DNA of 64,000 bases, taken from assembly GCF_027922305.1 (NCBI RefSeq), contig NZ_BSFK01000016.1:678565-742564 (forward strand), in the 5' to 3' direction. Numbering within the stretch: the stretch's first letter is position 1; every line of letters begins with the position of its first letter. The stretch is from Methylopila jiangsuensis. GTDB lineage: Bacteria; Pseudomonadota; Alphaproteobacteria; Rhizobiales; Methylopilaceae. The notes below the pieces were generated by a model, which saw only the letters and a list, made by a program, of their open reading frames with translations, did not search any database and was not told the origin of the DNA. This document shows, in pieces, positions 1-64,000 of this stretch. The translations under genes were made by a program, and so were the position numbers.

Positions 1-527
1 GCCGCGGCGAACGCCGCCTGCGCGTCGCCGCGGGGAGGAGGCGGCGGCGGAATGCCCGACCGCGGCTCGGGCGGGACATAGGCCGCAGCCTTTGCGGCCA
101 TCAGGTCCACCTGGGGCGTCTCGGCGTCGTAGTCCGCCGTGATCAGCGCCGCGGCGTCGCGGGCGTGCTCGTGGCTGTCCGCGATCACCAGAGCGATCGG
201 CTGGCCGCTGAAGTGGATGCGGTCGTCGCAGAACGGCCGGAATGGACTGCCCGGAACCGCCCCCATGTCCTTCAGATAGGGATCGTCTTCATCGGGCAGG
301 CCCGGATCGCGCTCGTGGCTGAGCACGGCGATCACGCCGGGCGCGGCTTTGGCCGCCGCAAGATGCAGGCTCCGGATGCGGCCGCGGGCGATGGCGCTCG
401 ACGCCACAGCGCCGTAGGCCATGCCCTCGACGGCGACTTCGGCGGCGTAGCGGGCCCGGCCGGTCACTTTCAGCGGTCCATCCACGCGAGGCTGCGGACG
501 GCCCACATAGGCAAGAACGTCGTTCAT
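1..527 (-). CDS. Molybdenum hydroxylase large subunit (xanthine dehydrogenase family), N-terminal part only
   Basis: Catalytic molybdopterin-binding subunit of a xanthine dehydrogenase/CoxL-like hydroxylase. The first ~175 residues are visible and the gene runs off the left edge. The start is ATG at 527, 11 bases after the stop of the FAD subunit. The N-terminus contains the family opening RVDGPLKVTGRARY followed by an aldehyde-oxidase-type a/b hammerhead domain (GMAYGAV, GVIAVLSHE, FSGQPIALVIA). It is the third gene of a 2Fe-2S, FAD, Mo operon, the usual three-subunit layout for this cytoplasmic enzyme. The Mo-site residues lie outside the window, so the substrate (purine, aldehyde, aromatic or CO) cannot be inferred. 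Confidence 0.9.
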   Translation of the reverse strand, partial: MNDVLAYVGRPQPRVDGPLKVTGRARYAAEVAVEGMAYGAVASSAIARGRIRSLHLAAAKAAPGVIAVLSHERDPGLPDEDDPYLKDMGAVPGSPFRPFCDDRIHFSGQPIALVIADSHEHARDAAALITADYDAETPQVDLMAAKAAAYVPPEPRSGIPPPPPPRGDAQAAFAA

Positions 528-538
528 TTCGCCGGCCC

Positions 539-1555
539 TCAATTGATGACCTTGCGCGACTGGCTCTGGGGCGCGCCGTCGGCGGCCTGTGTCAGGGCGC
601 GGATGATCGCCCGGCGGGCGAGCGGGATCTTGAAGTCGTTGCCGCCAAGGCCGACCGCGCCCTGCAGCAGGCGATCGGCCGCCTCGGCGAACGCTGCGCG
701 GGAGGGCGCGGCGCCTTCGAGCAGGGCTTCCGCCTCGCGTATGCGCCAGGGCTTGTGCGCGACGCCGCCCAGCGCCAGACGGGCCGTGACGACGCGGCCT
801 CCCGCGATCTCCAGCGCCGCGGCGACGGAGACCAGGGCGAAGGCGTAGGACAGCCGGTCGCGCAGCTTCAGATAGCTGTGATGGCGGCCGAAGCGCGGCG
901 ACGGCAGCTCCACCGCGGTGATGATCTCGCCGCGGTCCAGCGTGACGTCCCGCTCGGGCGCGTCGCCGGGCAGGCGGTGCAGATCGGCGATCGGCAGCGC
1001 GCGGGCCCCGTTCGGCCCCTCCACATGCACGATCGCCTCCAGCGCCGCGAGCGCCACGCACATGTCGGACGGGTGGGTGGCGACGCAGGCCTCGCTCGCG
1101 CCAAGGATGGCGGCGTTGCGGTTGATCCCGGTTCGCGCCGAACAGCCGGAGCCCGGCGCGCGTTTGTTGCAGGCCGTGGCCACGTCGTAGAAGTAGGGGC
1201 AGCGGGTGCGCTGCAGCAGGTTGCCGCCGGTGGTGGCGGCGTTGCGCAGCTGGGCCGAGGCGCCGGCGAGAATGGCGCTGGCGAGCAGCGGGTAGTCGCG
1301 CGCCGCCTGCGGATGGTAGGCGAGGTCGGAGTTGGGCGTCAGCGCGCCGATGCGTAGCCCGCCGGCGTCCGTCGGGATGACGCCGTGGAGCGGCAGCCGG
1401 GTGATGTCCACCAGCCGGCGGGGGGCCTCCACGTCGTATTTCATCAGGTCGACGAGGTTGGTGCCGCCGGCGATGACCCGGGAGCCGGGCTCCGCCGCAA
1501 GCGCCGCGATGGCGTCCTGAAGGCTTTGGGCGCGCAGGTAGGAGAAGGGCGTCAT
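539..1555 (-). CDS. Molybdenum hydroxylase FAD-binding medium subunit
   Basis: FAD_binding_5 / CO dehydrogenase flavoprotein subunit, about 338 residues, passing electrons between FAD and the 2Fe-2S centres. The N-terminus begins [11 protein letters not shown]. The FAD pyrophosphate loop is [11 protein letters not shown], and a second FAD motif is [16 protein letters not shown]. The C-terminal third matches the CO_deh_flav_C fold (GGVAHKPWR, then [12 protein letters not shown]). The frame is open much further upstream, but ATG at 1555 overlaps the stop of the 2Fe-2S gene as ATGA, which fixes the start and implies coupled translation. Confidence 0.93.
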
Positions 1556-2070
1556 TCCGCGGCCTCCTTCGCGCCGGCGGCGCCGGCCATGACGTCGCCG
1601 ATGGCGGCGGCGATGTTGGAATAGGCGCCGCAGCGGCACAGGTTGCCGCTCATCAGCTCGCGGATCTCGTCCGGGGTTCGCGCCTGTCCCTCCGCAACGA
1701 GCGCCACGGCGGAGCAGATCTGCCCCGGCGTGCAGTAGCCGCACTGGAAGGCGTCCCGGGCCACGAAGGCGGCCTGCATCGGATGAAGGTCGTCTGGCGT
1801 CCCAAGGCCTTCGATGGTGACCACGTCGCATCCGTCCCGCATCACCGCCAGCTGCAGGCAGGCGTTCACCCGCCGGCCGTCCACGAGCACGGTGCAGGCG
1901 CCGCACTGGCCCTGGTCGCAGCCCTTCTTGGTTCCGGTGAGATGGAGGCGCTCGCGCAGAAGGTCGAGCAGGGTCACCGCCGGCTCGATCTCCAGCCGTC
2001 GGGTCTCGCCGTTGACGACGAGCGTGACCGGCACGAGCTCGGCGCCGGGGCGGCGGTCGTTCTGATCCAA
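1552..2070 (-). CDS. Molybdenum hydroxylase 2Fe-2S small subunit
   Basis: Iron-sulfur subunit of about 172 residues that carries two [2Fe-2S] clusters and transfers electrons from the Mo site to FAD. The plant-ferredoxin cluster is visible as CDQGQCGAC followed by a distal Cys (VNACLQ). The C-terminal CO-dehydrogenase-type cluster is [10 protein letters not shown] plus [11 protein letters not shown]. The start appears to be TTG at 2070, preceded by a GGGAG ribosome-binding site; an ATG eight bases upstream is in another frame. It is the first gene of the three-gene operon. No dedicated promoter was recognised in the short gap upstream. Confidence 0.93.
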
Positions 2071-2232
2071 GGGACATCTCCCGGTGCTGGCTGCGCCTCC
2101 CGCGAGGCGGCGCTTTCTGGATCAAGAACAATTCAAAGCTGATGTCGTTCCGCTCCACCTCACGCCGTGTTGCCGACGCGAGGCGCATGGGCGCTCGATT
2201 TCCCCGTCGTCAACGTGTATGAGCAAGCCGCA

Positions 2233-2427
2233 ATGGCAGAGATCGTCAACCTGCGTCAGGCGCGCAAGCAACGGGACCGGGATCGCAAGGAAGCTGAGGC
2301 TTCCGCGAACCGGATCCGCTTCGGCCGGCGCAAGGACGAGACGGCCGTCGAGGACGCGCGCCGCGCGCTCGAGGATCGGCGGCTGGAAGGGCACCGTCGC
2401 GACGACGGGGGCGACGGACGCGAATGA
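2233..2427 (+). CDS. DUF4169 family protein
   Basis: Small basic protein of 64 residues beginning MAEIVNLRQARK, the conserved opening of the DUF4169 family found in alphaproteobacteria. The rest is charged and probably helical (RDRDRKEAEASANRIRFGRRK). The frame is open further upstream, but ATG at 2233 places the conserved opening at the N-terminus. Its stop overlaps the start of the ribbon-helix-helix gene (ATGA), so the two form an operon. The function is unknown; pairing with a DNA-binding-type protein suggests a regulatory or nucleoid role, which is inference. Confidence 0.8.
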   Translation: MAEIVNLRQARKQRDRDRKEAEASANRIRFGRRKDETAVEDARRALEDRRLEGHRRDDGGDGRE

Positions 2428-2792
2428 CGGGGGCGTCAGGAACCGTGACGGAACTTGGAAGCATCGAGGCCGATCTGGGCCTCGGAGAAGATCGTGCGGA
2501 CGCCATCGTGCTGTCGGGGGACAGCGCGGGCGTCGTGATCGGCGATGCGGTCAGTCCGGACATCGTCAAGCGCTCGATCGTGGTCGCCGGCCACAAGACC
2601 AGCGTCAGCCTGGAGGACGCCTTCTGGCTCGCGCTGAAGGACATCGCCCGCGAGCGCGGCCAGTCGCTGCGCAGCCTGGTGGCGGAGATCGACGCCGGCC
2701 GCAAGGGCGGCAACCTGTCCTCCGCCGTGCGGCTGCATGTCCTGGACCATTACCGTCGCCGCGCCGGTGCGATCGGTGCCGTGCGCGGCTGA
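2424..2792 (+). CDS. Ribbon-helix-helix domain protein
   Basis: Protein of 122 residues with a C-terminal RHH_4-type domain: SIVVAGHKTSVSLEDAFW supplies the beta strand and first helix, followed by ALKDIARERGQSLRSLV. The domain normally binds DNA as a dimer through its strand pair. About 45 acidic N-terminal residues before it are of low complexity and could be an extension or reflect a later start. ATG at 2424 overlaps the stop of the DUF4169 gene. It is convergent with the AsmA-family gene. Confidence 0.8.
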   Translation: MTGASGTVTELGSIEADLGLGEDRADAIVLSGDSAGVVIGDAVSPDIVKRSIVVAGHKTSVSLEDAFWLALKDIARERGQSLRSLVAEIDAGRKGGNLSSAVRLHVLDHYRRRAGAIGAVRG

Positions 2793-2838
2793 GGCCGCCG
2801 CGGTCGAGACCGGACCCCCTCTCCTGAACGCATGACGG

Positions 2839-2860
2839 CGCGCCGCGTCAGCGCGGCGCG
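2839..2860. terminator. GC-rich hairpin between convergent genes
   Basis: A perfect 9-bp stem (CGCGCCGCG / CGCGGCGCG) with a 4-base loop spans the stop codon of the AsmA-family gene and lies 47 bases after the ribbon-helix-helix gene. There is no T-run on either side, so it is a plausible but unproven bidirectional transcription stop. Confidence 0.4.
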
Positions 2861-5800
2861 AACGACCCGGCCGGCGGCGTGCTGAGGTCGGGCCGGGCGG
2901 GAAGCTCGGGCGCCGGCTGCTCGGCCGCCGCGCGGGCGCGCTCCTCGGCCTCGCGCGCGGCCTTCTCCCGCTCCTCCGCCTCCCGGCGCTGGCGTTCCTC
3001 GTCCTGACGGCGTTTCTCCTCCGCCCGCCGGCGCTCCTCGGCGGCCGCACGCTCGCGCGCGAGCCGGGCGCGCTCCTGCATCTCCGCCTCCAGCGCCTCG
3101 ATGCGCCGGGTCTCGCGCTCCACCGCCCGTACCGACAGCCAGCCGGTGAGCGCCGCGGCGTCGAGCCGCCGGACGGGCTGGACGAGCGGGCCCTCGAACG
3201 ACACGCCGAGCGGCGGGGTGGGCGAGGCCCGGGGGCCCAGCAGCAGATCGGCGTCGAGCGCCAGCCGCGACAGGTCCAGCGCCGCCGCGCCGCCGAGATC
3301 GCCGCGGGCGGACTCGATCGGTCCCGAGCGGGCGACGCCCCCCGAAACGCTGAAGGCGGCCGTGACGCGCGGCGCGGCGAGGTCGCTCTTGCCGAGCAGC
3401 GGCTCCAGCGCGGCGGCGATCGTCGCGGTCTCCAGCGCGAGGCCGTTCTCCACCAGCGGCTCCACCTGACCCGGAGCGGCGGGATCGAGCCGCGCCACCG
3501 CGCCGTCGCGCAGCGTGGCGGTCCCGGCGCCCGCGAGGCTCGCGACCAGCGCGCGGGGCGAGCGACCCGAGCCCTGCAGGTCGAGCGTCAGCTCCGCGCG
3601 GCCCGAGACGGGCGACACGGGTCCGAAGGCGGACGCCGCGCGCGGGTCGGCGTCGGCGAGCGCCAGCTTCAGCGCCAGCGTGGCGTCGGCGCCCGCGCGC
3701 GACGCGGACAGCGCGCCCGTGAGCCGGCCTCCGGCGAAGCCGGCGGCGAGATCCTCGATCGCGATCGATGTCGGCCGGGCGGCGAGGGTGAAACGGGCGT
3801 CGGTCGCCGCGCGGCCGGGCGCCAGCGTGAGGGTCTTGAGCGTGACCGCGACCCGGCCGTCGAGGCCGGCGAGCGGCGGCGGCCCGAACGGCTCGGCCGG
3901 CCAGATGGAGCCCTTCGTCGCCGCGCCGGGCGCGGGGTGGCCGAGCGCGAGCGCCAGAACCGCCGCGGCCGGGGCCTCGTCCAGCGCAAGCTCGCCGGAC
4001 AGCGCGCCCGCCGCGGAGAACTCCAGCCGGCCGGCGATGGCGCGGCCGCCGACGCGGCCCGAGAGCCCGTCGAATGCGAGCCCGCCCTCTGCGTAGCGCG
4101 CCTGTGCGCGAAGCTCCGCCGGGGCGGCGGGCCAGACGCCGGGCGTCGCCCGGCCGAACGCCTCCAGCAGCGTGGCGGCGTCCTGCGCCATCAGGCGTGC
4201 GGTCCCCTCGGCGGTCGCGGCGGGGACGTTCAGCGTTCCGGACGCGGCCGCCTCCACCCCGAGCGCGGAGGCGGAGACGTCGCCGCGCAACGTCCCGTTC
4301 AGCGGCCCCTTCAGCGACAGGGTCAGCGCGCCGCCGTCGTCCCGTGCGGCGGGGCTGAGGCGCGGCAGGCCGGCGAGCGCGGCGAGGCGCGCGCCCTCGG
4401 GCGTTTTCAGCGCCAGCGAAAGCTCCGCCTCCGCGTCCCATGCGGGCCTCGCCGCGGCGAGGCGGGCGTCCAGCGGGCCGTCGGCCGCCTCGCCCTTCAG
4501 CGTGGCCACGGCGCCGTCGGGGTCGATGTGGAGGTCGAGCGCCAGCGTCGCAGGGGCGAGGGGCGCGGCGCGTCGACCCAGCGCGTCGGCCATGGGCGAG
4601 GACAGCCCCGCGGCGCGCGCCAGCGCCAGCAGCCCGTCGAAACGATCGGCGGCGATGTCGAAGGCGAGGTCGCCCTCCGGCGTGGCGGCGCCCAGCGTCA
4701 GGCGTCCGGCGCCGGACAGCCGCGCGCCGCCGGCGTCGCCGATGGCGAGCCGGCGCAGGTCGAGGCCGTCGCGGTCGTAGGCGGCGTCCACCGAGACGCC
4801 GGAGAACGCCACGTCGAAGGCTTTCAGTTCGCGCGCGTCGATCGCGACCGCCACGTCGCCGCCGCCGGCCAGCGCGCCGCGCAGCTCGTCGAGGCCGGGC
4901 GCGTCCAGATCGAGCCGGTCAGCGGTCAGCGCCAGCTCCAGCAGCGAGCGGCCGCCCGGCTCCGCCTCGCGCCAGGCGACGCGGCCGGTGGCCTGGCCGC
5001 CATCCGCGGTCAGGCGGGCGTCGTCGAGGGCGAAGCCGTTCGCATGCGCCCGGAGCGCGCCCGACAGCGCGAGCCGCCGCAGGCCGGGCTGGGCTTCAGG
5101 TCCGCCGCGCAGCCAGCGCCGCAGCGCCGGGAGGTCGTCGGTCTCCAGCGTCACGGGGCCTGCGAAGCCGGCGCCGTCGCCCACCACCGCCACGGCGCCG
5201 CGGGCCGAGACGCGGGTTCCGCCGGGCAGCAGGGCCTCCGCGCGGTTCAGCCGCCACTCGCCGCCCGTGGCCGAAAGGTCGAGCGCCACGCTCCGGGCCA
5301 CGTCGCCCGCGGCCACCACGCTTCCCAGATCGAGCGTCAGGCCTATGTCGAGCGGCGGCCGGGAGAAGGGGCTGAGCGCGTCGCCGAGCGCTGCGAACCG
5401 GCTCGCCGCGCCGTCGCCCACGCCGGGCGCCGTCCGGTCGAGGTCGAGCTGGCGGGCGTCGAGCGCGAGCGCGAGGCGCGGCTTGGGCGAGAGCGTCAGG
5501 GCGCCCTCGCCGCCGAGCTTCAGCGCCTTGTCCTCCGGCCCGCGACGCAGGTCGAGCGCGGACAGCGCCAGCCGTCCGGCGTCGCCGGCGATCTTTGCCG
5601 CCGCGCGCCAGGGCGTCGTCGCGTCGTCGCGGGCTGGAGGTCGCGCGAGCACGATCTGGCCGTCGAAGCGCGGCTGTTTCGCGAGCGTCAGCGCGCCGTC
5701 GAGGTCGAGGGTCTCGGGGCGTCCGTCGAGCGTGGCGGAGAGTTTCAGACGCAGCGCCCCGGCGGCGTCGGCGCGGGCGGTGGACAGCCGCAGCGTGGCG

Positions 5801-6351
5801 GGTCCGAGCGCGGTGACGGCGCGGCCCTCGAACCGGAACGGCCCCTTCAGCGAGCCCGCTTCCGCAAAACCGGAAACCGCCGACAGCGTGACCCGGCCGG
5901 CGGGCGCGGACAGCTCCACCCGGCCGTCCTCGATCTCGGCGCGGGAGAACGAGATGCGCTCGGCCCCGGCGCCCGCTCCCGCGCCCACCGGCGTCGTCAC
6001 CGCGCCGTCCGCGCCCACCGAAAGCAGCAGCCGGGGCCGCACCAGACGCACCCGCTCGGCGTTGAGATCGCGCCGGAGCAGCGCGCCAACGGAGAGCGTC
6101 AGCTCCACCTCCTCGGCCAGCAGGCGGCCGTCCCCGGCGCCGGCGGACAGGCCGCGCACGCGAAGATAGGGGCTCGGCAGCAGGCGCACGTCCACGGGAC
6201 CGGCCACGGTCGCCGGCGCGCCCAGCAGGGCGCCCGCCTGCCGCGCCACCTCGTCGCGATAGGCGCTCCAGTCCACGAACAGCGGACCCACCAGCGCGGC
6301 GGCGAGCGCGAGCACCAGCGCAAGCCCCAGTGCGGTCAGCGTGTTGTTCAC
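2848..6351 (-). CDS. AsmA family protein
   Basis: Very large envelope protein of 1167 residues of the AsmA/YhdP bridge-like group, whose members are thought to help lipid transport or outer-membrane assembly. One N-terminal membrane helix (LTALGLALVLALAAALVGPLFV) is followed by DWSAYRDEVARQAG, the AsmA opening, and a long repeating beta-rich periplasmic region with an AsmA-like C-terminal section. The last ~85 residues are a highly charged E/R/A coiled-coil-like tail, unusual beside ordinary AsmA proteins. The frame stays open another 200 codons upstream, but GTG at 6351 gives the AsmA N-terminus directly. It diverges from the thioesterase gene. Confidence 0.85.
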   Translation of the reverse strand: MNNTLTALGLALVLALAAALVGPLFVDWSAYRDEVARQAGALLGAPATVAGPVDVRLLPSPYLRVRGLSAGAGDGRLLAEEVELTLSVGALLRRDLNAERVRLVRPRLLLSVGADGAVTTPVGAGAGAGAERISFSRAEIEDGRVELSAPAGRVTLSAVSGFAEAGSLKGPFRFEGRAVTALGPATLRLSTARADAAGALRLKLSATLDGRPETLDLDGALTLAKQPRFDGQIVLARPPARDDATTPWRAAAKIAGDAGRLALSALDLRRGPEDKALKLGGEGALTLSPKPRLALALDARQLDLDRTAPGVGDGAASRFAALGDALSPFSRPPLDIGLTLDLGSVVAAGDVARSVALDLSATGGEWRLNRAEALLPGGTRVSARGAVAVVGDGAGFAGPVTLETDDLPALRRWLRGGPEAQPGLRRLALSGALRAHANGFALDDARLTADGGQATGRVAWREAEPGGRSLLELALTADRLDLDAPGLDELRGALAGGGDVAVAIDARELKAFDVAFSGVSVDAAYDRDGLDLRRLAIGDAGGARLSGAGRLTLGAATPEGDLAFDIAADRFDGLLALARAAGLSSPMADALGRRAAPLAPATLALDLHIDPDGAVATLKGEAADGPLDARLAAARPAWDAEAELSLALKTPEGARLAALAGLPRLSPAARDDGGALTLSLKGPLNGTLRGDVSASALGVEAAASGTLNVPAATAEGTARLMAQDAATLLEAFGRATPGVWPAAPAELRAQARYAEGGLAFDGLSGRVGGRAIAGRLEFSAAGALSGELALDEAPAAAVLALALGHPAPGAATKGSIWPAEPFGPPPLAGLDGRVAVTLKTLTLAPGRAATDARFTLAARPTSIAIEDLAAGFAGGRLTGALSASRAGADATLALKLALADADPRAASAFGPVSPVSGRAELTLDLQGSGRSPRALVASLAGAGTATLRDGAVARLDPAAPGQVEPLVENGLALETATIAAALEPLLGKSDLAAPRVTAAFSVSGGVARSGPIESARGDLGGAAALDLSRLALDADLLLGPRASPTPPLGVSFEGPLVQPVRRLDAAALTGWLSVRAVERETRRIEALEAEMQERARLARERAAAEERRRAEEKRRQDEERQRREAEEREKAAREAEERARAAAEQPAPELPARPDLSTPPAGSFAPR

Positions 6352-6519
6352 GAACGGGCTTCCGTTAACTGAAGGCGTGGACGGTCGGCGGACGTTACAC
6401 GAAAGCGCCGCCCGACGTGGAGTGACGAAAAGCGACCCTGCGCCGCTCCCCGCCGGGGTCGCTTTTCCGGGCGCGCTGGGCTCTAAACGCCGCGCATATC
6501 CCCCGCCGGCGAGGATTTC

Positions 6520-7002
6520 ATGACCGACAGCGCCTTCATCACGCCGCCGCTTGCGATCGAGCCGTCGTTCCTCGACCACAACGGCCACGTCAACATGGCC
6601 TATCATCTGGTGCTGGTGGACCGGGCGATCGACCTCGCCTTCGCCGAGTTCCGCGCCGGACCGGACGAGTACGGCTCGGCCTACGGGCTCACCACCTTCG
6701 CGGGCGAGATGCATGTGCGCTACCTGGCGGAGATGAACGCGGGCGACGAGATCGTCGGCCGGGTGCTGCTGGCCGAGGCCGACGCCAAGCGCGTCATCTG
6801 GACGGTGGAGCTGGTGCGGCGGGACGACGGCGCGGTCGTGACCACGGTGGAGGGCGTGACGCTGTCGGTGTCCATCGCCACCCGGCGGGTGACGCCGTTC
6901 CCGGACGAGGTGCAGGCCCTGATTGCGGCGCGGATCGAGCGCGACCGGGAGGCGGTGGCGGCGCTCCACTGGCGCGGCCGCGCGGTCGGCATGAAGCGCT
7001 GA
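6520..7002 (+). CDS. Hotdog-fold acyl-CoA thioesterase family protein
   Basis: Single-domain 4HBT-type protein of 160 residues. The family signature FLDHNGHVNMAYHLVLVDRA is seen near residues 18-37; the Asp and Asn in this motif usually line the active site. The remainder (GEMHVRYLAEMNAGDEI, VTTVEGVTLSVSI) forms the expected hotdog strands. Such proteins hydrolyse acyl-CoA or related thioesters in the cytoplasm; the substrate is not predictable. ATG start at 6520, divergent from the AsmA gene across 168 bases in which no clear promoter was seen. Confidence 0.8.
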   Translation: MTDSAFITPPLAIEPSFLDHNGHVNMAYHLVLVDRAIDLAFAEFRAGPDEYGSAYGLTTFAGEMHVRYLAEMNAGDEIVGRVLLAEADAKRVIWTVELVRRDDGAVVTTVEGVTLSVSIATRRVTPFPDEVQALIAARIERDREAVAALHWRGRAVGMKR

Positions 7003-7127
7003 CCGGAACCTTTGGCGAACGCAAAGCCTCGCAATCGGCGCCAGGGGGCGCCATCTTCACCGCTGATCGCGCGCTCAGCCGAATCGCCGCGCGCGCCCCG
7101 AAGCCCGCCGCGAAAGACCTGACGCCG

Positions 7128-9518
7128 TTGTCCGCATCCTCCGCCTATCCGTTCGATCCGCTGTCCGAGGCGGACGACGTCGTTCCGGCGCCGCGCCCCG
7201 GCGGCATCGCCGCCCGCGCCGCCGCCATGGCGCGCCCGGCGGCCGCGGCCGACTACCTGTCGGGCCTGAACCCCGAGCAGCGCGAGGCGGTGGAGACGCT
7301 GGACGGCCCGCTGCTGGTGCTGGCGGGCGCCGGCACCGGCAAGACCCGGGTGCTCACCACCCGCATCGCCCACATCCTCGCGCTGGGGCTGGCGCGGCCG
7401 TACGAGATCCTCGCCGTCACCTTCACCAACAAGGCCGCGCGGGAGATGCGCGAGCGGGTGGGGAAGCTGCTGGGACAGGCGGCGGAGGGCATGCAGTGGC
7501 TCGGCACCTTCCACTCCATCGGCACGCGCATCCTGCGCCGGCACGCGGAGCTGGCGGGGCTCGCCTCCAGCTTCACCATCCTCGACACCGACGACCAGAT
7601 CCGGCTGCTGAAGCAGGTGCTCGCCGCCGAGAACATCGACGACAAGCGCTGGCCTGCGCGCCAGCTCGCCTTCGCCATCGACGGCTGGAAGAACCGGGCG
7701 CTCGCCCCGAAGGACGTGCCGGCGGGCGAGGCGCAGGGCTTCGCCAACGGCCGCGGCGCGGAACTCTACGCCCTCTATCAGGCGCGGCTGAAGCAGCTCA
7801 ACGCGGTGGACTTCGGCGATCTGCTGCTGGAGCCGATCAAGCTGTTCCGCGACCACCCGGACGTGCTGGAGCAGTATCACCGCCGCTTCAGATACATGCT
7901 GGTGGACGAGTATCAGGACACCAACGTGGCGCAGTATCTGTGGCTCAGGCTGCTGGCGCGGGGCTCGACCAACCTCGCCTGCGTCGGCGACGACGACCAG
8001 TCGATCTACGGCTGGCGCGGCGCCGAGGTGGAGAACATCCTGCGCTTCGACCGGGACTTTCCGGGCGCCAAGGTGGTGCGGCTCGAACGGAACTACCGCT
8101 CCACCGGCCACATCCTGAATGCGGCCTCCCATCTCATCGCCCACAATCAGGGCCGGCTCGGCAAGACGCTCAAGCCCCAGACCGAGCTCGGCGACAAGGT
8201 GACGGTGGCCGGCGCGTGGGATTCCGGCGAGGAGGCGCGCCAGATCGGCGACGAGATCGAGGCGCTGCAGTCCAAGGGCCACAAACTGGACGAGATCGCC
8301 ATTCTGGTGCGGGCCTCGTTCCAGATGCGCGAGTTCGAGGAACGCTTCATCACGCTCGGCCTGCCGTACCGGGTCATCGGCGGCCCGCGCTTCTACGAGC
8401 GCGCCGAAATCCGCGACGCCATGGCCTATCTGCGCGTGGTGGCGAGCCCGGCGGACGGGCTCGCTTTCGAGCGCATCGTCAACACGCCGAAGCGGGGGCT
8501 GGGCGACGCGGCGCTGAAGCAGATCACCGAGCGCTCCCGCGCCGACGAGGTGCCCATGCTGGAGGCCGCGCGGCGGCTGGTGGCGGGGCCGGACCTCAAG
8601 CCGAAGCCCAAGGCGGCGCTTAAGGAGCTGGTGCAGGCCTTCGACCGCTGGGCGGCGCTGGTGGACAACGTTCCCCAGTCCGAGCTCGCCGAGCGGGTGC
8701 TGGAGGAAAGCGGCTACACCGACATGTGGACCAAGGACCGGTCCGCGGAGGCCCAGGGGCGGCTCGAGAACCTGAAGGAGCTGGTGCGCTCCATGGAGCC
8801 GTTCGAGAACCTGCGCGGCTTCCTCGAGCATGTGTCGCTGGTGATGGACGCGGACGCCGGCCGGGGCGAGGACGCGGTCACCATCATGACGCTGCACGCC
8901 GCCAAGGGGCTCGAATACGACACCGTGTTCCTGCCGGGCTGGGAGGAGGGGCTGTTCCCCCACCAGCGCGCGCTGGACGAGAGCGGCCGCGCCGGCCTCG
9001 AGGAGGAGCGGCGGCTCGCCTACGTGGGCCTCACCCGCGCCCGGCGGCGCGCCAAGGTGTGGTTCGCCTCCAACCGCCGCATCCACGGGCTGTGGCAGTC
9101 GTCGATCCCGTCGCGCTTCCTGGACGAGCTGCCGGAGGCGGACGTGGACGTGATCGAGGCCCCCGCCGCTTACGGCGGGGCCTATGGCGGCATGGGCGGC
9201 GCCTATGGCGCGAGCCGGTTCGACAAGGCGGAGCCCTTCGCCTCCACCTATGACACGCCGGGCTGGCGCAGGGCGCAGGAGAGCCGGGGCGCCGCCTCGC
9301 CCGGTCCCGGCGCGCGCCGGAGCGGGCCCATGACCATCGAGGGCGAGCTGGTGGCCTCGTCCTCCGCCCCGCGCTCCGCCTTCAAGGAGGGCGCGCGGGT
9401 GTTCCACCAGAAGTTCGGCAACGGCACGGTGGTGGAGGTGGACGGCAACAAGCTCACCGTCGCCTTCGACAAGGCCGGGCACAAGCGCGTGGTCGACAGC
9501 TTCGTCAAGGCCGCGTGA
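7128..9518 (+). CDS. uvrD: UvrD/PcrA-type DNA helicase
   Basis: SF1A ATP-dependent 3'-5' DNA helicase of 796 residues, acting in nucleotide excision and mismatch repair and in clearing replication forks. Motifs in order: GAGTGKT (Walker A, residues 67-73), TFTNKAAREM, VDEYQDTN (Walker B), GDDDQSIYGWRGA (III), VRLERNYRST (IV), MTLHAAKGLEYD (V), YVGLTRARR (VI). The C-terminus carries the tudor-like RNA-polymerase-binding module (FHQKFGNGTVVEVDG). The furthest start is TTG at 7128; an internal ATG at 7227 would remove a Pro/Ala-rich N-terminal stretch of the kind often seen in rhizobial homologues. Its stop overlaps the next gene. Confidence 0.93.
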   Translation: MSASSAYPFDPLSEADDVVPAPRPGGIAARAAAMARPAAAADYLSGLNPEQREAVETLDGPLLVLAGAGTGKTRVLTTRIAHILALGLARPYEILAVTFTNKAAREMRERVGKLLGQAAEGMQWLGTFHSIGTRILRRHAELAGLASSFTILDTDDQIRLLKQVLAAENIDDKRWPARQLAFAIDGWKNRALAPKDVPAGEAQGFANGRGAELYALYQARLKQLNAVDFGDLLLEPIKLFRDHPDVLEQYHRRFRYMLVDEYQDTNVAQYLWLRLLARGSTNLACVGDDDQSIYGWRGAEVENILRFDRDFPGAKVVRLERNYRSTGHILNAASHLIAHNQGRLGKTLKPQTELGDKVTVAGAWDSGEEARQIGDEIEALQSKGHKLDEIAILVRASFQMREFEERFITLGLPYRVIGGPRFYERAEIRDAMAYLRVVASPADGLAFERIVNTPKRGLGDAALKQITERSRADEVPMLEAARRLVAGPDLKPKPKAALKELVQAFDRWAALVDNVPQSELAERVLEESGYTDMWTKDRSAEAQGRLENLKELVRSMEPFENLRGFLEHVSLVMDADAGRGEDAVTIMTLHAAKGLEYDTVFLPGWEEGLFPHQRALDESGRAGLEEERRLAYVGLTRARRRAKVWFASNRRIHGLWQSSIPSRFLDELPEADVDVIEAPAAYGGAYGGMGGAYGASRFDKAEPFASTYDTPGWRRAQESRGAASPGPGARRSGPMTIEGELVASSSAPRSAFKEGARVFHQKFGNGTVVEVDGNKLTVAFDKAGHKRVVDSFVKAA

Positions 9519-10324
9519 AGCTCTACGCCGTCTCCGACCTGCACCTGTCCTCCGCCGCCAACCGTCTGGCGCTCGCGCGTTTCGACGCGCGCCCCGACGA
9601 CTGGCTGATCCTCGCCGGCGACGTGGGCGAGACCGAGGACCACCTGAACCTCGCCTTCGACGCGCTGCAGCCGCGTTACGCGCAGCTGGTCTGGACGCCG
9701 GGCAACCATGAACTCTGGCGGCTGCCGCGCTCCGCTCCCGGCGGCGTGGAGCGCTACGAGCGCATGGCGGCGCTGTGCCGGGCGCGAGGCGTGCTGACGC
9801 CGGAGGATCCCTATCCGGTCGTGGCCTTCGGGGGCCGGGCCGTGCGGATCGCGCCGCTGTTTACCCTGTTCGACTACAGCTTCCGGCCGTCGGACGTGGC
9901 GATCGAGGACGTGGTGCTCTGGGCGCGGGAGGAGGGCATAGGCAGCGTGGACGAACTGCGGCTCGACCCCGCGCCCTACGCCGACCGCGCCGCCTGGTGC
10001 CGGGCGCGCTGCGCGGAGACCGAGCGCCGGCTGGAGGCGGCCTGCGCCGACGGCCTGCCCACCGTGCTCGTCAACCACTGGCCGCTGCGCGCCCGCGACG
10101 TGCGCCTGCCCCGCATCCCGCGCTTTTCGCCCTGGTGCGGCACCACGCGGACGCAGCGCTGGCCGTCGCGCTACAACGCCTGCGCCGTGGTTTACGGCCA
10201 CATCCACATGCGGGGCGTGAAGCGCGACGCCGGCGTCGCCTATCACGAGGTCTCGCTCGGCTATCCCCGCGACTGGGAGGGCCGGGTGGAGGCGAAGGAT
10301 TGCGTGCGGGCGATCTTGGGCTGA
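9515..10324 (+). CDS. Calcineurin-like metallophosphoesterase
   Basis: Protein of 269 residues with the full metallophosphoesterase motif set: SDLHLS (I), LAGDVGE (II), TPGNHELW (III), VNHWPLR (IV) and YGHIHMRG (V), which together bind two metal ions. The substrate could be a phosphodiester, protein or nucleotide and is not evident. GTG at 9515 overlaps the stop of the helicase gene, so the two are probably co-transcribed. The 3' end directly abuts the broken accessory gene that follows, marking the edge of the accessory patch. Confidence 0.88.
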   Translation: MKLYAVSDLHLSSAANRLALARFDARPDDWLILAGDVGETEDHLNLAFDALQPRYAQLVWTPGNHELWRLPRSAPGGVERYERMAALCRARGVLTPEDPYPVVAFGGRAVRIAPLFTLFDYSFRPSDVAIEDVVLWAREEGIGSVDELRLDPAPYADRAAWCRARCAETERRLEAACADGLPTVLVNHWPLRARDVRLPRIPRFSPWCGTTRTQRWPSRYNACAVVYGHIHMRGVKRDAGVAYHEVSLGYPRDWEGRVEAKDCVRAILG

Positions 10325-10329
10325 GGCGC

Positions 10330-11761
10330 GCCCAATCGCCGAACATCCGCGCCGCGACCGACAAGACCCACATCACACAGCTACTTGGGCGCATGGTGCG
10401 AACGCCGCTCGCGCGCCGCATGTCGGGCAATGACCGCCTGAACGCCGTGGACTGCCTCCTGCCGCACTTCAACAAGCAATCCGTCACCGCAGTCGTCACC
10501 GAGTTGATGACCGGTGGCGAAAGTGGAGAGGAGTTACCGGGCCGTCGTGTCCTCATCAACCCCCGCGAGATGAAGCCGAATCCGGCGATTCCTGAGGATG
10601 TTTGGGAAAAGCTCCTGTTCTTACCGTCGCAAACCCTGACGAGGAAGCAAGCCCGCCCAGTCAAGCGCCTCACCGCGCTGGCGCATGAACTGGCAATGGA
10701 CGCGCTTCTGCCTGATGCCGGCAAGAAGGCCCATGCCGAGATGCACAAGGTGCTGGACGATGTGCAAGCGCGATACGCCGCAGAGATCAAGAACGCGCGC
10801 CAGTCGGTCCTGACCGTCGAAGGCAAGGCCGTTCTGACGGACGTGCAGACACAGGCGATGACCTTCGATGATTTCGTAGAAGCTGCCGACTACGCCGTGA
10901 TCGAAGACGCATACAGGCGCGCCGGTCGGACGATCAGTCCCGACTTGGCGACAACCTATGCCGAGCATTTGGCATCGCAGATAGACGACGCAGATGACGA
11001 GGAAGAAGCGCTCATCGAAGCCCATACCACCATCGCCGCAATCGGCCTTGTGCTGGGTGTCAAAAGCGACCTTAAGGCCGCCGCCGAGAGACTAGCGAAG
11101 GATTGGCTGGGCAAATACCACGACGACATCAAGGCTCATCACCGATGAGCGGCAGGAAGTCTATCGGCAGATCAGCAAAATGAGCGCCGATCCGCTCCCG
11201 GTCGATATTGCGCGTCCGCATATGTGGCTTCAACCGACGACCGCGAGAGAGCCGAACGGTAAGGAATACGATCTGCCCCGATACGAACGTCATTTGCTAT
11301 GTGACGGGGATGGCATATTTCCGAACAGCGCCGGTTTGACATGGGAACCCGCCGTGCTCAATGCCGAGCTTCAACGGGAAGGAAGCATCGGCTGGTACCG
11401 GAACCCTGACCGTGCAAGCCAAGACTCGCTGGGGGTGATCTACGAGGAAGCTGGCGAGAATAGGCTTCTACGCTCGGATTTCATCTTCTTTTCCCGGCTG
11501 GATGATGGCAGCGTTGCGGCCGATTTGGTCGATCCGCACGGGGACTACTTGGCCGACGCCATGCCCAAGCTGAAAGGGCTGGCTGAGTATGCTGCGGGCA
11601 ATCTGGAAACCTATCGGCGTATAGAGGCCGTTTCCAAGACCAAGAGCGGAGCCTACCGAATGCTGGACATGACGAAAGAAGACGTGAGAGCAGCGGTGAT
11701 GGCAGCTACGAGCGCGGAAGGCCTTTACGCCAGTCCAATAGCCATTGACTACGCGGCGTGA
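10330..11761 (+). pseudogene. Remnant of type III restriction / DEAD-box helicase protein (5'-truncated, frameshifted)
   Basis: Two adjacent frames read as one protein once a single base is corrected near 11138. The first part (about 10350-11148) contains THITQLLGRMVRTPLARR, the helicase motif VI region of this family, then KKAHAEMHKVLDDVQARYA. It stops at TGA 11146-11148. The next frame continues without a gap as ITDERQEVYRQISKMS, then LPRYERHLLCDGDG, SIGWYRNPDRASQDS, RSDFIFFSRLDDGSVAADLVD and a normal C-terminus at 11761. The Walker A, DEAD box and N-terminal nuclease or helicase half are missing, and the sequence begins just after the phosphoesterase stop. GC content is lower than the flanks. 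A gene-finder would call two proteins (10393-11148 and 11180-11761). The family name is recalled from homologues, not searched. Confidence 0.7.
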
Positions 11762-11830
11762 ACGACGGCTGACGGTGGCGTTTGAAGAGTAGGGGCAGGC
11801 CTGGGTGGCCGCTTTGGGGGACAGAGATAC

Positions 11831-13030
11831 GTGCCGATCCGCAGACGGGGAAATGGTCTCGAAAAATGGGAAATCGCGCTTATCAAGGCGATGGTTGCGC
11901 GAGGGGATTGGCCGAACGACCAAGACATTCTTGCGTACTTCACACGTCCAACGCGCTCGGTGAACCACCGCGCCATCGCTGAAATCAGAAAGAACGAGAA
12001 ACACACAGCAGTCAAAGCGGCGACCAATGAGGCTTTGGGCGAATTCTTGGCGACATGGCCTGACGTGGACCCGCAGACGGGCCTGAGCATTCGAGGAGAC
12101 GAGCTTCTCATTAAGGCGCGAGAGGCAATGATTGCCGCCGTTCACATCTTCAACGGAGCTGGCCTAACCTTTCGCTCTGAACTGTTCATCGTGAGCAGTA
12201 TCATCGCCTGGACCTACCTTTTGCACGCATGGTTTCGGCGCGAAGGTATCGACTACCGCTACAAGGAGGCGGACGGTGCCATTAAGAAGACAAAGCAGGG
12301 CGAAGATTGTTATTGGGAACTGGGGGGATGCCTCAAACATGCGCGATGCCCTGTTCCTGTGGGCGCCATTAAGAACATTGAGTTTCTTTTGGAAATCCGA
12401 CACGAAATTGAACATCGTTCTACCGGCCGGATAGACGACGCGGTCAGCGCGAAACTTCAAGCCTGCTGCATCAATTTCAACGACTCGATCAAATCCCTTT
12501 TCGGCACGCAGTACGGTCTGGAGCGGCGCTTGCCCATAGCACTCCAGTTCGTAACCTTCAGCTCAGATCAGCGCGCGGTGCTCAAGAAGGCAAGTTCGCT
12601 TCCAGCCCACATCGAAGCGATGATGAACGACTTTCATCACGGACTTACCGAAGAGGAACAAGCTGACCCGCGTTTTGCCTACCGCGTGGCCTTTGTCCCG
12701 AAGGTCGGTAACCGCGCGTCAAACGCCGATCTCGCCATTGAGTTTATTAAGGCGGATTCGGAGGAAGCAAGAGAAGTTAGTCGGGTACTGCTAAAGGAAG
12801 TCAACAAAAAGCGATACACCGCGGCGCAAGTGGTCAAAACGATGCAGGCCGAAGGCTATTCAACTTTCAAGCAGCACAATCATACCGAACTATGGAGGAG
12901 CCTTGATGCCAAAGAACCGGCGAAGGGCTTCGGTTGTGCGGGGGACTACAAAGGAACGTTGGTTTGGTTTGACGCCTGGATTGCACGTGTGCGGGCGCAC
13001 TGCCAAGAGCGCGGCGAAAAATACAAATAG
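11831..13030 (+). CDS. DUF3644 domain-containing protein
   Basis: Protein of 399 residues. The central region (LIKAREAMIAAVHIFNGAG, FIVSSIIAWTYLLHAWFRR, GIDYRYKEADG, then EIRHEIEHRSTG) fits the DUF3644 family, uncharacterised proteins that often lie in defence or mobile islands. The EIRHEIEHR helix carries conserved charged residues that could be catalytic, which is inference. The N-terminal ~60 residues (WEIALIKAMVARGDWPNDQDI, RAIAEIRKN) may form a small helix-turn-helix. The start is GTG at 11831 after a strong GGGGGACAG site. Low GC3 and position next to the broken helicase and tRNA-Gly point to horizontal transfer. The frame is intact. Confidence 0.72.
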   Translation: MPIRRRGNGLEKWEIALIKAMVARGDWPNDQDILAYFTRPTRSVNHRAIAEIRKNEKHTAVKAATNEALGEFLATWPDVDPQTGLSIRGDELLIKAREAMIAAVHIFNGAGLTFRSELFIVSSIIAWTYLLHAWFRREGIDYRYKEADGAIKKTKQGEDCYWELGGCLKHARCPVPVGAIKNIEFLLEIRHEIEHRSTGRIDDAVSAKLQACCINFNDSIKSLFGTQYGLERRLPIALQFVTFSSDQRAVLKKASSLPAHIEAMMNDFHHGLTEEEQADPRFAYRVAFVPKVGNRASNADLAIEFIKADSEEAREVSRVLLKEVNKKRYTAAQVVKTMQAEGYSTFKQHNHTELWRSLDAKEPAKGFGCAGDYKGTLVWFDAWIARVRAHCQERGEKYK

Positions 13031-13228
13031 CGCCCGTCCTCCCCACCCACCAACGAATGCCCCCGTTCCCTTCCCGCCGCCCGCTCTCTACAGCGCTATG
13101 TGAGATCGCGAGAGCGGGCCGTGGGAAGCGAACTACCCCCAGCGCTCTATCGCTACCTCTACCTCTATATCGGCAGGGCGACGGAATGAGGAGGGGCGAC
13201 GCATGAACCCGAGAGCCATTTCATCCGC

Positions 13229-13250
13229 GTGGCGACCCGGTGGCGACCCG
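13229..13250 (+). repeat. Tandem 11-base repeat beside the tRNA-Gly
   Basis: GTGGCGACCCG occurs twice in immediate tandem. The 283-base stretch 13031-13313 has no convincing gene, only an ATG-started 27-codon frame at 13203 that covers this repeat. It lies between the DUF3644 gene and the 3' end of tRNA-Gly, where an attachment site or integrase remnant might be expected. A matching copy at the far end of the patch near 10.32 kb was looked for and not found. Confidence 0.4.
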
Positions 13251-13264
13251 GAATTGAAACGACG

Positions 13265-13284
13265 AGGCCGCCTTGCGGCGGCCT
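13265..13284 (-). terminator. Hairpin downstream of tRNA-Gly
   Basis: An 8-bp perfect stem (AGGCCGCC / GGCGGCCT) with loop TTGC lies 30 bases beyond the 3' end of the tRNA in its direction of transcription. Only short T stretches follow on that strand, so termination efficiency is uncertain. Confidence 0.4.
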
Positions 13285-13313
13285 GACGTAACATACCTAT
13301 ATTAAAAGATAAT

Positions 13314-13388
13314 TGGAGCGGGCGAAGGGATTCGAACCCTCGACCCCAACCTTGGCAAGGTTGTGCTCTACCCCTGAGCTACGCCCGC
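13314..13388 (-). tRNA. tRNA-Gly (anticodon GCC)
   Basis: A 75-base cloverleaf read on the minus strand. The acceptor stem GCGGGCG pairs with CGCCCGC. The D arm is GCTCAGGGGTAGAGC, the anticodon arm CAACC-TTGCCAA-GGTTG with anticodon GCC, and the T arm GAGGG-TTCGAAT-CCCTT. The 3' CCA is encoded. All stems are perfectly paired, so the gene should be functional. The accessory patch lies on its 3' side, the usual side for integration at tRNA genes. Confidence 0.97.
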
Positions 13389-13428
13389 TCACTTTTGCGC
13401 CGATCGTTTCCGGCCGGCGACGAGGCGG

Positions 13429-13457
13429 TCTATGCCCCAAGCCGCGGAGGATTGCAA
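13429..13457 (-). promoter_or_regulatory. Candidate promoter of tRNA-Gly
   Basis: On the minus strand TTGCAA (13452-13457) and CATAGA (13429-13434) are separated by 17 bases, a sigma70-like arrangement that would start RNA about 35 bases before the mature tRNA. This comes from pattern only. Confidence 0.35.
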
Positions 13458-13681
13458 CAGGGCCGTCGCACTTTCCCGTCGCCGCCGCCGCGGGCCTGTG
13501 GATGGCGGGGCGGCCAACGCAAGAGCTCCTTGAGGCAGGCCCGGCCGCAGCCGGCGCGGGACGATCGAACGCAAGGCCCTGACGCGCCGTCCGGATAGGG
13601 CACCGGCGCGTCCCGCGACGCCCGAATCCGTCGCGCGCGCCGTGACCGCGGGCGGTTCAACGGACGGCGGCGCGCGCGTCC

Positions 13682-13710
13682 TTGACCGCAGAGGGGTTTT
13701 CGGGTAGCTC
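13682..13710 (+). promoter_or_regulatory. Candidate promoter of rplU-rpmA
   Basis: TTGACC (13682-13687) is followed after 17 bases by TAGCTC. The -35 is good and the -10 poor. It would leave a leader of roughly 110 bases before rplU, enough for the leader-based control known for L21 operons, though no specific leader fold was recognised. Confidence 0.3.
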
Positions 13711-13826
13711 CACGCGCTGGCGCGGCGGGCCTCATCGGCTTGCCGCGCCGCATTGTTTGGGACCAACCCAGACTGCCAAGAAGCCGCGCCGGTTCGTCGA
13801 GCGCGGCAGGAACACGGGACAAAACG

Positions 13827-14147
13827 ATGTTCGCAGTCATCAAGACCGGTGGCAAGCAGCACCGGGTCGCCGAAGGCGACGTGATCACCGTCGGCAAGCT
13901 TTCGGGCGACGCCGGCGCGAAGGTGGAGTTCGGCGAGATTCTCGCCATCGGCGCGGGCGAGGACGTGTCGATCGGCGCGCCCTTCGTCTCGGGCGCCTCG
14001 GTCGCGGCCGAGATCGTCGAGCACGCGCGCGGCGAGAAGGTCATCGCCTTCAAGAAGCGTCGCCGCCAGAACTCCAAGCGCAAGCGCGGCCATCGCCAGG
14101 ACTACACGATCGTGAAGATCGTGGGCCTGTCGGGCGCCAAGAACTGA
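13827..14147 (+). CDS. rplU: 50S ribosomal protein L21 (bL21)
   Basis: Ribosomal large-subunit protein of 106 residues, beginning MFAVIKTGGKQHRVAEGD, the L21 signature. A basic, rRNA-binding middle (AFKKRRRQNSKRKRGHRQDYT) precedes the C-terminus. It binds 23S rRNA together with L20. It is followed 26 bases later by rpmA, the standard operon, which in this order is followed by an acetyltransferase gene and obgE. Confidence 0.97.
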   Translation: MFAVIKTGGKQHRVAEGDVITVGKLSGDAGAKVEFGEILAIGAGEDVSIGAPFVSGASVAAEIVEHARGEKVIAFKKRRRQNSKRKRGHRQDYTIVKIVGLSGAKN

Positions 14148-14173
14148 TCGGCTGAGGCAGAAGGAGAACACCG

Positions 14174-14449
14174 ATGGCTCACAAGAAGGCAGGCGGCTCC
14201 TCCCGCAACGGCCGCGACTCCGAAGGCCGGCGCCTCGGCGTCAAGAAGTTCGGCGGCGAAGCCGTGATTCCGGGCAACATCATCGTGCGTCAGCGCGGCA
14301 CGCGCTGGCATCCGGGCGCGAATGTCGGCATCGGCAAGGACCACACCCTGTTCGCCACCGCGGAAGGCAAGGTGCTGTTCGTGTCGAAAGCCAACGGCCG
14401 CACCTACGTGAACGTCACCACGGCCGCAGCGGCCGAAGCTGCGGAATGA
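14174..14449 (+). CDS. rpmA: 50S ribosomal protein L27 (bL27)
   Basis: Protein of 91 residues starting [20 protein letters not shown], the L27 N-terminus that reaches the peptidyl-transferase centre. The internal motif [20 protein letters not shown] is also typical. It has no cleavable N-terminal extension of the kind seen in Firmicutes. A ribosome-binding site AGAAGGAGAA lies before the ATG. Confidence 0.97.
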
Positions 14450-14520
14450 CGGCGGGCTGACGCGACGCGTCCCGCCGGGCCCTGATCCCCGGCGGACGGA
14501 CTGAGACCGAGAGGTCCGAA

Positions 14521-14556
14521 CGGCGGGGGAGACGGGCGATCCGTTCTCCCCCGCCG
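14521..14556 (+). terminator. Terminator after rplU-rpmA
   Basis: A 12-bp perfect stem (CGGCGGGGGAGA / TCTCCCCCGCCG), extended inside the loop by three further pairs, starts 71 bases after the rpmA stop. Only a short TTT follows, so it may act as a terminator or as an attenuator before the acetyltransferase gene. Confidence 0.55.
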
Positions 14557-14577
14557 CCGTTTCGGAAGGCCGGTCCC

Positions 14578-16877
<2,300 letters not shown>

Positions 16878-16891
16878 CGCCACTGGTTTTC

Positions 16892-16921
16892 GCGCCGCCG
16901 CTTTGTCTTTGCGGCGGGCGC
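16892..16921 (+). terminator. Hairpin after obgE
   Basis: Fifteen bases after the obgE stop, GCGCCGCCGC pairs with GCGGCGGGCGC (7 pairs, one bulged G, 3 pairs) around a T-rich 9-base loop. No T-run follows. It is a candidate terminator. Confidence 0.35.
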
Positions 16922-17078
16922 CGACTCATGCTCCGATCGCGTTGGGCCTGCGCAGCCCGCCGCTCGCTCCCGTCTCGGGAATGGTGAATGCGCCGCCGAT
17001 CATCGGTTCGACCCCTCTGGGCGGCCCGTCAGCAATGCGAGCCCTGACCTTGTCCGCCGCCCGGGAAGGCTTGAGCCC

Positions 17079-17801
17079 GTGCGCAACTTTCTGAACGCCA
17101 AATCCATGGCCAGGGATCTCAGGGAGGCTCTGGCGGAGAAGGGCCACGCGCTGCCCCACGGCGTCTGTCTCGAACTTGTCGCGAAGCAATTCGGGGCCGC
17201 CGACTGGAACACGCTGTCCGCGCTCATCGCGCGGCTGGGCTCTCGCCGGGCGCCTCTGCCGCAGGCTGCGGGGTGGCGTCCGACGACCATGACCGACGCC
17301 ACGAAATTCCAGTTGGGGTTGGACCCGGATACGCCGGGCGTCGCTCTGATCGAGGCTTTGACCGACCCCGCGCTGGGGGAGGAACGGGCCGATCTGTTCG
17401 GGTGTCTGATGCAGAGCGTCTCCGCCGGGGAGTATCGCGGCCGAAAGCTCCGGCTGGCGGCGAGGCTTCAGGCCACGGAAGCGGGGCTTGGCTCGATCTG
17501 GATGCGGGTCGACGACGCCACCGGGGCTGTCCTGCGCTTTGACAACATGATGGAGCGTCCGACCGACGGCGCGATCACCGGGACGAGCGAATGGACGGAT
17601 CGCGTGATCGTCCTCGACGTGCCGGAACGCGCGGAGAGCCTCCACTATGGCTTCTTCTTACGGGGGAGGGGGCAGATTCGCGCCCGCGGGTTTGATCTGA
17701 CGATCGTCGCCTGCGATACGCCTGTCACCGATCTGCCGTCTCCGAGACGCAAGCGGAGCTTGCCCCCGCATCCCGTCAATCTGGGATTCGGCGCTTCCTG
17801 A
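17079..17801 (+). CDS. Protein with glyoxalase-related N-terminal domain
   Basis: Protein of 240 residues. The first ~50 (FLNAKSMARDLREALAEKG, HGVCLELVAKQFGAADWNTL) match the short helical 'glyoxalase-related protein' domain found in many proteobacterial small proteins. The remaining ~180 residues contain a second domain with beta-rich stretches (LRLAARLQATEAGLGSIWMR, DRVIVLDVPERAESLHYGFF) resembling a ligand-binding or AraC-accessory fold, but it was not recognised with confidence. The start is GTG at 17079. No operon partners: 200 bases follow obgE and the next gene is convergent. The function is unknown. Confidence 0.65.
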   Translation: MRNFLNAKSMARDLREALAEKGHALPHGVCLELVAKQFGAADWNTLSALIARLGSRRAPLPQAAGWRPTTMTDATKFQLGLDPDTPGVALIEALTDPALGEERADLFGCLMQSVSAGEYRGRKLRLAARLQATEAGLGSIWMRVDDATGAVLRFDNMMERPTDGAITGTSEWTDRVIVLDVPERAESLHYGFFLRGRGQIRARGFDLTIVACDTPVTDLPSPRRKRSLPPHPVNLGFGAS

Positions 17802-17980
17802 TCGCGCCCGGCAAGTCGGGCGTTCCGCTGGTCCTGCTCCGGAACAGGCTCGCCAACGCCGTCCTCAGGGGCTGCGCCGACCATTGCTCCTGAGGCTTGC
17901 GCTTCTTCCGCCGACGGCAGGCGCGGCGGGACGTCCGCCCCTTCCAGAACAGGGGCGAGGTGAGGCTGGGGCCGCCGCCG

Positions 17981-18523
17981 TCACAGCCCCGGAGGCAGCT
18001 TGGAGCGCATCATCTCCCTGCGATCGAACCTGCGGCCGTCGGCGATGAAGGTGCCGTCGCCGACGGCGTGCAGCATGCGCTTCTCCTTGCGGGCGTCGTC
18101 GTAATAGGCCGCCACGCCCTCGAGCACGACAATGCTGTGTCGTTCGACGATGTCCGTGACGCGGCATTCGATATTCGCCAGACATTCCTTGACGAGAGGC
18201 GCGCCCACATGTCGCCCTGGCAGAGCCGTCAGGCCGAATGTCCGGAACTTGTCCGTGTCTTCGCCGGAGCAGGTTCCAATTCCGACGATGGTGTCGAGCA
18301 TGTCGATGGTCGGGATCGCGATCACGCATTCCCGGGATGACCGCAGGGCGTCGTAGGAATAGTTCCAGGGCCCCGTGGTGATGGCGAATTCCGCCGAGAA
18401 CCCCATGACCATGGTCCAGGTGATGGTCATGACATTGTTCTGTTTCCCGTCGTTGGTGGTCACCAGAACGGCGGGGCCCGGTTCGAGGAGCGTGAACGCC
18501 TTTCCAAGAGCAAGCGGGCGCAT
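17981..18523 (-). CDS. Flavin reductase family protein
   Basis: Protein of 180 residues with the FMN-binding flavin reductase-like fold. VLVTTNDGKQNNVMTITW near the N-terminus is the classic isoalloxazine-contacting strand-loop, followed by SYDALRSSRECVIAIPT. Members bind FMN and reduce flavins or act as flavin-dependent oxidoreductases in the cytoplasm. It lies downstream of ahpD on the same strand, separated by 200 bases and a hairpin, so it is likely transcribed separately. The substrate is unknown. Confidence 0.85.
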   Translation of the reverse strand: MRPLALGKAFTLLEPGPAVLVTTNDGKQNNVMTITWTMVMGFSAEFAITTGPWNYSYDALRSSRECVIAIPTIDMLDTIVGIGTCSGEDTDKFRTFGLTALPGRHVGAPLVKECLANIECRVTDIVERHSIVVLEGVAAYYDDARKEKRMLHAVGDGTFIADGRRFDRREMMRSKLPPGL

Positions 18524-18664
18524 GTGGAGGTCTTTCGGGGCGCGAGGAAACCGGACGCGGCTTCCGATCCTACGCTTATTTTTCCGCCCAGCCCGGGACG
18601 TGCCAGACGCCGCCGCCCCGCGCTCCGGCGAGGGCGGCCTCAGGTTCTGAAAGCACGAGTCGGA

Positions 18665-18695
18665 AGGGCGACATCGCCGCGCCGGATGTCGCCCT
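18665..18695 (-). terminator. Hairpin downstream of ahpD
   Basis: An 11-bp perfect stem (AGGGCGACATC / GATGTCGCCCT) with a 9-base loop lies 29 bases after the ahpD stop in its direction of transcription. It lacks a T-run but is the strongest hairpin in the gap. Confidence 0.45.
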
Positions 18696-18723
18696 GATTT
18701 CCGCGGCGGAGATCAGCCGCAGG

Positions 18724-19275
18724 TCACGCCGCGGCGGCGCTGGCGCCTGTGTCGCTCTCGGCGGCCTCCAGCGCGATCGCGGCCGAGGCGATGATGGCGG
18801 CGAAGCGCACCGCGGTCTGGATGGTCGCGGTCGAGACCTCGCCCTTGCGCAGCACCTCTTCGTGCGAGTCGATGCACAGGCCGCAGCCGTTGATGGCGGA
18901 GACGGCGAGCGACCACAGCTCGAAGTCGATCTTGTCCACGCCCGGATTGCCGATGACGTTCATGCGCAGCTTGGCTGGCATGGTCTGGTATTCCTTGTTC
19001 GCGGCCAGATGCACGAAGCGGTAGTAGACGTTGTTCATGCCCATGATGGCGGCGGCCGACTTGGCGGCGGCGAGCGCCGCCGGCGACAGCTTCGGCGCGG
19101 CCTCGGCGATCAGCGCGTCGCGCACCGCGGCGTTGCGGGAGGCGATGCCGCAGGCGACGAACAGGCCGTATTTCTGCTGGTCCGTCAGGCTCTCGTCCGA
19201 GGCCATGGAGGACAGGTTGAGCCGGACATCCTTGGCGAAATCCGGGATCGCCGACTTCAGCGCATCGATCGACAT
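18724..19275 (-). CDS. ahpD: Alkyl hydroperoxide reductase AhpD (carboxymuconolactone decarboxylase family)
   Basis: Protein of 183 residues, the usual AhpD length. The catalytic disulfide is visible as [12 protein letters not shown] (Cys131, Cys134, His138). AhpD supplies electrons to AhpC, in mycobacteria through lipoamide components. The Ala-rich C-terminal tail is unremarkable. It follows ahpC on the same strand after a 259-base gap that contains a palindrome and a repeat-like hairpin, so it may have its own promoter. The neighbouring oxyR indicates peroxide control. Confidence 0.93.
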
Positions 19276-19452
19276 GAGGGTTCTCTCTCGGAGATGACGG
19301 GCGAACCGTCAGGTCCGCGCGATGGCGCAGGCATGACGGCGCGCTCGAGTGGCGCGCGCTTGGCGCCTGTTTGGAAGTTGCGCGAGTGCGCAATCTAGGC
19401 TCGCGTCATGCCCGCCACAGGCAGTTATCCAAGACTTCGGCGGCATCACAAG

Positions 19453-19466
19453 CTTGAACGTTCAAG
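19453..19466. promoter_or_regulatory. 14-base palindrome between ahpC and ahpD
   Basis: CTTGAACGTTCAAG is a perfect palindrome in the ahpC-ahpD gap, about 180 bases upstream of the ahpD start. It could be a regulator binding site. It is not adjacent to a recognisable promoter, so the role is inferred only from symmetry. Confidence 0.3.
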
Positions 19467-19472
19467 TCGTGG

Positions 19473-19495
19473 ATGCCCGAGACAAGCTCGGGCAT
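19473..19495. repeat. Palindromic intergenic repeat / hairpin after ahpC
   Basis: ATGCCCGAG-ACAAG-CTCGGGCAT is a 9-bp stem flanked by GG and GACGG. This form (GATGCCCGnGnCAAGCnCGGGCATGACG) is recalled as a dispersed palindromic element common in rhizobial genomes. It stands 40 bases after the ahpC stop, so it may also end or stabilise the ahpC transcript. Only one copy was noticed in this window. Confidence 0.5.
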
Positions 19496-19534
19496 GACGG
19501 CGAGCGAGGTTTCAAACAGGCTCTTTAGTGCGGA

Positions 19535-20089
19535 TCAGGCCGCCTTCAGGGTTTCGCCGCCGACCTGGCGGTTGCAGGGGCAGAGCTCGTCGGTCTGCAG
19601 CGCGTCGAGCACGCGCAGCGTGTCCTTGGGCGCGCGGCCGACGTTGAGGTTGGTGGCGTAGACGTGCTGGATCACGTTGTCCGGGTCCACCACGAAGGTG
19701 TAACGGTAGGGCACGCCGTCGCCGGAGCGCACGCCGAGGCCGTCGATCAGCTCGCCCCTGGTGTCGGCGAAGGACCAGATCGGCAGCTTGTCGAGGTCCT
19801 TGTGGTTGCGGCGCCAGGCGAGCTTGACGAACTCGTTGTCGGCCGAGCCGCCGAGCACCACCGCGTCGCGGTCCTCGAACTCGGGCGCCAGCTTGGCGAA
19901 TTCGGCGATCTCGGTCGGGCAGACGAAGGTGAAGTCCTTCGGGTAGAAGAAGATGATCTTCCACTTGCCGGGGAAGCTGTCGCGGGTGACCGGCTCGAAG
20001 GCCGAGACGCCGCCTTCCTCGTGTTCGTTGAAGCCCGGCTTCACGCCGGTGACGGTGAATTCGGGAAGGGTGTCGCCGATGCCGAGCAT
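19535..20089 (-). CDS. ahpC: Peroxiredoxin AhpC
   Basis: 2-Cys peroxiredoxin of 184 residues that reduces hydrogen peroxide and organic peroxides in the cytoplasm. The peroxidatic Cys57 is in DFTFVCPTE. The C-terminal LCPCNRQVGG supplies the resolving Cys (Cys170 or 172). It is the actinobacterial/AhpD-dependent type, matching the neighbouring ahpD. A GGAG site lies before the ATG. It diverges from oxyR across 204 bases that contain two dyads, the arrangement expected for OxyR control. Confidence 0.95.
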   Translation of the reverse strand: MLGIGDTLPEFTVTGVKPGFNEHEEGGVSAFEPVTRDSFPGKWKIIFFYPKDFTFVCPTEIAEFAKLAPEFEDRDAVVLGGSADNEFVKLAWRRNHKDLDKLPIWSFADTRGELIDGLGVRSGDGVPYRYTFVVDPDNVIQHVYATNLNVGRAPKDTLRVLDALQTDELCPCNRQVGGETLKAA

Positions 20090-20182
20090 GGATCCGCTCC
20101 GATGAGCTCAAGGGTGGATGTGACCGGCGCGCGCGGGGACGCGCGGGCGGGACAATATGTCCGCCGCTTTCACCGCGCTCGC

Positions 20183-20201
20183 ATGTGAAACTGTTTCGCA
20201 T
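20183..20201. promoter_or_regulatory. 19-base imperfect palindrome in ahpC-oxyR intergenic region
   Basis: ATGTGAAACTGTTTCGCAT reads ATG-n-GAAAC-n-GTTTC-n-CAT, with eight of nine paired positions symmetrical. It is centred about 103 bases before ahpC and 102 bases before oxyR. It is probably an operator, but its form differs from the T-N11-A site nearer to oxyR, so a second regulator is possible. Confidence 0.4.
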
Positions 20202-20242
20202 ATGGTCTATACGCCGGTCCAACCGATAAAAAAGAAACCAAC

Positions 20243-20259
20243 TATCGCCACATTCGATA
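20243..20259. promoter_or_regulatory. LysR-type T-N11-A dyad upstream of oxyR
   Basis: TATCG-CCACATT-CGATA is a 5-bp dyad containing T-N11-A, the LysR-family core. A further CGATA half-site lies at 20224-20228. The dyad ends 34 bases before the oxyR start, where an autorepressing LysR protein normally binds. Confidence 0.45.
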
Positions 20260-20293
20260 ATCCGCGGCGGGGCCGCGTTTCGGAGAGCGGACC

Positions 20294-21238
20294 GTGATCA
20301 ACCTTTCGCTGCGGCAGCTGCGCTATTTCGTGGCCCTGGCGGAGCTGGGCTCGTTCTCCGCCGCGGCCCGGCGCGTGGGCGTGACGCAATCGACGCTGAG
20401 CGCCGCCATCCAGGAGATGGAGACCACGCTCGGCGTGCGGCTCGCCGAGCGCAGCGGCCGCCGGTTCGAGCTCACCGCCGCCGGCGCCGCGCTGGTGGAC
20501 CGGGCGGTCTCGATCGTGGCGCAGGTGGACGATCTGCCGAACCTGCTGGCGCAGGCGGAGCGGCCGCTGACCTCGTGGCTCAGGCTCGGCGTCATCCCGT
20601 CCGTCGCGCCGTTCCTGCTGCCGCGCGCCCTGCCCAGCATCCGCGAGGCGTTTCCGGAGCTGAGCCTGTCGGTGCGGGAGGCGCTGAGCCGCACCCTGAT
20701 CGGCGACATCCGCTCCGGGGCGCTCGACGCGGCCATCATGGCGCTGCCGCTGGCGGTGGACGATTGCGAAACCGCGCCGTTCTGGCAGGACCGCTTCTTC
20801 GTCGCCGCCGCCAACGGCCATCGGCTGGCGGGCCGTCCCTCGGTGGTGGCGGAGGAGCTCGCGGGCGAGCGCATCCTGCTGCTGGAGCCGGGCCATTGCC
20901 TGCGGGACCAGGTGCTGAACCTGACCGGGCTCGGCGCCGAGGACGAGCTGGGCGAGGTCAAGGCCATGAGCATCGCCACGCTGGTGCAGCTCGCCGCCAA
21001 CGGCCTCGGCCTCACCATCCTGCCGGAGATCGCAGTGGCGGCGGGCGTCGCCGACGGCGCGCCGCTGAAGATGATCCCCTGCGACGGCGACCGTTCGTCC
21101 CGCAGTCTGGTGCTGGTGTGGCGCAAGGGCGCGAGCCGCCGGGCGGAGTTCGCGCTGTTCGCCGAGCACCTGCAGGGCCTGTGCGAACGGCATTTCGACG
21201 CGCTGGCCGACAGGTCCGCCATGCGCCGCCGGGCTTGA
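20294..21238 (+). CDS. oxyR: LysR-type peroxide regulator OxyR
   Basis: Protein of 314 residues. The N-terminal winged helix-turn-helix is [20 protein letters not shown] through [16 protein letters not shown]. The effector domain contains the OxyR signature [11 protein letters not shown] with Cys202 equivalent to the peroxide-sensing Cys199 of E. coli. The partner Cys208 position is Thr211 here (DQVLNLTG), so the usual intramolecular disulfide cannot form between these sites. Other Cys residues are at DDCET, IPCDGD and GLCERH. Its position divergent from ahpC supports the peroxide role. The start is GTG at 20294. Confidence 0.88.
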
Positions 21239-21296
21239 ACGCGGCGCCGCGCGGGCCTATGCGGAACCCGCCTTCCCACCAGACCGGCGGACTGTC

Positions 21297-22421
21297 GTGA
21301 CGACGCCCACACTCGCTTCCTTCAACCGCATCGTGGTCAAGATCGGCTCGGCGCTGCTCGTGGACCAGACCGCGGGCGCGCTGAAGCGGCGCTGGCTCGA
21401 AAGCCTCGCGGACGATCTGGCCCGCCACGCCCGCCGCGGCGCGGAGGTGGTCGTGGTGTCGTCCGGCGCGATCGCGCTCGGCCGCACGGTGCTCGGCCTG
21501 CCCAAGGGGCCGCTCAGGCTGGAGGACAGCCAGGCGGCGGCCTCCGTCGGCCAGATCGCGCTCGCCCGCGCGTGGTCCGAGGTGCTGGGCGCCCACGCCA
21601 TCACCGCCGGCCAGCTTCTGCTGACGCTGGGCGACACCGAAGAGCGCGGCCGCTACCTCAACGCCCGCGCCACGCTCGCCCGGCTGCTGGCGCTCCACGC
21701 CGTGCCGGTGGTGAACGAGAACGACACGGTGGCCACCTCCGAGATCCGTTACGGCGACAACGACCGGCTCGCCGCCCGCGTCGCCTCCATGGCGGGGGCG
21801 GACTGCCTGGTGCTGCTGTCCGACATCGACGGGCTCTACACCGCGCCGCCGAACCAGGACCCGAACGCGACCCACATTCCCGTGGTGGAGCGCGTGACCT
21901 CGCAGGTGGAGGCCATCGCCGGCGACGCGGGCTCGGAGCTGTCCCGCGGCGGCATGCGCACCAAGATCGCCGCGGCCCGCATCGCCACCGGCGCCGGCAT
22001 GCACATGATGATCGCTTCCGGCAAGGTGGACAGCCCGCTCAAGGCGGTGGAGGACGGCGGCCGCTGCACCTGGTTCCTGCCGAGCGAGAACCCCGCGCAG
22101 GCGCGCAAGCGCTGGATCGCCGGCGTGGTGGCGCCCCGGGGCGCGCTGTTCGTGGACGCGGGCGCGGCCTCCGCGCTCAACCGCGGCCGCTCGCTGCTGC
22201 CGGCGGGCGTCACCCGCGTGGAAGGCGCCTTCGCCCGCGGCGACGCCGTGGTGGTGCGCGCGCCGGACGGCGAGGAGGTGGCGCGCGGCCTCGTGGCCTA
22301 TGACGCGGACGAGGCCGCCCGCATCGCCGGCCACCCGTCCGCCGAGATCGAGGCGCTGCTCGGCTATCGCGGCCGCTCCGCGCTCATCCACCGCGACGAT
22401 CTGGTGATGACCGGCGCGTGA
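21297..22421 (+). CDS. proB: Glutamate 5-kinase
   Basis: First enzyme of proline synthesis: phosphorylates L-glutamate with ATP to gamma-glutamyl phosphate. It has 374 residues, with an amino-acid-kinase domain ([56 protein letters not shown]) and a C-terminal PUA domain (from about residue 280) needed for proline feedback in other species. The start is GTG at 21297. It lies 87 bases before proA and follows oxyR by 58 bases on the same strand. Confidence 0.96.
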
Positions 22422-22508
22422 CGCGCGGGAGCCCTCCCGCCCGCCCGTGATGACGCCCCGCGCGAAACGCGCTACATCGCGCCTTCGCGTGTGAAGGGAG
22501 CTTGCGTC

Positions 22509-23792
22509 ATGTCCGCCGCCGCCGAACGGCTCATCGAAGTGGACGCCATCATGCTGGAGCTGGGCCGGCGCGCGCGCGCGGCCTCGCGGGCGCTGGCGCT
22601 GGCGCCGCGGGCGGCGAAGGACGCGGCGCTGCGGGCGGCGGCCGCGCGCATCCGCGCCACCACGACGCAGATTCTCGTCGCCAACGAGGCCGATCTCGCC
22701 GGCGCCCGCGCCGCGGGCGTGGCGGGCTCGTTCCTCGACCGGCTGACGCTGACGGTTCCGCGCCTCGAAGCCGTGGCGGAGGGGCTGGAGACGGTCGCGG
22801 GCCTGCCCGATCCGGTCGGCGAGGTGATCGCCGACTGGACCCGGCCCAACGGCCTGCGCATCGAGCGCGTGCGCACCCCGCTCGGCGTGATCGGCGTGAT
22901 CTACGAGAGCCGCCCGAACGTCACGGCGGATGCGGGCGCGCTGTGCCTGAAGGCCGGCAACGCCGCCATCCTGCGCGGCGGAACCGACAGCTTCCGCTCC
23001 TCGGCCGCGATCCACGCCGCGCTGGTCCACGGCCTGCGGGAAGCCGGCCTGCCGGAGGACGCCATCCAGCTGGTGCCGACCCGCGACCGCGCGGCGGTGG
23101 GCGAGATGCTGGCGGGCCTCGACGGCAATCTGGACGTGATCGTGCCCCGGGGCGGCAAGGGGCTGGTGGCCCGGGTTCAGGCGGAGGCGCGGGTGCCGGT
23201 CTTCGCCCATCTCGACGGCAACAACCACGTCTATGTGGCGGCGGGCGCCGACCTCGCCATGGCGCGCGCCATCGTGCTCAACGCCAAGATGCGCCGCACC
23301 GGCGTCTGCGGCGCGGCCGAAACGCTGCTGGTGGACCGCTCCGTGGCGCAGACCCATCTCGCGCCGCTGGTTCAGGACCTGCTGGCCGCCGGCTGCGCCG
23401 TGCGCGGCGACGCGGCCGTGCGCGCGGTCGATCCCCGCGTGACCTCCGCGACCGAGGACGACTGGGGCACGGAGTTCCTCGACGCCATCATAGCGGCCAG
23501 GGTGGTGGACGGGATCGACGCGGCGCTGGCGCACATCGCCGACTACGGTTCGCACCACACCGACGCCATCGTGACCGGGGACGAGGCGCTGGCGGAGCGC
23601 TTCCTGCGCGAGGTGGACAGCGCCATCGTGGCGCACAACGCCTCGACCCAGTTCGCGGACGGCGGCGAGTTCGGCTTCGGCGCCGAGATCGGCATCGCCA
23701 CCGGGCGCATGCACGCCCGCGGGCCGGTGGGCGTGGAGCAGCTGACCTCGTTCAACTACCGCCTGCACGGAACCGGCCAGACCCGGCCGTGA
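22509..23792 (+). CDS. proA: Glutamate-5-semialdehyde dehydrogenase
   Basis: Second enzyme of proline synthesis, NADPH-dependent reduction of gamma-glutamyl phosphate. It has 427 residues of the aldehyde-dehydrogenase superfamily. Visible motifs include [19 protein letters not shown], and the catalytic cysteine in [38 protein letters not shown] is the ProA C-terminal signature. ATG at 22509 follows a GAAGGGAG site; an in-frame GTG 18 bases upstream was rejected. The stop overlaps nadD. Confidence 0.97.
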
Positions 23793-24391
23793 GAGGGCCG
23801 GTCCGGCTGCCGCCGCATCCGCCCGGCCTCAGGATCGGGCTGTTCGGCGGGTCGTTCAACCCCCCGCACGCCGGGCACCGGCTGGTGTCGCTGATCGCGC
23901 TGCGGCGGCTGCGGCTCGACCGGGTGTGGTGGCTGGTCTCTCCCGGCAATCCGCTCAAGGACACCGCTGGCCTGCCCTCGGTGGCGGATCGGGTCGCGGC
24001 GGCGCGGAAGATCGCGCGCCACCCGCGCATCGTGGTCACGGGGGTCGAGGAGGCGCTCGGCGCCCGCTACACCGCCGACACGCTCAAGGCGCTCAGGCTG
24101 CGCTGCCCGGCCGCGCGCTTCGTCTGGATCATGGGCGCGGACAACCTCGCCGGCCTGCACCGCTGGCGGCGCTGGCGGGAGATGGCGGCGGAGACGCCGT
24201 TCGCGGTGGTGGACCGGCCGGGCGCGACCCTGCGCGGCGCGTTCGCGGGCGGGCGACTCAAGGCGGCGCGGCTGCCTGAACGGGACGCGCCGCGGCTCGC
24301 GGACGCGTCTCCGCCGGCCTGGGTGCTGCTGCACGATCGCCGCTCGACCCTGTCGTCCACAGCTCTCAGAGCCGCGGTTTCGCAGGCGTGA
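23789..24391 (+). CDS. nadD: Nicotinate-nucleotide adenylyltransferase
   Basis: Joins nicotinate mononucleotide and ATP to deamido-NAD, an essential step in NAD synthesis. It has 200 residues. The nucleotidyltransferase motif [15 protein letters not shown] is followed by [27 protein letters not shown] and the C-terminal LSSTALR (for ISSTxxR). The start is GTG at 23789, overlapping the proA stop (GTGA), which indicates coupled translation. The gene order proB-proA-nadD-rsfS-rlmH is conserved in rhizobia. Confidence 0.95.
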
Positions 24392-24424
24392 AGGCCGCCG
24401 CGGCGGGGCGTTAAGCGGTTTCGG

Positions 24425-24453
24425 TTGAAAAAAGCCCGCCAAAAACCTTAATA
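24425..24453 (+). promoter_or_regulatory. Candidate sigma70 promoter of rsfS
   Basis: TTGAAA (24425-24430) and TTAATA (24448-24453) are separated by exactly 17 bases in the otherwise GC-rich nadD-rsfS gap, giving a leader of about 80 bases. Confidence 0.5.
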
Positions 24454-24541
24454 TGTCCTCGCCGGGGAGGTCTCCGGCCTCGAGAGGACGGCAGACGGGA
24501 AGGAAAAACCCCTGTCCACCATAGCGCTGAAGGAGACGCCC

Positions 24542-24925
24542 GTGGCGGCGGCTCACATCGGCGCCGGCACGCCCGCTGCGGCGGACCCGGCGCTGCTTCA
24601 TCTCATCCTCGACGTGCTCGACGACAACAAGGCGGAAGACACCGTGGTCATCGACCTGCGCGGGAAATCCGCGCTGGCCGACGAGATGGTGATCGCCACC
24701 GGCCGCTCGAACCGGCATGTGGGCGCCATCGCCGACAAGCTGGTCGAGGAGCTGAGGGCCAAGGGATTCGGCAAGGCCCTCGTCGAGGGGCTGCCGCATT
24801 GCGACTGGGTGCTGATCGACGTGGGCGACGTGATCGTCCACCTGTTCCGCCCCGAGGTCCGCGCCTTCTACAATCTGGAGAAGATGTGGTCCGAAGGCCG
24901 GCCGGTGGAGGGCGCGGTCTCCTGA
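24542..24925 (+). CDS. rsfS: Ribosome silencing factor
   Basis: RsfS/Iojap-family protein of 127 residues that binds L14 of the 50S subunit and blocks subunit joining when nutrients are scarce. Visible family sequence: AEDTVVIDLRGKSALADEMVIATG, VEGLPHCDWVLIDVGDVIVHLF and EVRAFYNLEKMW. The start is GTG at 24542. Its position between nadD and rlmH is the standard context. Confidence 0.95.
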   Translation: MAAAHIGAGTPAAADPALLHLILDVLDDNKAEDTVVIDLRGKSALADEMVIATGRSNRHVGAIADKLVEELRAKGFGKALVEGLPHCDWVLIDVGDVIVHLFRPEVRAFYNLEKMWSEGRPVEGAVS

Positions 24926-24943
24926 CCGCTCGCGTCTGACCGC

Positions 24944-25426
24944 ATGCGCGTCGTCGTCGCGGCCGTGGGCCGCCTGAAGGCCGGGCCGGAGCGCGAGCTC
25001 GTGGCGCGCTATCTGGAGCGCGCGGGCCAGATGGGCCGGGGCGTCGCCCTCGGCCCGCCCGAGGTGGTGGAGCTGGACGAGAGCCGCGCCCGCCGCCCGG
25101 ACGACCGCAAGCGCGACGAGGCGGCCGCGCTCTTGGCGGCGCTCGATCCCAAACTCCTGATCTACGCGCTGGACGAGGGCGGCCGGTCGCCCTCGAGCGA
25201 GGCCTTCGCCGCCGATCTCGGCCGCCGGCGCGACGACGGCGCGGCGGGTGTGGCCTTCGTCATCGGCGGCGCCGACGGGCTGGCCCCGGAGTTTCTGGCC
25301 CGCGCCACGGCGCGGCTCGCCTTCGGCGCCATGACCTGGCCGCACCAGATCGTGCGCGTGCTGCTGGCCGAACAGCTCTATCGGGCGTCGACGATCCTGG
25401 CCGGCCACCCCTATCATCGCGTCTGA
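24944..25426 (+). CDS. rlmH: 23S rRNA (pseudouridine1915-N3)-methyltransferase
   Basis: SPOUT-class methyltransferase of 160 residues. The knot region is visible as FVIGGADGLAPEFLARA and the C-terminal MTWPHQIVRVLLAEQLYRA, then HPYHRV, all diagnostic for RlmH. It methylates pseudouridine 1915 in helix 69 of 23S rRNA on assembled ribosomes. It follows rsfS by 18 bases, in the same transcript. Confidence 0.96.
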   Translation: MRVVVAAVGRLKAGPERELVARYLERAGQMGRGVALGPPEVVELDESRARRPDDRKRDEAAALLAALDPKLLIYALDEGGRSPSSEAFAADLGRRRDDGAAGVAFVIGGADGLAPEFLARATARLAFGAMTWPHQIVRVLLAEQLYRASTILAGHPYHRV

Positions 25427-25486
25427 CCGCGATCCCGCGATCGTGGTTGACGAAACCTTAATCCACCTGAGCCTTCAATCGCCCGC

Positions 25487-26761
25487 ATGACGCGCCGAAC
25501 GCTCGCCTTCGTCCTCGCCGCCTGCTGCGCGCTGTCGTCCGCGCATGCGCAGGACGCGGCCCCCGCCGAGCCGGAGGCCTCCGCCGCGCAGCGCCGGGCG
25601 CTGGACGAGGCGCGGGAGAAGCTCAAGCTGTCCGAAGAGGCGCGCCAGCGCATCGCCGCCGAGATCGAAGCCATGCGCGGCGAGCGCGGCAAGCTGCAGG
25701 AGGCGCTGGTGGCCTCCGCCGCCGCCATCCGCGAGCGCGAGCCGCAGGTGCAGCAGCGCGAGACCCGGCTGTCCGAACTCGGCGAATCGGAGCGCCAGCT
25801 CAAGGCCTCGCTGGAGGCCCGGCGCGGGGTGCTGGCGGAGGTGATCGCCACCCTGCAGCGCATGGGCCGCAAGCCGCCGCCGGCGCTGCTGGTGCGCCCC
25901 CGCGACGCGCTGGAGGCGGTGCGCTCCGCCATCCTGCTGGGCGCCGTGGTGCCGGACATGCGCGCCGAGGCCGAGGAGCTCGCCTCCGACCTTCGGGAGA
26001 TGGAGCGGCTGAAAGGCCTGATGACCCGCGAGCGCGACGCGCTTGCGGGCGAGATCGAGCAGCTCGGCGAGGAGCGCGCCCGCGTGGCCGCGCTGATGGA
26101 GGAGCGCCAGCGCCAGCTCGGCCAGCGCGAGCAGGATCTGACCGCCGAGGCGGGCCGCTCGGAGGAGATCGGCCGGGAAGTGCGGGACCTGGAGGCGCTG
26201 GTGGCGCGCGTGGAGCGCGAGATCGCCGACACCCGCGCGGCGGCGGAGAAGGCCGCCGAGGACGCGCGCCGGCGCGGCGATCTGGCGGCGCTCGAATCGG
26301 CGACCCGGCTTGCGCCCGCGATGCCGTTCGAGCAGGCGCGGGGCAAGCTGCCGTTTCCCGCCGCCGGGCCGCGGCTGGTGGCCTTCGGGCGGCCGAACGG
26401 TCCGGGGGGGCCGTCCAGGGGCGTGTCGATCGGAACCCGGCCCGGCGCGCCGGTCAGCGCCCCCTGCGACGGCTGGGTGGTCTACGCCGGCCCGTTTCGG
26501 TCCTACGGCCAACTCTTGATCCTGGACGCGGGCGGTGGCTATCATGTGCTCCTTGCGGGAATGGACCGGATCACCGTCGGCCTCAAACAGTTCGTGCTGG
26601 CGGGAGAGCCCGTCGCCACGATGAGCGGCGATCCGTCAGGCGCAGAGCAGGCCGCCGGCGCATCCCGGCCCGTCCTCTACGTCGAGTTCCGCAAGAACGG
26701 CGGCGCTATAGACCCATCGCCTTGGTGGGCCGGCGCCCCTGGCGAGAAGGTGGGCGGATGA
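25487..26761 (+). CDS. EnvC-like murein hydrolase activator
   Basis: Protein of 424 residues with a signal peptide (TLAFVLAACCALSSAHA), a long coiled coil (about 35-280), and a C-terminal LytM/M23 domain (about 300-415). The M23 zinc ligands are not recognisable: GYHVLLAG has a single His where HxH is expected. It is therefore probably a non-catalytic activator of amidases at division sites, as EnvC is. The stop overlaps the ctpA start (ATGA), the conserved rhizobial pair. Confidence 0.88.
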   Translation: MTRRTLAFVLAACCALSSAHAQDAAPAEPEASAAQRRALDEAREKLKLSEEARQRIAAEIEAMRGERGKLQEALVASAAAIREREPQVQQRETRLSELGESERQLKASLEARRGVLAEVIATLQRMGRKPPPALLVRPRDALEAVRSAILLGAVVPDMRAEAEELASDLREMERLKGLMTRERDALAGEIEQLGEERARVAALMEERQRQLGQREQDLTAEAGRSEEIGREVRDLEALVARVEREIADTRAAAEKAAEDARRRGDLAALESATRLAPAMPFEQARGKLPFPAAGPRLVAFGRPNGPGGPSRGVSIGTRPGAPVSAPCDGWVVYAGPFRSYGQLLILDAGGGYHVLLAGMDRITVGLKQFVLAGEPVATMSGDPSGAEQAAGASRPVLYVEFRKNGGAIDPSPWWAGAPGEKVGG

Positions 26762-28089
26762 TGCGTAAGGTTTCCCTGGTTCTGGTCGGCGCGGTGTTCG
26801 GCGCTTCGGCGGCCGGCATGGCGCTGCAGCCGAGGGCCTTCTTCGGCGCTCCCGCGGAGGCCGCCGGCAACGCCGACACCTACCGCCAGCTCAATCTGTT
26901 CGGCGACGTGTTCGAGCGGGTGCGCGCCGATTACGTGGAGAAGCCGGACGATTCGAAGCTGATCGAATCGGCCGTCAACGGCATGCTCTCCGGCCTCGAC
27001 CCCCATTCCAGCTTCATGGACGCCAAGGCGTTCAAGGAGATGCAGACCCAGACCTCCGGCGAGTTCGGCGGCCTCGGCATCGAAGTGCAGATGTTCGAGA
27101 ATCAGGTCCGCGTCGAGGGCGCCATCGACGACACGCCCGCCGCCCGCGCCGGCGTCCGCGCCAAGGACATCATCACCCATCTGGACGGCCAGTCGATCTC
27201 CGGCCTCAGCCTGAACCAGGCGGTGGAGAAGATGCGCGGGCCGGTGAACACGCCGATCGAGCTGACCGTCACCCGCGAGGGCGCGGCCGAGCCGGTCAAG
27301 ATCAAGATCGTGCGCGACATCATCCGCATCCGCTCGGTGAAGTCGAACGTCGAGGGCGACGACATCGGCTACATCCGCGTCAGCCAGTTCAACCAGCAGA
27401 CCTTCGAGGGCCTGAAGAAGTCGCTGGACGACTTCGAGCAGAAAATCGACAAGTCGAAGCTCAAGGGCTACGTGCTCGACCTGCGCAACAATCCGGGCGG
27501 TCTGCTGGATCAGGCCATCGCCGTGTCCGACGCCTTCCTGGAGCGGGGCGAGATCGTCTCCACCCGCGGCCGCAACCCGGACGAGTCGCAGCGCTTCAAC
27601 GCCCGCTCCGGCGACCTCGCCAAGGGCAAGCCGATCATCGTGCTGGTGAACGGCGGCTCGGCCTCGGCCTCGGAGATCGTGGCCGGCGCGCTGCAGGACC
27701 ACCGCCGGGCGACCATCCTCGGCACCCGGTCCTTCGGCAAGGGCTCGGTGCAGACCATCATCCCGCTGGGCGGCAACGGCGCCATCCGGCTCACCACCGC
27801 GCGCTACTACACCCCGTCCGGCAAGTCGATCCAGGCCAAGGGCATCGTGCCCGACATCGAGAGCGTCCAGGAGATCCCGGACGACGTGAAGGGCAAGGAC
27901 GAGACCAAGGGCGAAGCCGGCCTGAAGGGCCACCTGAAGAACGGCGACGACGAGGCCTCGGGCTCCTCGGCCTACGTTCCGGCCGACAAGAAGGACGACA
28001 AGCAGCTCAACTACGCGCTCGACCTGCTGCGCGGCATCCAGAGCAACGCCAACTTCCCGCCCTCGGGCAAGTCGTCCAGCGCCAACTGA
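26758..28089 (+). CDS. ctpA: Carboxy-terminal processing protease (S41 family)
   Basis: Periplasmic tail-specific protease of 443 residues. The N-terminal hydrophobic segment (VSLVLVGAVFGASAAGMAL) is a signal or anchor. The PDZ domain covers about 98-185 (GEFGGLGIEV, DDTPAARAGVRAKDIITHLDG). The Ser/Lys catalytic site is NGGSASASE (Ser303) and RSFGKGSVQ (Lys328), with LDLRNNPGGLL between. In alphaproteobacteria this protease trims periplasmic and envelope proteins. The start ATG at 26758 overlaps the EnvC-like stop. Confidence 0.95.
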   Translation: MMRKVSLVLVGAVFGASAAGMALQPRAFFGAPAEAAGNADTYRQLNLFGDVFERVRADYVEKPDDSKLIESAVNGMLSGLDPHSSFMDAKAFKEMQTQTSGEFGGLGIEVQMFENQVRVEGAIDDTPAARAGVRAKDIITHLDGQSISGLSLNQAVEKMRGPVNTPIELTVTREGAAEPVKIKIVRDIIRIRSVKSNVEGDDIGYIRVSQFNQQTFEGLKKSLDDFEQKIDKSKLKGYVLDLRNNPGGLLDQAIAVSDAFLERGEIVSTRGRNPDESQRFNARSGDLAKGKPIIVLVNGGSASASEIVAGALQDHRRATILGTRSFGKGSVQTIIPLGGNGAIRLTTARYYTPSGKSIQAKGIVPDIESVQEIPDDVKGKDETKGEAGLKGHLKNGDDEASGSSAYVPADKKDDKQLNYALDLLRGIQSNANFPPSGKSSSAN

Positions 28090-28120
28090 CCGCCGGCCCC
28101 CGCGCGGGCGGCGACGATCC

Positions 28121-28163
28121 GATGCCGGCCGCCGGAGGCGATAAGTCTCTCGGCGGCCGCATC
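28121..28163 (+). terminator. Hairpin after ctpA
   Basis: GATGC-c-GGCCGCC pairs with GGCGGCC-GCATC (12 pairs, one bulged C) around an 18-base loop, 31 bases after the ctpA stop. There is no T-run. It is a possible terminator before the deacetylase gene. Confidence 0.35.
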
Positions 28164-28237
28164 GCGAATCCGTTATGCTTTCCGCGCGCAATTCGTGATC
28201 CATCGACGGGGGAGCGCGCCATCCGCGCCGGGCTGAC

Positions 28238-29449
28238 GTGACGCACGACGATCTCGAACGACCGCTGCGTGGCCGCGCGCTGCGGGGCGCGCCGCGTTTC
28301 GGTCGCCGCGTCGAGCCGATGACGGTCATCGCGGCGGTGACGCTGGCGCCTCTGGCGGTCGCCGCCCTCTGGTCCCTGTTCGCCTATGACCCGCTGGGCG
28401 GCGAGCCCAAGGCCGAGGTCGCCATCGAGCGCCGGCTGGCGCAGGCCCCCGCCGCGCCGGAGACGCCGGTCGCACCGGACACGTCGAGGCCGGACCGCGC
28501 CGCGGCGCCGCAGCCGGAGGTCCGCGACGGCGTGCCGGTGGTGCGTCCCGGCGACCCGATGCCGAAATCCGGCCCGGTGATCATCCGCGTGCCGGGCGCC
28601 GACGACGCCGCGCCGGGGCGGGGCGCGGCCTCCCCCGCGGCCAAGCCCGGCGAGGTGGACAAGGCCCTGCTCGAGGACAGCCGCTACGGCCCGCTGCCGC
28701 GCATGGCCGAGGACGGGCGGCGCCCGCTCGACGTCTACGCCCGCGCGGCGCCCAAGGCGAAGACCGGCCCGCGCGTCGCGCTGGTGGTGGGCGGGCTCGG
28801 CGTCGGGCGCGAGGCGACCGCCGAGGCGCTGCGCCGGCTGCCGCCGGAGGTGTCGGTGGCGTTCTCGCCCTACGCGCCGGACGTGGCGGATCTGGTGGCC
28901 CAGGCGCGCGGCGCGGGCCGCGAGGCGCTGATGCAGGCCCCCATGGAGCCGTTCGACTATCCCGCCAACGATCCCGGCCCGCAGACGCTGCTGACCAGCC
29001 TGCCGGCCTCCGCCAATCTGGAGCGGCTGCGCTGGTCGCTCGGCCGGGCGCAGGGCTATGTGGGCGTCGCGCCGCTGGCGGGCGCCCGCTTCCTCGACGC
29101 GCAGGACGCGCTGCAGCCCATGCTGGTGGAGCTCGCCCGCCGGGGGCTGATGTTCGTGGTGGCGGCCGATCGCGGCGGCCATGCCGCTGATGTGGCCAAG
29201 GAGGCGTCGCTGCCCCACGCCGCCAGCGTGGTGGCGATCGACCAGACCGACGACGCCGACGCCATCGACGCCGGGCTGGCGAAGCTCGAAAGCGAGGCCA
29301 AGGCCGACCCGTCCCGCATCGCCGTGGGCTGGATCACGGCCACGCCGCTCACCTTGAACAGGATCGACGCCTGGCGCGCCGGGCTGGCGCAGCGCGGCGC
29401 CGCGCTCGCGCCGGTGTCCGCCGTCGCCGGAGCGCAGGGACCATCATGA
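28238..29449 (+). CDS. Divergent polysaccharide deacetylase family protein
   Basis: Protein of 403 residues with an N-terminal cytoplasmic tail, one membrane anchor (TVIAAVTLAPLAVAALWSLFAY), a Pro/Ala-rich linker, and a C-terminal 'divergent polysaccharide deacetylase' domain from about residue 180: [58 protein letters not shown]. The family partners envelope hydrolases, often next to EnvC and CtpA as here. It has a modified metal site, so activity on peptidoglycan or polysaccharide is unproven. The start is GTG; the stop overlaps rppH. Confidence 0.87.
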   Translation: MTHDDLERPLRGRALRGAPRFGRRVEPMTVIAAVTLAPLAVAALWSLFAYDPLGGEPKAEVAIERRLAQAPAAPETPVAPDTSRPDRAAAPQPEVRDGVPVVRPGDPMPKSGPVIIRVPGADDAAPGRGAASPAAKPGEVDKALLEDSRYGPLPRMAEDGRRPLDVYARAAPKAKTGPRVALVVGGLGVGREATAEALRRLPPEVSVAFSPYAPDVADLVAQARGAGREALMQAPMEPFDYPANDPGPQTLLTSLPASANLERLRWSLGRAQGYVGVAPLAGARFLDAQDALQPMLVELARRGLMFVVAADRGGHAADVAKEASLPHAASVVAIDQTDDADAIDAGLAKLESEAKADPSRIAVGWITATPLTLNRIDAWRAGLAQRGAALAPVSAVAGAQGPS

Positions 29450-29934
29450 CCGTTTTGCCGTATCGCCGTTGCGTCGGGATCATGCTGCTGAACGCCGAGG
29501 GCCGCGTGTTCGTCGGCCGTCGCCGGGGCGGCGAGATCGAGCCCGGCGCCCCGAGCTACGAGTGGCAGATGCCCCAGGGCGGCATCGACCGGGGTGAGGA
29601 GCCGCTCGCCGCCGCGATCCGGGAACTGCAGGAGGAGACCGGGGTCAGTTCGGCGGAGCTGCTGGCGGAGGCGCCGGAATGGTACGCCTACGACTTCCCG
29701 GCGGAGATCATGGCGCGCACCCGGAACGGAAAGTATGGCGGCCAGACCCAGCGCTGGTTCGCCTTCCGCTTCACCGGCGAGCCCGGGGAGATCGACCTCG
29801 CGCCCAAGGGGCACCGGCCGGAGTTCTCGGAATGGCGCTGGGCGGAGATGGCGGAGCTGTCGGGGCTGATCGTGCCGTTCAAGCGCGGCGTCTACGATCG
29901 GGTGGTGCGGGCCTTCGCCCATCTGGCGGGCTGA
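29446..29934 (+). CDS. rppH: RNA pyrophosphohydrolase
   Basis: Nudix hydrolase of 162 residues that removes pyrophosphate from 5'-triphosphate RNA and so triggers mRNA decay. The Nudix box is GGIDRGEEPLAAAIRELQEE followed by TGV. YRRCVGIMLLNAEGRVFVGRR and WQMPQGGID are the RppH-specific flanks. ATG at 29446 overlaps the stop of the deacetylase gene. It is the last gene of the EnvC-ctpA-deacetylase-rppH string. Confidence 0.95.
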   Translation: MTVLPYRRCVGIMLLNAEGRVFVGRRRGGEIEPGAPSYEWQMPQGGIDRGEEPLAAAIRELQEETGVSSAELLAEAPEWYAYDFPAEIMARTRNGKYGGQTQRWFAFRFTGEPGEIDLAPKGHRPEFSEWRWAEMAELSGLIVPFKRGVYDRVVRAFAHLAG

Positions 29935-29941
29935 AGCCGCC

Positions 29942-31552
29942 GTGCTCCCGGAGATTCGCGATCACGCCCGGCTGAGCGCGGAGTTCCGGTGGAGGCTGCC
30001 GCGGCGGTTCAGCATCGCCGAGGCGATCTGCGACCGCTGGGCGACGCGCGAGCCGGACCGGACGGCGCTGCTGCTCAAGCGGCCGGGCGCGGCGCTGGAG
30101 CCCGTGAGCTATGGCGCCTTGCGCGCCGCCTCCCAGGCGCTGGCCGCGGCGCTGGCGAAGCGGGGCCTGCGCCGGGGCGACCGCGCCGCCGTGCTGCTGC
30201 CCCAGGGCGCGGAGGTGGTGACGGCACATGTGGCGCTGTCGCGGCTCGGCGTTGTGGTGGCGCCGCTGGCGCTCGCCTTCGGCCCGGACGGCATCGCCTA
30301 TCGGCTCGGCGACTGCGACGCCCGCGCGATCGTCACCAACGCGGAGGGGCTCGCGCGGCTGCGCGCCATGGCGGCGCAGCCGCCGGGCCTGGAGATCGTC
30401 GTGTCGGTGGACGGCGGGGACGGGGCGGCGCTCGATTACGCCGGCCTGATCGCCGAGGGCGGCGCGGTGGAGGACGAGGCGCTGACCCCGGACGATCCGG
30501 CCCTGATGATCTACACCTCCGGCACCGCGGGCGCGCCGAAGGGGGCGCTGCACGGCGGCCGGGTGCTGCTCGGCCACCTGCCGGGCCTCCGCATGACGCA
30601 CGAGTTTTTTCCCCAACCGGGCGATCGCGCCTGGACGCCGGCGGACTGGGCCTGGGCCGGCGGGCTGCTCAACCTGCTGATGCCGGCGCTGCATTACGGC
30701 GTCGCGGTGGTGGCGCAGCCCGCGACCAAGTTCGATCCCGAAGCCGCTTTCGCGCTGATGGCGGAGGCTGGGGTGCGCAACGCCTTCCTGCCGCCGACCG
30801 CGCTCCGGCTGATGGCGGGCGTCCCGAACCCCGAACGCTTCGGCGCCAAGCTGCGCTCGGCGGTGGCGGCCGGCGAGCGGCTGGGCGAGGCCACGTTCCA
30901 CTGGGCGCGGGAGGCGCTGGGCGTGACCGTGAACGAGGTCTACGGCCAGACCGAGTGCAACTACGTGCTGTCCTCCGCCGCCGGGCTCGGCGTGTCGAAG
31001 CCGGGCTTCATCGGCAAGCCCACGCCGGGCCATGTGGTGGGGCTGTTCGACGACGACGGCCGCCCCTGCGGGCCGGACGAGCCGGGCGAGATCTGCGTGC
31101 GCCGGCCGGACCCGATCCTGTTCCTCGGCTACTGGAACCGCCCCGAGGCGACGGCGGAGAAGTTCCGCGGCGACTGGTGGCGCACCGGCGATCAGGCGGT
31201 GATGGACCACGAAGGCTATGTGCGCTTCGTCGGCCGCGACGACGACGTCATCACCACCTCGGGCTACCGGGTCGGCCCCGGCGAGATCGAGGACTGCCTG
31301 TCCCGCCATCCGGCGGTGGCGCTGGCGGCGGCGGTGGGGAAGCCGGACGCGCTGCGCACCGAGATCGTGCGGGCCTTCGTGCAGCTCCGGCCGGGTTTCG
31401 CGCCTTCCGAGGCGCTGGCCGGCGACATAAGCCGCTTCGTGCGCGAGCGGCTGTCGGCGCATGAATATCCGCGCGAGGTGACCTTCGTGGACGAGCTGCC
31501 GCTCACCACCAGCGGCAAGGTCATCCGCCGGCAGCTTCGCGACCGGGCGTGA
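29942..31552 (+). CDS. Acyl-CoA synthetase (AMP-forming)
   Basis: ANL-superfamily enzyme of 536 residues that adenylates a carboxylic acid and transfers it to CoA. The P-loop is MIYTSGTAGAPKGALHGG. Further motifs are VNEVYGQTECNYV (A5), the hinge region WWRTGDQAVMDHEGYVRFVGRDDDVI, and the C-terminal catalytic Lys in LTTSGKVIRRQL. Sequence style is closest to medium-chain/acetyl (ACSM or Acs-like) synthetases; the exact acid is unknown. The start is GTG at 29942, seven bases after rppH. Confidence 0.9.
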   Translation: MLPEIRDHARLSAEFRWRLPRRFSIAEAICDRWATREPDRTALLLKRPGAALEPVSYGALRAASQALAAALAKRGLRRGDRAAVLLPQGAEVVTAHVALSRLGVVVAPLALAFGPDGIAYRLGDCDARAIVTNAEGLARLRAMAAQPPGLEIVVSVDGGDGAALDYAGLIAEGGAVEDEALTPDDPALMIYTSGTAGAPKGALHGGRVLLGHLPGLRMTHEFFPQPGDRAWTPADWAWAGGLLNLLMPALHYGVAVVAQPATKFDPEAAFALMAEAGVRNAFLPPTALRLMAGVPNPERFGAKLRSAVAAGERLGEATFHWAREALGVTVNEVYGQTECNYVLSSAAGLGVSKPGFIGKPTPGHVVGLFDDDGRPCGPDEPGEICVRRPDPILFLGYWNRPEATAEKFRGDWWRTGDQAVMDHEGYVRFVGRDDDVITTSGYRVGPGEIEDCLSRHPAVALAAAVGKPDALRTEIVRAFVQLRPGFAPSEALAGDISRFVRERLSAHEYPREVTFVDELPLTTSGKVIRRQLRDRA

Positions 31553-31581
31553 CCCCGCCCGATCGGGCAGCTCCCATGTCT

Positions 31582-31600
31582 TAATTCAACAGATGAATTA
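31582..31600. promoter_or_regulatory. Dyad upstream of aqpZ
   Basis: TAATTC-AACAGAT-GAATTA is a perfect 6-bp inverted repeat in an AT-rich patch about 60 bases before the aqpZ start. It is a likely regulator site or part of a promoter; the binding protein is unknown. Confidence 0.35.
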
Positions 31601-31660
31601 TGGACTTTTCCGGAGCGGAGGCTCACTTTGCCTCGCAGAGGGGCATCGGGGTTATTGATC

Positions 31661-32410
31661 ATGCGCAAATATGCGGCGGAAGCGATCGGAACGTTCTGGC
31701 TCACCTTCGGCGGCTGCGGCAGCGCCGTGCTGGCGGCGGCGTTCCCGGACGTGGGCATCGGCCTGCTCGGCGTTTCGTTCGCCTTCGGCCTGACCGTGCT
31801 GACCATGGCCTACGCCATCGGCCATGTGTCCGGCTGCCATCTCAACCCGGCGGTCACGGTCGGCCTCGCCGCGGGCGGCCGCTTCCCGGCGCGCCAGATC
31901 CCGCCTTACGTGATCGCTCAGGTGGTGGGCGCGATCGCGGGCGCCGGGGCGCTCTATGTCATCGCCTCCGGCGCGCCGGGCTTCGATCTCGCCAAGGGCT
32001 TCGCCTCCAACGGCTACGGCGCGCATTCGCCCGGCGGCTATGGCCTCGGCGCGGCGCTGGTCGCCGAGGTTCTGCTCACCGCGTTCTTCCTGTTCATCAT
32101 CATGGGCGCCACCCACGGCAAGGCGCCCGCCGGCTTCGCGCCCATCGCCATCGGCCTCGGCCTGACGCTGATCCACCTGATCAGCATCCCGGTCACCAAC
32201 ACCTCGGTGAACCCGGCCCGCAGCACCGGCCCCGCGCTGTTCGTGGGCGGCTGGGCGCTGCAGCAGCTCTGGCTGTTCTGGGTGGCGCCGCTGATCGGCG
32301 GCGCGATCGGCGGCCTCGTCTACCGCTGGATCAGCGACGAGCCCTCGGCGGACATCACCGGCGGCGTCTCGCCGGCCAAGGCCACGCGCGACGCGCTGCA
32401 GAACGGCTGA
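31661..32410 (+). CDS. aqpZ: Aquaporin Z
   Basis: Inner-membrane water channel of 249 residues with six hydrophobic segments. NPA boxes are at residues 62-64 (HLNPAVTVG) and 183-185 ([10 protein letters not shown]). Around them Phe in FAFGLT, His171, Thr180 and Arg186 match the aromatic/arginine filter of water-selective AqpZ. ATG at 31661 gives the AqpZ N-terminus [16 protein letters not shown]; an upstream in-frame TTG (31628) is less likely. The C-terminal tail after about 225 is cytoplasmic. Confidence 0.93.
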
Positions 32411-32420
32411 GGTCCGGGCC

Positions 32421-33458
32421 TCAGGCGGGAGCGTCGGCGGCGGCCTCCGGCTCCGCCTCGCCCTCGTCGCCATAGCCCACGAGGCGTAAGGGCCGGGCCT
32501 TGAGCCCGGCCGTCCCGCACCAGTGCACCAGCGCGTCCTCCTCGCCGTGGGTGACCCAGACCTCGCTTGCGCCCGTGTCGAGGATGGTGCGGCGCAGGTC
32601 GTCCCAGTCGGCGTGGTCGGACACCACCAGCGGCAGCTCCACGCCCTTCTGCCGGGCGCGGGCCCGCACCCGCATCCAGCCCGAGGCCGCCACCGTCACC
32701 GGATCCGGGAACTTCCGCGCCCACAGCTCCCGAAGCGCGGAGGGCGGGCACAGCACGATGGCGCCGGCCATGTCCTTGCGCTTCGGCGCCGCCACCTGCG
32801 GCGTGTCGCCGAGCGCGATCCCGAGCGCGCGATAGACTTCCGTGACGCGCACCATGGCGCCGTGCAGATGCACCGGCGCATCCCATCCCGCCTGGCGCAG
32901 CAGCGCGATCAGCCGCTGGGCCTTGCCGAGCGAATAGGCTCCGACCAGATGCGCCCGGTCAGGAAACAGCGCCACGCTGTCGATGAGCTTCGCCACCTCC
33001 TCGGCCGCGTCCGGGTGGCGGAACACCGGCAGGCCGAAGGTGGCCTCGGTGACGAACAGGTCGCAGGGGACCACCTCGAAAGGGGCGGCGGTGGGGTCGG
33101 ACTGGCGCTTGTAGTCGCCGGAGACGACCGCGCGAAAGCCTCTGGTCTCGAACAGGATCTGGGCCGAGCCCAGCACATGGCCGGCCGGGTGGAAGCTGAC
33201 CGCGACCCCGTTGATCGAGATCGTCTCGCCATAGGCCGCCGGCTGGCGCTCGCGGCAGAAGTCCTCGCCATAGCGGGCGGCCATGATGGCGAGCGTCTCC
33301 GGCGTCGCCATCACCGCGCCGTGGCCGGGCCGGGCGTGGTCCGCATGGCCGTGGGTGATCAGCGCCCGGGGCACGGGCCGCATCGGGTCCACATGCACGT
33401 CGGCGGGCGGGCAATAAAGGCCGGCGGGAGTGGGGATCAGCAGCTCTTCGGGGCGCAT
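32421..33458 (-). CDS. Ligase-associated DNA exonuclease (metallo-beta-lactamase fold)
   Basis: Protein of 345 residues with the metallo-beta-lactamase/beta-CASP fold: ITHGHADHARPG (metal-binding HxHxDH), HPAGHVLGSAQI and VVSGDYKRQ in order, then FVTEATFGLP, and a C-terminal VSDHADWDDLRRT and VTHGEEDALV. This is the exonuclease of the Lhr-core repair set, which normally travels with an ATP-dependent DNA ligase, a helicase and a phosphoesterase. ATG at 33458 was chosen; the long open frame upstream is a shadow of the helicase gene. It diverges from that helicase across 93 bases. Confidence 0.9.
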   Translation of the reverse strand: MRPEELLIPTPAGLYCPPADVHVDPMRPVPRALITHGHADHARPGHGAVMATPETLAIMAARYGEDFCRERQPAAYGETISINGVAVSFHPAGHVLGSAQILFETRGFRAVVSGDYKRQSDPTAAPFEVVPCDLFVTEATFGLPVFRHPDAAEEVAKLIDSVALFPDRAHLVGAYSLGKAQRLIALLRQAGWDAPVHLHGAMVRVTEVYRALGIALGDTPQVAAPKRKDMAGAIVLCPPSALRELWARKFPDPVTVAASGWMRVRARARQKGVELPLVVSDHADWDDLRRTILDTGASEVWVTHGEEDALVHWCGTAGLKARPLRLVGYGDEGEAEPEAAADAPA

Positions 33459-33551
33459 GCTCCCAACATAAGCGCCGCCCGCGCGCCGCACAGGGGCCTC
33501 GGCCGCCTCGCGCTCTCCCCGAAGCGGACGTTCGCGCCTATCTGATGCGGC

Positions 33552-36077
33552 GTGACCCTCGCGCCGCCGCCCCCCACCGACCTTTCGCCGCTGCCGGACC
33601 GGTTCCAGGCCTGGTTCGCGGCGCGGGGCTGGACGCCGCGTCCGCACCAGCTGGCGTTGCTGGACCACGCCCGCGCCGGCCGCGACGCGCTGCTGATCGC
33701 GCCCACCGGCGCCGGCAAGACGCTGGCGGGCTTCCTGCCGAGCCTGATCGACCTGACGGAGGCGCGGGGAGAAAGCGTCGGAATCCACACGCTCTACGTC
33801 TCGCCGCTGAAGGCGCTGGCGGTGGACGTGGCGCGCAATCTGGAGCGCCCGGTGGCGGAGATGGGCCTGCCGGTCCGCATCGAGGGCCGCACCGGCGACA
33901 CGCCCGCCGCGCGGCGGCAGCGGCAGAAGCGTCAGCCGCCGGACATGCTGCTCACCACGCCGGAGCAGCTCGCGCTGCTGATCGGCGATCCGGGGGCTGG
34001 CCGGCTGTTCGAGACCGTGCGCCGTGTGGTGCTGGACGAGTTGCACGCGCTCGCCCCCACCAAGCGCGGCGACCAGCTGGCGCTGGCGCTGGCTCGGGTG
34101 AGGGCGCTCGCGCCGGAGGCGGTGTTCGTCGGCCTGTCCGCCACCGTGAAGGCGCCCGACGAGCTGCGCCGCTGGCTGGTGGACCCGCGCCGGGGGGCGC
34201 CGCTCTCGGAGCTGGTGCGCATCAGCGGCGGCGCCGCGCCCGACATCGCCATCCACGACACCGACGAGCGCCTGCCCTGGGCCGGGCACAGCGCCCGCCA
34301 CGCCATGGGCGCGATCTACGAGGCGATCCGCGCCCACCGCACAACGCTGGTGTTCGCCAACACCCGCGCGCAGGCCGAGATGGCGTTTCAGGAGCTTTGG
34401 CTTCTGAACGAGGATTCGCTCCCCATCGCGCTGCATCACGGCTCGCTGGACGTGGGTCAGCGCCGCAAGGTGGAGGCCGCCATGGGGGAGGGGCGGCTGC
34501 GGGCGGTGGTGTGCACCTCCACGCTTGATCTCGGCATCGACTGGGGCGACGTGGACCTCGTGGTGCAGGTGGGCTCGCCCAAGGGCTCGTCGCGGCTCCT
34601 GCAGCGGGTCGGCCGCGCCAACCACCGGCTGGAAGAGCCCTCCAAGGCGCTGATCGTGCCGGCCAACCGCTTCGAGGTGATCGAGTGCGAGGCGGCGCGG
34701 GCGGCGGCGCTCGACGGCCAGCAGGACGCGGACACCGTGAAGCCCGGCTCGCTCGACGTTCTGGCCCAGCATGTGCTCGGCGTCGCCTGCGGCGGCCCGT
34801 TCGACGAGGACGCGCTGTTCGCGGAGGTGACCTCGGCCGCGCCCTACGCCGCGCTGACCCGCTCCGAGTTCGCGGACGTGGTCGCCTTCGCCGCAACGGG
34901 GGGCTACGCGCTCCGCTCCTACGAGCGCTTCGCCAAGATCCGCCGCACCAAGGACGGGCTGTGGCGCATAGCCAACCCGGACGTGGCCCAGCGCTGGCGC
35001 ATGAACGTGGGCACCATCATCGAGGCGACGACGCTGAAGGTCCGGCTCGCGCGGGTGCGCCGCGCGCCCGGCGGGGCCACGGGGCCGGCGGGCTATGGCG
35101 GCAGGATTCTGGGCGAGATCGAGGAGTATTTCGTCGAGACCATGACCCCCGGCGACACCTTCATGTTCGGCGGCGAGATCCTGCGCTACGACGCGCTGAT
35201 CGAGAACGAGGTCTATGTCTCGCGTTCGTCCTCGGAGGCGCCCAAGGTGCCGACCTATGTGGGCGGTCGCATGCCGCTGACCACCGACGTCGCCGCCCGC
35301 GTGCGCGAGATGATGGGCGACCCCGCCCGCTGGGGCGCGCTGCCGGCGCAGGTGCGGGAATGGCTGCGGCTGCAGGCGGAGCGCTCGTCCGCCCCCCTGC
35401 GGGACGAGCTGCTGGTGGAGACCTTCCCCAAGGCCGGCAAGCACTTCATCGTCGCCTACACCTTCGAGGGAAGGCTCGCCAACCAGACGCTCGGCATGCT
35501 GCTGACGCGGCGGCTGGAGCGGGCGCGCGCCCATCCTCTCGGCTTCGTGGCGGGCGACTACGCGCTCGCCATCTGGGGCCTGTCCGACCTGTCCGCCCTG
35601 ATCGGGGCGGGCCGGCTGTCGCTCGACGCGCTGTTCGATCAGGACATGCTCGGCGACGATCTGGAGGCCTGGATGGCGGAGAGCGCGCTGATGAAGCGCA
35701 CCTTCCGCAACTGCGCCATCATCGCCGGGCTGATCGAGCGCCGCTTTCCGGGGCAGGAGAAAACCGGGCGGCAGGTCACCGTCTCCACCGACCTGATCTA
35801 CGACGTGCTGCGCCGGCACGAGCCGGACCACATCCTGCTGCGCGCCGCGCGCGCCGACGCCGCCCGCGGGCTGATCGACCTGGAGCGCGTGGCCGAGATG
35901 CTGGCGCGGGTGCGCGCCCATCTGCGGCATGTTCCGCTCGACCGCATCTCGCCGCTCGCGGTGCCGATCCTGCTGGAGGTGGGGCGCGAGCCGGTCTACG
36001 GCGCGGCGCAGGACGCGCTGCTGCGCGAGGCGGCGGAGGATCTGGTGGCGGAGGCCATGGGCGACGCGGCGCCTTGA
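33552..36077 (+). CDS. Ligase-associated DEXH helicase (Lhr-core)
   Basis: SF2 3'-5' DNA helicase of 841 residues, the Lhr-core form used in DNA damage response. Motifs: APTGAGKT (Walker A, 50-57), VLDELHAL (DELH, 162-165), GLSATVKAPDEL (III), STLDLGIDWGDVDLVVQVGSP (IV-V) and LQRVGRANHR (VI). The winged-helix and beta-barrel regions follow to the C-terminus. The start is GTG at 33552. The stop codon lies inside an FNR-like box that serves the next small gene. The partner exonuclease is divergent and PdeM is downstream. Confidence 0.92.
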   Translation: MTLAPPPPTDLSPLPDRFQAWFAARGWTPRPHQLALLDHARAGRDALLIAPTGAGKTLAGFLPSLIDLTEARGESVGIHTLYVSPLKALAVDVARNLERPVAEMGLPVRIEGRTGDTPAARRQRQKRQPPDMLLTTPEQLALLIGDPGAGRLFETVRRVVLDELHALAPTKRGDQLALALARVRALAPEAVFVGLSATVKAPDELRRWLVDPRRGAPLSELVRISGGAAPDIAIHDTDERLPWAGHSARHAMGAIYEAIRAHRTTLVFANTRAQAEMAFQELWLLNEDSLPIALHHGSLDVGQRRKVEAAMGEGRLRAVVCTSTLDLGIDWGDVDLVVQVGSPKGSSRLLQRVGRANHRLEEPSKALIVPANRFEVIECEAARAAALDGQQDADTVKPGSLDVLAQHVLGVACGGPFDEDALFAEVTSAAPYAALTRSEFADVVAFAATGGYALRSYERFAKIRRTKDGLWRIANPDVAQRWRMNVGTIIEATTLKVRLARVRRAPGGATGPAGYGGRILGEIEEYFVETMTPGDTFMFGGEILRYDALIENEVYVSRSSSEAPKVPTYVGGRMPLTTDVAARVREMMGDPARWGALPAQVREWLRLQAERSSAPLRDELLVETFPKAGKHFIVAYTFEGRLANQTLGMLLTRRLERARAHPLGFVAGDYALAIWGLSDLSALIGAGRLSLDALFDQDMLGDDLEAWMAESALMKRTFRNCAIIAGLIERRFPGQEKTGRQVTVSTDLIYDVLRRHEPDHILLRAARADAARGLIDLERVAEMLARVRAHLRHVPLDRISPLAVPILLEVGREPVYGAAQDALLREAAEDLVAEAMGDAAP

Positions 36078-36087
36078 TCCACGTCAA
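36074..36087 (+). promoter_or_regulatory. FNR/FixK-type box
   Basis: TTGAT-CCAC-GTCAA differs from the FNR/FixK consensus TTGAT-N4-ATCAA at one position and is a common rhizobial form. Its centre lies 63 bases before the start of the 29-codon gene, which fits a class II site at -41.5 with a short leader. It overlaps the helicase stop codon. Confidence 0.6.
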
Positions 36088-36143
36088 GGCGCCGGCCCCG
36101 CCGCCGGAGCCACATGCTCCCACATCATAAGGGAGGATGTGAC

Positions 36144-36233
36144 ATGCCGCTGCAAGACATGCTGATTCTGGCCGCCGTGCTCGCCACGTTCGGGACCTTC
36201 GCCGGCACGATGCTCTGGGCCACGACGCGCTGA
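36144..36233 (+). CDS. 29-residue single-helix membrane mini-protein
   Basis: A short gene below the usual length cut-off. ATG at 36144 follows a strong GGGAGG ribosome-binding site. The product is almost entirely one transmembrane helix (DMLILAAVLATFGTFAGTML) ending WATTR. It stands as its own unit: an FNR-type box 57 bases upstream and a 13-bp hairpin just downstream. Small hydrophobic proteins under FNR or FixK control often assemble with cytochrome oxidases or other respiratory complexes; that role is inference. No homologue is claimed. Confidence 0.7.
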   Translation: MPLQDMLILAAVLATFGTFAGTMLWATTR

Positions 36234-36247
36234 GGCGCTCGTCCGCT

Positions 36248-36288
36248 GCGGCCGGGAGCCTTGCATTGGGGGGCGGGCTCCCGGCCGC
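36248..36288 (+). terminator. Terminator-like hairpin after the mini-protein gene
   Basis: A 13-bp perfect stem (GCGGCCGGGAGCC / GGCTCCCGGCCGC) with a 15-base loop, 14 bases after the mini-protein stop and 37 bases before the LexA box. It separates the FNR-controlled unit from pdeM. There is no T-run. Confidence 0.5.
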
Positions 36289-36325
36289 CGCGCGGGCCTG
36301 ACGCGGCCCATGGACGGCGGGGGTT

Positions 36326-36340
36326 GTTCCTGCTACGTTC
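36326..36340 (+). promoter_or_regulatory. LexA (SOS) box upstream of pdeM
   Basis: GTTC-CTGCTAC-GTTC is an exact match to the alphaproteobacterial LexA site GTTC-N7-GTTC. It ends 5 bases before the pdeM ATG, where bound LexA would block transcription or initiation. Confidence 0.6.
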
Positions 36341-36345
36341 CAGGC

Positions 36346-37056
36346 ATGATTCCCGCCGCCGCTCCCGCGCCCAATCCCCCGCCGACCCTCACCGTGTCCG
36401 GAACGGCGCTCGTCGCCGACGCCTCCGGCGCGCTGTATGAGCCGGCGAGCGGCGCGCTTATCGTGGCCGATCTCCATCTGGAGAAGGGCTCGTCCTTCGC
36501 CCGCCGCGGCCAGATGCTGCCGCCCTACGACACGCGGACGACGCTTGGCCGTCTGTCGGCCCTGCTCGAAATCTACCGGCCCCGCGCGGTGATCGCGCTG
36601 GGCGACAGCTTCCACGACGGCGGCGGTCCCGCGCGTTTGGCCGAGGCCGACCGGGAGCGCCTCGCTGCGCTGCAGGCGGGGCGGGACTGGATCTGGATCG
36701 CGGGCAACCACGACCCCGAGCCGCCAGCCGGCTGCGGCGGCGAGGCCCATGGCGAGATGCGGCTGGGGCCGCTGACGCTGCGCCACGAGCCGGTCGCGGG
36801 GCCTGCCCCCGGCGAGATCGCCGGGCATCTCCATCCGGCCGCGAAAGTGTCCGTGCGCGGCCGCAGCCTGCGCCGCCGCTGCTTCGCCACCGACGGCGCC
36901 CGGCTCGTGCTGCCGGCCTTCGGGGCCTACACGGGCGGGCTCAACGTGCGCGACGCCGCCTTCGCCAGCCTGTTCGAGCCCTCCGCCTTCGCCGCCTGGA
37001 TGCTGGGCGACGAGGGCGTCTACGCCTTCCGCCTCGCGGGCCTGCGCCCGGATTGA
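36346..37056 (+). CDS. pdeM: Ligase-associated DNA damage response endonuclease PdeM
   Basis: Metallophosphoesterase-fold protein of 236 residues: VADLHLEKGSSFARRG (motif I), ALGDSFHDGG (II), AGNHDPEPP (III), LRHEP and AGHLHPAA (C-terminal His motifs), then LPAFGAYTGGLN, a family signature. PdeM belongs with the Lhr-core helicase, the MBL exonuclease and an ATP-dependent ligase. ATG at 36346 lies just after a LexA box, consistent with SOS induction. The longer in-frame start at 36310 would place the operator inside the coding region and was not chosen. It is convergent with the TIGR02186 gene. Confidence 0.92.
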   Translation: MIPAAAPAPNPPPTLTVSGTALVADASGALYEPASGALIVADLHLEKGSSFARRGQMLPPYDTRTTLGRLSALLEIYRPRAVIALGDSFHDGGGPARLAEADRERLAALQAGRDWIWIAGNHDPEPPAGCGGEAHGEMRLGPLTLRHEPVAGPAPGEIAGHLHPAAKVSVRGRSLRRRCFATDGARLVLPAFGAYTGGLNVRDAAFASLFEPSAFAAWMLGDEGVYAFRLAGLRPD

Positions 37057-37064
37057 GCGGGGCG

Positions 37065-37859
37065 TCAGTCGCGCCGGAAGGCCGCGCTCGCGGTCCAGCC
37101 GAAGGCGATCGCCAGCAGCGCCATGCCGAAGCCGTAGAGCAGCCGCTCCCGGTCCGCGAAACGGGCCACGCGCTGCTCGAAACCGGCCTTCACCACCCGG
37201 AAGGTGATGGTCTCCAGCGCCGCGAGCCGGCCCTGGTCGTAGAGCCGCGCCTCCACCTCATAGGCGCCGAAGGCCACGTCCGGCGGCAGATGGATCGTGG
37301 CGCGGAACACGTCGCGGTCGAGAAAGGCGACGCCGCGGCCGTCCTCGCGCCAGTGGCCGCGCTGGGTCTGCCGGCGCACCAGCGCCGTGACGAAGGCGGC
37401 GTCCTCGGCGGCGTCGAGCCGGCGGGTGCCGCCGGCGGGCGCGCCGTCCGCGGCGGCGGCCAGACTGAGCTGCTCGCTGGCGATGTCCTCCGGGGCGGCG
37501 ACGCTCGCGAGCGGCTTCGACGACAGCACGGCGAGGAAGTCCGGCGCCCGCTCGAACGACCGGGCGGGGCCGTTGATCCAGAACGGGCCGACCCGCTCCT
37601 TGCGGCGCACCTGCAGCGTGCGGCCGGGGCCGCGCGCCCGCACCACCGCCTCCCACCGCCCGCCGCTCCGGCGCGGCTCGCCGCGCGCCGCGCCGAACAG
37701 GGTGAGCTCGCCGCCGGCGTAGTTTGAGGCGATGGTCACCTGCTGGGAGGACAGCGCCAGCAGCAGCTTCTCCGCCTGCGCCGGCGAGGCCGGAAGCGCC
37801 CCCGCCGCAAGCCCGAACGCGGCGAGCGCCGCGCGCGCGTTCATGACGGGCCCCGTCAT
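37065..37859 (-). CDS. TIGR02186 family membrane protein
   Basis: Protein of 264 residues with an N-terminal signal sequence (AALAAFGLAAGALPASPAQA), a periplasmic beta-rich domain (TIASNYAGGELTLFGAARG, then RKERVGPFWIN), and a C-terminal membrane helix (LLYGFGMALLAIAFGWTASA). This architecture fits the alphaproteobacterial TIGR02186 family, which is almost always encoded after a TSUP permease. ATG at 37859 overlaps the stop of the permease (ATGA). It may form a complex with the transporter; no function is proven. Confidence 0.85.
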   Translation of the reverse strand: MTGPVMNARAALAAFGLAAGALPASPAQAEKLLLALSSQQVTIASNYAGGELTLFGAARGEPRRSGGRWEAVVRARGPGRTLQVRRKERVGPFWINGPARSFERAPDFLAVLSSKPLASVAAPEDIASEQLSLAAAADGAPAGGTRRLDAAEDAAFVTALVRRQTQRGHWREDGRGVAFLDRDVFRATIHLPPDVAFGAYEVEARLYDQGRLAALETITFRVVKAGFEQRVARFADRERLLYGFGMALLAIAFGWTASAAFRRD

Positions 37860-38785
37860 CGCGCCTTGGCCTCGATCGCGACCGAATAGGCGTCCTTGGG
37901 CGTTGCGACCAGATCGATCAGGAAGCGGCCGCCGACGCTGAGCAGCAGCAGCGCCAGCAGCAGGCGCAGATGCTCGCCCTTCAGCTTCTGCCCGGCGCGG
38001 ACGCCGAACTGCGCCCCGATCGAGCCGCCGAGCATCAGGAGAGCGGCCAGAACCAGATCGACGGAGGCCGCCGCATAGGCGTGCAGCACGGTGGCGGCCA
38101 GCATGGTGATCAGGATCTGGAACAGCGAGGTGCCCACCACCACCGCGGTCGGCACCCGGAACACGTAGACCAGGATCGGCACTAGCAGGAAGCCGCCGCC
38201 GATGCCGAGCGTCGCGCCCACGAAGCCCACGAAGGCGCCGAGCCCGAGCAGCGGGATCACGCTCATGTGCAGCATGGAGCGCTGGAACCGGAGCTTGAAC
38301 GGCATGCGGTCGATGATCGACCGGCCGGCGGCGCGCGGTTTCGGCGCGGCCGCCTGAGGCGCGCCCCGGCGCAGCAGCGCGCGGGTGGATTCGGTCAGCA
38401 TCAGGCCGCCGATCACCCCGAGCAGGGCGACGTAGGCCACGGCGATGACCGCCTCGAGCTGGCCCGCGGCGCGCAGCAGGTTGAAGAACCACACGCCCGC
38501 GCCCGCGCCCGTGACGCCGCCCGCGAGCAGCACGAGGCCGAGCTTCACGTCGAGCGCCCGCCGTCGCCAGTAGGACAGCGCGCCGGTGAAGGCGGAGGCC
38601 GCGATCTGCGGCGCCTCGGAGGCCACCGCCACCGCCGTCGGCACGCCGATGAAGATCAGCAGCGGCGTCATGAGGAAGCCGCCGCCGATGCCGAACATGC
38701 CGGAGATGAAGCCGACCGCGAGGCTCATGCCGATCACGAGCAGCACGTCCACGGGCAGTTCGGCGATCGGAAGATAGATCTGCAT
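37856..38785 (-). CDS. TSUP family sulfite/anion permease (TauE/SafE)
   Basis: Integral membrane protein of 309 residues with about eight helices arranged as two repeats, each carrying the TSUP motif: FISGMFGIGGGFLMTPLLIF and FVGATLGIGGGFLLVPILVY. A cytoplasmic loop of about 40 residues (TRALLRRGAPQAAAP) lies between. Family members export or import sulfite, organosulfonates and similar anions. The coupled TIGR02186 gene is a typical companion. The substrate is unknown. Confidence 0.9.
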   Translation of the reverse strand: MQIYLPIAELPVDVLLVIGMSLAVGFISGMFGIGGGFLMTPLLIFIGVPTAVAVASEAPQIAASAFTGALSYWRRRALDVKLGLVLLAGGVTGAGAGVWFFNLLRAAGQLEAVIAVAYVALLGVIGGLMLTESTRALLRRGAPQAAAPKPRAAGRSIIDRMPFKLRFQRSMLHMSVIPLLGLGAFVGFVGATLGIGGGFLLVPILVYVFRVPTAVVVGTSLFQILITMLAATVLHAYAAASVDLVLAALLMLGGSIGAQFGVRAGQKLKGEHLRLLLALLLLSVGGRFLIDLVATPKDAYSVAIEAKAR

Positions 38786-38888
38786 GGGTGTCGCGGACGG
38801 GAGCGGGCTCGGGCGCCGGCGGGATCAAGCCCGCCCGCGCCGCAGGTGTCGTCAGCCTCCCGGCGCTGTCAACCGCGCAAGACCGGCC

Positions 38889-41800
38889 TCAGCGCAGCGA
38901 GACCGGCTCACGCGCGTCGGCGGGCGCGCCGGCCTGGTCCCAGCCGCCCGGAGGCGTCGGGGCTTCGTTGGCGGCGCTGTCCAGCATGCGCGGCTTGAAG
39001 TTGGCCACCGTCTGCTGGGCGCTGGCGAGGCTCTTGCCGAGGGCCTTGGCCACCTCCTCGCGCTTGCGGCCGGCGTCCTGGTCGCCCTGGGCCGCGGCGA
39101 GCGCGAACCACTTGTAGGCCTCCGCGAGATCGCGCTTGCCGGCGAGGCCGCGGGCCTGCAGCACGGCGAGGTTGTACTGGCTGTCCACGAGGCCGCGTTC
39201 GGCGGCCATGCGGAACCACACCGAGGCCGCCGCGAAGTCCGGCTTGCCGAGTCCGCCTTCGGCGTGCAGCACGCCAAGGTTGTGCATGGCGCGCACGTTG
39301 CCGGAGGCGGCCGCCTGCTCGTACCAGCGGCGCGCGACCACCAGATCGCGGGCGACGCCGCGGCCCTTCTCGTACAGGCTGCCGAGGCGGTGCTGGGCGG
39401 GCGCCAGCCCCTGCGCCGCGGCCTTCTCCAGCCAGTGGGCGGCGGCGGCGGGGTTGGGCGCCACGCCCCGGCCTTCGGCCAGGCGGTCGGCGATCTCAAG
39501 CTGCGCGGACGGGTCGCCCTGCACCGCGCGCAGGCGCAGCATGGAGCCGCCGATCGTGTCCGGCAGCGCCTCCGGGTCGCGGGACAGCGAGCCGGTGGTC
39601 AGGTCGTCGTCGGCCTTGGGCGCGGCGAACTTCTGCGGCTTGGCCCCGAGCGACTCGGCGAAGGCGTAGTCGGTGATGTCCGGCGCCGGTTTGCGCGGCG
39701 GCGTGAAGGACGACTGCGACTGCGGCCTGGGCGCGGCGGCGGGCGGTTCGGCGGGCGCCGCCGGAGCCGGGAGCGCGGGCTCCTCGGCGGCCGGGGCTTC
39801 CGGGGCGGCGTTCTCCGGCGCGCGCGCCGCCGGCGCGGCTTCGGGCGCCGTGGCGGCAGGCTCCTCGATCGCCGGCGCGGCGACCACGTTCTCGGAATGC
39901 GTGTCCGACAGCGAGCCCGCGAGCTTCACCACGCCGATGACGATCAGGGCTGCGGCGAGCGCGATGGCGAGCGGGCGCCGGCGCGCCTTCAGCGTGGCGA
40001 GGACCGCGCCGAAGCGCGACTCGGCCGGCTCGGTCAGGAGCTCGGGCGCGGGACGGATCTCGTCCGCCGCGGGCGGCCGCGAGGTGGCGCGGCGCGCGGC
40101 GGCGATGAGGGAGGCCGCCTTCGAGCTCGGCGCGGCGGGTTCGTCGTCGAGGATCGGCGCGGTGGTCGCCGCAGGCGCGGGCGCCCCGCGCTCGGCGGGC
40201 GCGTCCGGCTCGATCAGCGTGTCGAGCGACAGCTCGACCGGAATGTCGCGCACGGGCGCCACGGGCTTCGTCTGCGCCTGCGGCCGGCTGAAGGCGGCGG
40301 CGTCCTCCGGGGACAGCTCGGCCAGCGCCCGGCGGGCGGCGGCGCGGGCGGCCTCGGTGGCGTCGATCGCGGGGGCCGGCGCGGTCTCGGTCCGGGGCGC
40401 GGCGCGCAGGGCGTTGGCCTCAAAACCCTCCATGCGCTCCAGCAGCCGGTCCAGCGTCAGGCGCACGGCCTCCAGCGTGTCGGAGGTGCGGCGGTCGCTG
40501 CGGACGGCGATGTCGCGGATCCCGGCCAGGACCTCGGCGAGTTCGGTCGGGTCGACGCCGGGCGCGGCGGCCAGAGGCGCGGCGGCGTGGTCGCGCAGGG
40601 CCGAAGCGGCGGCGCGGGCGGCCTCAGCGCCGGCGTTGGCGCAGCTCGTCTCCACCCGCGCGGCGAGCGCGGCGAAACCGGCGTTCAGGTCGTCGATGCG
40701 GCCGCCGGTGCGGTCCAGCGTGTCCACGAGGCCGGCGATCCGGGTCTCGAGCCCCGCAAGCGGCGCGCCGCCCATGGCCGGCGCCGAGGCGCCCGCGACG
40801 AGGTGTTCGGCGATGCCGCGCACGGCGTCCTCGATGCGCTCGAAGGACTCGCTGCGAGCGCGGGCGCTGGCGGCCACCACGTCGACCCGCTCCGACAGGC
40901 CGTCGATCTTGTTCGCGACGGCGTCCAGCCGCGGCGCGACGGCGGCGCGGCTGGACAGCTCCTCGGTCAGCGCCTCGATGCGGCGGCCGAGGTCGTGGAC
41001 GCCGCCCGGCTGGGCGAGGCCGGCGCGCACCGCTTCCGCCACGCTCTCCACATCGCTTGCGCGCGAGGAGGCGGCGGCCAGCGCGTCGATGCGGTCGGCG
41101 AGCGCGTCCATCCTGGCCGGCAGGACGGCGTCGTCAGCCGCGTCGCGCCGGGCGAGGCTTTCCGTCAGGGCGTCGAGCCGGGCGCTGAAGCCGTCGAACG
41201 CCACCGCCGGCGAGCGGGCGTCCATCTCGGCCCGCAGAGTGGTCTCCAGCCGCTGCAGCTCGTCGCCGCGGCGGCTCGCGGCGGCCTCCTGCTCGTCCAG
41301 GCGGCGCACGAGGGTCTGGATGTCGCCGGCGAGCCGGTCCACCGCCGCGATGCGGGGGAAGTGGTCAAGCTCGCCGCGGATGTCGTCGATCTGGGAGGCG
41401 ATGGCGGCCATGGCCTCCACGTTCGGCGGCGCGGCGGCCTCCAGCCGCTCCGACAGCGCGGCGAGTTCGGCCGAGAAGCTCGCCAGCATCTGCGGGCTCG
41501 CGGCGTCGCCGCGCATGCGCTCCACCTCAAGCACGAGGGTCTCTATGGCCTTCAGGGACACGGGGTCGAGCCGCGCCGGACGCTCGGCGTCGCAGCGCTC
41601 GGCCACCGCGGCGATCTCGCGCAGCAGGCCGTCCACGTCGGCGCGGGTCGGCAGGTCCTGCACGGCGCCGGCGAGGTCGTCGATGCGGCGGCGCAGCTCG
41701 GCGATCACGGCCGGGTCGGTCGCCGGCGCGGCGGCGGCCATGGGCGCGCGCGACGGCCGGGGAGCCTCGTCGTCGAGCGCCTTCTGCCGGGCGGCGATCT

Positions 41801-42191
41801 CGGCCAGCGCGGCGCGCAGCGTCATGGTCGCGCGCGAGGAGGCTGCGGCCGGCTCCTCCTCCGCGGCGGGAACGGGGGCGCGCTCGGCCACGGGGGCGAT
41901 CGGCTCGGCCACGTGTTCTTCCGGCGACGCGGAAGGCGCGGGCGGCGGCGTGTCCGTCCAGCGGGCGAAGCCCTCCAGCGCGTTGGTCAGCCGGTCCTCG
42001 GTCTGGAGGTTGCGCCGGGACAGCATGGAGACGAGCTGCTCCAGGCTGCGGCGCGGCGGGCTCTGGGGCGCGGGCGAGGCGGTGTCGGCGAGGCGTTCCG
42101 CGAGGCGGTCGATCGGCCGCGCCTCGGCGTCCCGCCCTTCGCCCTGCGGGGCGATCGCCCGTGCGGCCCGTGCCTGGTCGCTGAAGCTCAT
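38889..42191 (-). CDS. PodJ-like polar organising protein with SEL1 repeats
   Basis: Protein of 1100 residues. The N-terminal 700 are cytoplasmic: an Ala-rich, coiled-coil-like region with recurring DxLADRIDALAA and RxIDDLNAG segments. One membrane helix (PLAIALAAALIVIGVVKLAGS, about 735-755) leads to a Pro/Ala linker. The C-terminal part (about 880-1050) holds several SEL1 (TPR-like) repeats, for example HRLGSLYEKGRGVARDLVVA and MHNLGVLHAEGG. The same order of parts is seen in PodJ of Caulobacter and rhizobia, which places polarity and division factors at the cell pole. The gene is the last host gene before the prophage. Confidence 0.82.
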   Translation of the reverse strand: MSFSDQARAARAIAPQGEGRDAEARPIDRLAERLADTASPAPQSPPRRSLEQLVSMLSRRNLQTEDRLTNALEGFARWTDTPPPAPSASPEEHVAEPIAPVAERAPVPAAEEEPAAASSRATMTLRAALAEIAARQKALDDEAPRPSRAPMAAAAPATDPAVIAELRRRIDDLAGAVQDLPTRADVDGLLREIAAVAERCDAERPARLDPVSLKAIETLVLEVERMRGDAASPQMLASFSAELAALSERLEAAAPPNVEAMAAIASQIDDIRGELDHFPRIAAVDRLAGDIQTLVRRLDEQEAAASRRGDELQRLETTLRAEMDARSPAVAFDGFSARLDALTESLARRDAADDAVLPARMDALADRIDALAAASSRASDVESVAEAVRAGLAQPGGVHDLGRRIEALTEELSSRAAVAPRLDAVANKIDGLSERVDVVAASARARSESFERIEDAVRGIAEHLVAGASAPAMGGAPLAGLETRIAGLVDTLDRTGGRIDDLNAGFAALAARVETSCANAGAEAARAAASALRDHAAAPLAAAPGVDPTELAEVLAGIRDIAVRSDRRTSDTLEAVRLTLDRLLERMEGFEANALRAAPRTETAPAPAIDATEAARAAARRALAELSPEDAAAFSRPQAQTKPVAPVRDIPVELSLDTLIEPDAPAERGAPAPAATTAPILDDEPAAPSSKAASLIAAARRATSRPPAADEIRPAPELLTEPAESRFGAVLATLKARRRPLAIALAAALIVIGVVKLAGSLSDTHSENVVAAPAIEEPAATAPEAAPAARAPENAAPEAPAAEEPALPAPAAPAEPPAAAPRPQSQSSFTPPRKPAPDITDYAFAESLGAKPQKFAAPKADDDLTTGSLSRDPEALPDTIGGSMLRLRAVQGDPSAQLEIADRLAEGRGVAPNPAAAAHWLEKAAAQGLAPAQHRLGSLYEKGRGVARDLVVARRWYEQAAASGNVRAMHNLGVLHAEGGLGKPDFAAASVWFRMAAERGLVDSQYNLAVLQARGLAGKRDLAEAYKWFALAAAQGDQDAGRKREEVAKALGKSLASAQQTVANFKPRMLDSAANEAPTPPGGWDQAGAPADAREPVSLR

Positions 42192-42255
42192 TGCGCTCGA
42201 TCTCCGTCGGCGGCCCCTTCGAAGCGCCGCCTTTAGGCACTCTTAACGGACAGGG

Positions 42256-42270
42256 TAAACAACCGGTTAA
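42256..42270 (-). promoter_or_regulatory. CtrA-like half-site pair upstream of podJ-like gene
   Basis: Read on the minus strand, TTAA-CCGGTTG-TTTA differs by one base from the CtrA full site TTAA-N7-TTAA. Its centre is about 70 bases before the podJ-like start. A further TTAA lies at 42243-42246. CtrA control of podJ-type genes is known in alphaproteobacteria; here it is a pattern match only. Confidence 0.3.
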
Positions 42271-42316
42271 CGCCAAGAGACCGTAGGGCTTTGTCATGTC
42301 GTGACTTTCTCTTGGT

Positions 42317-42350
42317 GGCCGGGAACGTGTTCCCGGAAACGTTCCCGGCC
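42317..42350. repeat. Nested inverted repeats at the left prophage end
   Basis: GGCCGGGAAC (42317-42326) and GTTCCCGGCC (42341-42350) form a 10-bp inverted repeat with 14 bases between. Inside it GGGAAC-GT-GTTCCC (42321-42334) forms another. The cluster is 16 bases from the integrase stop, a usual place for an attachment core and integrase arm sites. It could also form a strong hairpin that ends integrase transcription. Confidence 0.45.
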
Positions 42351-42365
42351 CTGTTCGATGCCCGT

Positions 42366-43559
42366 TCAGGTGTCCTTGGAGGCCCGAAACTTCGTGCGGC
42401 TGGCCTGCGCGCGCCTCGTCGCTTCGAGCACGTCCCGATCGTAGACGCGGGCGGTCGTCTGCGTGCCCTTGTGCCCAGCCATCCGACTTGCATCCTCGAT
42501 CGCCGCGCCGCCTCGCCTCGCTTCCGTCACAGCGCCGGCGCGCAGGTCGCGGTTCCAGGCGCCAAACGGGAGGCCGGCCGCGTGAGCAACGCGCTTCCAA
42601 AGCGTTCGAAAGTTCCGCTCCCGCCACGGGAGGCCAGATCGCTCGCAGACGATGAGCGGGCCGACACGCTGCTCGGAGTGGATGCGCTCGATCTCCTCCA
42701 GCACCATCGGACAAAGCTTCAGGTCGCAATGCACCCGTGCCCCGGTGGATTTCGCCGTTTTGCTGGCCGTGTAGTTCAGGATCAGATCGTCCGAAATATG
42801 GGACCAAGACAACCCGACCCACTTCTCGCCGTAGCCGAGGATGCTTGACGGCTGGGGGTCTCCGATCTCCACCCAGCGTCCGATGACGTCCCATAGCCGC
42901 AGCGACGTCTCAAACTGGATCGCGTATGCGAGGGCGGCTGACGGGCGGAGCACCGCGTGCGCTGCTGCTCGAATGGCGATCACGTCGGAGGCGGTCGGCG
43001 CGACGTCGCGCGGCCGCGGGCCGGGAAGGGACGTCGCGGAGAAAACCGCGCTGAACTGGAGGCAGCCCGGCAGACCAGCCATGACGCCGAAGCGCACCGC
43101 CGCCTTGAGAACCGCGAGGGCCATCTTGGCCGCGCCCAGCCGTTCGGCTGCGCCGGGCTCCGCGGGCTCCCGCCAAACCTTGTGCCAACGAGCGAGGTCT
43201 AGGCCATTTTGCTGGTCTACGCGGAGAGCTCCGATCATGGCGCGGAGCTTCCGCAGATACACCAAGTAGGGCCGGCGAGAGGCGGGGTTCAGAGCTTGGA
43301 ATGGACTCTGCTCGTGGCGCTCATACAAGTCGAAAAGGGACGAGAAGGTGCCGTCGAACACCACTGACCGGGTGTCTCGGTAGGTGCGCCACATTTTCAG
43401 TTCAGCGTTCAGCCGCTCGCACCGGGCGGCGAGATCATCGCCAGCGAGGCCGGTGAGGTTCACGGACTTGACCGGATATCCCTCTTTGACCGCATCCGCG
43501 GGCGCGATCCAATACGGGACGCGCTGACCGCCTGCCCGAGACCGCCACTTGAGGTTCAT
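42366..43559 (-). CDS. Prophage tyrosine integrase
   Basis: Site-specific recombinase of 397 residues. The catalytic set is partly visible: Arg in TSLRLWDVIGR, Lys in YTASKTAKST, RDLRAGAVTEA (the H-x-x-R box with Arg in place of His), and MAGHKGTQTTARVYDRD with the His and the nucleophilic Tyr. The N-terminal ~200 residues hold the arm- and core-binding regions. ATG at 43559 was preferred over the upstream ATG at 43583 because it overlaps the stop of the preceding gene as ATGA. It is the last gene of the leftward arm, beside the attachment region. Confidence 0.92.
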   Translation of the reverse strand: MNLKWRSRAGGQRVPYWIAPADAVKEGYPVKSVNLTGLAGDDLAARCERLNAELKMWRTYRDTRSVVFDGTFSSLFDLYERHEQSPFQALNPASRRPYLVYLRKLRAMIGALRVDQQNGLDLARWHKVWREPAEPGAAERLGAAKMALAVLKAAVRFGVMAGLPGCLQFSAVFSATSLPGPRPRDVAPTASDVIAIRAAAHAVLRPSAALAYAIQFETSLRLWDVIGRWVEIGDPQPSSILGYGEKWVGLSWSHISDDLILNYTASKTAKSTGARVHCDLKLCPMVLEEIERIHSEQRVGPLIVCERSGLPWRERNFRTLWKRVAHAAGLPFGAWNRDLRAGAVTEARRGGAAIEDASRMAGHKGTQTTARVYDRDVLEATRRAQASRTKFRASKDT

Positions 43560-43849
43560 GCCCGCTTTTTGGTCGCCCGCCATGCGCCTGCATCCTCAAT
43601 CGCGCCCGCCGGGCGAACTGTCTTGGTCGGGGGCTCCAGCCCAGCGTCAACGTCAAAGAAGCGCTTCACGGCCGGCCAGTATCGCCCACCCATGACGGGG
43701 TGGATAGTCGGGAGCCCGCGCGCCTCAAGAAGCGGGGCGATAGCCGACCACTCACGGGCGCGGGCTCGACCAAGCACCTTCGCCCCGATCTCAGCGTCGC
43801 TGAGATAAAGCGGCGTGTCGCCTGCATCCCTCTCCGCCACCTTACCCAT
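43556..43849 (-). CDS. Small putative DNA-binding/excisionase-like protein
   Basis: Protein of 97 residues directly upstream of, and overlapping, the integrase gene. The segment LYLSDAEIGAKVLGRARARE followed by LPTIHPVMGGRYWPAVKRFF looks like the winged-helix excisionase style often found before integrases: a helix-turn-helix then a short wing. It could direct excision or regulate int. The assignment comes from position and shape, not a recognised family. Confidence 0.6.
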   Translation of the reverse strand: MGKVAERDAGDTPLYLSDAEIGAKVLGRARAREWSAIAPLLEARGLPTIHPVMGGRYWPAVKRFFDVDAGLEPPTKTVRPAGAIEDAGAWRATKKRA

Positions 43850-44192
43850 CGCTCTTCTCCTGAGCGGGAGGGGCGGGATCCAGAAGTCGCTCCAGCGCCT
43901 CGATCTGCGGAGCGATCTGCCCCTTCGCGAAGCCAGACAGATCGAGAATGATGTCGTACTTCTGCATCTGCGTGTAGGCGTGGCGCAGTTGAGCGATCGT
44001 GCGGCGAAGGTCTCCCGCTGCCACGGCCACCAGCCCGGCGGCGCGGAGGGCGGCGAAGCCGTTCGCAGCGAGGTAAGTGTCACTTTCGGCTATCAGGGCC
44101 TCTGCGGCTTCTGCGCGGGCGAGGGCTGCGTCGCGCTCGGCAATCACAGCCTTGACATGCCGGAGACGGACGCTCTCAGGGTAGCCACTCAT
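43842..44192 (-). CDS. Hypothetical phage protein
   Basis: Protein of 116 residues, mostly helical: RLRHVKAVIAERDAALARAEAA suggests a coiled coil, followed by AAGLVAVAAGDLRRTIAQLRHAY. No family was recognised. It overlaps both neighbours by 4-8 bases in the leftward operon, so it is translated together with them. Confidence 0.6.
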   Translation of the reverse strand: MSGYPESVRLRHVKAVIAERDAALARAEAAEALIAESDTYLAANGFAALRAAGLVAVAAGDLRRTIAQLRHAYTQMQKYDIILDLSGFAKGQIAPQIEALERLLDPAPPAQEKSDG

Positions 44193-44467
44193 TTCGCTTC
44201 TCCCCGTGCGCGGATGGCTTTGGCGATGTTCTTTGCCACCTGTCCCGCAATTGTCACGTTCGCCTCGTGCTGAGGCTCGTATCCCTCAGCTTCTTTTGCA
44301 CACACCTCCCGCTCAGCCTCAGCGCCGCGCTTCTCGGCCGCCTCCACTTCGCTCTGGATCAGGGTCATGATGGTGTCGGTGGCTCTGACAACGGGCGCGC
44401 GGAGCATGCCGTAGTCCATCGTCTCCTTAACCAAGATGTCGCGGATCTTCTCGCGCAGATCACTCAT
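44189..44467 (-). CDS. Hypothetical phage protein
   Basis: Protein of 92 residues beginning MSDLREKIRDILVKETMDYG. The second half, IQSEVEAAEKRGAEAEREVC, is a predicted helix. No family was recognised. ATG at 44467 was chosen from a longer frame because it gives the typical short overlap with the upstream gene; the stop overlaps the next gene as ATGA. Confidence 0.6.
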   Translation of the reverse strand: MSDLREKIRDILVKETMDYGMLRAPVVRATDTIMTLIQSEVEAAEKRGAEAEREVCAKEAEGYEPQHEANVTIAGQVAKNIAKAIRARGEAK

Positions 44468-44921
44468 GGTCGTCTCCGTTGAGAGCGGCGCGGGCGGCTT
44501 CGACTGCCACCAGAGCGGTCTTAAAACCGGCCTCTCCCACTCCGCCGCCCAGCGGAGAACCGGGGACAAGGTAGGGGAACACCCAAGGCCAGCTTTCGCC
44601 GCGCATCGGATAGTGCGGATGATCACTATCGGTCGCGCGCTCAAGTGCCCACTCCAGCGCCTCTTGCAGCCGCTCGATCTCCGCCGCCTGAGCCTCGATG
44701 GCCGGCGTGTAGGCCGCATGGATGGCGTCCAGCACCTCGTTGGCCTTATCGACCGCCTCCTGGGGCCAGGTGTCGTATTCGTCCATCTCGGGCTCGTCGC
44801 CCTCGACATGCCGCTCAAACTCGGACGCGAGAAACACAGAGATGTTGTCACCGCCGAAGGCGTCGCACTCGACGCCACCAAGGCGGATACGAAGGTCTGA
44901 AAGGGTCTTGCTCTCAGTCAT
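44460..44921 (-). CDS. Hypothetical phage protein
   Basis: Protein of 153 residues starting MTESKTLSDLRIRLGG. It is acidic in the middle (EGDEPEMDEYDTWPQEAVDK), followed by a helix (IEAQAAEIERLQEALEWALE). The C-terminus contains WPWVFPYLVPGSPLGGG. No family was recognised. The frame is open further upstream, but ATG at 44921 overlaps the previous gene by only 8 bases. Confidence 0.6.
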   Translation of the reverse strand: MTESKTLSDLRIRLGGVECDAFGGDNISVFLASEFERHVEGDEPEMDEYDTWPQEAVDKANEVLDAIHAAYTPAIEAQAAEIERLQEALEWALERATDSDHPHYPMRGESWPWVFPYLVPGSPLGGGVGEAGFKTALVAVEAARAALNGDDHE

Positions 44922-45132
44922 CGATGCGCTCTCCATGGATGAGGTGGAGAAGGGCGCGGCGGGCGTATGCGGCGTCATGCTCAGCGTCCTCTTGATGCTC
45001 GGAGGCGGCGCACGGGTAGTTGGAGGCCATGTGATAGGCGGCGACGTCGTGGGCGGTGGCGGCCATCTGCTGGCGCTTGGAAGCCTCAACGATCAGCTTC
45101 GCCCGCTCGTACGGCGTCAGCTCACCGGCCAT
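44914..45132 (-). CDS. Hypothetical phage protein
   Basis: Small protein of 72 residues (MAGELTPYERAKLIVEASKR, later YARRALLHLIHGERIDD). It is helical and His/Ala-rich with no recognised family. It overlaps both neighbours in the leftward operon. Confidence 0.55.
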   Translation of the reverse strand: MAGELTPYERAKLIVEASKRQQMAATAHDVAAYHMASNYPCAASEHQEDAEHDAAYARRALLHLIHGERIDD

Positions 45133-45337
45133 GTGCGGGCCTCCGAAACGGCAGAATGTTCGACCGCCCCGGCATCGGAGCCTCAGCCTCGATAAGCGCG
45201 TCGATCGGGTCGTCGGTGACGTAGACCGGGTGGTCCTCGCGAGCGCGGCGGTAGGCCTGGAACGCCGGGTCGTTGGCGATGTGGCTCGGAACGGGCTCGC
45301 CGCCGAGAAGGAGGAGGTGGGCTTCTTCGAAGGTCAT
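45122..45337 (-). CDS. Hypothetical phage protein
   Basis: Small protein of 71 residues (MTFEEAHLLLLGGEPVPSHI, then FQAYRRAREDHPVYVTDDP). The C-terminal PFRRPAHGR is basic. No family was recognised. ATG at 45337 overlaps the stop of the methyltransferase gene. Confidence 0.55.
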   Translation of the reverse strand: MTFEEAHLLLLGGEPVPSHIANDPAFQAYRRAREDHPVYVTDDPIDALIEAEAPMPGRSNILPFRRPAHGR

Positions 45338-46524
45338 GCCGCCATCCCGTGCACGGCCGCCATCGCCGCCTCGACGCGCAGGATCGCGCGGCCGATCATC
45401 TCGGGGATCTGGGGGACGACCGCGTCCCCGAACGCTTCGGCGATGAGCCTGGCGGCAGACGTCCCGCGAGGACCGCCGACCGCAACGCGCGCGCCAGCCA
45501 CCCAGGCGGATAGCCCATCATCCAGCCGTAGGTGGGCGGCAAGGCCGCCGTTCCAGTCAGCCCATGGCTCGTGAGCATCACCGCCAGCGCCCGCGCGCTT
45601 GCCCACTTGGTCGATGTGGCATCCCGCAGTACGACCGGGATGTTTGCTTTCGTACGACCGTCGCCCGTGTGCAGGCCCGATGACCCGTGGCGGTCTGATT
45701 TCAGCGGCGTTGGCAGGGTCTCCAGCGTCGGCGCATGGCGAAGCAGGTTCGCCACGTCGATCTGGGCCTTGTGGCCGTTGGCCCTCTTTCCCGACAGCAT
45801 CGCCTCGCGGGTCAGCGTTCTGCCGCCGTTCGGTTTGATCGGCGTCGGAAGCATGCCCGCATGCCGGCTGGGATAGCCCCGTAGTTGCGAAAGGATATCG
45901 CCCCTTCCACCCCGATCCCCGTCCGTCTTTCGCGGGGTCGCGAGGATCATCCTCAACGGGTAGGTCGATCCCGCTCCGCCCTGCCCGTCCGACGCCATCG
46001 GCGTCGGCAACCTGTTCGGGATCGCAGGCGAGGACCCAGCATCGTGCGCGTTCGTGGTTGGCACCGACGTCTGAAGCACGAACCACGAGCGGCCAGCAGG
46101 CGTAGCCGAGGTCTTCCAGCGCGCCGAGCACCCGGTCAGCGCCTCGACTTCTGAGATTAGCGCTGTTCTCAAGAGCGACCCAACGAGGTCGGCCTTCTCC
46201 GACGAGCCGGATGGCCTCGAAGAACAGCCCGGAGCGCTCGCCGTCGACGCCTTTTCCTTTTGTGTTGGCGCTCGATATGTCTTGGCAGGGCGGGGAGCCG
46301 ACGAGGACGGATGGGAAATATCCAAGGTCGGCCACAACGCGAGCTGCGGTGAGAGTGCGGACGTCATCGTAAATTCTCACCCCCGGATTGTTTTCCGCGT
46401 AGAGCGTCCGGCGCCAGTCCACAGCCTCGCAGGCCGCGACATTGCGGAAGCCAGCCCTGTGCATGCCGAGCGACCAGCCGCCGGCGGCCGCCGAAAACAG
46501 GTCGATGACGTCGAGTGCGCTCAC
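45334..46524 (-). CDS. Phage DNA (cytosine-5) methyltransferase
   Basis: C5-cytosine methyltransferase of 396 residues that would methylate phage or host DNA, probably to avoid restriction. Motifs in one frame: DLFSAAAGGWSLGMHRAGF (I), GSPPCQDISSAN (IV, catalytic Cys), VALENSANLRSR (VI), HERARCWVLA (VIII) and AFGDAVVPQIPEMIG (X). Between VIII and X lie ~170 residues of polar, low-order sequence (target-recognition region). There, a second frame is open and looks more protein-like (see the separate entry), so the middle of this product is uncertain. The stop and start overlap both neighbouring genes. Confidence 0.82.
   Translation of the reverse strand: MSALDVIDLFSAAAGGWSLGMHRAGFRNVAACEAVDWRRTLYAENNPGVRIYDDVRTLTAARVVADLGYFPSVLVGSPPCQDISSANTKGKGVDGERSGLFFEAIRLVGEGRPRWVALENSANLRSRGADRVLGALEDLGYACWPLVVRASDVGANHERARCWVLACDPEQVADADGVGRAGRSGIDLPVEDDPRDPAKDGRGSGWKGRYPFATTGLSQPACGHASDADQTERRQNADPRGDAVGKEGQRPQGPDRRGEPASPCADAGDPANAAEIRPPRVIGPAHGRRSYESKHPGRTAGCHIDQVGKRAGAGGDAHEPWADWNGGLAAHLRLDDGLSAWVAGARVAVGGPRGTSAARLIAEAFGDAVVPQIPEMIGRAILRVEAAMAAVHGMAA
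45396..46367 (-). other. Overlapping alternative frame inside the methyltransferase gene
   Basis: A 323-codon frame, +1 to the methyltransferase frame. From about 46136 down to 45430 it reads like the 'LPTP' type protein found with phage methyltransferases: CSARWKTSATPAGRSW, RLPTPMASDGQGG, MLPTPIKPNGGR, TLPTPLKSDRHG and PPTYGWMMGYPPGWLARAL. By a hand count over about 165 codons, third-position GC is near 80% in this frame against near 60% in the methyltransferase frame. Outside this stretch the methyltransferase frame has the better codon pattern. It may be an overprinted gene or the result of two compensating frameshifts. Confidence 0.45.
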
Positions 46525-46703
46525 CGCCGCACCTCCCGCTCGCGCTGCGACTGGTCGCGAAGCTCGTGGCCGGGCTGTGGAGCGGAGGCCGGGCGTACCG
46601 GGCCTTGCGCGAGCGTGTAGCCGTCAGCGAGGCGCTGGGCGTGGGCGATGAGCTCGGAGCGGCGCGGCTCGGGGATGGGGGTGAGGTGCGGGCTGTCGGT
46701 CAT
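46521..46703 (-). CDS. Hypothetical phage protein
   Basis: Short protein of 60 residues (MTDSPHLTPIPEPRRSELIA, then GYTLAQGPVRPASAPQPG). It is polar and Pro-rich with no recognised family. It overlaps the methyltransferase start and the next gene by 4 bases each. Confidence 0.5.
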   Translation of the reverse strand: MTDSPHLTPIPEPRRSELIAHAQRLADGYTLAQGPVRPASAPQPGHELRDQSQREREVRR

Positions 46704-47032
46704 CGGGACACCTCAGCCGAAATCATCGCAAGAAGATCGTCGGCGCGCCCGAGATATTCGCGCCATGCGCTAGCATCCGCGGCGGGGCCGACCGTCGATT
46801 TGATCTCTTTCAGAGTTATGCTGTCGAGTGAAGCGAGCCATATCGCGAGGCGATCACGGGTAATCAGCTTCGCCGCGTAATCTGCCATCGCCTTGAAGCA
46901 CGCGCGGGCGTCATCGGTCGAAAGATCGAGATCGGGGTCTTCCGCCAAGATTGCGTCTCGGCCGGCGATCTGCATCGCCCATGTCGGCTCGACAGGGATG
47001 AGCGCGAGGCCGTATTCGAAGCTGTCGGTCAC
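46700..47032 (-). CDS. Hypothetical phage protein
   Basis: Protein of 110 residues starting MTDSFEYGLALIPVEPTWAM. It is mainly helical (CFKAMADYAAKLITRDRLAI, YLGRADDLLAMISAEV). No family was recognised. It overlaps both neighbours as ATGA. Confidence 0.6.
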   Translation of the reverse strand: MTDSFEYGLALIPVEPTWAMQIAGRDAILAEDPDLDLSTDDARACFKAMADYAAKLITRDRLAIWLASLDSITLKEIKSTVGPAADASAWREYLGRADDLLAMISAEVSR

Positions 47033-47391
47033 GGCGCGACCTCCCGGCCCTCGGCCTTGGCGAGGGCGACGTCGATCCGGGCGAGCACGGCGTCATGCTC
47101 GTCGATCAGGGCCTTGTCGCCGGCGTCGAGCGTGGAAGCGTCGCCGCGCACCGTGCAGGTGTCGAATAGCTCGTCGCGTAGGTCGGCGAGATGACTGCGG
47201 GCTTCCTGCAGCCCTTCCACCAGCGCGTCGTGGCTGTTGACCGCGCGGACGATGAAGGCCGCGTTGGCATCCCGGTCCCTGCCGCCAAGCCGGGCGACTA
47301 CGCGGCGTGACTTCGGCGCGCTTGTCGAGATGATCTCGTACCCGTAGGTCGTGCCGTCCTGCGCGACCCACGGTCCTTGCGTATGGCTCAT
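47029..47391 (-). CDS. Hypothetical phage protein
   Basis: Protein of 120 residues starting MSHTQGPWVAQDGTTYGYEI, with DANAAFIVRAVNSHDALVEG. The HTxGPW opening and the 'NAxFIVRAVNSHDxL' stretch are very common in short phage-encoded proteins of unknown function. A helical C-terminus (SHLADLRDELFD) follows. Both ends overlap the neighbouring genes. Confidence 0.65.
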   Translation of the reverse strand: MSHTQGPWVAQDGTTYGYEIISTSAPKSRRVVARLGGRDRDANAAFIVRAVNSHDALVEGLQEARSHLADLRDELFDTCTVRGDASTLDAGDKALIDEHDAVLARIDVALAKAEGREVAP

Positions 47392-47516
47392 GACGTCTCT
47401 CCCCGCACGCGGCCAAACACGGTCCGGGTGCGATCAAGTTCCTGGCGCTCGCGACGTGCCGCGAGCATGATGTCGAGGTAGCTGGCGAGGCCGGCGGCGA
47501 AGGCGGAGGGGGTCAT
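47388..47516 (-). CDS. Hypothetical 42-residue phage protein
   Basis: A short gene: ATG at 47516, stop at 47388, product MTPSAFAAGLASYLDIMLAA followed by a basic tail (RRERQELDRTRTVFGR). ATGA overlaps at both ends place it firmly in the operon although it is below normal length limits. Confidence 0.55.
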   Translation of the reverse strand: MTPSAFAAGLASYLDIMLAARRERQELDRTRTVFGRVRGETS

Positions 47517-47857
47517 TCCGCGGCCTCCAGCCTGTGCTCCAGCTCGCCGCCTCGCGCGCGGTCGGTGAGCGCGCGGAACCGCGCGAGGATCGTTTCTTCG
47601 AAGGCGTCCGCGAGTGCCGCCAGCACTGCGTCGTTGTCCGTCTGCCCGTCATCGCGCGGCTTGTCCGCGCACGGCGTACTGGCGTCAGCCTGCCAGAGCA
47701 GCGCGTCGAAGTAGGCGAGCATCGGCTGGATGGTGAGCCGGACATGGCCGGCCATATCCTCCAGATCGAGCGAGTGCGCGCGGACGTCGAGCCGCGGCGG
47801 CCGATTGGCCGCGAGCGCGGACAGCATGTCGTTGTAGGCGAGCTGGTGCGGCTGCAT
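47513..47857 (-). CDS. Hypothetical phage protein
   Basis: Protein of 114 residues (MQPHQLAYNDMLSALAANRP, MAGHVRLTIQPMLAYFDALL), mostly helical with an acidic C-terminus. No family was recognised. It overlaps the following 42-residue gene. Confidence 0.58.
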   Translation of the reverse strand: MQPHQLAYNDMLSALAANRPPRLDVRAHSLDLEDMAGHVRLTIQPMLAYFDALLWQADASTPCADKPRDDGQTDNDAVLAALADAFEETILARFRALTDRARGGELEHRLEAAE

Positions 47858-47858
47858 C

Positions 47859-47951
47859 TCACGCTCCTACGGCGATGGCGGCGGCCATAAGGCCGGCGAT
47901 GAAAAGGGTGATGGCGATGGCGTCGATGGACGCTCGGGCGATGCGGGTCAT
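47859..47951 (-). CDS. 30-residue membrane mini-protein
   Basis: ATG at 47951, stop at 47859. The product is MTRIARASIDAIAITLFIAG then LMAAAIAVGA: a basic N-terminus and one transmembrane helix. It overlaps the hexapeptide-repeat gene by 4 bases and ends one base before the next start, so translation is coupled. The role is unknown. Confidence 0.5.
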   Translation of the reverse strand: MTRIARASIDAIAITLFIAGLMAAAIAVGA

Positions 47952-48613
47952 CGGGCGGGCTCCGCGATCTTCGCCGCGTGAGCAGCCTTGGCGCGCGCAA
48001 GGCCGGGGTGGCTCTCCACCATCGCGATCAGATGGCGGTAATCGTCGCCATGATCCGTCGCGCCATGCTCGTCCTCGACGCGGGACTTGAGCGTGGCAGT
48101 GTCGATGCCGTGTTGGCACCCGACCCACCACCGAAGCCCATGCTCGGCTGACCAGACGACGGTCGCCCAGGCGTTGCGCGAGCCCTGCGGGCCGGCGACG
48201 AACATCCAGTCTTCGGCCTCGATGATGGCGTGGTCGCCGATGCTGGCGCGGTCGCCGATGATGGCGTGGTGGCCGATGCTGGCGCGGTCGCCGATGCTGG
48301 CGCGGTAGCCGATGATGGCGCGGTAGCCGATGATGGCGTGGTGGCCGATGCTGGCGCGGTCGCCGATGATGGCGTGGTGGCCGATGCTGGCGCGGTCGCC
48401 GATGCTGGCGCGGTAGCCGATGCTGGCGCGGTCGCCGATGCTGGCGCCGGGCCAGACCTCAGCGGAAGCCGGAATGGTGACGCCATCAGCCACGGTCGCG
48501 CTGGTGGCGACGATGCCACCCTCGGACCCGTCCGGGTTGACCCAATGACGGGCCTCCGCGCTGTGGTATCCGCCGAATAGGTGAGTGAAGGTCTTGCTGC
48601 TGTCCTCGGCCAT
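47948..48613 (-). CDS. Hexapeptide-repeat (left-handed beta-helix) phage protein
   Basis: Protein of 221 residues. After ~55 N-terminal residues (including GGIVATSATVADGVTIPAS, already hexapeptide-like) come twelve strict six-residue repeats (IGDRAS, IGYRAS, IGHHAI, IGYRAI, IGDHAI). The Ile-Gly start of each matches the left-handed beta-helix hexapeptide. The C-terminal ~85 residues (EDWMFVAGPQGSRNAWATVV, WVGCQHGIDTATLKSRVEDE) form a separate small domain. The repeat could fold as a triangular prism, as in acyltransferases, but no catalytic sequence is recognisable. It could be a structural or anti-host protein. Confidence 0.75.
   Translation of the reverse strand: MAEDSSKTFTHLFGGYHSAEARHWVNPDGSEGGIVATSATVADGVTIPASAEVWPGASIGDRASIGYRASIGDRASIGHHAIIGDRASIGHHAIIGYRAIIGYRASIGDRASIGHHAIIGDRASIGDHAIIEAEDWMFVAGPQGSRNAWATVVWSAEHGLRWWVGCQHGIDTATLKSRVEDEHGATDHGDDYRHLIAMVESHPGLARAKAAHAAKIAEPAR
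48224..48439 (-). repeat. Tandem 18-base repeats coding for hexapeptides
   Basis: Twelve 18-base units in tandem (216 bases), each coding for one hexapeptide turn of the beta-helix protein. Units differ by a few bases and alternate in a partly ordered way, suggesting growth by duplication of one-, two- or three-unit blocks. Confidence 0.85.
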
Positions 48614-48677
48614 ACTGGCCTCCTCTCAAAAGCTCTTCGTGGAGCCCGCGGTTGAGTGCGGGCTCGGCGAAGGGCTC

Positions 48678-49916
48678 TCAGGTGCGAATTTCAGGCTTGG
48701 TGAACTCGCTGGCAGAGATGCCGAGCATCCAGCTCTGCGCCTGGATCGCGGTCTCGCACATCGGATCGACGCAGATCGCAAAGTCACGGCCAGTTCCGCA
48801 GCGCACTCTGAGAAAGCGAGCCGTCACCCTGTCCTCACCGCCCTCGCTGCCGGGAAGGTCAACTTCCACCAGCGTTCCAATTTCAGGATCGCCGTCCGCA
48901 TCGAGGGTTCGCGCGTCTAGATCCGCCAGGATCTTCGCCCAGCCGAGGATTTCGCAGGCCGCGCGACGCTGCTCGAGATTTTGGCAGGACAGAGCCGCCG
49001 CAGGCGTCAGGCTTCCCGGATTTTCGATCCATTCGGAGGGGATGCGGACTCCACGCCACGCGTAGACCGAAAATCCGTCTCGGTAGAGGACGGCTGGACC
49101 AGACTCGTTGTGCAGCCGCCCATCTTCGTCGCGGCGAAGATCGCAAGGCCGATCAGTCATGATGGCCGCACCACGAAAAAACCAGCACCACCCCACGGTT
49201 TCGGCCACCGTGACGAGCGGCCTCAGGCGCTCAGCGGCCTTCACGCCTGCGGCGGCGAAATACTCATAGAACGACAGCCACCCCGCGTCGTGCTGGCCGT
49301 ACATCGCAGCCCAGACCTGATCCCCGACCTGAGCCCTGACCTGATCCCCGACCTGAGCCCAGACCTGATCCCCGACCTGAGCCCAGACCTGAGCCCTGAC
49401 CTGAGCCCCGACCTGAGCCCCGACCTGAGCCCAGACCTGAGCCCCGACCTGAGCCCAGACCTGAGCCCAGACCTGAGCCCAGACCTGAGCCCTGACCTGA
49501 GCCCCGACCTGAGCCCAGACCTGATCCCCGACCTGAGCCCAGACCTGAGCCCTGACCTGAGCCCCGACCTGATCCCCGACCTGAGCCCTGACCTGAGCCC
49601 CGACCTGATCCCAGACCTGATCCCCGACCTGAGCCCAGACCTGAGCCCCGACCTGATCCCAGACCTGATCCCCGACCTGAGCCCCAAACTTCGAGTTCTT
49701 CAGCATCGCCGCAGCGATGGCGCCTTCACGCGGCGAAGAAAGCCGGATGAAAATTTTCGGCGCTTCCAAGCCGGCGACCGCATAGGCCGCGCAGATGGCC
49801 TGCTGCGCGGTATCGAAATCCGCGGGAGCGCAGGAAAGGCCGGCGTTGATAAACCGATCGCGGATGGCTGGAATGAGCGCCTGCTGCTCAGGCGAGAGCT
49901 TTTCGAGCTTCGCCAT
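48678..49916 (-). CDS. DUF6745-type phage protein with tetrapeptide repeat array
   Basis: Protein of 412 residues. The N-terminal ~75 residues (KLSPEQQALIPAIRDRFINA) are followed by 31 tandem four-residue units of form x-[A/D]-Q-V (GAQV, GDQV, WDQV, WAQV, RAQV). Then comes a conserved region: FFRGAAIMTDRPCDLRRDED, LHNESGPAVLYRDGFSVYAW, GVRIPSEWI and ACEILGWAKIL, which resembles the DUF6745 family. The C-terminal ~100 residues are less typical. The regular Val spacing suggests a beta or coiled structure repeating every four residues. The function is unknown. It lies next to another repeat-built protein. Confidence 0.72.
   Translation of the reverse strand: MAKLEKLSPEQQALIPAIRDRFINAGLSCAPADFDTAQQAICAAYAVAGLEAPKIFIRLSSPREGAIAAAMLKNSKFGAQVGDQVWDQVGAQVWAQVGDQVWDQVGAQVRAQVGDQVGAQVRAQVWAQVGDQVWAQVGAQVRAQVWAQVWAQVWAQVGAQVWAQVGAQVGAQVRAQVWAQVGDQVWAQVGDQVRAQVGDQVWAAMYGQHDAGWLSFYEYFAAAGVKAAERLRPLVTVAETVGWCWFFRGAAIMTDRPCDLRRDEDGRLHNESGPAVLYRDGFSVYAWRGVRIPSEWIENPGSLTPAAALSCQNLEQRRAACEILGWAKILADLDARTLDADGDPEIGTLVEVDLPGSEGGEDRVTARFLRVRCGTGRDFAICVDPMCETAIQAQSWMLGISASEFTKPEIRT
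49314..49685 (-). repeat. 31 tandem 12-base repeats inside the DUF6745-type gene
   Basis: 372 bases made of 12-base units (plus-strand form GACCTGAGCCCC/GACCTGATCCCA and variants), each coding for x-[A/D]-Q-V. The unit keeps frame and shows few third-position changes, a sign of recent expansion or of selection on the protein. Confidence 0.85.
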
Positions 49917-49918
49917 GG

Positions 49919-50290
49919 TCAGTCCGCCTGCCTACGAGCCAGCTGCTGGTACGGGTCGTATTCGCGGCCGGAGATTGCGCGATACTCGCCGGGCTCGACG
50001 CGAATGGTCTCGTGCGTGTCGTGTCCGCGCAGGTGCGTCAGCTCGTTCGCGCTCTGAAGAATGATGTGCAGGATGCGCATGCCTTCCGGAGCGCGATCAA
50101 GGACGCCGGCGGTGACGCCATCAGCCGCAAGCACATGGTGATGGCCCGTCTCGCTGTGGCCGACGATGACCACGCCGTCCTCGGGCTGAAGAGGGGTGCA
50201 GCCGGCAGGCAGCTTCGCGCCGGGCTTCACGTCGCCGATGCGGATCAGGGTGATTTCGCCTTGGGCGGCGATGCGGGAGAAGGTCTTCAT
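49919..50290 (-). CDS. Conserved phage protein with SETGHHHV motif
   Basis: Protein of 123 residues. IVGHSETGHHHVLAADGVT is a motif recalled from many rhizobial and other prophage proteins of unknown role. The His cluster could bind metal. The C-terminal RGHDTHETIRVEPGEYRAIS and REYDPYQQLARR are also typical. ATG at 50290 gives MKTFSRIAAQG. Its stop lies two bases before the DUF6745-type gene. Confidence 0.65.
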   Translation of the reverse strand: MKTFSRIAAQGEITLIRIGDVKPGAKLPAGCTPLQPEDGVVIVGHSETGHHHVLAADGVTAGVLDRAPEGMRILHIILQSANELTHLRGHDTHETIRVEPGEYRAISGREYDPYQQLARRQAD

Positions 50291-50330
50291 GGTTGACTCC
50301 ATAGGTCTGGCGGCAGGTGGCGAAGGGCTC

Positions 50331-50645
50331 TCAGGCGGCTTTGGTGGGGGAGGGAGCGGCACAGCGCGGCCGGAAATGGTTCAACAGCCGTCCCGTCGCG
50401 CGGTCCAGGTGATCTTCGATGCCGTAGAGATCGTGCGCGAAGTTGAAGTCGTCGGCCGCCAGCAGCTTGGCGAAGTCCATCGGGCATCCGTTCGCGGCCG
50501 TGGCGCACAGGTCCATTTCTGTCGAGAGGCGCTCGCGCTTCCTGATCAGGCCGTCCGCAAGGGCGCGGCTAACGATTTTGTCGACCAGGGCGCGGTCGGC
50601 GGCGGAAACGGCGAAGCTGACTTCGTGGGCGGCGGCGGTCATCAC
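50331..50645 (-). CDS. Hypothetical phage protein
   Basis: Protein of 104 residues (MMTAAAHEVSFAVSAADRAL, then CPMDFAKLLAADDFNFAHDL). It is compact and helical, with no family recognised. Its start overlaps the stop of the upstream gene. It lies second in the leftward operon that begins at the 51.15 kb operators. Confidence 0.58.
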   Translation of the reverse strand: MMTAAAHEVSFAVSAADRALVDKIVSRALADGLIRKRERLSTEMDLCATAANGCPMDFAKLLAADDFNFAHDLYGIEDHLDRATGRLLNHFRPRCAAPSPTKAA

Positions 50646-51100
50646 GCAGCCCTCTCGGCCCGGCGGACGATCGAGAACGGCGCGTTGCCCGCGAGGCGCG
50701 TGGCCTCGGCGCAGGCGGCCTCGCCGTATTGCGCGATCTCGCCAGCGTTGAAGGACGCGAGCAGATCAAGCTCGGTCACAGCACCGCCGTCAGCCTTGTC
50801 GATGATGGCGAGGGCGAGCTTGCGGATGGTGACGGCGGCGCGCTTGGCGGCGGCGCCCGCGAGTTCGGCGCGCACCTTGGCGAAAGCGCCGCGGAAGGTG
50901 CCGTCCGTGACCTTGAGGTCTTCGTCCCCGCGGACGATCCCGAACGGGTACAGGGTCATGCCGACCCCGCCGGCGCGGCGCTGATCAGTCTCAAGGCGGA
51001 TCCAGAGGCGGGCTTCCGGCCCTACCTCGGCGGCGATCTTGCGCGCTTCAGCGCAGGCCTCGGCGGGCGTCATGTCGTGGGCATCAGCGGCGGCGGTCAT
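50642..51100 (-). CDS. Hypothetical phage protein, first gene of the leftward operon
   Basis: Protein of 152 residues (MTPAEACAEARKIAAEVGPE, then LAGAAAKRAAVTIRKLALAI). It is helical, with no family recognised. ATG at 51100 was chosen because GGAG lies 6 bases before it; an ATG 15 bases upstream has no such site. Two repressor-type operators stand 35 and 69 bases upstream, so expression of the whole leftward arm is likely repressed in the lysogen. Confidence 0.6.
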   Translation of the reverse strand: MTAAADAHDMTPAEACAEARKIAAEVGPEARLWIRLETDQRRAGGVGMTLYPFGIVRGDEDLKVTDGTFRGAFAKVRAELAGAAAKRAAVTIRKLALAIIDKADGGAVTELDLLASFNAGEIAQYGEAACAEATRLAGNAPFSIVRRAERAA

Positions 51101-51134
51101 GGCGGGCTCCATCACGTGGGGTGATGGGGAGAAG

Positions 51135-51147
51135 GTGCATTACGCAC
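51135..51147. promoter_or_regulatory. Prophage operator copy 1 (leftward promoter)
   Basis: GTGC-ATTAC-GCAC, 13 bases with dyad arms GTGC/GCAC. The same sequence is repeated 34 bases away and related copies lie at the repressor/Cro switch. Confidence 0.7.
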
Positions 51148-51168
51148 ATCATCCCGTCAACTGAAAAT

Positions 51169-51181
51169 GTGCATTACGCAC
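51169..51181. promoter_or_regulatory. Prophage operator copy 2 (leftward promoter)
   Basis: A second exact copy of GTGCATTACGCAC, 34 bases from the first (about three helical turns, same face of the DNA), upstream of the leftward operon. Confidence 0.7.
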
Positions 51182-51201
51182 GCTATCGGAGCGCGCCCAA
51201 C

Positions 51202-51225
51202 AAAAAACCCCGCCGGAGCGGGGTT
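51202..51225 (-). terminator. Intrinsic terminator of the 51.3 kb gene
   Basis: On the minus strand AACCCCG-CTCCGG-CGGGGTT is followed by a run of T (TTTTTTG including the stem end). It is a textbook terminator 39 bases after the 90-residue gene and before the leftward operators. Confidence 0.85.
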
Positions 51226-51263
51226 GGGGGAGGTGTCGGAGGGTAGGGCGGCTTAGGGCGAGG

Positions 51264-51536
51264 CTACATCCCGCCGATCTCGTCGTTGTCATGCAGCGGG
51301 CGGCGATCCGCATAGGGTGGTGCGCCCACCAGATCGCCGATCAGCCGAAGCAGGGCCTGATGTTCGGGCTTCCCCTGATTGTCTCGGAGAAACGAGCCGA
51401 GGTCAGTATGGGACAGTCTGGCTCCGGATGGGCCATTCGGCTGGTGAATGACAAATGCGTGTCCGGTCTGCGGCTCCCTTCCGAGATACCAGCAGTCGCC
51501 TTCCGGGCTTCGATACAGCTCTCGCCTGTTGCTCAT
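51264..51536 (-). CDS. Conserved short phage/rhizobial protein
   Basis: Protein of 90 residues beginning MSNRRELYRSPEGDCWYLGR, then GHAFVIHQPNGPSGARLSHT. Similar short proteins (YxSPxGDxWYLxRD) are recalled from many rhizobial genomes and prophages; their role is unknown. It has its own terminator and an AGGAGG site, so it is a single-gene unit. It may be one of the genes expressed in the lysogen. Confidence 0.65.
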   Translation of the reverse strand: MSNRRELYRSPEGDCWYLGREPQTGHAFVIHQPNGPSGARLSHTDLGSFLRDNQGKPEHQALLRLIGDLVGAPPYADRRPLHDNDEIGGM

Positions 51537-51618
51537 GATTGGTTCGGCCTCCTTGGCCGGTAGCGACCTTAAAGGCGGGCCGTCGCTGGGTCTGGTTTAT
51601 TCCTAAGCGGAACAAAAA

Positions 51619-51641
51619 AAGCCCGCCATGATGGCGGGCTT
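51619..51641 (-). terminator. Intrinsic terminator after the 48-residue gene
   Basis: AAGCCCGCCAT-G-ATGGCGGGCTT (11-bp stem) is followed on the minus strand by seven T residues. It ends transcription 22 bases after the 48-residue gene. Confidence 0.85.
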
Positions 51642-51662
51642 CCTGGAATCTTGCGACACGGC

Positions 51663-51809
51663 TCAGCCGAGCATTTCAGCGACGATGGCCTTCATCTCTT
51701 CGCGAGTGAGGCTGCTGGGCTCGGGCTTCCAGTCTTTCGCGGAGCGCTGGACGTGGGACGTAGCGCGGTCGCCCTCGTGGGCGCTGACCGTAGGGGTATG
51801 CTTCTTCAT
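51663..51809 (-). CDS. Hypothetical 48-residue phage protein
   Basis: ATG at 51809, stop at 51663. The sequence is polar (MKKHTPTVSAHEGDRATSHV) and ends in a helix (LTREEMKAIVAEMLG). An AGGA site lies before the start. It is followed by a strong terminator. No family was recognised. Confidence 0.55.
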   Translation of the reverse strand: MKKHTPTVSAHEGDRATSHVQRSAKDWKPEPSSLTREEMKAIVAEMLG

Positions 51810-51907
51810 AGTGTCCTTGATCGAGCGCGCTCAAACGCTGGCCTGCGGGCCATGTCCGTGAGCGCGCAAATTCTGAGAATGATCGAGGAAAGGCGACCTC
51901 GGCTCAT
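51806..51907 (-). CDS. Possible 33-residue peptide coupled to the 48-residue gene
   Basis: A frame ending TGA at 51806-51808 overlaps the next ATG. From ATG 51907 it codes for MSRGRLSSIILRICALTDMA and a basic tail. The frame is open back to about 52003 with no better start than a TTG at 51946. The overlap is the only real support. Confidence 0.28.
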   Translation of the reverse strand: MSRGRLSSIILRICALTDMARRPAFERARSRTL

Positions 51908-51983
51908 GCCGGTCGCTGCCTCGAACAACCGCTTATAGCGGCCCAAGGTGGCGGGATTGAGGCCCGCGGAGGCGGCGTGAAAA

Positions 51984-52005
51984 AGCCCGCCGGGGAGGGC
52001 GGGCT
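51984..52005 (-). terminator. Terminator after the P63C gene
   Basis: AGCCCGCC-CTCCCC-GGCGGGCT followed by TTTT on the minus strand, 36 bases after the P63C-domain gene. Confidence 0.8.
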
Positions 52006-52040
52006 AGCTAACATCGACCGCTGGTGCTCAAGCATCATGT

Positions 52041-53051
52041 TCAGTCATCAAGCAGCGATAGCTGCGTTCCAACCTGCGGGAATCTCCTCGCAAATAGACG
52101 CTTGAACTGTCCAACCGTGTCTGAAACTTTCATCAATGTGACGATTTCTTGGACCTGCCTTTTCAGCTTCTCGATCCCGTAACCCTCTGTAAGGTGCTGG
52201 TGGAAACGCGCCCGCCGCGTTCCGCCAATCTTCGGGTTAATGCGGTCTAGCTCTTCCAGAACCACACCGTTTTCTAGCGGCTGATAAACGTATGTCCGCG
52301 TGAACACCGCGAAATGTTGCGGCCTATTTTGCATAACAGTTCCAGAACTATTTTTAGTCAGCCGCTTTGACCCATATACCCTGTTGAGCTCATCATAATA
52401 TTCATCAGGAAATTGCTTATCCCACTGCCTCTTTTCTTCTTCTATATACTGCTGGACGAGCAATCTAAGCGCGTCTGGCTGGCGGACCTGCTGGAAGCCG
52501 GTCGCCTCATCAATCAGCGCCGTGACGCCGACTTTCGCGAATGCCTGCTGAAGGATCTTGGCTTGAGCTGCTAGACCTTCCTGCGAGGTTGAGAGCTTTC
52601 CAAGCTCCGATGCTCGAATGATCGCTTTGCAGACTTCGACCAAGACATCGGCTTCGTAACCATGCGCCAGATCCTGGGTCAATGGCTTGAAATTAATAGG
52701 GTTTTCGATCCGCTCAACTAGTTTTTCGCCAAGTTCGGATCCGATGCCCTTTCGGGTCATCGACCGTAAAAATGCATTCCCTCCCTCTGATTTTAGCCCC
52801 AGTGACCGAGCCATGCCTCGCTTATGGAAAACGCGGCGGCCGTCTTCGAGCACATAACAGTCGAGGTTAAGATCCCCGACCGTCATCTGACCCTGATGCG
52901 TCGCTTTGATGAGGTTCGGATCCGATGCGGCGGCCCCTCGCTCGCTCCAACGCTTTTCGGCCGCCCGGCGGGCAATGCCCGTTCGTTCATCTGCGGAGAG
53001 GGACTCGCTCCGCGCTTTTCCGCCGAGGCTCTGGGGGGTGTCGTCCGTCAT
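52041..53051 (-). CDS. P63C domain protein
   Basis: Protein of 336 residues with the P63C domain, a family of phage and bacterial proteins of unknown function. Seen: CYVLEDGRRVFHKRGMARSL, RIENPINFKPLTQD, YEADVLVEVCKAIIRASELG, EATGFQQVRQPDALRLL and FARRFPQVGTQLSLLDD. ATG at 53051 was chosen from a GGAG site; two ATGs upstream (53063, 53111) lack one. Base composition is lower in GC than its neighbours. It is a single gene between a set of TGCTTGC repeats and a terminator, probably expressed in the lysogen under its own regulator. Confidence 0.8.
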   Translation of the reverse strand: MTDDTPQSLGGKARSESLSADERTGIARRAAEKRWSERGAAASDPNLIKATHQGQMTVGDLNLDCYVLEDGRRVFHKRGMARSLGLKSEGGNAFLRSMTRKGIGSELGEKLVERIENPINFKPLTQDLAHGYEADVLVEVCKAIIRASELGKLSTSQEGLAAQAKILQQAFAKVGVTALIDEATGFQQVRQPDALRLLVQQYIEEEKRQWDKQFPDEYYDELNRVYGSKRLTKNSSGTVMQNRPQHFAVFTRTYVYQPLENGVVLEELDRINPKIGGTRRARFHQHLTEGYGIEKLKRQVQEIVTLMKVSDTVGQFKRLFARRFPQVGTQLSLLDD

Positions 53052-53062
53052 CGTCCGCTCCA

Positions 53063-53152
53063 TGCTTGCTGGAGGGAGGACTGTAAAATGCTTGCTGATA
53101 TGTGCAAGCATAAACTTGCCTGAAGAAGCAAATATGTGCCGTTCGTGCTTGC
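53063..53152. promoter_or_regulatory. TGCTTGC repeat cluster upstream of the P63C gene
   Basis: TGCTTGC occurs at 53063, 53089 and 53146, with the reverse half CAAGCA at 53105-53110. The 53089-53110 pair forms an inverted repeat (TGCTTG-N10-CAAGCA). This differs from the prophage repressor operator, so another DNA-binding protein is implied. Confidence 0.4.
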
Positions 53153-53187
53153 AATCTCACCGCAGCCACCACGAACGCCGCCATTTC

Positions 53188-53319
53188 TCACCCCGCTCCA
53201 ATCGCCATCACAAAGGCGATGATCGACAGCGCGACCGCTGTCGTGCTGAAGGCCAGCGCGATGATGGCGAGCGTCAGGGCGGTGCGGGCTTGATCAGGCG
53301 CTCTGGGCGTGTCCGCCAT
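53188..53319 (-). CDS. 43-residue membrane mini-protein
   Basis: ATG at 53319, stop at 53188. A 13-residue polar N-terminus (MADTPRAPDQART) is followed by one long hydrophobic helix (ALTLAIIALAFSTTAVALSI). It lies five bases downstream of the 86-residue gene in the repressor operon. Its role is unknown; small membrane proteins in immunity regions may act in superinfection exclusion, which is inference. Confidence 0.55.
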   Translation of the reverse strand: MADTPRAPDQARTALTLAIIALAFSTTAVALSIIAFVMAIGAG

Positions 53320-53324
53320 CTTTC

Positions 53325-53585
53325 TCACCCGTTCCCGGCCGGCGGCTCCGCGGACAAGGCGATCGTCGCGCGATACGCCGCGATGATGTCGCGCAGGTCG
53401 TCGATGGTCTTTGCATCTCGAACGGACGCGCCCTCGTGCCGCTCGACGCTGGTTCGCAGCCCTTCGATAGCAGCCGCCGCATCGAACAGGAGCTGGCGGA
53501 ATTCGACAGGTTGGATCTCATCCGGGATGACGGCGGCCGCACGCAGCACGTCCACGATGTCGGGAGCTTGGCGGGCGGGGGTCAC
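53325..53585 (-). CDS. Hypothetical phage protein in the repressor operon
   Basis: Protein of 86 residues (MTPARQAPDIVDVLRAAAVI, LLFDAAAAIEGLRTSVERHE), helical. No family was recognised. Its start overlaps the repressor stop by 4 bases, so it should be made in the lysogen. Confidence 0.58.
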   Translation of the reverse strand: MTPARQAPDIVDVLRAAAVIPDEIQPVEFRQLLFDAAAAIEGLRTSVERHEGASVRDAKTIDDLRDIIAAYRATIALSAEPPAGNG

Positions 53586-54277
53586 GATGACACCTCGCCA
53601 TCAAGCGTCACGTCCACGATCGGTTTGTCCGGGTTGCGCCGGATGAACTTTCGGGCGGCTCGCTCGGGAATGATGTTCGTGACGTAGGCGGCGGCCGTCA
53701 GCTTCACGTCGCGGAGCGCCGGAGCGTTGGTGCTGATCAGGTCGAAGAGGCCGGCAGATCGGCCTAGCTCGACGATCTTGACCAGCACCCGGCCATCATC
53801 GAGCCAGACCACGCACGGCTGGCCATCCAGCTCGTAGCTCGGAGCCCGGACCTCGTCGTAGGTCACAAGCCAGCCGTTGTTGATCATGCCGTACATCGAG
53901 TCCCCCCGGACCTCGAGCGCCTTCGTCTCCGGCGTCCAGTTTGTCGGGGGCGGGATGTCGCCGAAGTTTCCGTCGCCGTCCGCGAACAGCACGCTTCCGT
54001 GAGGGCCGGCGCCGGCGAGGCCGACGATGGGCACGCGGGTAGGCTGTGCATCGACGCCGCGACCTTCACCCGTAAGAAGCCAGGCCGCACTCACTCGGAA
54101 GGCGTCAGCATACTTGCCGGCCGCACGACTGATCCCGCGCTCGCCTCGCTCGTGCTGGATGTAAGTGTCGTAAGGCCAGCCAAAAAACGTGGCGGCATCT
54201 TTCGCCGTGCTGAAGCCCCGCGCAGCTCGTGCAGCTTCCAGGCGGATGGCGAAGTCGGGGCGATCATCAAAGCTCAT
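53582..54277 (-). CDS. LexA-like (S24) prophage repressor
   Basis: Protein of 231 residues. The N-terminal helix-turn-helix (about 7-65: FAIRLEAARAARGFSTAKDA, YIQHERGERGISRAA) is followed by a C-terminal S24 peptidase-like domain: ALEVRGDSMYG with Ser127 and DDGRVLVKIVE with Lys167. Ala-Gly in GLAGAGPHG (90-91) is the likely self-cleavage site. It should keep the prophage silent and be inactivated by RecA during DNA damage. ATG at 54277 was chosen; an upstream GTG lies inside the operator. There is no clear ribosome-binding site. Confidence 0.9.
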   Translation of the reverse strand: MSFDDRPDFAIRLEAARAARGFSTAKDAATFFGWPYDTYIQHERGERGISRAAGKYADAFRVSAAWLLTGEGRGVDAQPTRVPIVGLAGAGPHGSVLFADGDGNFGDIPPPTNWTPETKALEVRGDSMYGMINNGWLVTYDEVRAPSYELDGQPCVVWLDDGRVLVKIVELGRSAGLFDLISTNAPALRDVKLTAAAYVTNIIPERAARKFIRRNPDKPIVDVTLDGEVSS

Positions 54278-54279
54278 AT

Positions 54280-54292
54280 GTGCATTTTGCAC
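54280..54292. promoter_or_regulatory. Prophage operator copy 3 (repressor side)
   Basis: GTGCATTTTGCAC, same arms as the leftward copies, ends two bases before the repressor start codon on the minus strand. A degenerate copy (GTGCGTTTCGCCT) lies at 54302-54314. Confidence 0.65.
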
Positions 54293-54313
54293 GCAGCCAG
54301 TGTGCGTTTCGCC

Positions 54314-54342
54314 TTGACTTGTCGCTGTGCGTAACGCACATT
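54314..54342 (+). promoter_or_regulatory. Rightward (Cro-side) promoter with operator copy 4
   Basis: TTGACT (54314-54319) and CACATT (54337-54342) are 17 bases apart. Between and into the -10 lies GTGCGTAACGCAC (54327-54339), an operator. Transcription would begin at or very near the A of the cro ATG, giving a leaderless message. Confidence 0.5.
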
Positions 54343-54348
54343 TTGGGC

Positions 54349-54570
54349 ATGAGCGACACGGCCATCGACGTTCGCGCGCTGCGTAAGCGCCTCAATCTGA
54401 CCCAAGGGCAGCTCGCCGAAAGGCTGGGGCTCGACCGGTCCAGCGTGTCGCGGCTGGAAAATGGTCAGCCCCCGTCCGGCCCGACCGAGGTGCTGCTTCG
54501 GCTGCTCGCGGCGGAGCCTCATCGACCTGCTTCCGATCCTATCTTGGACCGAGCGGGGACAGCGGCATGA
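54349..54570 (+). CDS. Cro-like helix-turn-helix protein
   Basis: Protein of 73 residues with an XRE-type helix-turn-helix: ALRKRLNLTQGQLAERLGLD, RSSVSRLENGQPPSGPTEVL. It faces the repressor gene across the operators, so it is the probable lytic switch protein. ATG at 54349 lies only seven bases after the -10 and has no ribosome-binding site, which suggests leaderless translation. Its stop overlaps the next gene. Confidence 0.82.
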   Translation: MSDTAIDVRALRKRLNLTQGQLAERLGLDRSSVSRLENGQPPSGPTEVLLRLLAAEPHRPASDPILDRAGTAA

Positions 54571-55076
54571 GCGGCTACGTCTACGCCATCGAAAACGACG
54601 CGGGCCTCGTGAAGATCGGCTGGTCTTCCGACCCTGAGACGCGTGTGGTCAAGATCAACACTGACGCGGGCGCACCCTGCCGCTTGGTCGGGTACGTTGA
54701 GGGCACGCGCAGACAAGAGGCCGTGCTTCATGGCCTTCTCAAGAACGCTAGGGTTCATGGCGAGTGGTTTGACAAATCTCATGTTGCCGTCACGCACTTC
54801 TTAGAGATCATCCCCGCTCGTCCCGCGAAGAGGCCCAAAGCCTGCTCAGCTAATTTGATCGCGGCCTTCATTTTTGATGCCGAGATGACCCGCGCGGAAT
54901 TCGCGGCGCTTGTCGGCGTTTCTCTTGGCTGCGTCCACAAGTGGGCGCGAGGCGAGCGCACCCCGCGCCCGAGCCAAATGGCCCGCATCACGGCCGCGAC
55001 CGGCGGCAAGGTGACGGCGAACGACTTCATGCCGCCGCTCCCCGCCCCCGCCCCCGAACAGAGGGCGGCAGGATGA
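54567..55076 (+). CDS. T5orf172/GIY-YIG-like domain fused to a helix-turn-helix
   Basis: Protein of 169 residues. The N-terminal ~75 (YVYAIENDAGLVKIGWSSDP, ETRVVKIN, EAVLHGLLKNARVHGEWF) is the T5orf172/Mug113-type fold, a relative of GIY-YIG nucleases. The C-terminal half (AEFAALVGVSLGCVHKWARG, RPSQMARITAATGGKVT) is a YdaS/CII-like DNA-binding domain. It is the first early gene after Cro and could be a regulator or nuclease. The domain names come from memory of the families. Confidence 0.72.
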   Translation: MSGYVYAIENDAGLVKIGWSSDPETRVVKINTDAGAPCRLVGYVEGTRRQEAVLHGLLKNARVHGEWFDKSHVAVTHFLEIIPARPAKRPKACSANLIAAFIFDAEMTRAEFAALVGVSLGCVHKWARGERTPRPSQMARITAATGGKVTANDFMPPLPAPAPEQRAAG

Positions 55077-55192
55077 GCGCGAAGGCTACCGCCTGCATCA
55101 TCGCGATCTGGCTGGCGTTCTGGGCGCCGGTGGTCGCCGTCGGGCTCGTCAAGCATTCGTCCTGCCAGCACCAATCGGAGCGCCGGCCATGA
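55073..55192 (+). CDS. 39-residue membrane mini-protein
   Basis: ATG at 55073 overlaps the previous stop; the stop at 55192 overlaps the helicase start. One transmembrane helix (CIIAIWLAFWAPVVAVGLV) is followed by a short hydrophilic tail (KHSSCQHQSERRP). No family was recognised. Confidence 0.5.
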   Translation: MSAKATACIIAIWLAFWAPVVAVGLVKHSSCQHQSERRP

Positions 55193-56592
55193 CCGCGCTC
55201 CACGGCTATCACGACCTCATAGGCCGCAAGCGCATCGAGGCCCTTCCATGCGGGCTTTCGGAAGTGCCTGCGCTTCATCCCGACATGTTCGATCATCAGC
55301 GGCACGCGGTTGATTTCGCGCTTCGCGCCGGTCGCGCCGCTCTGTTTCTTGACACGGGCCTCGGTAAATCGCTCTGCGCGATCGAGTGGGGCCGCGTCGT
55401 CAGCGAGCACACTGGCAAATCGGTTCTCATGCTCGCGCCGCTCGCAGTCACGCATCAGCATGCGCGCGAGGGCGAGCGGTTCGGCGTTGATGTGAAGGCC
55501 GTCCGGTCCGGCGAGGAGATTGGCGGGCGCGGCATCTATGTCACGAACTATGACCGCCTGGACAAGTTCGATGTCTCGCGATTTGGCGGCGTGATCCTCG
55601 ATGAATCGTCGGTCATCAAAAATTTCAACGGGAAGACCACGCGTCGCCTGATTGAAGCTTTCGCGCAGACGCCGTTCCGGCTTTGCTGCACCGCCACACC
55701 CGCGCCGAACGATCACACGGAACTGGGCGCGCACGCTGAGTTTCTTGGCGTCATGCGGCGCGAAGAGATGCTGCCGATCTGGTTCATCAACGACACGGCC
55801 GATACTGGCACGTGGCGGATCAAGAACCACGCTCGGGCCAATTTCTGGTCCTGGGTGGCGTCGTGGGCGCGATGCGTCTCGCGGCCCAGCGACATCGGTT
55901 TTGCGGATGACGGATACGCTCTGCCCGATCTGGTCGTATCGCACCATGAAGTCGCGGCCGATCGCATGGTCGATCCGGGCTCGGAGCGCGATGGGCAGTC
56001 GCGGCTGTTTCGTATCCCAGATACCTCCGCCACGTCGATCCATAAAGAGAAGCGGCTGACGATCGAAGGTCGCGCGCGTCTCGTAGCGGGCATCCTCGCC
56101 CGCGAGCCTGACGAGCCTTGGATCGTGTGGGTCGATACGGACTACGAGGCCGACGCGGTTATGGCGGTGCTGCCGGACGCGATCGAGGTTCGCGGGTCCA
56201 TGCCGCCCGAAGAAAAGGAGTCCCGACTTGTCCGGTTCTCCGAGGGTCGCGCCCGCATCATAGTCACCAAATCGTCGATCGCAGGATTTGGCCTCAACTG
56301 GCAGCACTGCGCGCGCCAGTGCTTCGCCGGGGTCAGCTTCTCCTACGAGGCCTTTTATCAGGCCGTTCGTCGATCCTGGCGGTTTGGGCAGATGCGGCCT
56401 GTGCACGTGCACGTCGTCTGCGCCGACACCGAACGCGCCATCTGGCCCGTCGTTGAGCGCAAGGCCGGCGATCATGGCGCCATGAAGCGCGAGATGGTCG
56501 CGGCGATGCGCCGGGCCATCAAGGCTGAAACGGCGCGCAAGCTCTATCAACCCGAACATGAGGCCAGGCTCCCGGCTTGGATCGCCGCATGA
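55189..56592 (+). CDS. SNF2-type DEAD/DEAH helicase
   Basis: SF2 helicase/translocase of 467 residues. Motifs: Q-like HQRHAVDF, LDTGLGKSL (Walker A), NYDRL, VILDESSVIKN (DExx), CTATPAPND (III), VTKSSIAGFGLNWQHC (V) and FYQAVRRSWRFGQ (VI). This compact form is typical of phage early regions and is often paired with a DNA methyltransferase, as here. It could unwind or remodel DNA during phage replication. The stop overlaps the methyltransferase start. Confidence 0.88.
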   Translation: MTALHGYHDLIGRKRIEALPCGLSEVPALHPDMFDHQRHAVDFALRAGRAALFLDTGLGKSLCAIEWGRVVSEHTGKSVLMLAPLAVTHQHAREGERFGVDVKAVRSGEEIGGRGIYVTNYDRLDKFDVSRFGGVILDESSVIKNFNGKTTRRLIEAFAQTPFRLCCTATPAPNDHTELGAHAEFLGVMRREEMLPIWFINDTADTGTWRIKNHARANFWSWVASWARCVSRPSDIGFADDGYALPDLVVSHHEVAADRMVDPGSERDGQSRLFRIPDTSATSIHKEKRLTIEGRARLVAGILAREPDEPWIVWVDTDYEADAVMAVLPDAIEVRGSMPPEEKESRLVRFSEGRARIIVTKSSIAGFGLNWQHCARQCFAGVSFSYEAFYQAVRRSWRFGQMRPVHVHVVCADTERAIWPVVERKAGDHGAMKREMVAAMRRAIKAETARKLYQPEHEARLPAWIAA

Positions 56593-57494
56593 CGAAGGTC
56601 ATCGATCAGGTCCAGACGGACCGCTTCTGCGCGTACAATGCTGATTGTGTCGAAGTCGTCGCCGGCCTCCCCACTGAGAGCGTCGGGTTCTCGATCTATT
56701 CTCCACCGTTTTCGCACCTGTTCGTTTATTCGGACAGCGAGCGTGACATGGGCAACGTCAAGAACGACGCCGAGTTTTTCGAGCAGTACGGATATCTCGT
56801 CCGCGAGCTTCATCGCGTCACCAAGCCGGGCCGTCTGACGGCGGTTCACTGTTCTGACCTTCCGCGCACCAAGTCGATGCATGGGTTCGTCGGCCTCTAC
56901 GACATGCCTGCGGATATCCGCGCGGCCCATGAGGCGGCGGGATGGACCTACCATTCGCGCGTCACGGTATGGAAAGACCCGGTCGTCGAGATGCAGCGCA
57001 CGAAGGCGCTGGGCCTGCTCTACAAGCAGTTGCAGAAGGATGCGACACGTAGCCGGCAGGGGATGCCGGACTACGTGATGGTGTTTCGAAAGACACCGGA
57101 CAACGAAAAGCAGAGCGATCCGGTCGGGCAAGACGCCAGCAAATTTCCGGTCGATCAATGGCAGCGATGGGCATCGCCCGTCTGGATGGATATCGACCAG
57201 ACTGACGTCCTCAACGTTCGCGCCGCCAAGGACGCCAAGGACGAAAAGCATCTCTGCCCGCTGCAACTTGACCTGATCGAACGGTGCATTCGGCTCTGGT
57301 CCAACGAAGGCGACACAGTCCTCTCGCCCTTCATGGGCATCGGGTCCGAGGGCTATATGGCCCTTCGCGCGCGGCGTCGGTTCATCGGCGTGGAGCTTAA
57401 GCCGAGCTACTTCGCACAAGCGGTCAAGTACCTCCAGAACATCGAGGGTCAGACATCGTCGGGTTCCCTCATCGACTTGATGGGGGCCTCATGA
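56589..57494 (+). CDS. Phage DNA N6-adenine/N4-cytosine methyltransferase
   Basis: Protein of 301 residues of the beta-class MTase order, with motif IV before motif I. SIYSPPFSHLFVYSD carries the SPPF catalytic loop. VLSPFMGIGSEGYMALRARR is the AdoMet-binding motif I with FIGVELKPSYF after it. The middle (SRQGMPDYVMVFRKT) is typical of phage homologues. The target base cannot be told from sequence. ATG at 56589 overlaps the helicase stop, so the helicase and methyltransferase are coupled and may act together. Confidence 0.88.
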   Translation: MTKVIDQVQTDRFCAYNADCVEVVAGLPTESVGFSIYSPPFSHLFVYSDSERDMGNVKNDAEFFEQYGYLVRELHRVTKPGRLTAVHCSDLPRTKSMHGFVGLYDMPADIRAAHEAAGWTYHSRVTVWKDPVVEMQRTKALGLLYKQLQKDATRSRQGMPDYVMVFRKTPDNEKQSDPVGQDASKFPVDQWQRWASPVWMDIDQTDVLNVRAAKDAKDEKHLCPLQLDLIERCIRLWSNEGDTVLSPFMGIGSEGYMALRARRRFIGVELKPSYFAQAVKYLQNIEGQTSSGSLIDLMGAS

Positions 57495-57925
57495 CCATCG
57501 ACGCCTACAACCCGCCCGCGGACTCCCTCGGAAGCTATGAGCTTGCAATTGAGGCTCTCCGCGAGGCTGGCGTTCGCACCGGGAAATACTCGCCGATTTC
57601 AGATGTCGAAGCCCGGCAGGCCGCCGAAGGCCCGCGCTCGTGGGCGGACCTCGACTGTGTCTCCACCCCTGCGCCGTTCTCCCAGGCGCCCACTGCCGGC
57701 GGCGCGTCCCTGCGCGCGCCCCGGCCTTTCTCTTCTCGCCGCGCCCGCATCGCCGCCAAGCAGTCGAGCGCAGCGTCACCTACCGAAATCCAGGTCTCCG
57801 TGGCATCCATGTCCAAGTCCTCCATCGCTGGTCCCAAGATCAGCACGGAAGGCGCACCGAAGTGTCGGACAAGTTCACCGATTTTTCCGCCAAGTCGGCG
57901 GATGCACGCAGGAACCCAAGGATGA
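57491..57925 (+). CDS. Hypothetical phage protein
   Basis: Protein of 144 residues. The first ~50 look ordinary (SLGSYELAIEALREAGVRTG, SDVEARQAAEG). The rest is Ser/Ala/Pro-rich and low in structure. The last 60 codons are also open in the frame of the next gene, so the real C-terminus is uncertain. Starts and stops overlap both neighbours as ATGA. Confidence 0.5.
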   Translation: MTIDAYNPPADSLGSYELAIEALREAGVRTGKYSPISDVEARQAAEGPRSWADLDCVSTPAPFSQAPTAGGASLRAPRPFSSRRARIAAKQSSAASPTEIQVSVASMSKSSIAGPKISTEGAPKCRTSSPIFPPSRRMHAGTQG

Positions 57926-58320
57926 TCGCGACAGTCGAGGCGTCTCGGTTGATGTCCGAGATCGCGCGTCCGATGACCGTCAAGGCCGCGATGTACGAGA
58001 TCGCTCAGGCTGTCTCGAAGCATCTGCCGAAGGAAATGGGCGTGATGACGCCCTCCCGCGCCGAAGACATCTTCCGGCAAGACCGCGTCCGCGTGCGCGC
58101 CGAGGAACTGGACGCCATCCGAGCAGCCGCAGAAGCCCGCCGGGCGAAGGAACACAACGATGCAGCAATCCGGGCCGAAATGGCCGTGGCTCTTGCCCGT
58201 CTGGAAAGCGTTGAGGCGGCTTTTGCCGGCGACGACGCGGAACTGGCTCGCGCTGAGATCCACGCGGCGCGGGAGCAGGTGCTTCTGGTGGGCCGCCTTC
58301 TGGAAGGGGGCGGACAGTGA
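57922..58320 (+). CDS. Hypothetical phage protein
   Basis: Protein of 132 residues (VEASRLMSEIARPMTVKAAM, YEIAQAVSKHLPKEMGVMTP), with a helical, Ala/Glu/Arg-rich second half (AEELDAIRAAAEARRAKEHN). ATG at 57922 overlaps the previous stop. A GTG at 57862, preceded by GGAAGG, would add 20 natural-looking residues (MSDKFTDFSAKS) and is a real alternative. No family was recognised. Confidence 0.58.
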   Translation: MIATVEASRLMSEIARPMTVKAAMYEIAQAVSKHLPKEMGVMTPSRAEDIFRQDRVRVRAEELDAIRAAAEARRAKEHNDAAIRAEMAVALARLESVEAAFAGDDAELARAEIHAAREQVLLVGRLLEGGGQ

Positions 58321-58571
58321 GCATCGCTAGCCCTGACAGCTTCGCCAAAGACCATCTCCGCTCTTTCGTCGATCGCATCGAGAGCGAGGAAGCGGAAATC
58401 CGCGACCGCAACCAGATCAAGTCGGAAATCTACAAAGAAGCCAAAGCGATGGGCTTCGACGTGAAGGCGCTGCGCAAGGTTATCGGTGATCGGCGGCAGG
58501 ACCCCGACAAGCGCGCTGAGCTGGAGGCGATCGTCGACCTCTACAAGCAAGCTCTGGGAATGCCGTCCTAG
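58317..58571 (+). CDS. GapR-like DUF2312 protein
   Basis: Protein of 84 residues: DHLRSFVDRIESEEAEIRDR, KSEIYKEAKAMGFDVKALRK, VIGDRRQDPDKRAELEAIVD, LYKQALGM. This is the DUF2312 family, whose Caulobacter member GapR binds overtwisted AT-rich DNA ahead of replication forks and supports topoisomerases. A phage copy might help its own replication. The start is GTG at 58317, overlapping the previous stop. Confidence 0.88.
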   Translation: MSIASPDSFAKDHLRSFVDRIESEEAEIRDRNQIKSEIYKEAKAMGFDVKALRKVIGDRRQDPDKRAELEAIVDLYKQALGMPS

Positions 58572-58675
58572 CGATAGGACCTCGCGTGCATGCGCGACCC
58601 GCGCTGCGAGCTTCGCCGGGGGCTCGCACGACCAAGCGCAAGTTCTCCCCCGGCTGCTCATCAAGCGAGACGAAC

Positions 58676-58885
58676 ATGGCGCAGACGCAGGAAATCAGCA
58701 ACACCCAGCCCGCCGCGGCCCACAGCTTCGCCGACTGGCTGCGCGCCAAGGCGGACGAAGCCGAGCGCACGGCCGCCGTCTGCGCGGGCAGCTCCCTCTA
58801 CCCGCCGTCTTGGTGGCAGCGCGTCGCCGCCGACCATCGCCAGATGGCCGATGACATCGACCGGATCGAAGGAGTGGCCTCGTGA
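58676..58885 (+). CDS. Hypothetical phage protein
   Basis: Protein of 69 residues (FADWLRAKADEAERTAAVCA, QRVAADHRQMADDIDRIEGV), helical. ATG at 58676 was chosen from a longer frame; about 100 bases upstream to 58571 hold no gene. Its stop overlaps the Gp157-like gene. Confidence 0.55.
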   Translation: MAQTQEISNTQPAAAHSFADWLRAKADEAERTAAVCAGSSLYPPSWWQRVAADHRQMADDIDRIEGVAS

Positions 58886-59385
58886 GCGCGCTCCACATCG
58901 ACGCCGCACTGATCGAGCGCGAGATCGCAGCGCTGATCGATGCTTGTCCCGAGATGGCGGAAGACGAGCAGCTTCGCGCCGACATGATCGAGGGCGAGAC
59001 GGACGCGCACGGCCTGCTGTCCCGCATCATCCGGGCGGCGCTTTGGGAGGCCGCGCAGCAGGACGCGATCAAGGCCCTCGCCGCCACCTACGGGAAGCGT
59101 CGCGACGCTTCTGCCAAGCGCGAAGAGGCGTTGCGTGCGATGGCCTTTCGGCTGATGCAGGCGGCCGACTTGCGCAAGGTGCCGTTGCCCGAGGCCACGC
59201 TGTCGATCGCGCGTGTGGCGCCGAGCGTCATCGTCGAGGACCCCGACGCGCTCCCCGCCGAATTAACCCGCACCAAGGTCGAGCCCGACAAGAAGGCGAT
59301 CAAAGAACGCCTCGACGCCGGCGAGATCGTCCCCGGCGCCACGCTGTCCAACGGCGGCGAGCGGCTCAACGTGAGGGTAGCGTGA
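58882..59385 (+). CDS. Siphovirus Gp157-like protein
   Basis: Protein of 167 residues: LIEREIAALIDACPEMAEDE, GLLSRIIRAALWEAAQQDAI, YGKRRDASAKREEALRAMAF, ADLRKVPLPEATLSIARV and DPDALPAELTRTKVEPDKKA, KERLDAGEIVPGATL. This pattern is the Gp157 family, known from phages and linked to host resistance or DNA replication functions. The start is GTG. It is followed by the recombination gene in a typical phage order. Confidence 0.85.
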   Translation: MSALHIDAALIEREIAALIDACPEMAEDEQLRADMIEGETDAHGLLSRIIRAALWEAAQQDAIKALAATYGKRRDASAKREEALRAMAFRLMQAADLRKVPLPEATLSIARVAPSVIVEDPDALPAELTRTKVEPDKKAIKERLDAGEIVPGATLSNGGERLNVRVA

Positions 59386-60062
59386 TGGCGTTCACCGACC
59401 AGCAGCTCAATCAGCTCTCCGACGTCCTCGACCAGTCGCACGTCCGGTCCCGCACGCAGGCCGGTCGCTCGCTCTCCTATGTCGAGGGTTGGCACGCCAT
59501 CGCGGAGGCCAACCGCATCTTCGGCTTCGACGCCTGGGATCGCGAGCTCGTCTCGATCCAACTGCTCGGGGAACCGCGCCTCGTTGAAGGCAAGCACCGG
59601 GTCGGATATCGCGCGACCGTCCGCATCACCGTCCGTGCCGGAGACGGCACGACTGTGGTCCGCGACGGCGCCGGCTTTGGCTCCGGCATCGACCGGGACG
59701 TGGATCAGGCCCACGAGAGCGCGCTGAAGGAAGCCGAGACGGACGCCATGAAGCGCGCTCTCGTGACCTTCGGCAACCCGTTCGGTCTCGCGCTCTACGA
59801 CAAGGAGCAGCGCAGCGTCGGACAGGCGCAGCAGCCGGCGCCCCAGCGGTCAACGGCTGACGCCAAGAAGGCCCGCGAGTACATGCAGATCGCCGCCACG
59901 GCGATCCGGGCCGCGACCGACCGGTCAGACCTCGCCGCCTGGTGGCAGGCGGAGAAGGAAAACCGGAAGCGCGCAGGGCTCACCGATGCCGAGCTCGCTG
60001 ACCTGCGCACCATCTGCTCCGACCGCGCCGCGGAGATCGGCCCTGCGCAGGAGGCGGCGTGA
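59385..60062 (+). CDS. Rad52/Rad22-type single-strand annealing protein
   Basis: Protein of 225 residues. The Rad52 core fold is visible: SLSYVEGWHAIAEANRIFGF, DAWDRELVSIQLLGEPRLVE, VGYRATVRITVRAGDG, RDGAGFGSG, QAHESALKEAETDAMKRALV, TFGNPFGLALYDK. Such proteins anneal complementary single strands during phage recombination. The C-terminal ~80 residues are a helical tail that may bind other phage proteins. ATG at 59385 overlaps the Gp157 stop (TGATG). Confidence 0.9.
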   Translation: MAFTDQQLNQLSDVLDQSHVRSRTQAGRSLSYVEGWHAIAEANRIFGFDAWDRELVSIQLLGEPRLVEGKHRVGYRATVRITVRAGDGTTVVRDGAGFGSGIDRDVDQAHESALKEAETDAMKRALVTFGNPFGLALYDKEQRSVGQAQQPAPQRSTADAKKAREYMQIAATAIRAATDRSDLAAWWQAEKENRKRAGLTDAELADLRTICSDRAAEIGPAQEAA

Positions 60063-60517
60063 TGGCTCTCCGCGACATCGAACGATCCCCGATCACCATG
60101 CGCCGTACGCCGCGCGGGCTTGAGCCCGTGTCCGCGCTCGACGCCGAGCTGATCGACCGGCACCCGATCGGGTCCGACATCGAGGTGTCGATCCGCCGCC
60201 GGCGCTCCAGCGCGCAGAACGCGCTTTACTGGTCGGTCCTCGCGGCCGTGATTGCGTCCGGCCGCTGCGCCTTCGCCACCGCTGAGCATCTGCACGAGGC
60301 TCTGAAAGAAGGGCTCGGCTACGTGGTGCCGCGGCGCCTGCTCGATGGCTCGACGGCGTGGCGCACGGACTCGACCGCCTTCGCGAACATGGATGCCGCG
60401 GAGTTCCGCATCTTCTTCGACCGGGCAATGGAGGCGATCAGCACGCAGGTTCTTCCCGGCGTCGATCCGATCGCGCTGCTCGACGAGGCCCGCGCGAAGA
60501 TTGAGAGGGCCGCATGA
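60062..60517 (+). CDS. Hypothetical phage recombination-module protein
   Basis: Protein of 151 residues. RRRSSAQNALYWSVLAAVIA, TAEHLHEALKEGLGY and STAFANMDAAEFRIFFDRAM are shared with phage proteins of the NinB/DUF1367 neighbourhood, where a short 'SxQN-x-LYW' block is typical. The exact family was not settled. It sits between the Rad52-type gene and the HNH and RusA genes, so a role in recombination is likely. Confidence 0.6.
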   Translation: MALRDIERSPITMRRTPRGLEPVSALDAELIDRHPIGSDIEVSIRRRRSSAQNALYWSVLAAVIASGRCAFATAEHLHEALKEGLGYVVPRRLLDGSTAWRTDSTAFANMDAAEFRIFFDRAMEAISTQVLPGVDPIALLDEARAKIERAA

Positions 60518-60657
60518 CCGAGGACCAGAAAGCCGCGGCCCTCAGCCTCTGGTGCGCTGGCTGCGACACGGCTGAGATCGCCCGCCGCCTCGGGCTGCCG
60601 GAAGCCGCCGTCTACAACGCGCTCTCCAAGCGCCCTTCGGACAGGAGGGCGGCATGA
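60514..60657 (+). CDS. 47-residue helix-turn-helix protein
   Basis: Short gene, ATG 60514 to stop 60657. AAALSLWCAGCDTAEIARRL then GLPEAAVYNALSK is a clear helix-turn-helix of the sigma/transposase-like type. It overlaps both neighbours. It may bind DNA to regulate the right arm. Confidence 0.6.
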   Translation: MTEDQKAAALSLWCAGCDTAEIARRLGLPEAAVYNALSKRPSDRRAA

Positions 60658-60995
60658 GCCGGAGGGAGTTCTCCCGCAAGGTCCGGGCAGCCGCTTTCCT
60701 GCGCGCCGGGGGCTGCTGCGAGTCCTGCCGCGCCAAGCTCAAGGTGGGCGAGGGCGAGGTGGATCACGTCCTCCCCGATCAGCTTGGCGGCGAGCCGACG
60801 CTCGACAATGCGCGGGTGCTCTGCCGCGCCTGCCATCGCGCCAAGACTGCCGAAGACGTGCGCCGCATCCGCAAGGGCGATCGGCAGCGGGACAAGCACA
60901 CGGGCGCGTGGAAGCCGACGTCACGCCCGCTGCCGGGCTCCCGCGCGAGCGGCGTTCGAAAGCGCATGAACGGGCAGGTGGAGCGCTGGACATGA
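60654..60995 (+). CDS. HNH endonuclease
   Basis: Protein of 113 residues with the HNH fold. Two zinc Cys pairs (CCESCRAK and LCRACH) surround the catalytic part VDHVLPDQLGGEPTLDNARV and the final His in CHRAKTAED. A basic C-terminal tail (RPLPGSRASGVRKRMNG) probably binds DNA. HNH enzymes here usually process replication or recombination intermediates. It overlaps both neighbours. Confidence 0.88.
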   Translation: MSRREFSRKVRAAAFLRAGGCCESCRAKLKVGEGEVDHVLPDQLGGEPTLDNARVLCRACHRAKTAEDVRRIRKGDRQRDKHTGAWKPTSRPLPGSRASGVRKRMNGQVERWT

Positions 60996-61333
60996 GCACC
61001 ACCATCGCCCTGCCGTTCCCGCCGCCGCTGAACAACCTCTTCGCCAACGTCCATGGCCGCGGCCGCGTGCGCTCACAGCGCTATCGAGAGTGGGCCAACG
61101 CTGCCGGCTGGCAGCTTCGCGCCGCGCGGCCGGCGTCCGTCACCGGGCCTGTCGCCGTCACGATCCTGCTGGGCCGCCCCGACCGCCGCAAGCGCGACCT
61201 CGACGGCCTGTCCAAGGCCCCGATCGATCTGCTGGTGGAGCACCGCGTCATCGAGGACGACAGCCTCGTGCAGCGCCTCACCCTCGCATGGGCGCCCGTC
61301 ACCGGCTGCCAGATCACCGTGGAGGCAGCGTGA
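60992..61333 (+). CDS. RusA-type Holliday junction resolvase
   Basis: Protein of 113 residues: LPFPPPLNNLFANVHGRGRV, RYREWANAAGWQLRAA, VAVTILLGRPDRRKRDLDGL (metal-binding Asp residues), SKAPIDLLVEHRVIEDDSLV and QRLTLAWA. This is the RusA family, which cuts branched DNA in phage recombination. ATG at 60992 overlaps the HNH stop. Confidence 0.9.
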   Translation: MSTTIALPFPPPLNNLFANVHGRGRVRSQRYREWANAAGWQLRAARPASVTGPVAVTILLGRPDRRKRDLDGLSKAPIDLLVEHRVIEDDSLVQRLTLAWAPVTGCQITVEAA

Positions 61334-61896
61334 TGGCCCTCATTGGAGTCGCCACCTACGACAGCCCGGACGAGATGCGCGCGGCCTATTCTCGCGCCCG
61401 CGCGAGGCTATGGTCGCCGCCCGCGGCGGCGCCAGCGGCTGAACCTGCGCCGTCCGCCCCGCAGCACGCCGCCTCCCAGGTGCTGGATGGCTCGTCCATC
61501 GTATGGCGTGGGGGGCGCGAATGGCTTCTGATCGCCTCGCGCGAGGATGGAGAGCCGGTTGAGACCGCCAGTGCGATGTCCAAGGTCGAGATCGCCGCAA
61601 TCGAGATGCACGCGCCGTTCTGGCTTCGATCACCAGACGGACGGCTGCCGCGCGACGCCAAAGACATCGTCCACGCCATCTGCCGCAGGCACAATCTGAC
61701 GCGAGCAGAGCTTATGTCCGAGCGCCGCTTCAAGCACATCACGATGGCGCGGCAGGAGGCCTATTGGTGGCTGTCCAAGCTCACGGGCTGGTCGCTGCCG
61801 CGCATCGGGCGCCTGATGGGCGGGTTCGACCACACCACGATCCTGCACGGCGTCCGCAAGCATCAGGCCCGCATCGACGCAGGCGAGGTGTCGTGA
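61333..61896 (+). CDS. DnaA domain IV-like phage protein
   Basis: Protein of 187 residues whose C-terminal ~75 match the DNA-binding domain IV of DnaA: DIVHAICRRHNLTRAELMSE, then FKHITMARQEAYWWLSKLTG, SLPRIGRLMGGFDHTTILHG and VRKHQ. The GFDHTTILH block is the DnaA signature. No AAA+ ATPase is present. The N-terminal half is Ala/Pro-rich (PPAAAPAAEPAPSAPQHAAS) and then has a short unknown segment. It is probably an origin-binding protein that recruits the DnaB-type helicase encoded two genes on. Confidence 0.85.
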   Translation: MALIGVATYDSPDEMRAAYSRARARLWSPPAAAPAAEPAPSAPQHAASQVLDGSSIVWRGGREWLLIASREDGEPVETASAMSKVEIAAIEMHAPFWLRSPDGRLPRDAKDIVHAICRRHNLTRAELMSERRFKHITMARQEAYWWLSKLTGWSLPRIGRLMGGFDHTTILHGVRKHQARIDAGEVS

Positions 61897-62111
61897 TGGC
61901 GGTCATCGACCTCCAGTCCCACCGCTCCGCCGCGCTGGAAGCCGCCTGGGAGGCCTACGCCTCCGCGGCGCGACGCGCACAGCAGACGCTCACCATTGAG
62001 GACGGCATCGCCGCCGGCGCCGCATGGCGCCGGTTTCTCGACCTCCACATGACCGCCGACCAGCGCCAGCGCCTCTCCGCGGCCATGCTGCCCATGGAGC
62101 TGCGCCGATGA
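61896..62111 (+). CDS. Hypothetical phage protein
   Basis: Protein of 71 residues (MAVIDLQSHRSAALEAAWEA, AWRRFLDLHMTADQRQRLSA), helical. It overlaps both the DnaA-like stop (TGATG) and the DnaB start. Its place between initiator and helicase suggests a replication accessory role, but no family was recognised. Confidence 0.55.
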   Translation: MAVIDLQSHRSAALEAAWEAYASAARRAQQTLTIEDGIAAGAAWRRFLDLHMTADQRQRLSAAMLPMELRR

Positions 62112-63538
62112 TCGCCGGACAGCCGGACGCATGGGCGACGCTGCTGGATCGCAGCCTGCCGATCGAGCAGGCGGTCCTCGGCGCCTGCCTGATCTACCCG
62201 GACACGATCGACGCCGCGGTGGACGCCGTCGCGTCGTCCGACTTTATCGAGCCCGCGCACCGGCTCCTGTTCGACCGCCTCGCCGAAGCGCGCCGGGAAG
62301 GACGGCGGGTGGACGTTGGGCTGCTCAGGGTCGCCGTTGGCGACAGCGCTGGCGTGGATCTCGGAGGCGTCACGCTCAGCGAGTACATCGCAAGGCTCGC
62401 CGGCCAAGCCCCGGTCCCTGAATCCGTTCGAGAGCACGTCCGCGCGCTGCGCGACTTCTCGGACTACCGGGCGCTCTACAGCGCAGCAGAAGCGCTGCGC
62501 GAGAAAGCGGCTCTCGGCATGGCGGCCGGGCTGCCGAAGGCGCTCGGCATCGACGCTATCGCGGAGATCGACCGCGTGGTGACCTCGCAGATGCCCGAAC
62601 ACCTTCGCCGCGTCTCTGCCGGCGATGCGGCGTCCAGCGCCTTCGCCAAGATGGAGCGGGCGAGGGCAGGCGAGGCGACTGCGCGCGGCGCGCCCTATGG
62701 CGTGCCTCAGCTCGACCGCATGACCTTCGGCATGCACCCCGGCCACCTGACGATCGTCGCGGCCCGGCCGTCCATGGGCAAGAGCGCCTTCGGCGTCTGC
62801 GCGGCGCTGGCGGCGGCCAAGGCCGGGCACCCCTGCCTGTTCGTGTCGCTCGAAATGAGCGCGGAGGAGCTGGCGGAGCGCGCAATCTCCAACATCGCTT
62901 CGCTCTCGGGCTCTCCGATCGCCTACACCGACATTCGGACGGGCAACCTCGGGGACGATCAGGTCGCCCGCGTGGAGGCCGCTGTGGGCCGTCTGCAGCG
63001 GCTTCCGCTGGCGATTGAGCAGCAGCCGGGCCTCTCCCCCGGACAGATCGTCACTCGCGCCCGGAACGCGGCTCAGAGGCTCGCGCGCAGCGGCCGGAAG
63101 CTCGACGTCGTGATCGTCGACCACCTCGGTAAGGTGCGCCCCTCCGACCGCTACGCCGGCAACCGGACGACCGAGCTTGGCGAAATCACCGGCGCCATGA
63201 AGGACATGGCGATTGAACTCGGCTGCGCGGTCATCGTGCTCTGCCAGCTCAACCGCCAGACCGAGCAGCGCGACAACAAACGCCCGACGCTTGGAGATCT
63301 GCGCGAGTCCGGCCGGATCGAGGAGGACGCGGACAACGTCCTGCTGCTCTACCGGGAAGCCTACTACCTCGAACGCACCAAGCGCGACGGCGAGAGCGCC
63401 TTCGACCGCCAGACGCGCATCGGTGAGGTCGCGCACGACCTCGAAATCATCGTCGCCAAGCAGCGCCAGGGCGAGACCGGCGTCGTCGAGGCTTGGTGCG
63501 ACATGGCCAGCAACACGATCCAGGGGAGGGCCGCATGA
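62108..63538 (+). CDS. DnaB-like replicative DNA helicase
   Basis: Hexameric helicase of 476 residues. The N-terminal DnaB domain (SLPIEQAVLGACLIYPDTID) is followed by the RecA-like part: AARPSMGKSAFG (Walker A), LFVSLEMSAEELAERAISN, VIVDHLGKVRP (Walker B), VLCQLNRQTEQRDNKRPTLG and LRESGRIEEDADNVLLLYRE, then IVAKQRQGETG. It unwinds DNA at the phage replication fork. ATG at 62108 overlaps the previous stop; the longer upstream frame is a shadow. Confidence 0.93.
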   Translation: MIAGQPDAWATLLDRSLPIEQAVLGACLIYPDTIDAAVDAVASSDFIEPAHRLLFDRLAEARREGRRVDVGLLRVAVGDSAGVDLGGVTLSEYIARLAGQAPVPESVREHVRALRDFSDYRALYSAAEALREKAALGMAAGLPKALGIDAIAEIDRVVTSQMPEHLRRVSAGDAASSAFAKMERARAGEATARGAPYGVPQLDRMTFGMHPGHLTIVAARPSMGKSAFGVCAALAAAKAGHPCLFVSLEMSAEELAERAISNIASLSGSPIAYTDIRTGNLGDDQVARVEAAVGRLQRLPLAIEQQPGLSPGQIVTRARNAAQRLARSGRKLDVVIVDHLGKVRPSDRYAGNRTTELGEITGAMKDMAIELGCAVIVLCQLNRQTEQRDNKRPTLGDLRESGRIEEDADNVLLLYREAYYLERTKRDGESAFDRQTRIGEVAHDLEIIVAKQRQGETGVVEAWCDMASNTIQGRAA

Positions 63539-64000
63539 GCGGGCGTCCATGGTACCGCCGTTATGGCGGCGATTTCGTCATGGGGACCATGGCCCTCTCT
63601 CTGGAGGAGAAGGGCGCGTACTCGCTGTGCCTCGACCTGATCTATGACCGCGGCGGGCCGATCCCGGACGATGCGCGATGGCTTGCCGGCGTCTGCGGCG
63701 TGTCTGTCAGGAAGTGGACGTCTCTTCGCGCGGCGCTGATTGAGGCCGGCAAGCTGGTCGCGCGCGACGGGTGTCTGACGAACTCTCGGGCCGAAATCGA
63801 GATCGAAAACGCTGCGAAAACCGCCCGAAAACTCGCTGAAAACGGCGCGAAAGGTGGAAATAAAAGGGCCGAAATGGATGGCCGATCCAACAAAAACAAT
63901 GGCTTAGACGAAGCCGGGCTTAAGCCTACGTGCGGGCTTCCAGAACCAGAGCCAGAAGAAGAAACAAAAACTGACGTTTTTGTAGAGCGCGCGAGCGCGC
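63535..64000 (+). CDS. DUF1376 phage replication protein, N-terminal part (cut by right edge)
   Basis: Starts MSGRPWYRRYGGDFVMGTMA, with LSLEEKGAYSLCLDLIYDRG and GPIPDDARWLAGVCGVSVRK, which is the DUF1376 family (YdaU-like, a winged-helix type often next to phage replication genes). A polar low-complexity stretch (KLAENGAKGGNKRAEMDGRS) follows and the frame is still open at base 64000. ATG at 63535 overlaps the helicase stop. It may be an origin-binding or loader protein. Confidence 0.82.
   Translation, partial: MSGRPWYRRYGGDFVMGTMALSLEEKGAYSLCLDLIYDRGGPIPDDARWLAGVCGVSVRKWTSLRAALIEAGKLVARDGCLTNSRAEIEIENAAKTARKLAENGAKGGNKRAEMDGRSNKNNGLDEAGLKPTCGLPEPEPEEETKTDVFVERASA

Follow-up and report, generated by a model that had tools for sequence, protein, structure and literature searches.

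The window, by which we mean the whole 64,000-nucleotide stretch of Methylopila jiangsuensis DNA analyzed, holds on its minus strand a locus that, judged from its sequence, very probably codes for the two subunits of one DNA (cytosine-5) methyltransferase (C5-MTase) made of two polypeptides: alpha, with motifs I-VIII and X, and a nested protein, beta, with the recognition region and motif IX. In the proposed mechanism, alpha would start at the GTG at 46524 and supply motifs I-VIII, for AdoMet binding and catalysis, as well as motif X, and beta would start within alpha from a separate ATG at 46367, run in the +1 frame to 45396, and supply (i) a variable target-recognition region with LPTP units; and (ii) motif IX. 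One message with two independent ribosome starts would yield two proteins, with beta presumably translated, and these would assemble into a two-lobed C5-MTase, presumably a heterodimer, that may mark the DNA of phages or prophages. Between motifs VIII and X, alpha would act as a linker or spacer, almost free in sequence as long as it stays without a stop codon. We infer that beta is the specificity part of the enzyme. The features of the locus are as follows.

46532..46537, minus strand: SD-like GGGAGG upstream of the alpha start, position counted from the sequence
45334..46524, minus strand: alpha, C5-methyltransferase ORF of 396 aa with a GTG start at 46524 (PF00145 1.2e-29, phrog_363 1.5e-47)
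46477..46503, minus strand: DLFSAAAGG of alpha, which we take to be motif I, (nearly) invariant among 32 aligned sequences
46376..46384, minus strand: SD-like GGGGGTGAG upstream of the beta start
46365..46367, minus strand: ATG start codon of beta, within the alpha 'YDDV' codons
45396..46367, minus strand: beta, ORF of 323 aa nested in alpha in the +1 frame with an ATG start at 46367 (phrog_1008 2.1e-15), with selection in the beta frame
46282..46293, minus strand: PPCQ of alpha, presumably motif IV, with the catalytic Cys, invariant among 32 aligned sequences
46074..46193, minus strand: dual-coded stretch in which beta residues 59-98 lie opposite alpha motifs VI-VIII (the beta model is confident only at residues 56-100)
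45534..46013, minus strand: predicted recognition region, beta residues 119-278 with LPTP units; the other frame is the alpha linker
45477..45533, minus strand: YGWMMGYPPGW block, beta residues 279-297, dual-coded and probably motif IX from the motif order in single-chain relatives
45409..45435, minus strand: AFGDAVVPQ of alpha, motif X, nearly invariant among 32 aligned sequences

The methyltransferase frame and the +1 ORF of 323 codons were found as a sequence-only reading of this DNA had described them; the coordinates given there, 45396-46367, are those of the +1 ORF, and the methyltransferase ORF spans 45334-46524. The C5-MTase motif set was detected in alpha, with motifs I-VIII in order and PCQ and EN invariant among 32 aligned sequences, and motif X lies in the alpha frame in the window. 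By profile search, PF00145 matched residues 5-171 of alpha (profile positions 2-165), while phrog_363 matched residues 5-388, the motif X end included. The beta protein was matched by phrog_1008 over residues 26-293 and had no match in Pfam, NCBIfam or PADLOC. The recognition region and motif IX were absent from the alpha frame: the PF00145 match stops at profile position 165, the alpha sequence between motifs VIII and X was unalignable and unconstrained, and the IX-like block is in the +1 frame. The proposal that motif X, when read in +1, corresponds to the C-terminal block of 'LPTP' proteins was likewise supported. Third-position GC, counted by hand as about 80% and 60%, was computed as 0.79 in the +1 frame versus 0.58 in the methyltransferase frame over 46019-45540, which bears the hand counts out. 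The methyltransferase frame had been said to lead on both sides of this stretch, which is true of both outer ends, but the +1 frame was already ahead at 46191-46020 (0.75 versus 0.63).

To resolve selection by region and frame, isolated differences in 87 moderately close pairs of the window family (2-22% divergence) were classed by their effect in each frame, and omega was taken as observed versus expected within the class non-synonymous in the other frame. Isolated differences from 539 pairs of the canonical family (2-25% divergence; 83 of 119 sequences) were treated in the same manner. Because pairs share sequences, intervals were derived by resampling sequences. In the middle of the gene, omega at beta residues 119-250 was 1.36 (0.90-1.96) in the alpha frame and 0.17 (0.11-0.25) in the beta frame, and at residues 251-278 it was 1.94 and 0.18, respectively; purifying selection acts here in the beta frame only, and the alpha frame is merely kept open. 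Both frames were constrained at (i) beta residues 59-98, over motifs VI-VIII (alpha 0.08, beta 0.21); and (ii) residues 279-297, the YGWMMGYPPGW block (alpha 0.22, beta 0.12). Constraint in alpha dominated at residues 31-58 (alpha 0.05; beta 0.50, 0.22-0.98), and at residues 298-323 omega was 0.03 for alpha and 0.31 (0.15-0.75) for beta, the latter being 2.15 at alpha-silent sites; residues 1-58 and the last 26 of beta mostly track the constraint on alpha. The canonical family displayed the same pattern, with omegas of 1.44 (1.22-1.71) for alpha and 0.25 (0.19-0.31) for beta in the middle and of 0.39 and 0.13 at the IX block, with beta weakly constrained upstream of the end of motif VIII (0.59-0.63). 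Across 34 aligned loci, picked for both ORFs being whole, alpha third positions were most variable where alpha alone coded, all three codon positions were conserved at motifs VI-VIII, and alpha first positions, which are the beta wobble positions, were most variable in the middle. The codon-level comparison that the sequence-only reading had called for hence finds each frame constrained in its own regions and both at the seams, and from these regional omegas the gene is divided between the frames, with truly dual-coded seams. Its proposal of an overprinted second gene stands as far as a second overlapping gene is concerned, but not as simple overprinting, as the middle is constrained in +1 and the methyltransferase frame there is merely open.

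The wider family was collected by searching an alignment of seven canonical beta proteins against genome and viral contigs, which gave at least 477 confirmed beta relatives in genome contigs and at least 541 in viral contigs; the best 80 of each were kept. Among the best 80 of the at least 477 genome-contig relatives, the 76 loci with open frames, many of them from metagenome-assembled genomes, were distributed over 14 named phyla, one of these archaeal, with two loci unplaced. Matches to phrog_1008 occurred in 27 of 398 Pseudomonadota genomes. Of the 30 loci L073-L102, 27 had a match to a methyltransferase model, with no match at L081, L098, and L099. DNA resembling the Salmonella phage S9-5 alpha gene was present in 4 of 5,426 complete E. 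coli genomes; these four matches are annotated as DNA cytosine methyltransferase, and two rows also list an ead/Ea22-like protein.

The relatives differ in how the two modules are joined. In actinophage relatives the alpha and beta modules are in a single frame or in two partly overlapping genes, and in single-chain relatives the beta module is located between motifs VIII and X of the enzyme. When 70 loci were sorted by form, 26 proved nested and 13 single-chain, 28 fitted neither class, and 3 lacked a readable methyltransferase ORF; 11 of the 28 are split, and the others were unmatched by the form-sorting pattern. In the split loci of a Spirochaetia MAG (L111) and Paraburkholderia adhaesiva (L143), alpha ends soon after motif VIII, and the LPTP units, motif IX and motif X are all on the +1 ORF. 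A tree of 287 rows contained 13 changes among nested, split, and single forms, which is a hint only, the labels being pattern-based with at least one wrong (L334) and many branches weak. Given the single-chain relatives, the middle of beta was perhaps once in frame with the rest, and therefore the newer reading in the middle may be the alpha spacer rather than beta. A mosaic was observed in Gordonia phage Baddon (L105, 2004-3074), with LPTP-like units in +1 and a WMMGLPRGW block and motif X in the methyltransferase frame.

The YGWMMGYPPGW block of beta is probably C5-MTase motif IX. Its place in the order of motifs in single-chain relatives fits motif IX; the alignment of the block with M.HhaI scored -4 bits, which is meaningless on its own. 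The sequence-only reading had presented the LPTP-type +1 protein as one that accompanies the methyltransferase; the +1 ORF is confirmed, but the probable motif IX had been missed, and because of this motif the +1 protein most likely represents the enzyme's second half. We regard it as highly improbable that beta is a real protein working outside the enzyme, for instance as a regulator or with an unrelated phage function nested by chance. Such a role would be in keeping with the canonical beta profile having no match among 28 ordinary C5-MTases and with a window model of no known fold, but it does not account for the beta module being placed between motifs VIII and X in single-chain relatives, nor for alpha being without a constrained recognition region of its own. 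A PDB sequence search with beta returned nothing significant (best E 1). The model of the window beta was poor (mean pLDDT 52.9), with residues 56-100 alone well predicted, and since it was poor, the absence of a significant fold in the fold search with this model means little. The LPTP stretch was also of low confidence in the model of a single-chain relative.

The start of beta was examined in 33 of the 34 loci with both ORFs whole (L028 was unreadable). A +1 ATG was found within the alpha 'YDD' codons, at one of three adjacent places, in 33/33 readable loci (29/29 distinct), compared with an expectation of 63% per locus from T-ending Tyr/Asp codons elsewhere in alpha (binomial 2e-7 assuming independent loci, which these are not fully). 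An SD-like tetramer was present 4-15 bases upstream of this ATG in 27/33 loci versus a background of 13.5%, and a wider SD pattern in 31/33; the GGGGGTGAG of the window fits the wider pattern only. As beta can start from this conserved ATG, which in most loci follows an SD-like site, programmed frameshifting, which the sequence-only reading had offered as an option, is unnecessary. Under such frameshifting, some ribosomes would shift from alpha into +1 before motif VI and produce beta fused to the alpha N-terminus, without motif X and otherwise like the single-chain relatives. The existence of these relatives and the beta constraint being strongest from about residue 59 onward are consistent with it; however, the beta-frame ATG is conserved while shifting among the three adjacent places, beta residues 5-30 after it are constrained (0.08), and together with the SD-like site at 27/33 loci this makes frameshifting highly improbable. 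In two Acinetobacter loci (L110 and L119) and Salmonella phage S9-5 (L369), the alpha and beta starts are apparently four bases apart (GTGAATGAG or ATGAATGAG) and beta reads MSWLFSQAL straight after a stop; nearly the whole alpha gene would therefore be overlapped.

Whether the two-frame arrangement could be a product of chance was assessed with relatives and controls. Scans of viral contigs with each frame returned 34 and 35 window-family loci, mostly on the same contigs, and nearly all had beta in +1 and both ORFs present. A shift broke the layout in four metagenome contigs (L031, L033/L064, L034/L057, and L068), and a beta match was absent at L061 and L066. On viral contig L068 one frame holds the N-terminus of the methyltransferase together with the LPTP region, the IX-like block, and motif X, with pieces in other frames, which may be natural or an assembly error. 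In the 57 rows with the +1 ORF (L001-L072), the third frame, used as a control, had 9-23 stops, and the alpha frame had none except on the contig of L033/L064 (one contig, seen twice); some alpha-frame stops were detected in ten rows that represent other loci (L075 to L107), with L107 of the single-chain form. The alpha/beta pair is present in Rhizobium phages RHph_N2 and X2_25, where alpha only is annotated, and in Komagataeibacter phage phiKX1 the annotation covers just the C-terminal part of beta.

Among the 160 beta relatives kept (the best 80 of at least 477 from genome contigs and the best 80 of at least 541 from viral contigs), the alpha frame was open in 153 when tested over about 200 codons, a length in which about 6 stops per locus were expected. 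Openness of beta was part of how these loci were found; openness of alpha was no part of it. Stops in the other frame among homologues, which the sequence-only reading had named as grounds for rejecting dual coding, were thus not the rule, and its suggestion that the overlap is old and widespread agrees with both frames being open in these 153 and with a spread over at least 14 named phyla. The PCQ motif was in the tested stretch of 151 of the 153. The seven exceptions were (i) the split L111 and L143; (ii) L140, L175, L188, and L195, with one stop in alpha; and (iii) L200, with a shift; given these, none of the 160 was clearly a stand-alone beta, and the candidate of beta as a gene of its own away from a methyltransferase was rejected for these 160. 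Codons were permuted in 152 of the 153 open loci, one being left out because its edge contained a stop or odd letter: if beta alone mattered, 952 alpha-frame stops were predicted and 0 were seen, and if alpha alone mattered, 472 beta-frame stops were predicted and 0 were seen. The best 30 PF00145 loci from 120 genomes served as a further control, of which L293 and L295 were unreadable; in 28/28 readable ordinary C5-MTases the +1 frame had 5-29 stops and no YGWMMGYPPGW-type block, and its longest stop-free run was 28-194 codons (194 at L294). The notion that one frame alone is real, and the other a shadow ORF, a sequencing or indel error, or the result of two recent compensating frameshifts (as the sequence-only reading had also considered), can draw on high GC favoring long spurious ORFs and on single-indel contigs (L031, L033, L034, and L068), but has next to no probability: both frames are open in 153 of the 160 relatives at a locus GC of 38-73%, the permutation, the omegas, and the ordinary C5-MTase control rule out a shadow ORF of a GC-rich gene, and errors and compensating shifts are rejected because dozens of divergent relatives retain the two-frame layout.

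The closest known enzyme to the predicted alpha/beta pair is M.EcoHK31I (YGGCCR), whose small polypeptide Lee et al. 1995 reportedly found to be read in an alternative frame inside the gene of the large one. In PMC3404938, M.AquI and M.EcoHK31I are described as two polypeptides each, and the larger M.EcoHK31I subunit as having motifs I-VIII, X, and a predicted recognition domain, the smaller one motif IX only. Judged by this published motif layout, the window pair is probably of the same kind and would work like M.EcoHK31I: M.EcoHK31I has, and the window locus would yield, two polypeptides, the larger with motifs I-VIII and X, as found in the window alpha. Motif IX is on the small polypeptide of M.EcoHK31I, and the window has a conserved and selected second ORF with an IX-like block, predicted from motif order and a weak alignment. 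The two differ in that (i) the recognition domain of M.EcoHK31I is predicted in the larger subunit in that same text (PMC3404938), whereas selection here places the recognition region in beta (omega alpha 1.4-1.9, beta 0.17-0.25); and (ii) the nesting here is long and found in at least 14 named phyla. M.AquI (CYCGRG) is, like the window gene, split between motifs VIII and X, but it has IX and X on the second polypeptide, whereas X stays in alpha in the window and beta is nested within alpha; the M.AquI-like division was seen in relatives L111 and L143 and in Catdawg gp6/gp5. When compared with the monomeric M.HhaI and M.HaeIII (PF00145), alpha matches over motifs I-VIII and is without a match at the recognition region or motif IX; ordinary C5-MTases have no comparable +1 ORF (28/28 readable). 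The alpha-like phrog_363 and beta-like phrog_1008 are both described as DNA methyltransferase, and these descriptions are silent on members sharing one DNA stretch in two frames. In the accessible parts of the openly licensed (CC0, CC BY, CC BY-SA) literature, nothing was found that describes the nested family or how widely it is spread.

Long same-strand nested genes in bacteria are thought to be rare and are commonly excluded by annotation pipelines. The locus is most probably a widespread variant of a known, rarely noticed two-polypeptide enzyme kind that is often annotated as one gene, and here selection maintains a nested gene in both frames in many phyla, among them hosts with a GC of 38-45%, in which chance would hardly leave two frames open. 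More broadly, it seems fairly likely that a class of phage and bacterial C5-MTases in at least 14 phyla hides its specificity subunit in the +1 frame of the catalytic gene, with the ends of the gene under constraint in the catalytic frame, its middle in the specificity frame, and its seams in both, and that single-chain, split, and nested forms were repeatedly interconverted by frameshifts. If so, a specificity module selected in one frame while the other is merely open could diversify DNA recognition and yet stay physically tied to its catalytic partner. Many 'DNA cytosine methyltransferase' annotations would then represent half of an enzyme, and recognition specificity would be unreadable from the annotated protein, which would seem inactive if expressed by itself. 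Together, the single-chain, split, and nested relatives form a natural series for the origin and maintenance of overlapping genes.

The region is taken to be a prophage because an integrase gene and phage-type replication/recombination genes (DnaB, Rad52-like, and helicase) are nearby.

42366..43583, minus strand: integrase gene of the prophage (phrog_1 5.5e-20; PF00589 below cut-off)

No clear restriction gene was detected among the part of the neighboring ORFs that was scanned; the helicase ORF at 55189-56592 had a weak ResIII match below cut-off. Very long ORFs are on both strands of a stretch of about 74-78% GC beside the prophage (38784-42236, plus; 38889-42191, minus), of which the plus-strand ORF had no Pfam match. 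At 47948-48613 on the minus strand are many short, nearly identical repeats (GDRASIGHHAIIG) that resemble a hexapeptide-repeat helix, and the protein encoded there matches phage families of unknown function. A DUF6745 protein is encoded in the prophage region at 48678-49916 (minus), and a protein with a DnaA C-terminal helix-turn-helix is encoded at 61090-61896 (plus), just before a DnaB helicase gene, and may be a phage-borne replication initiator.
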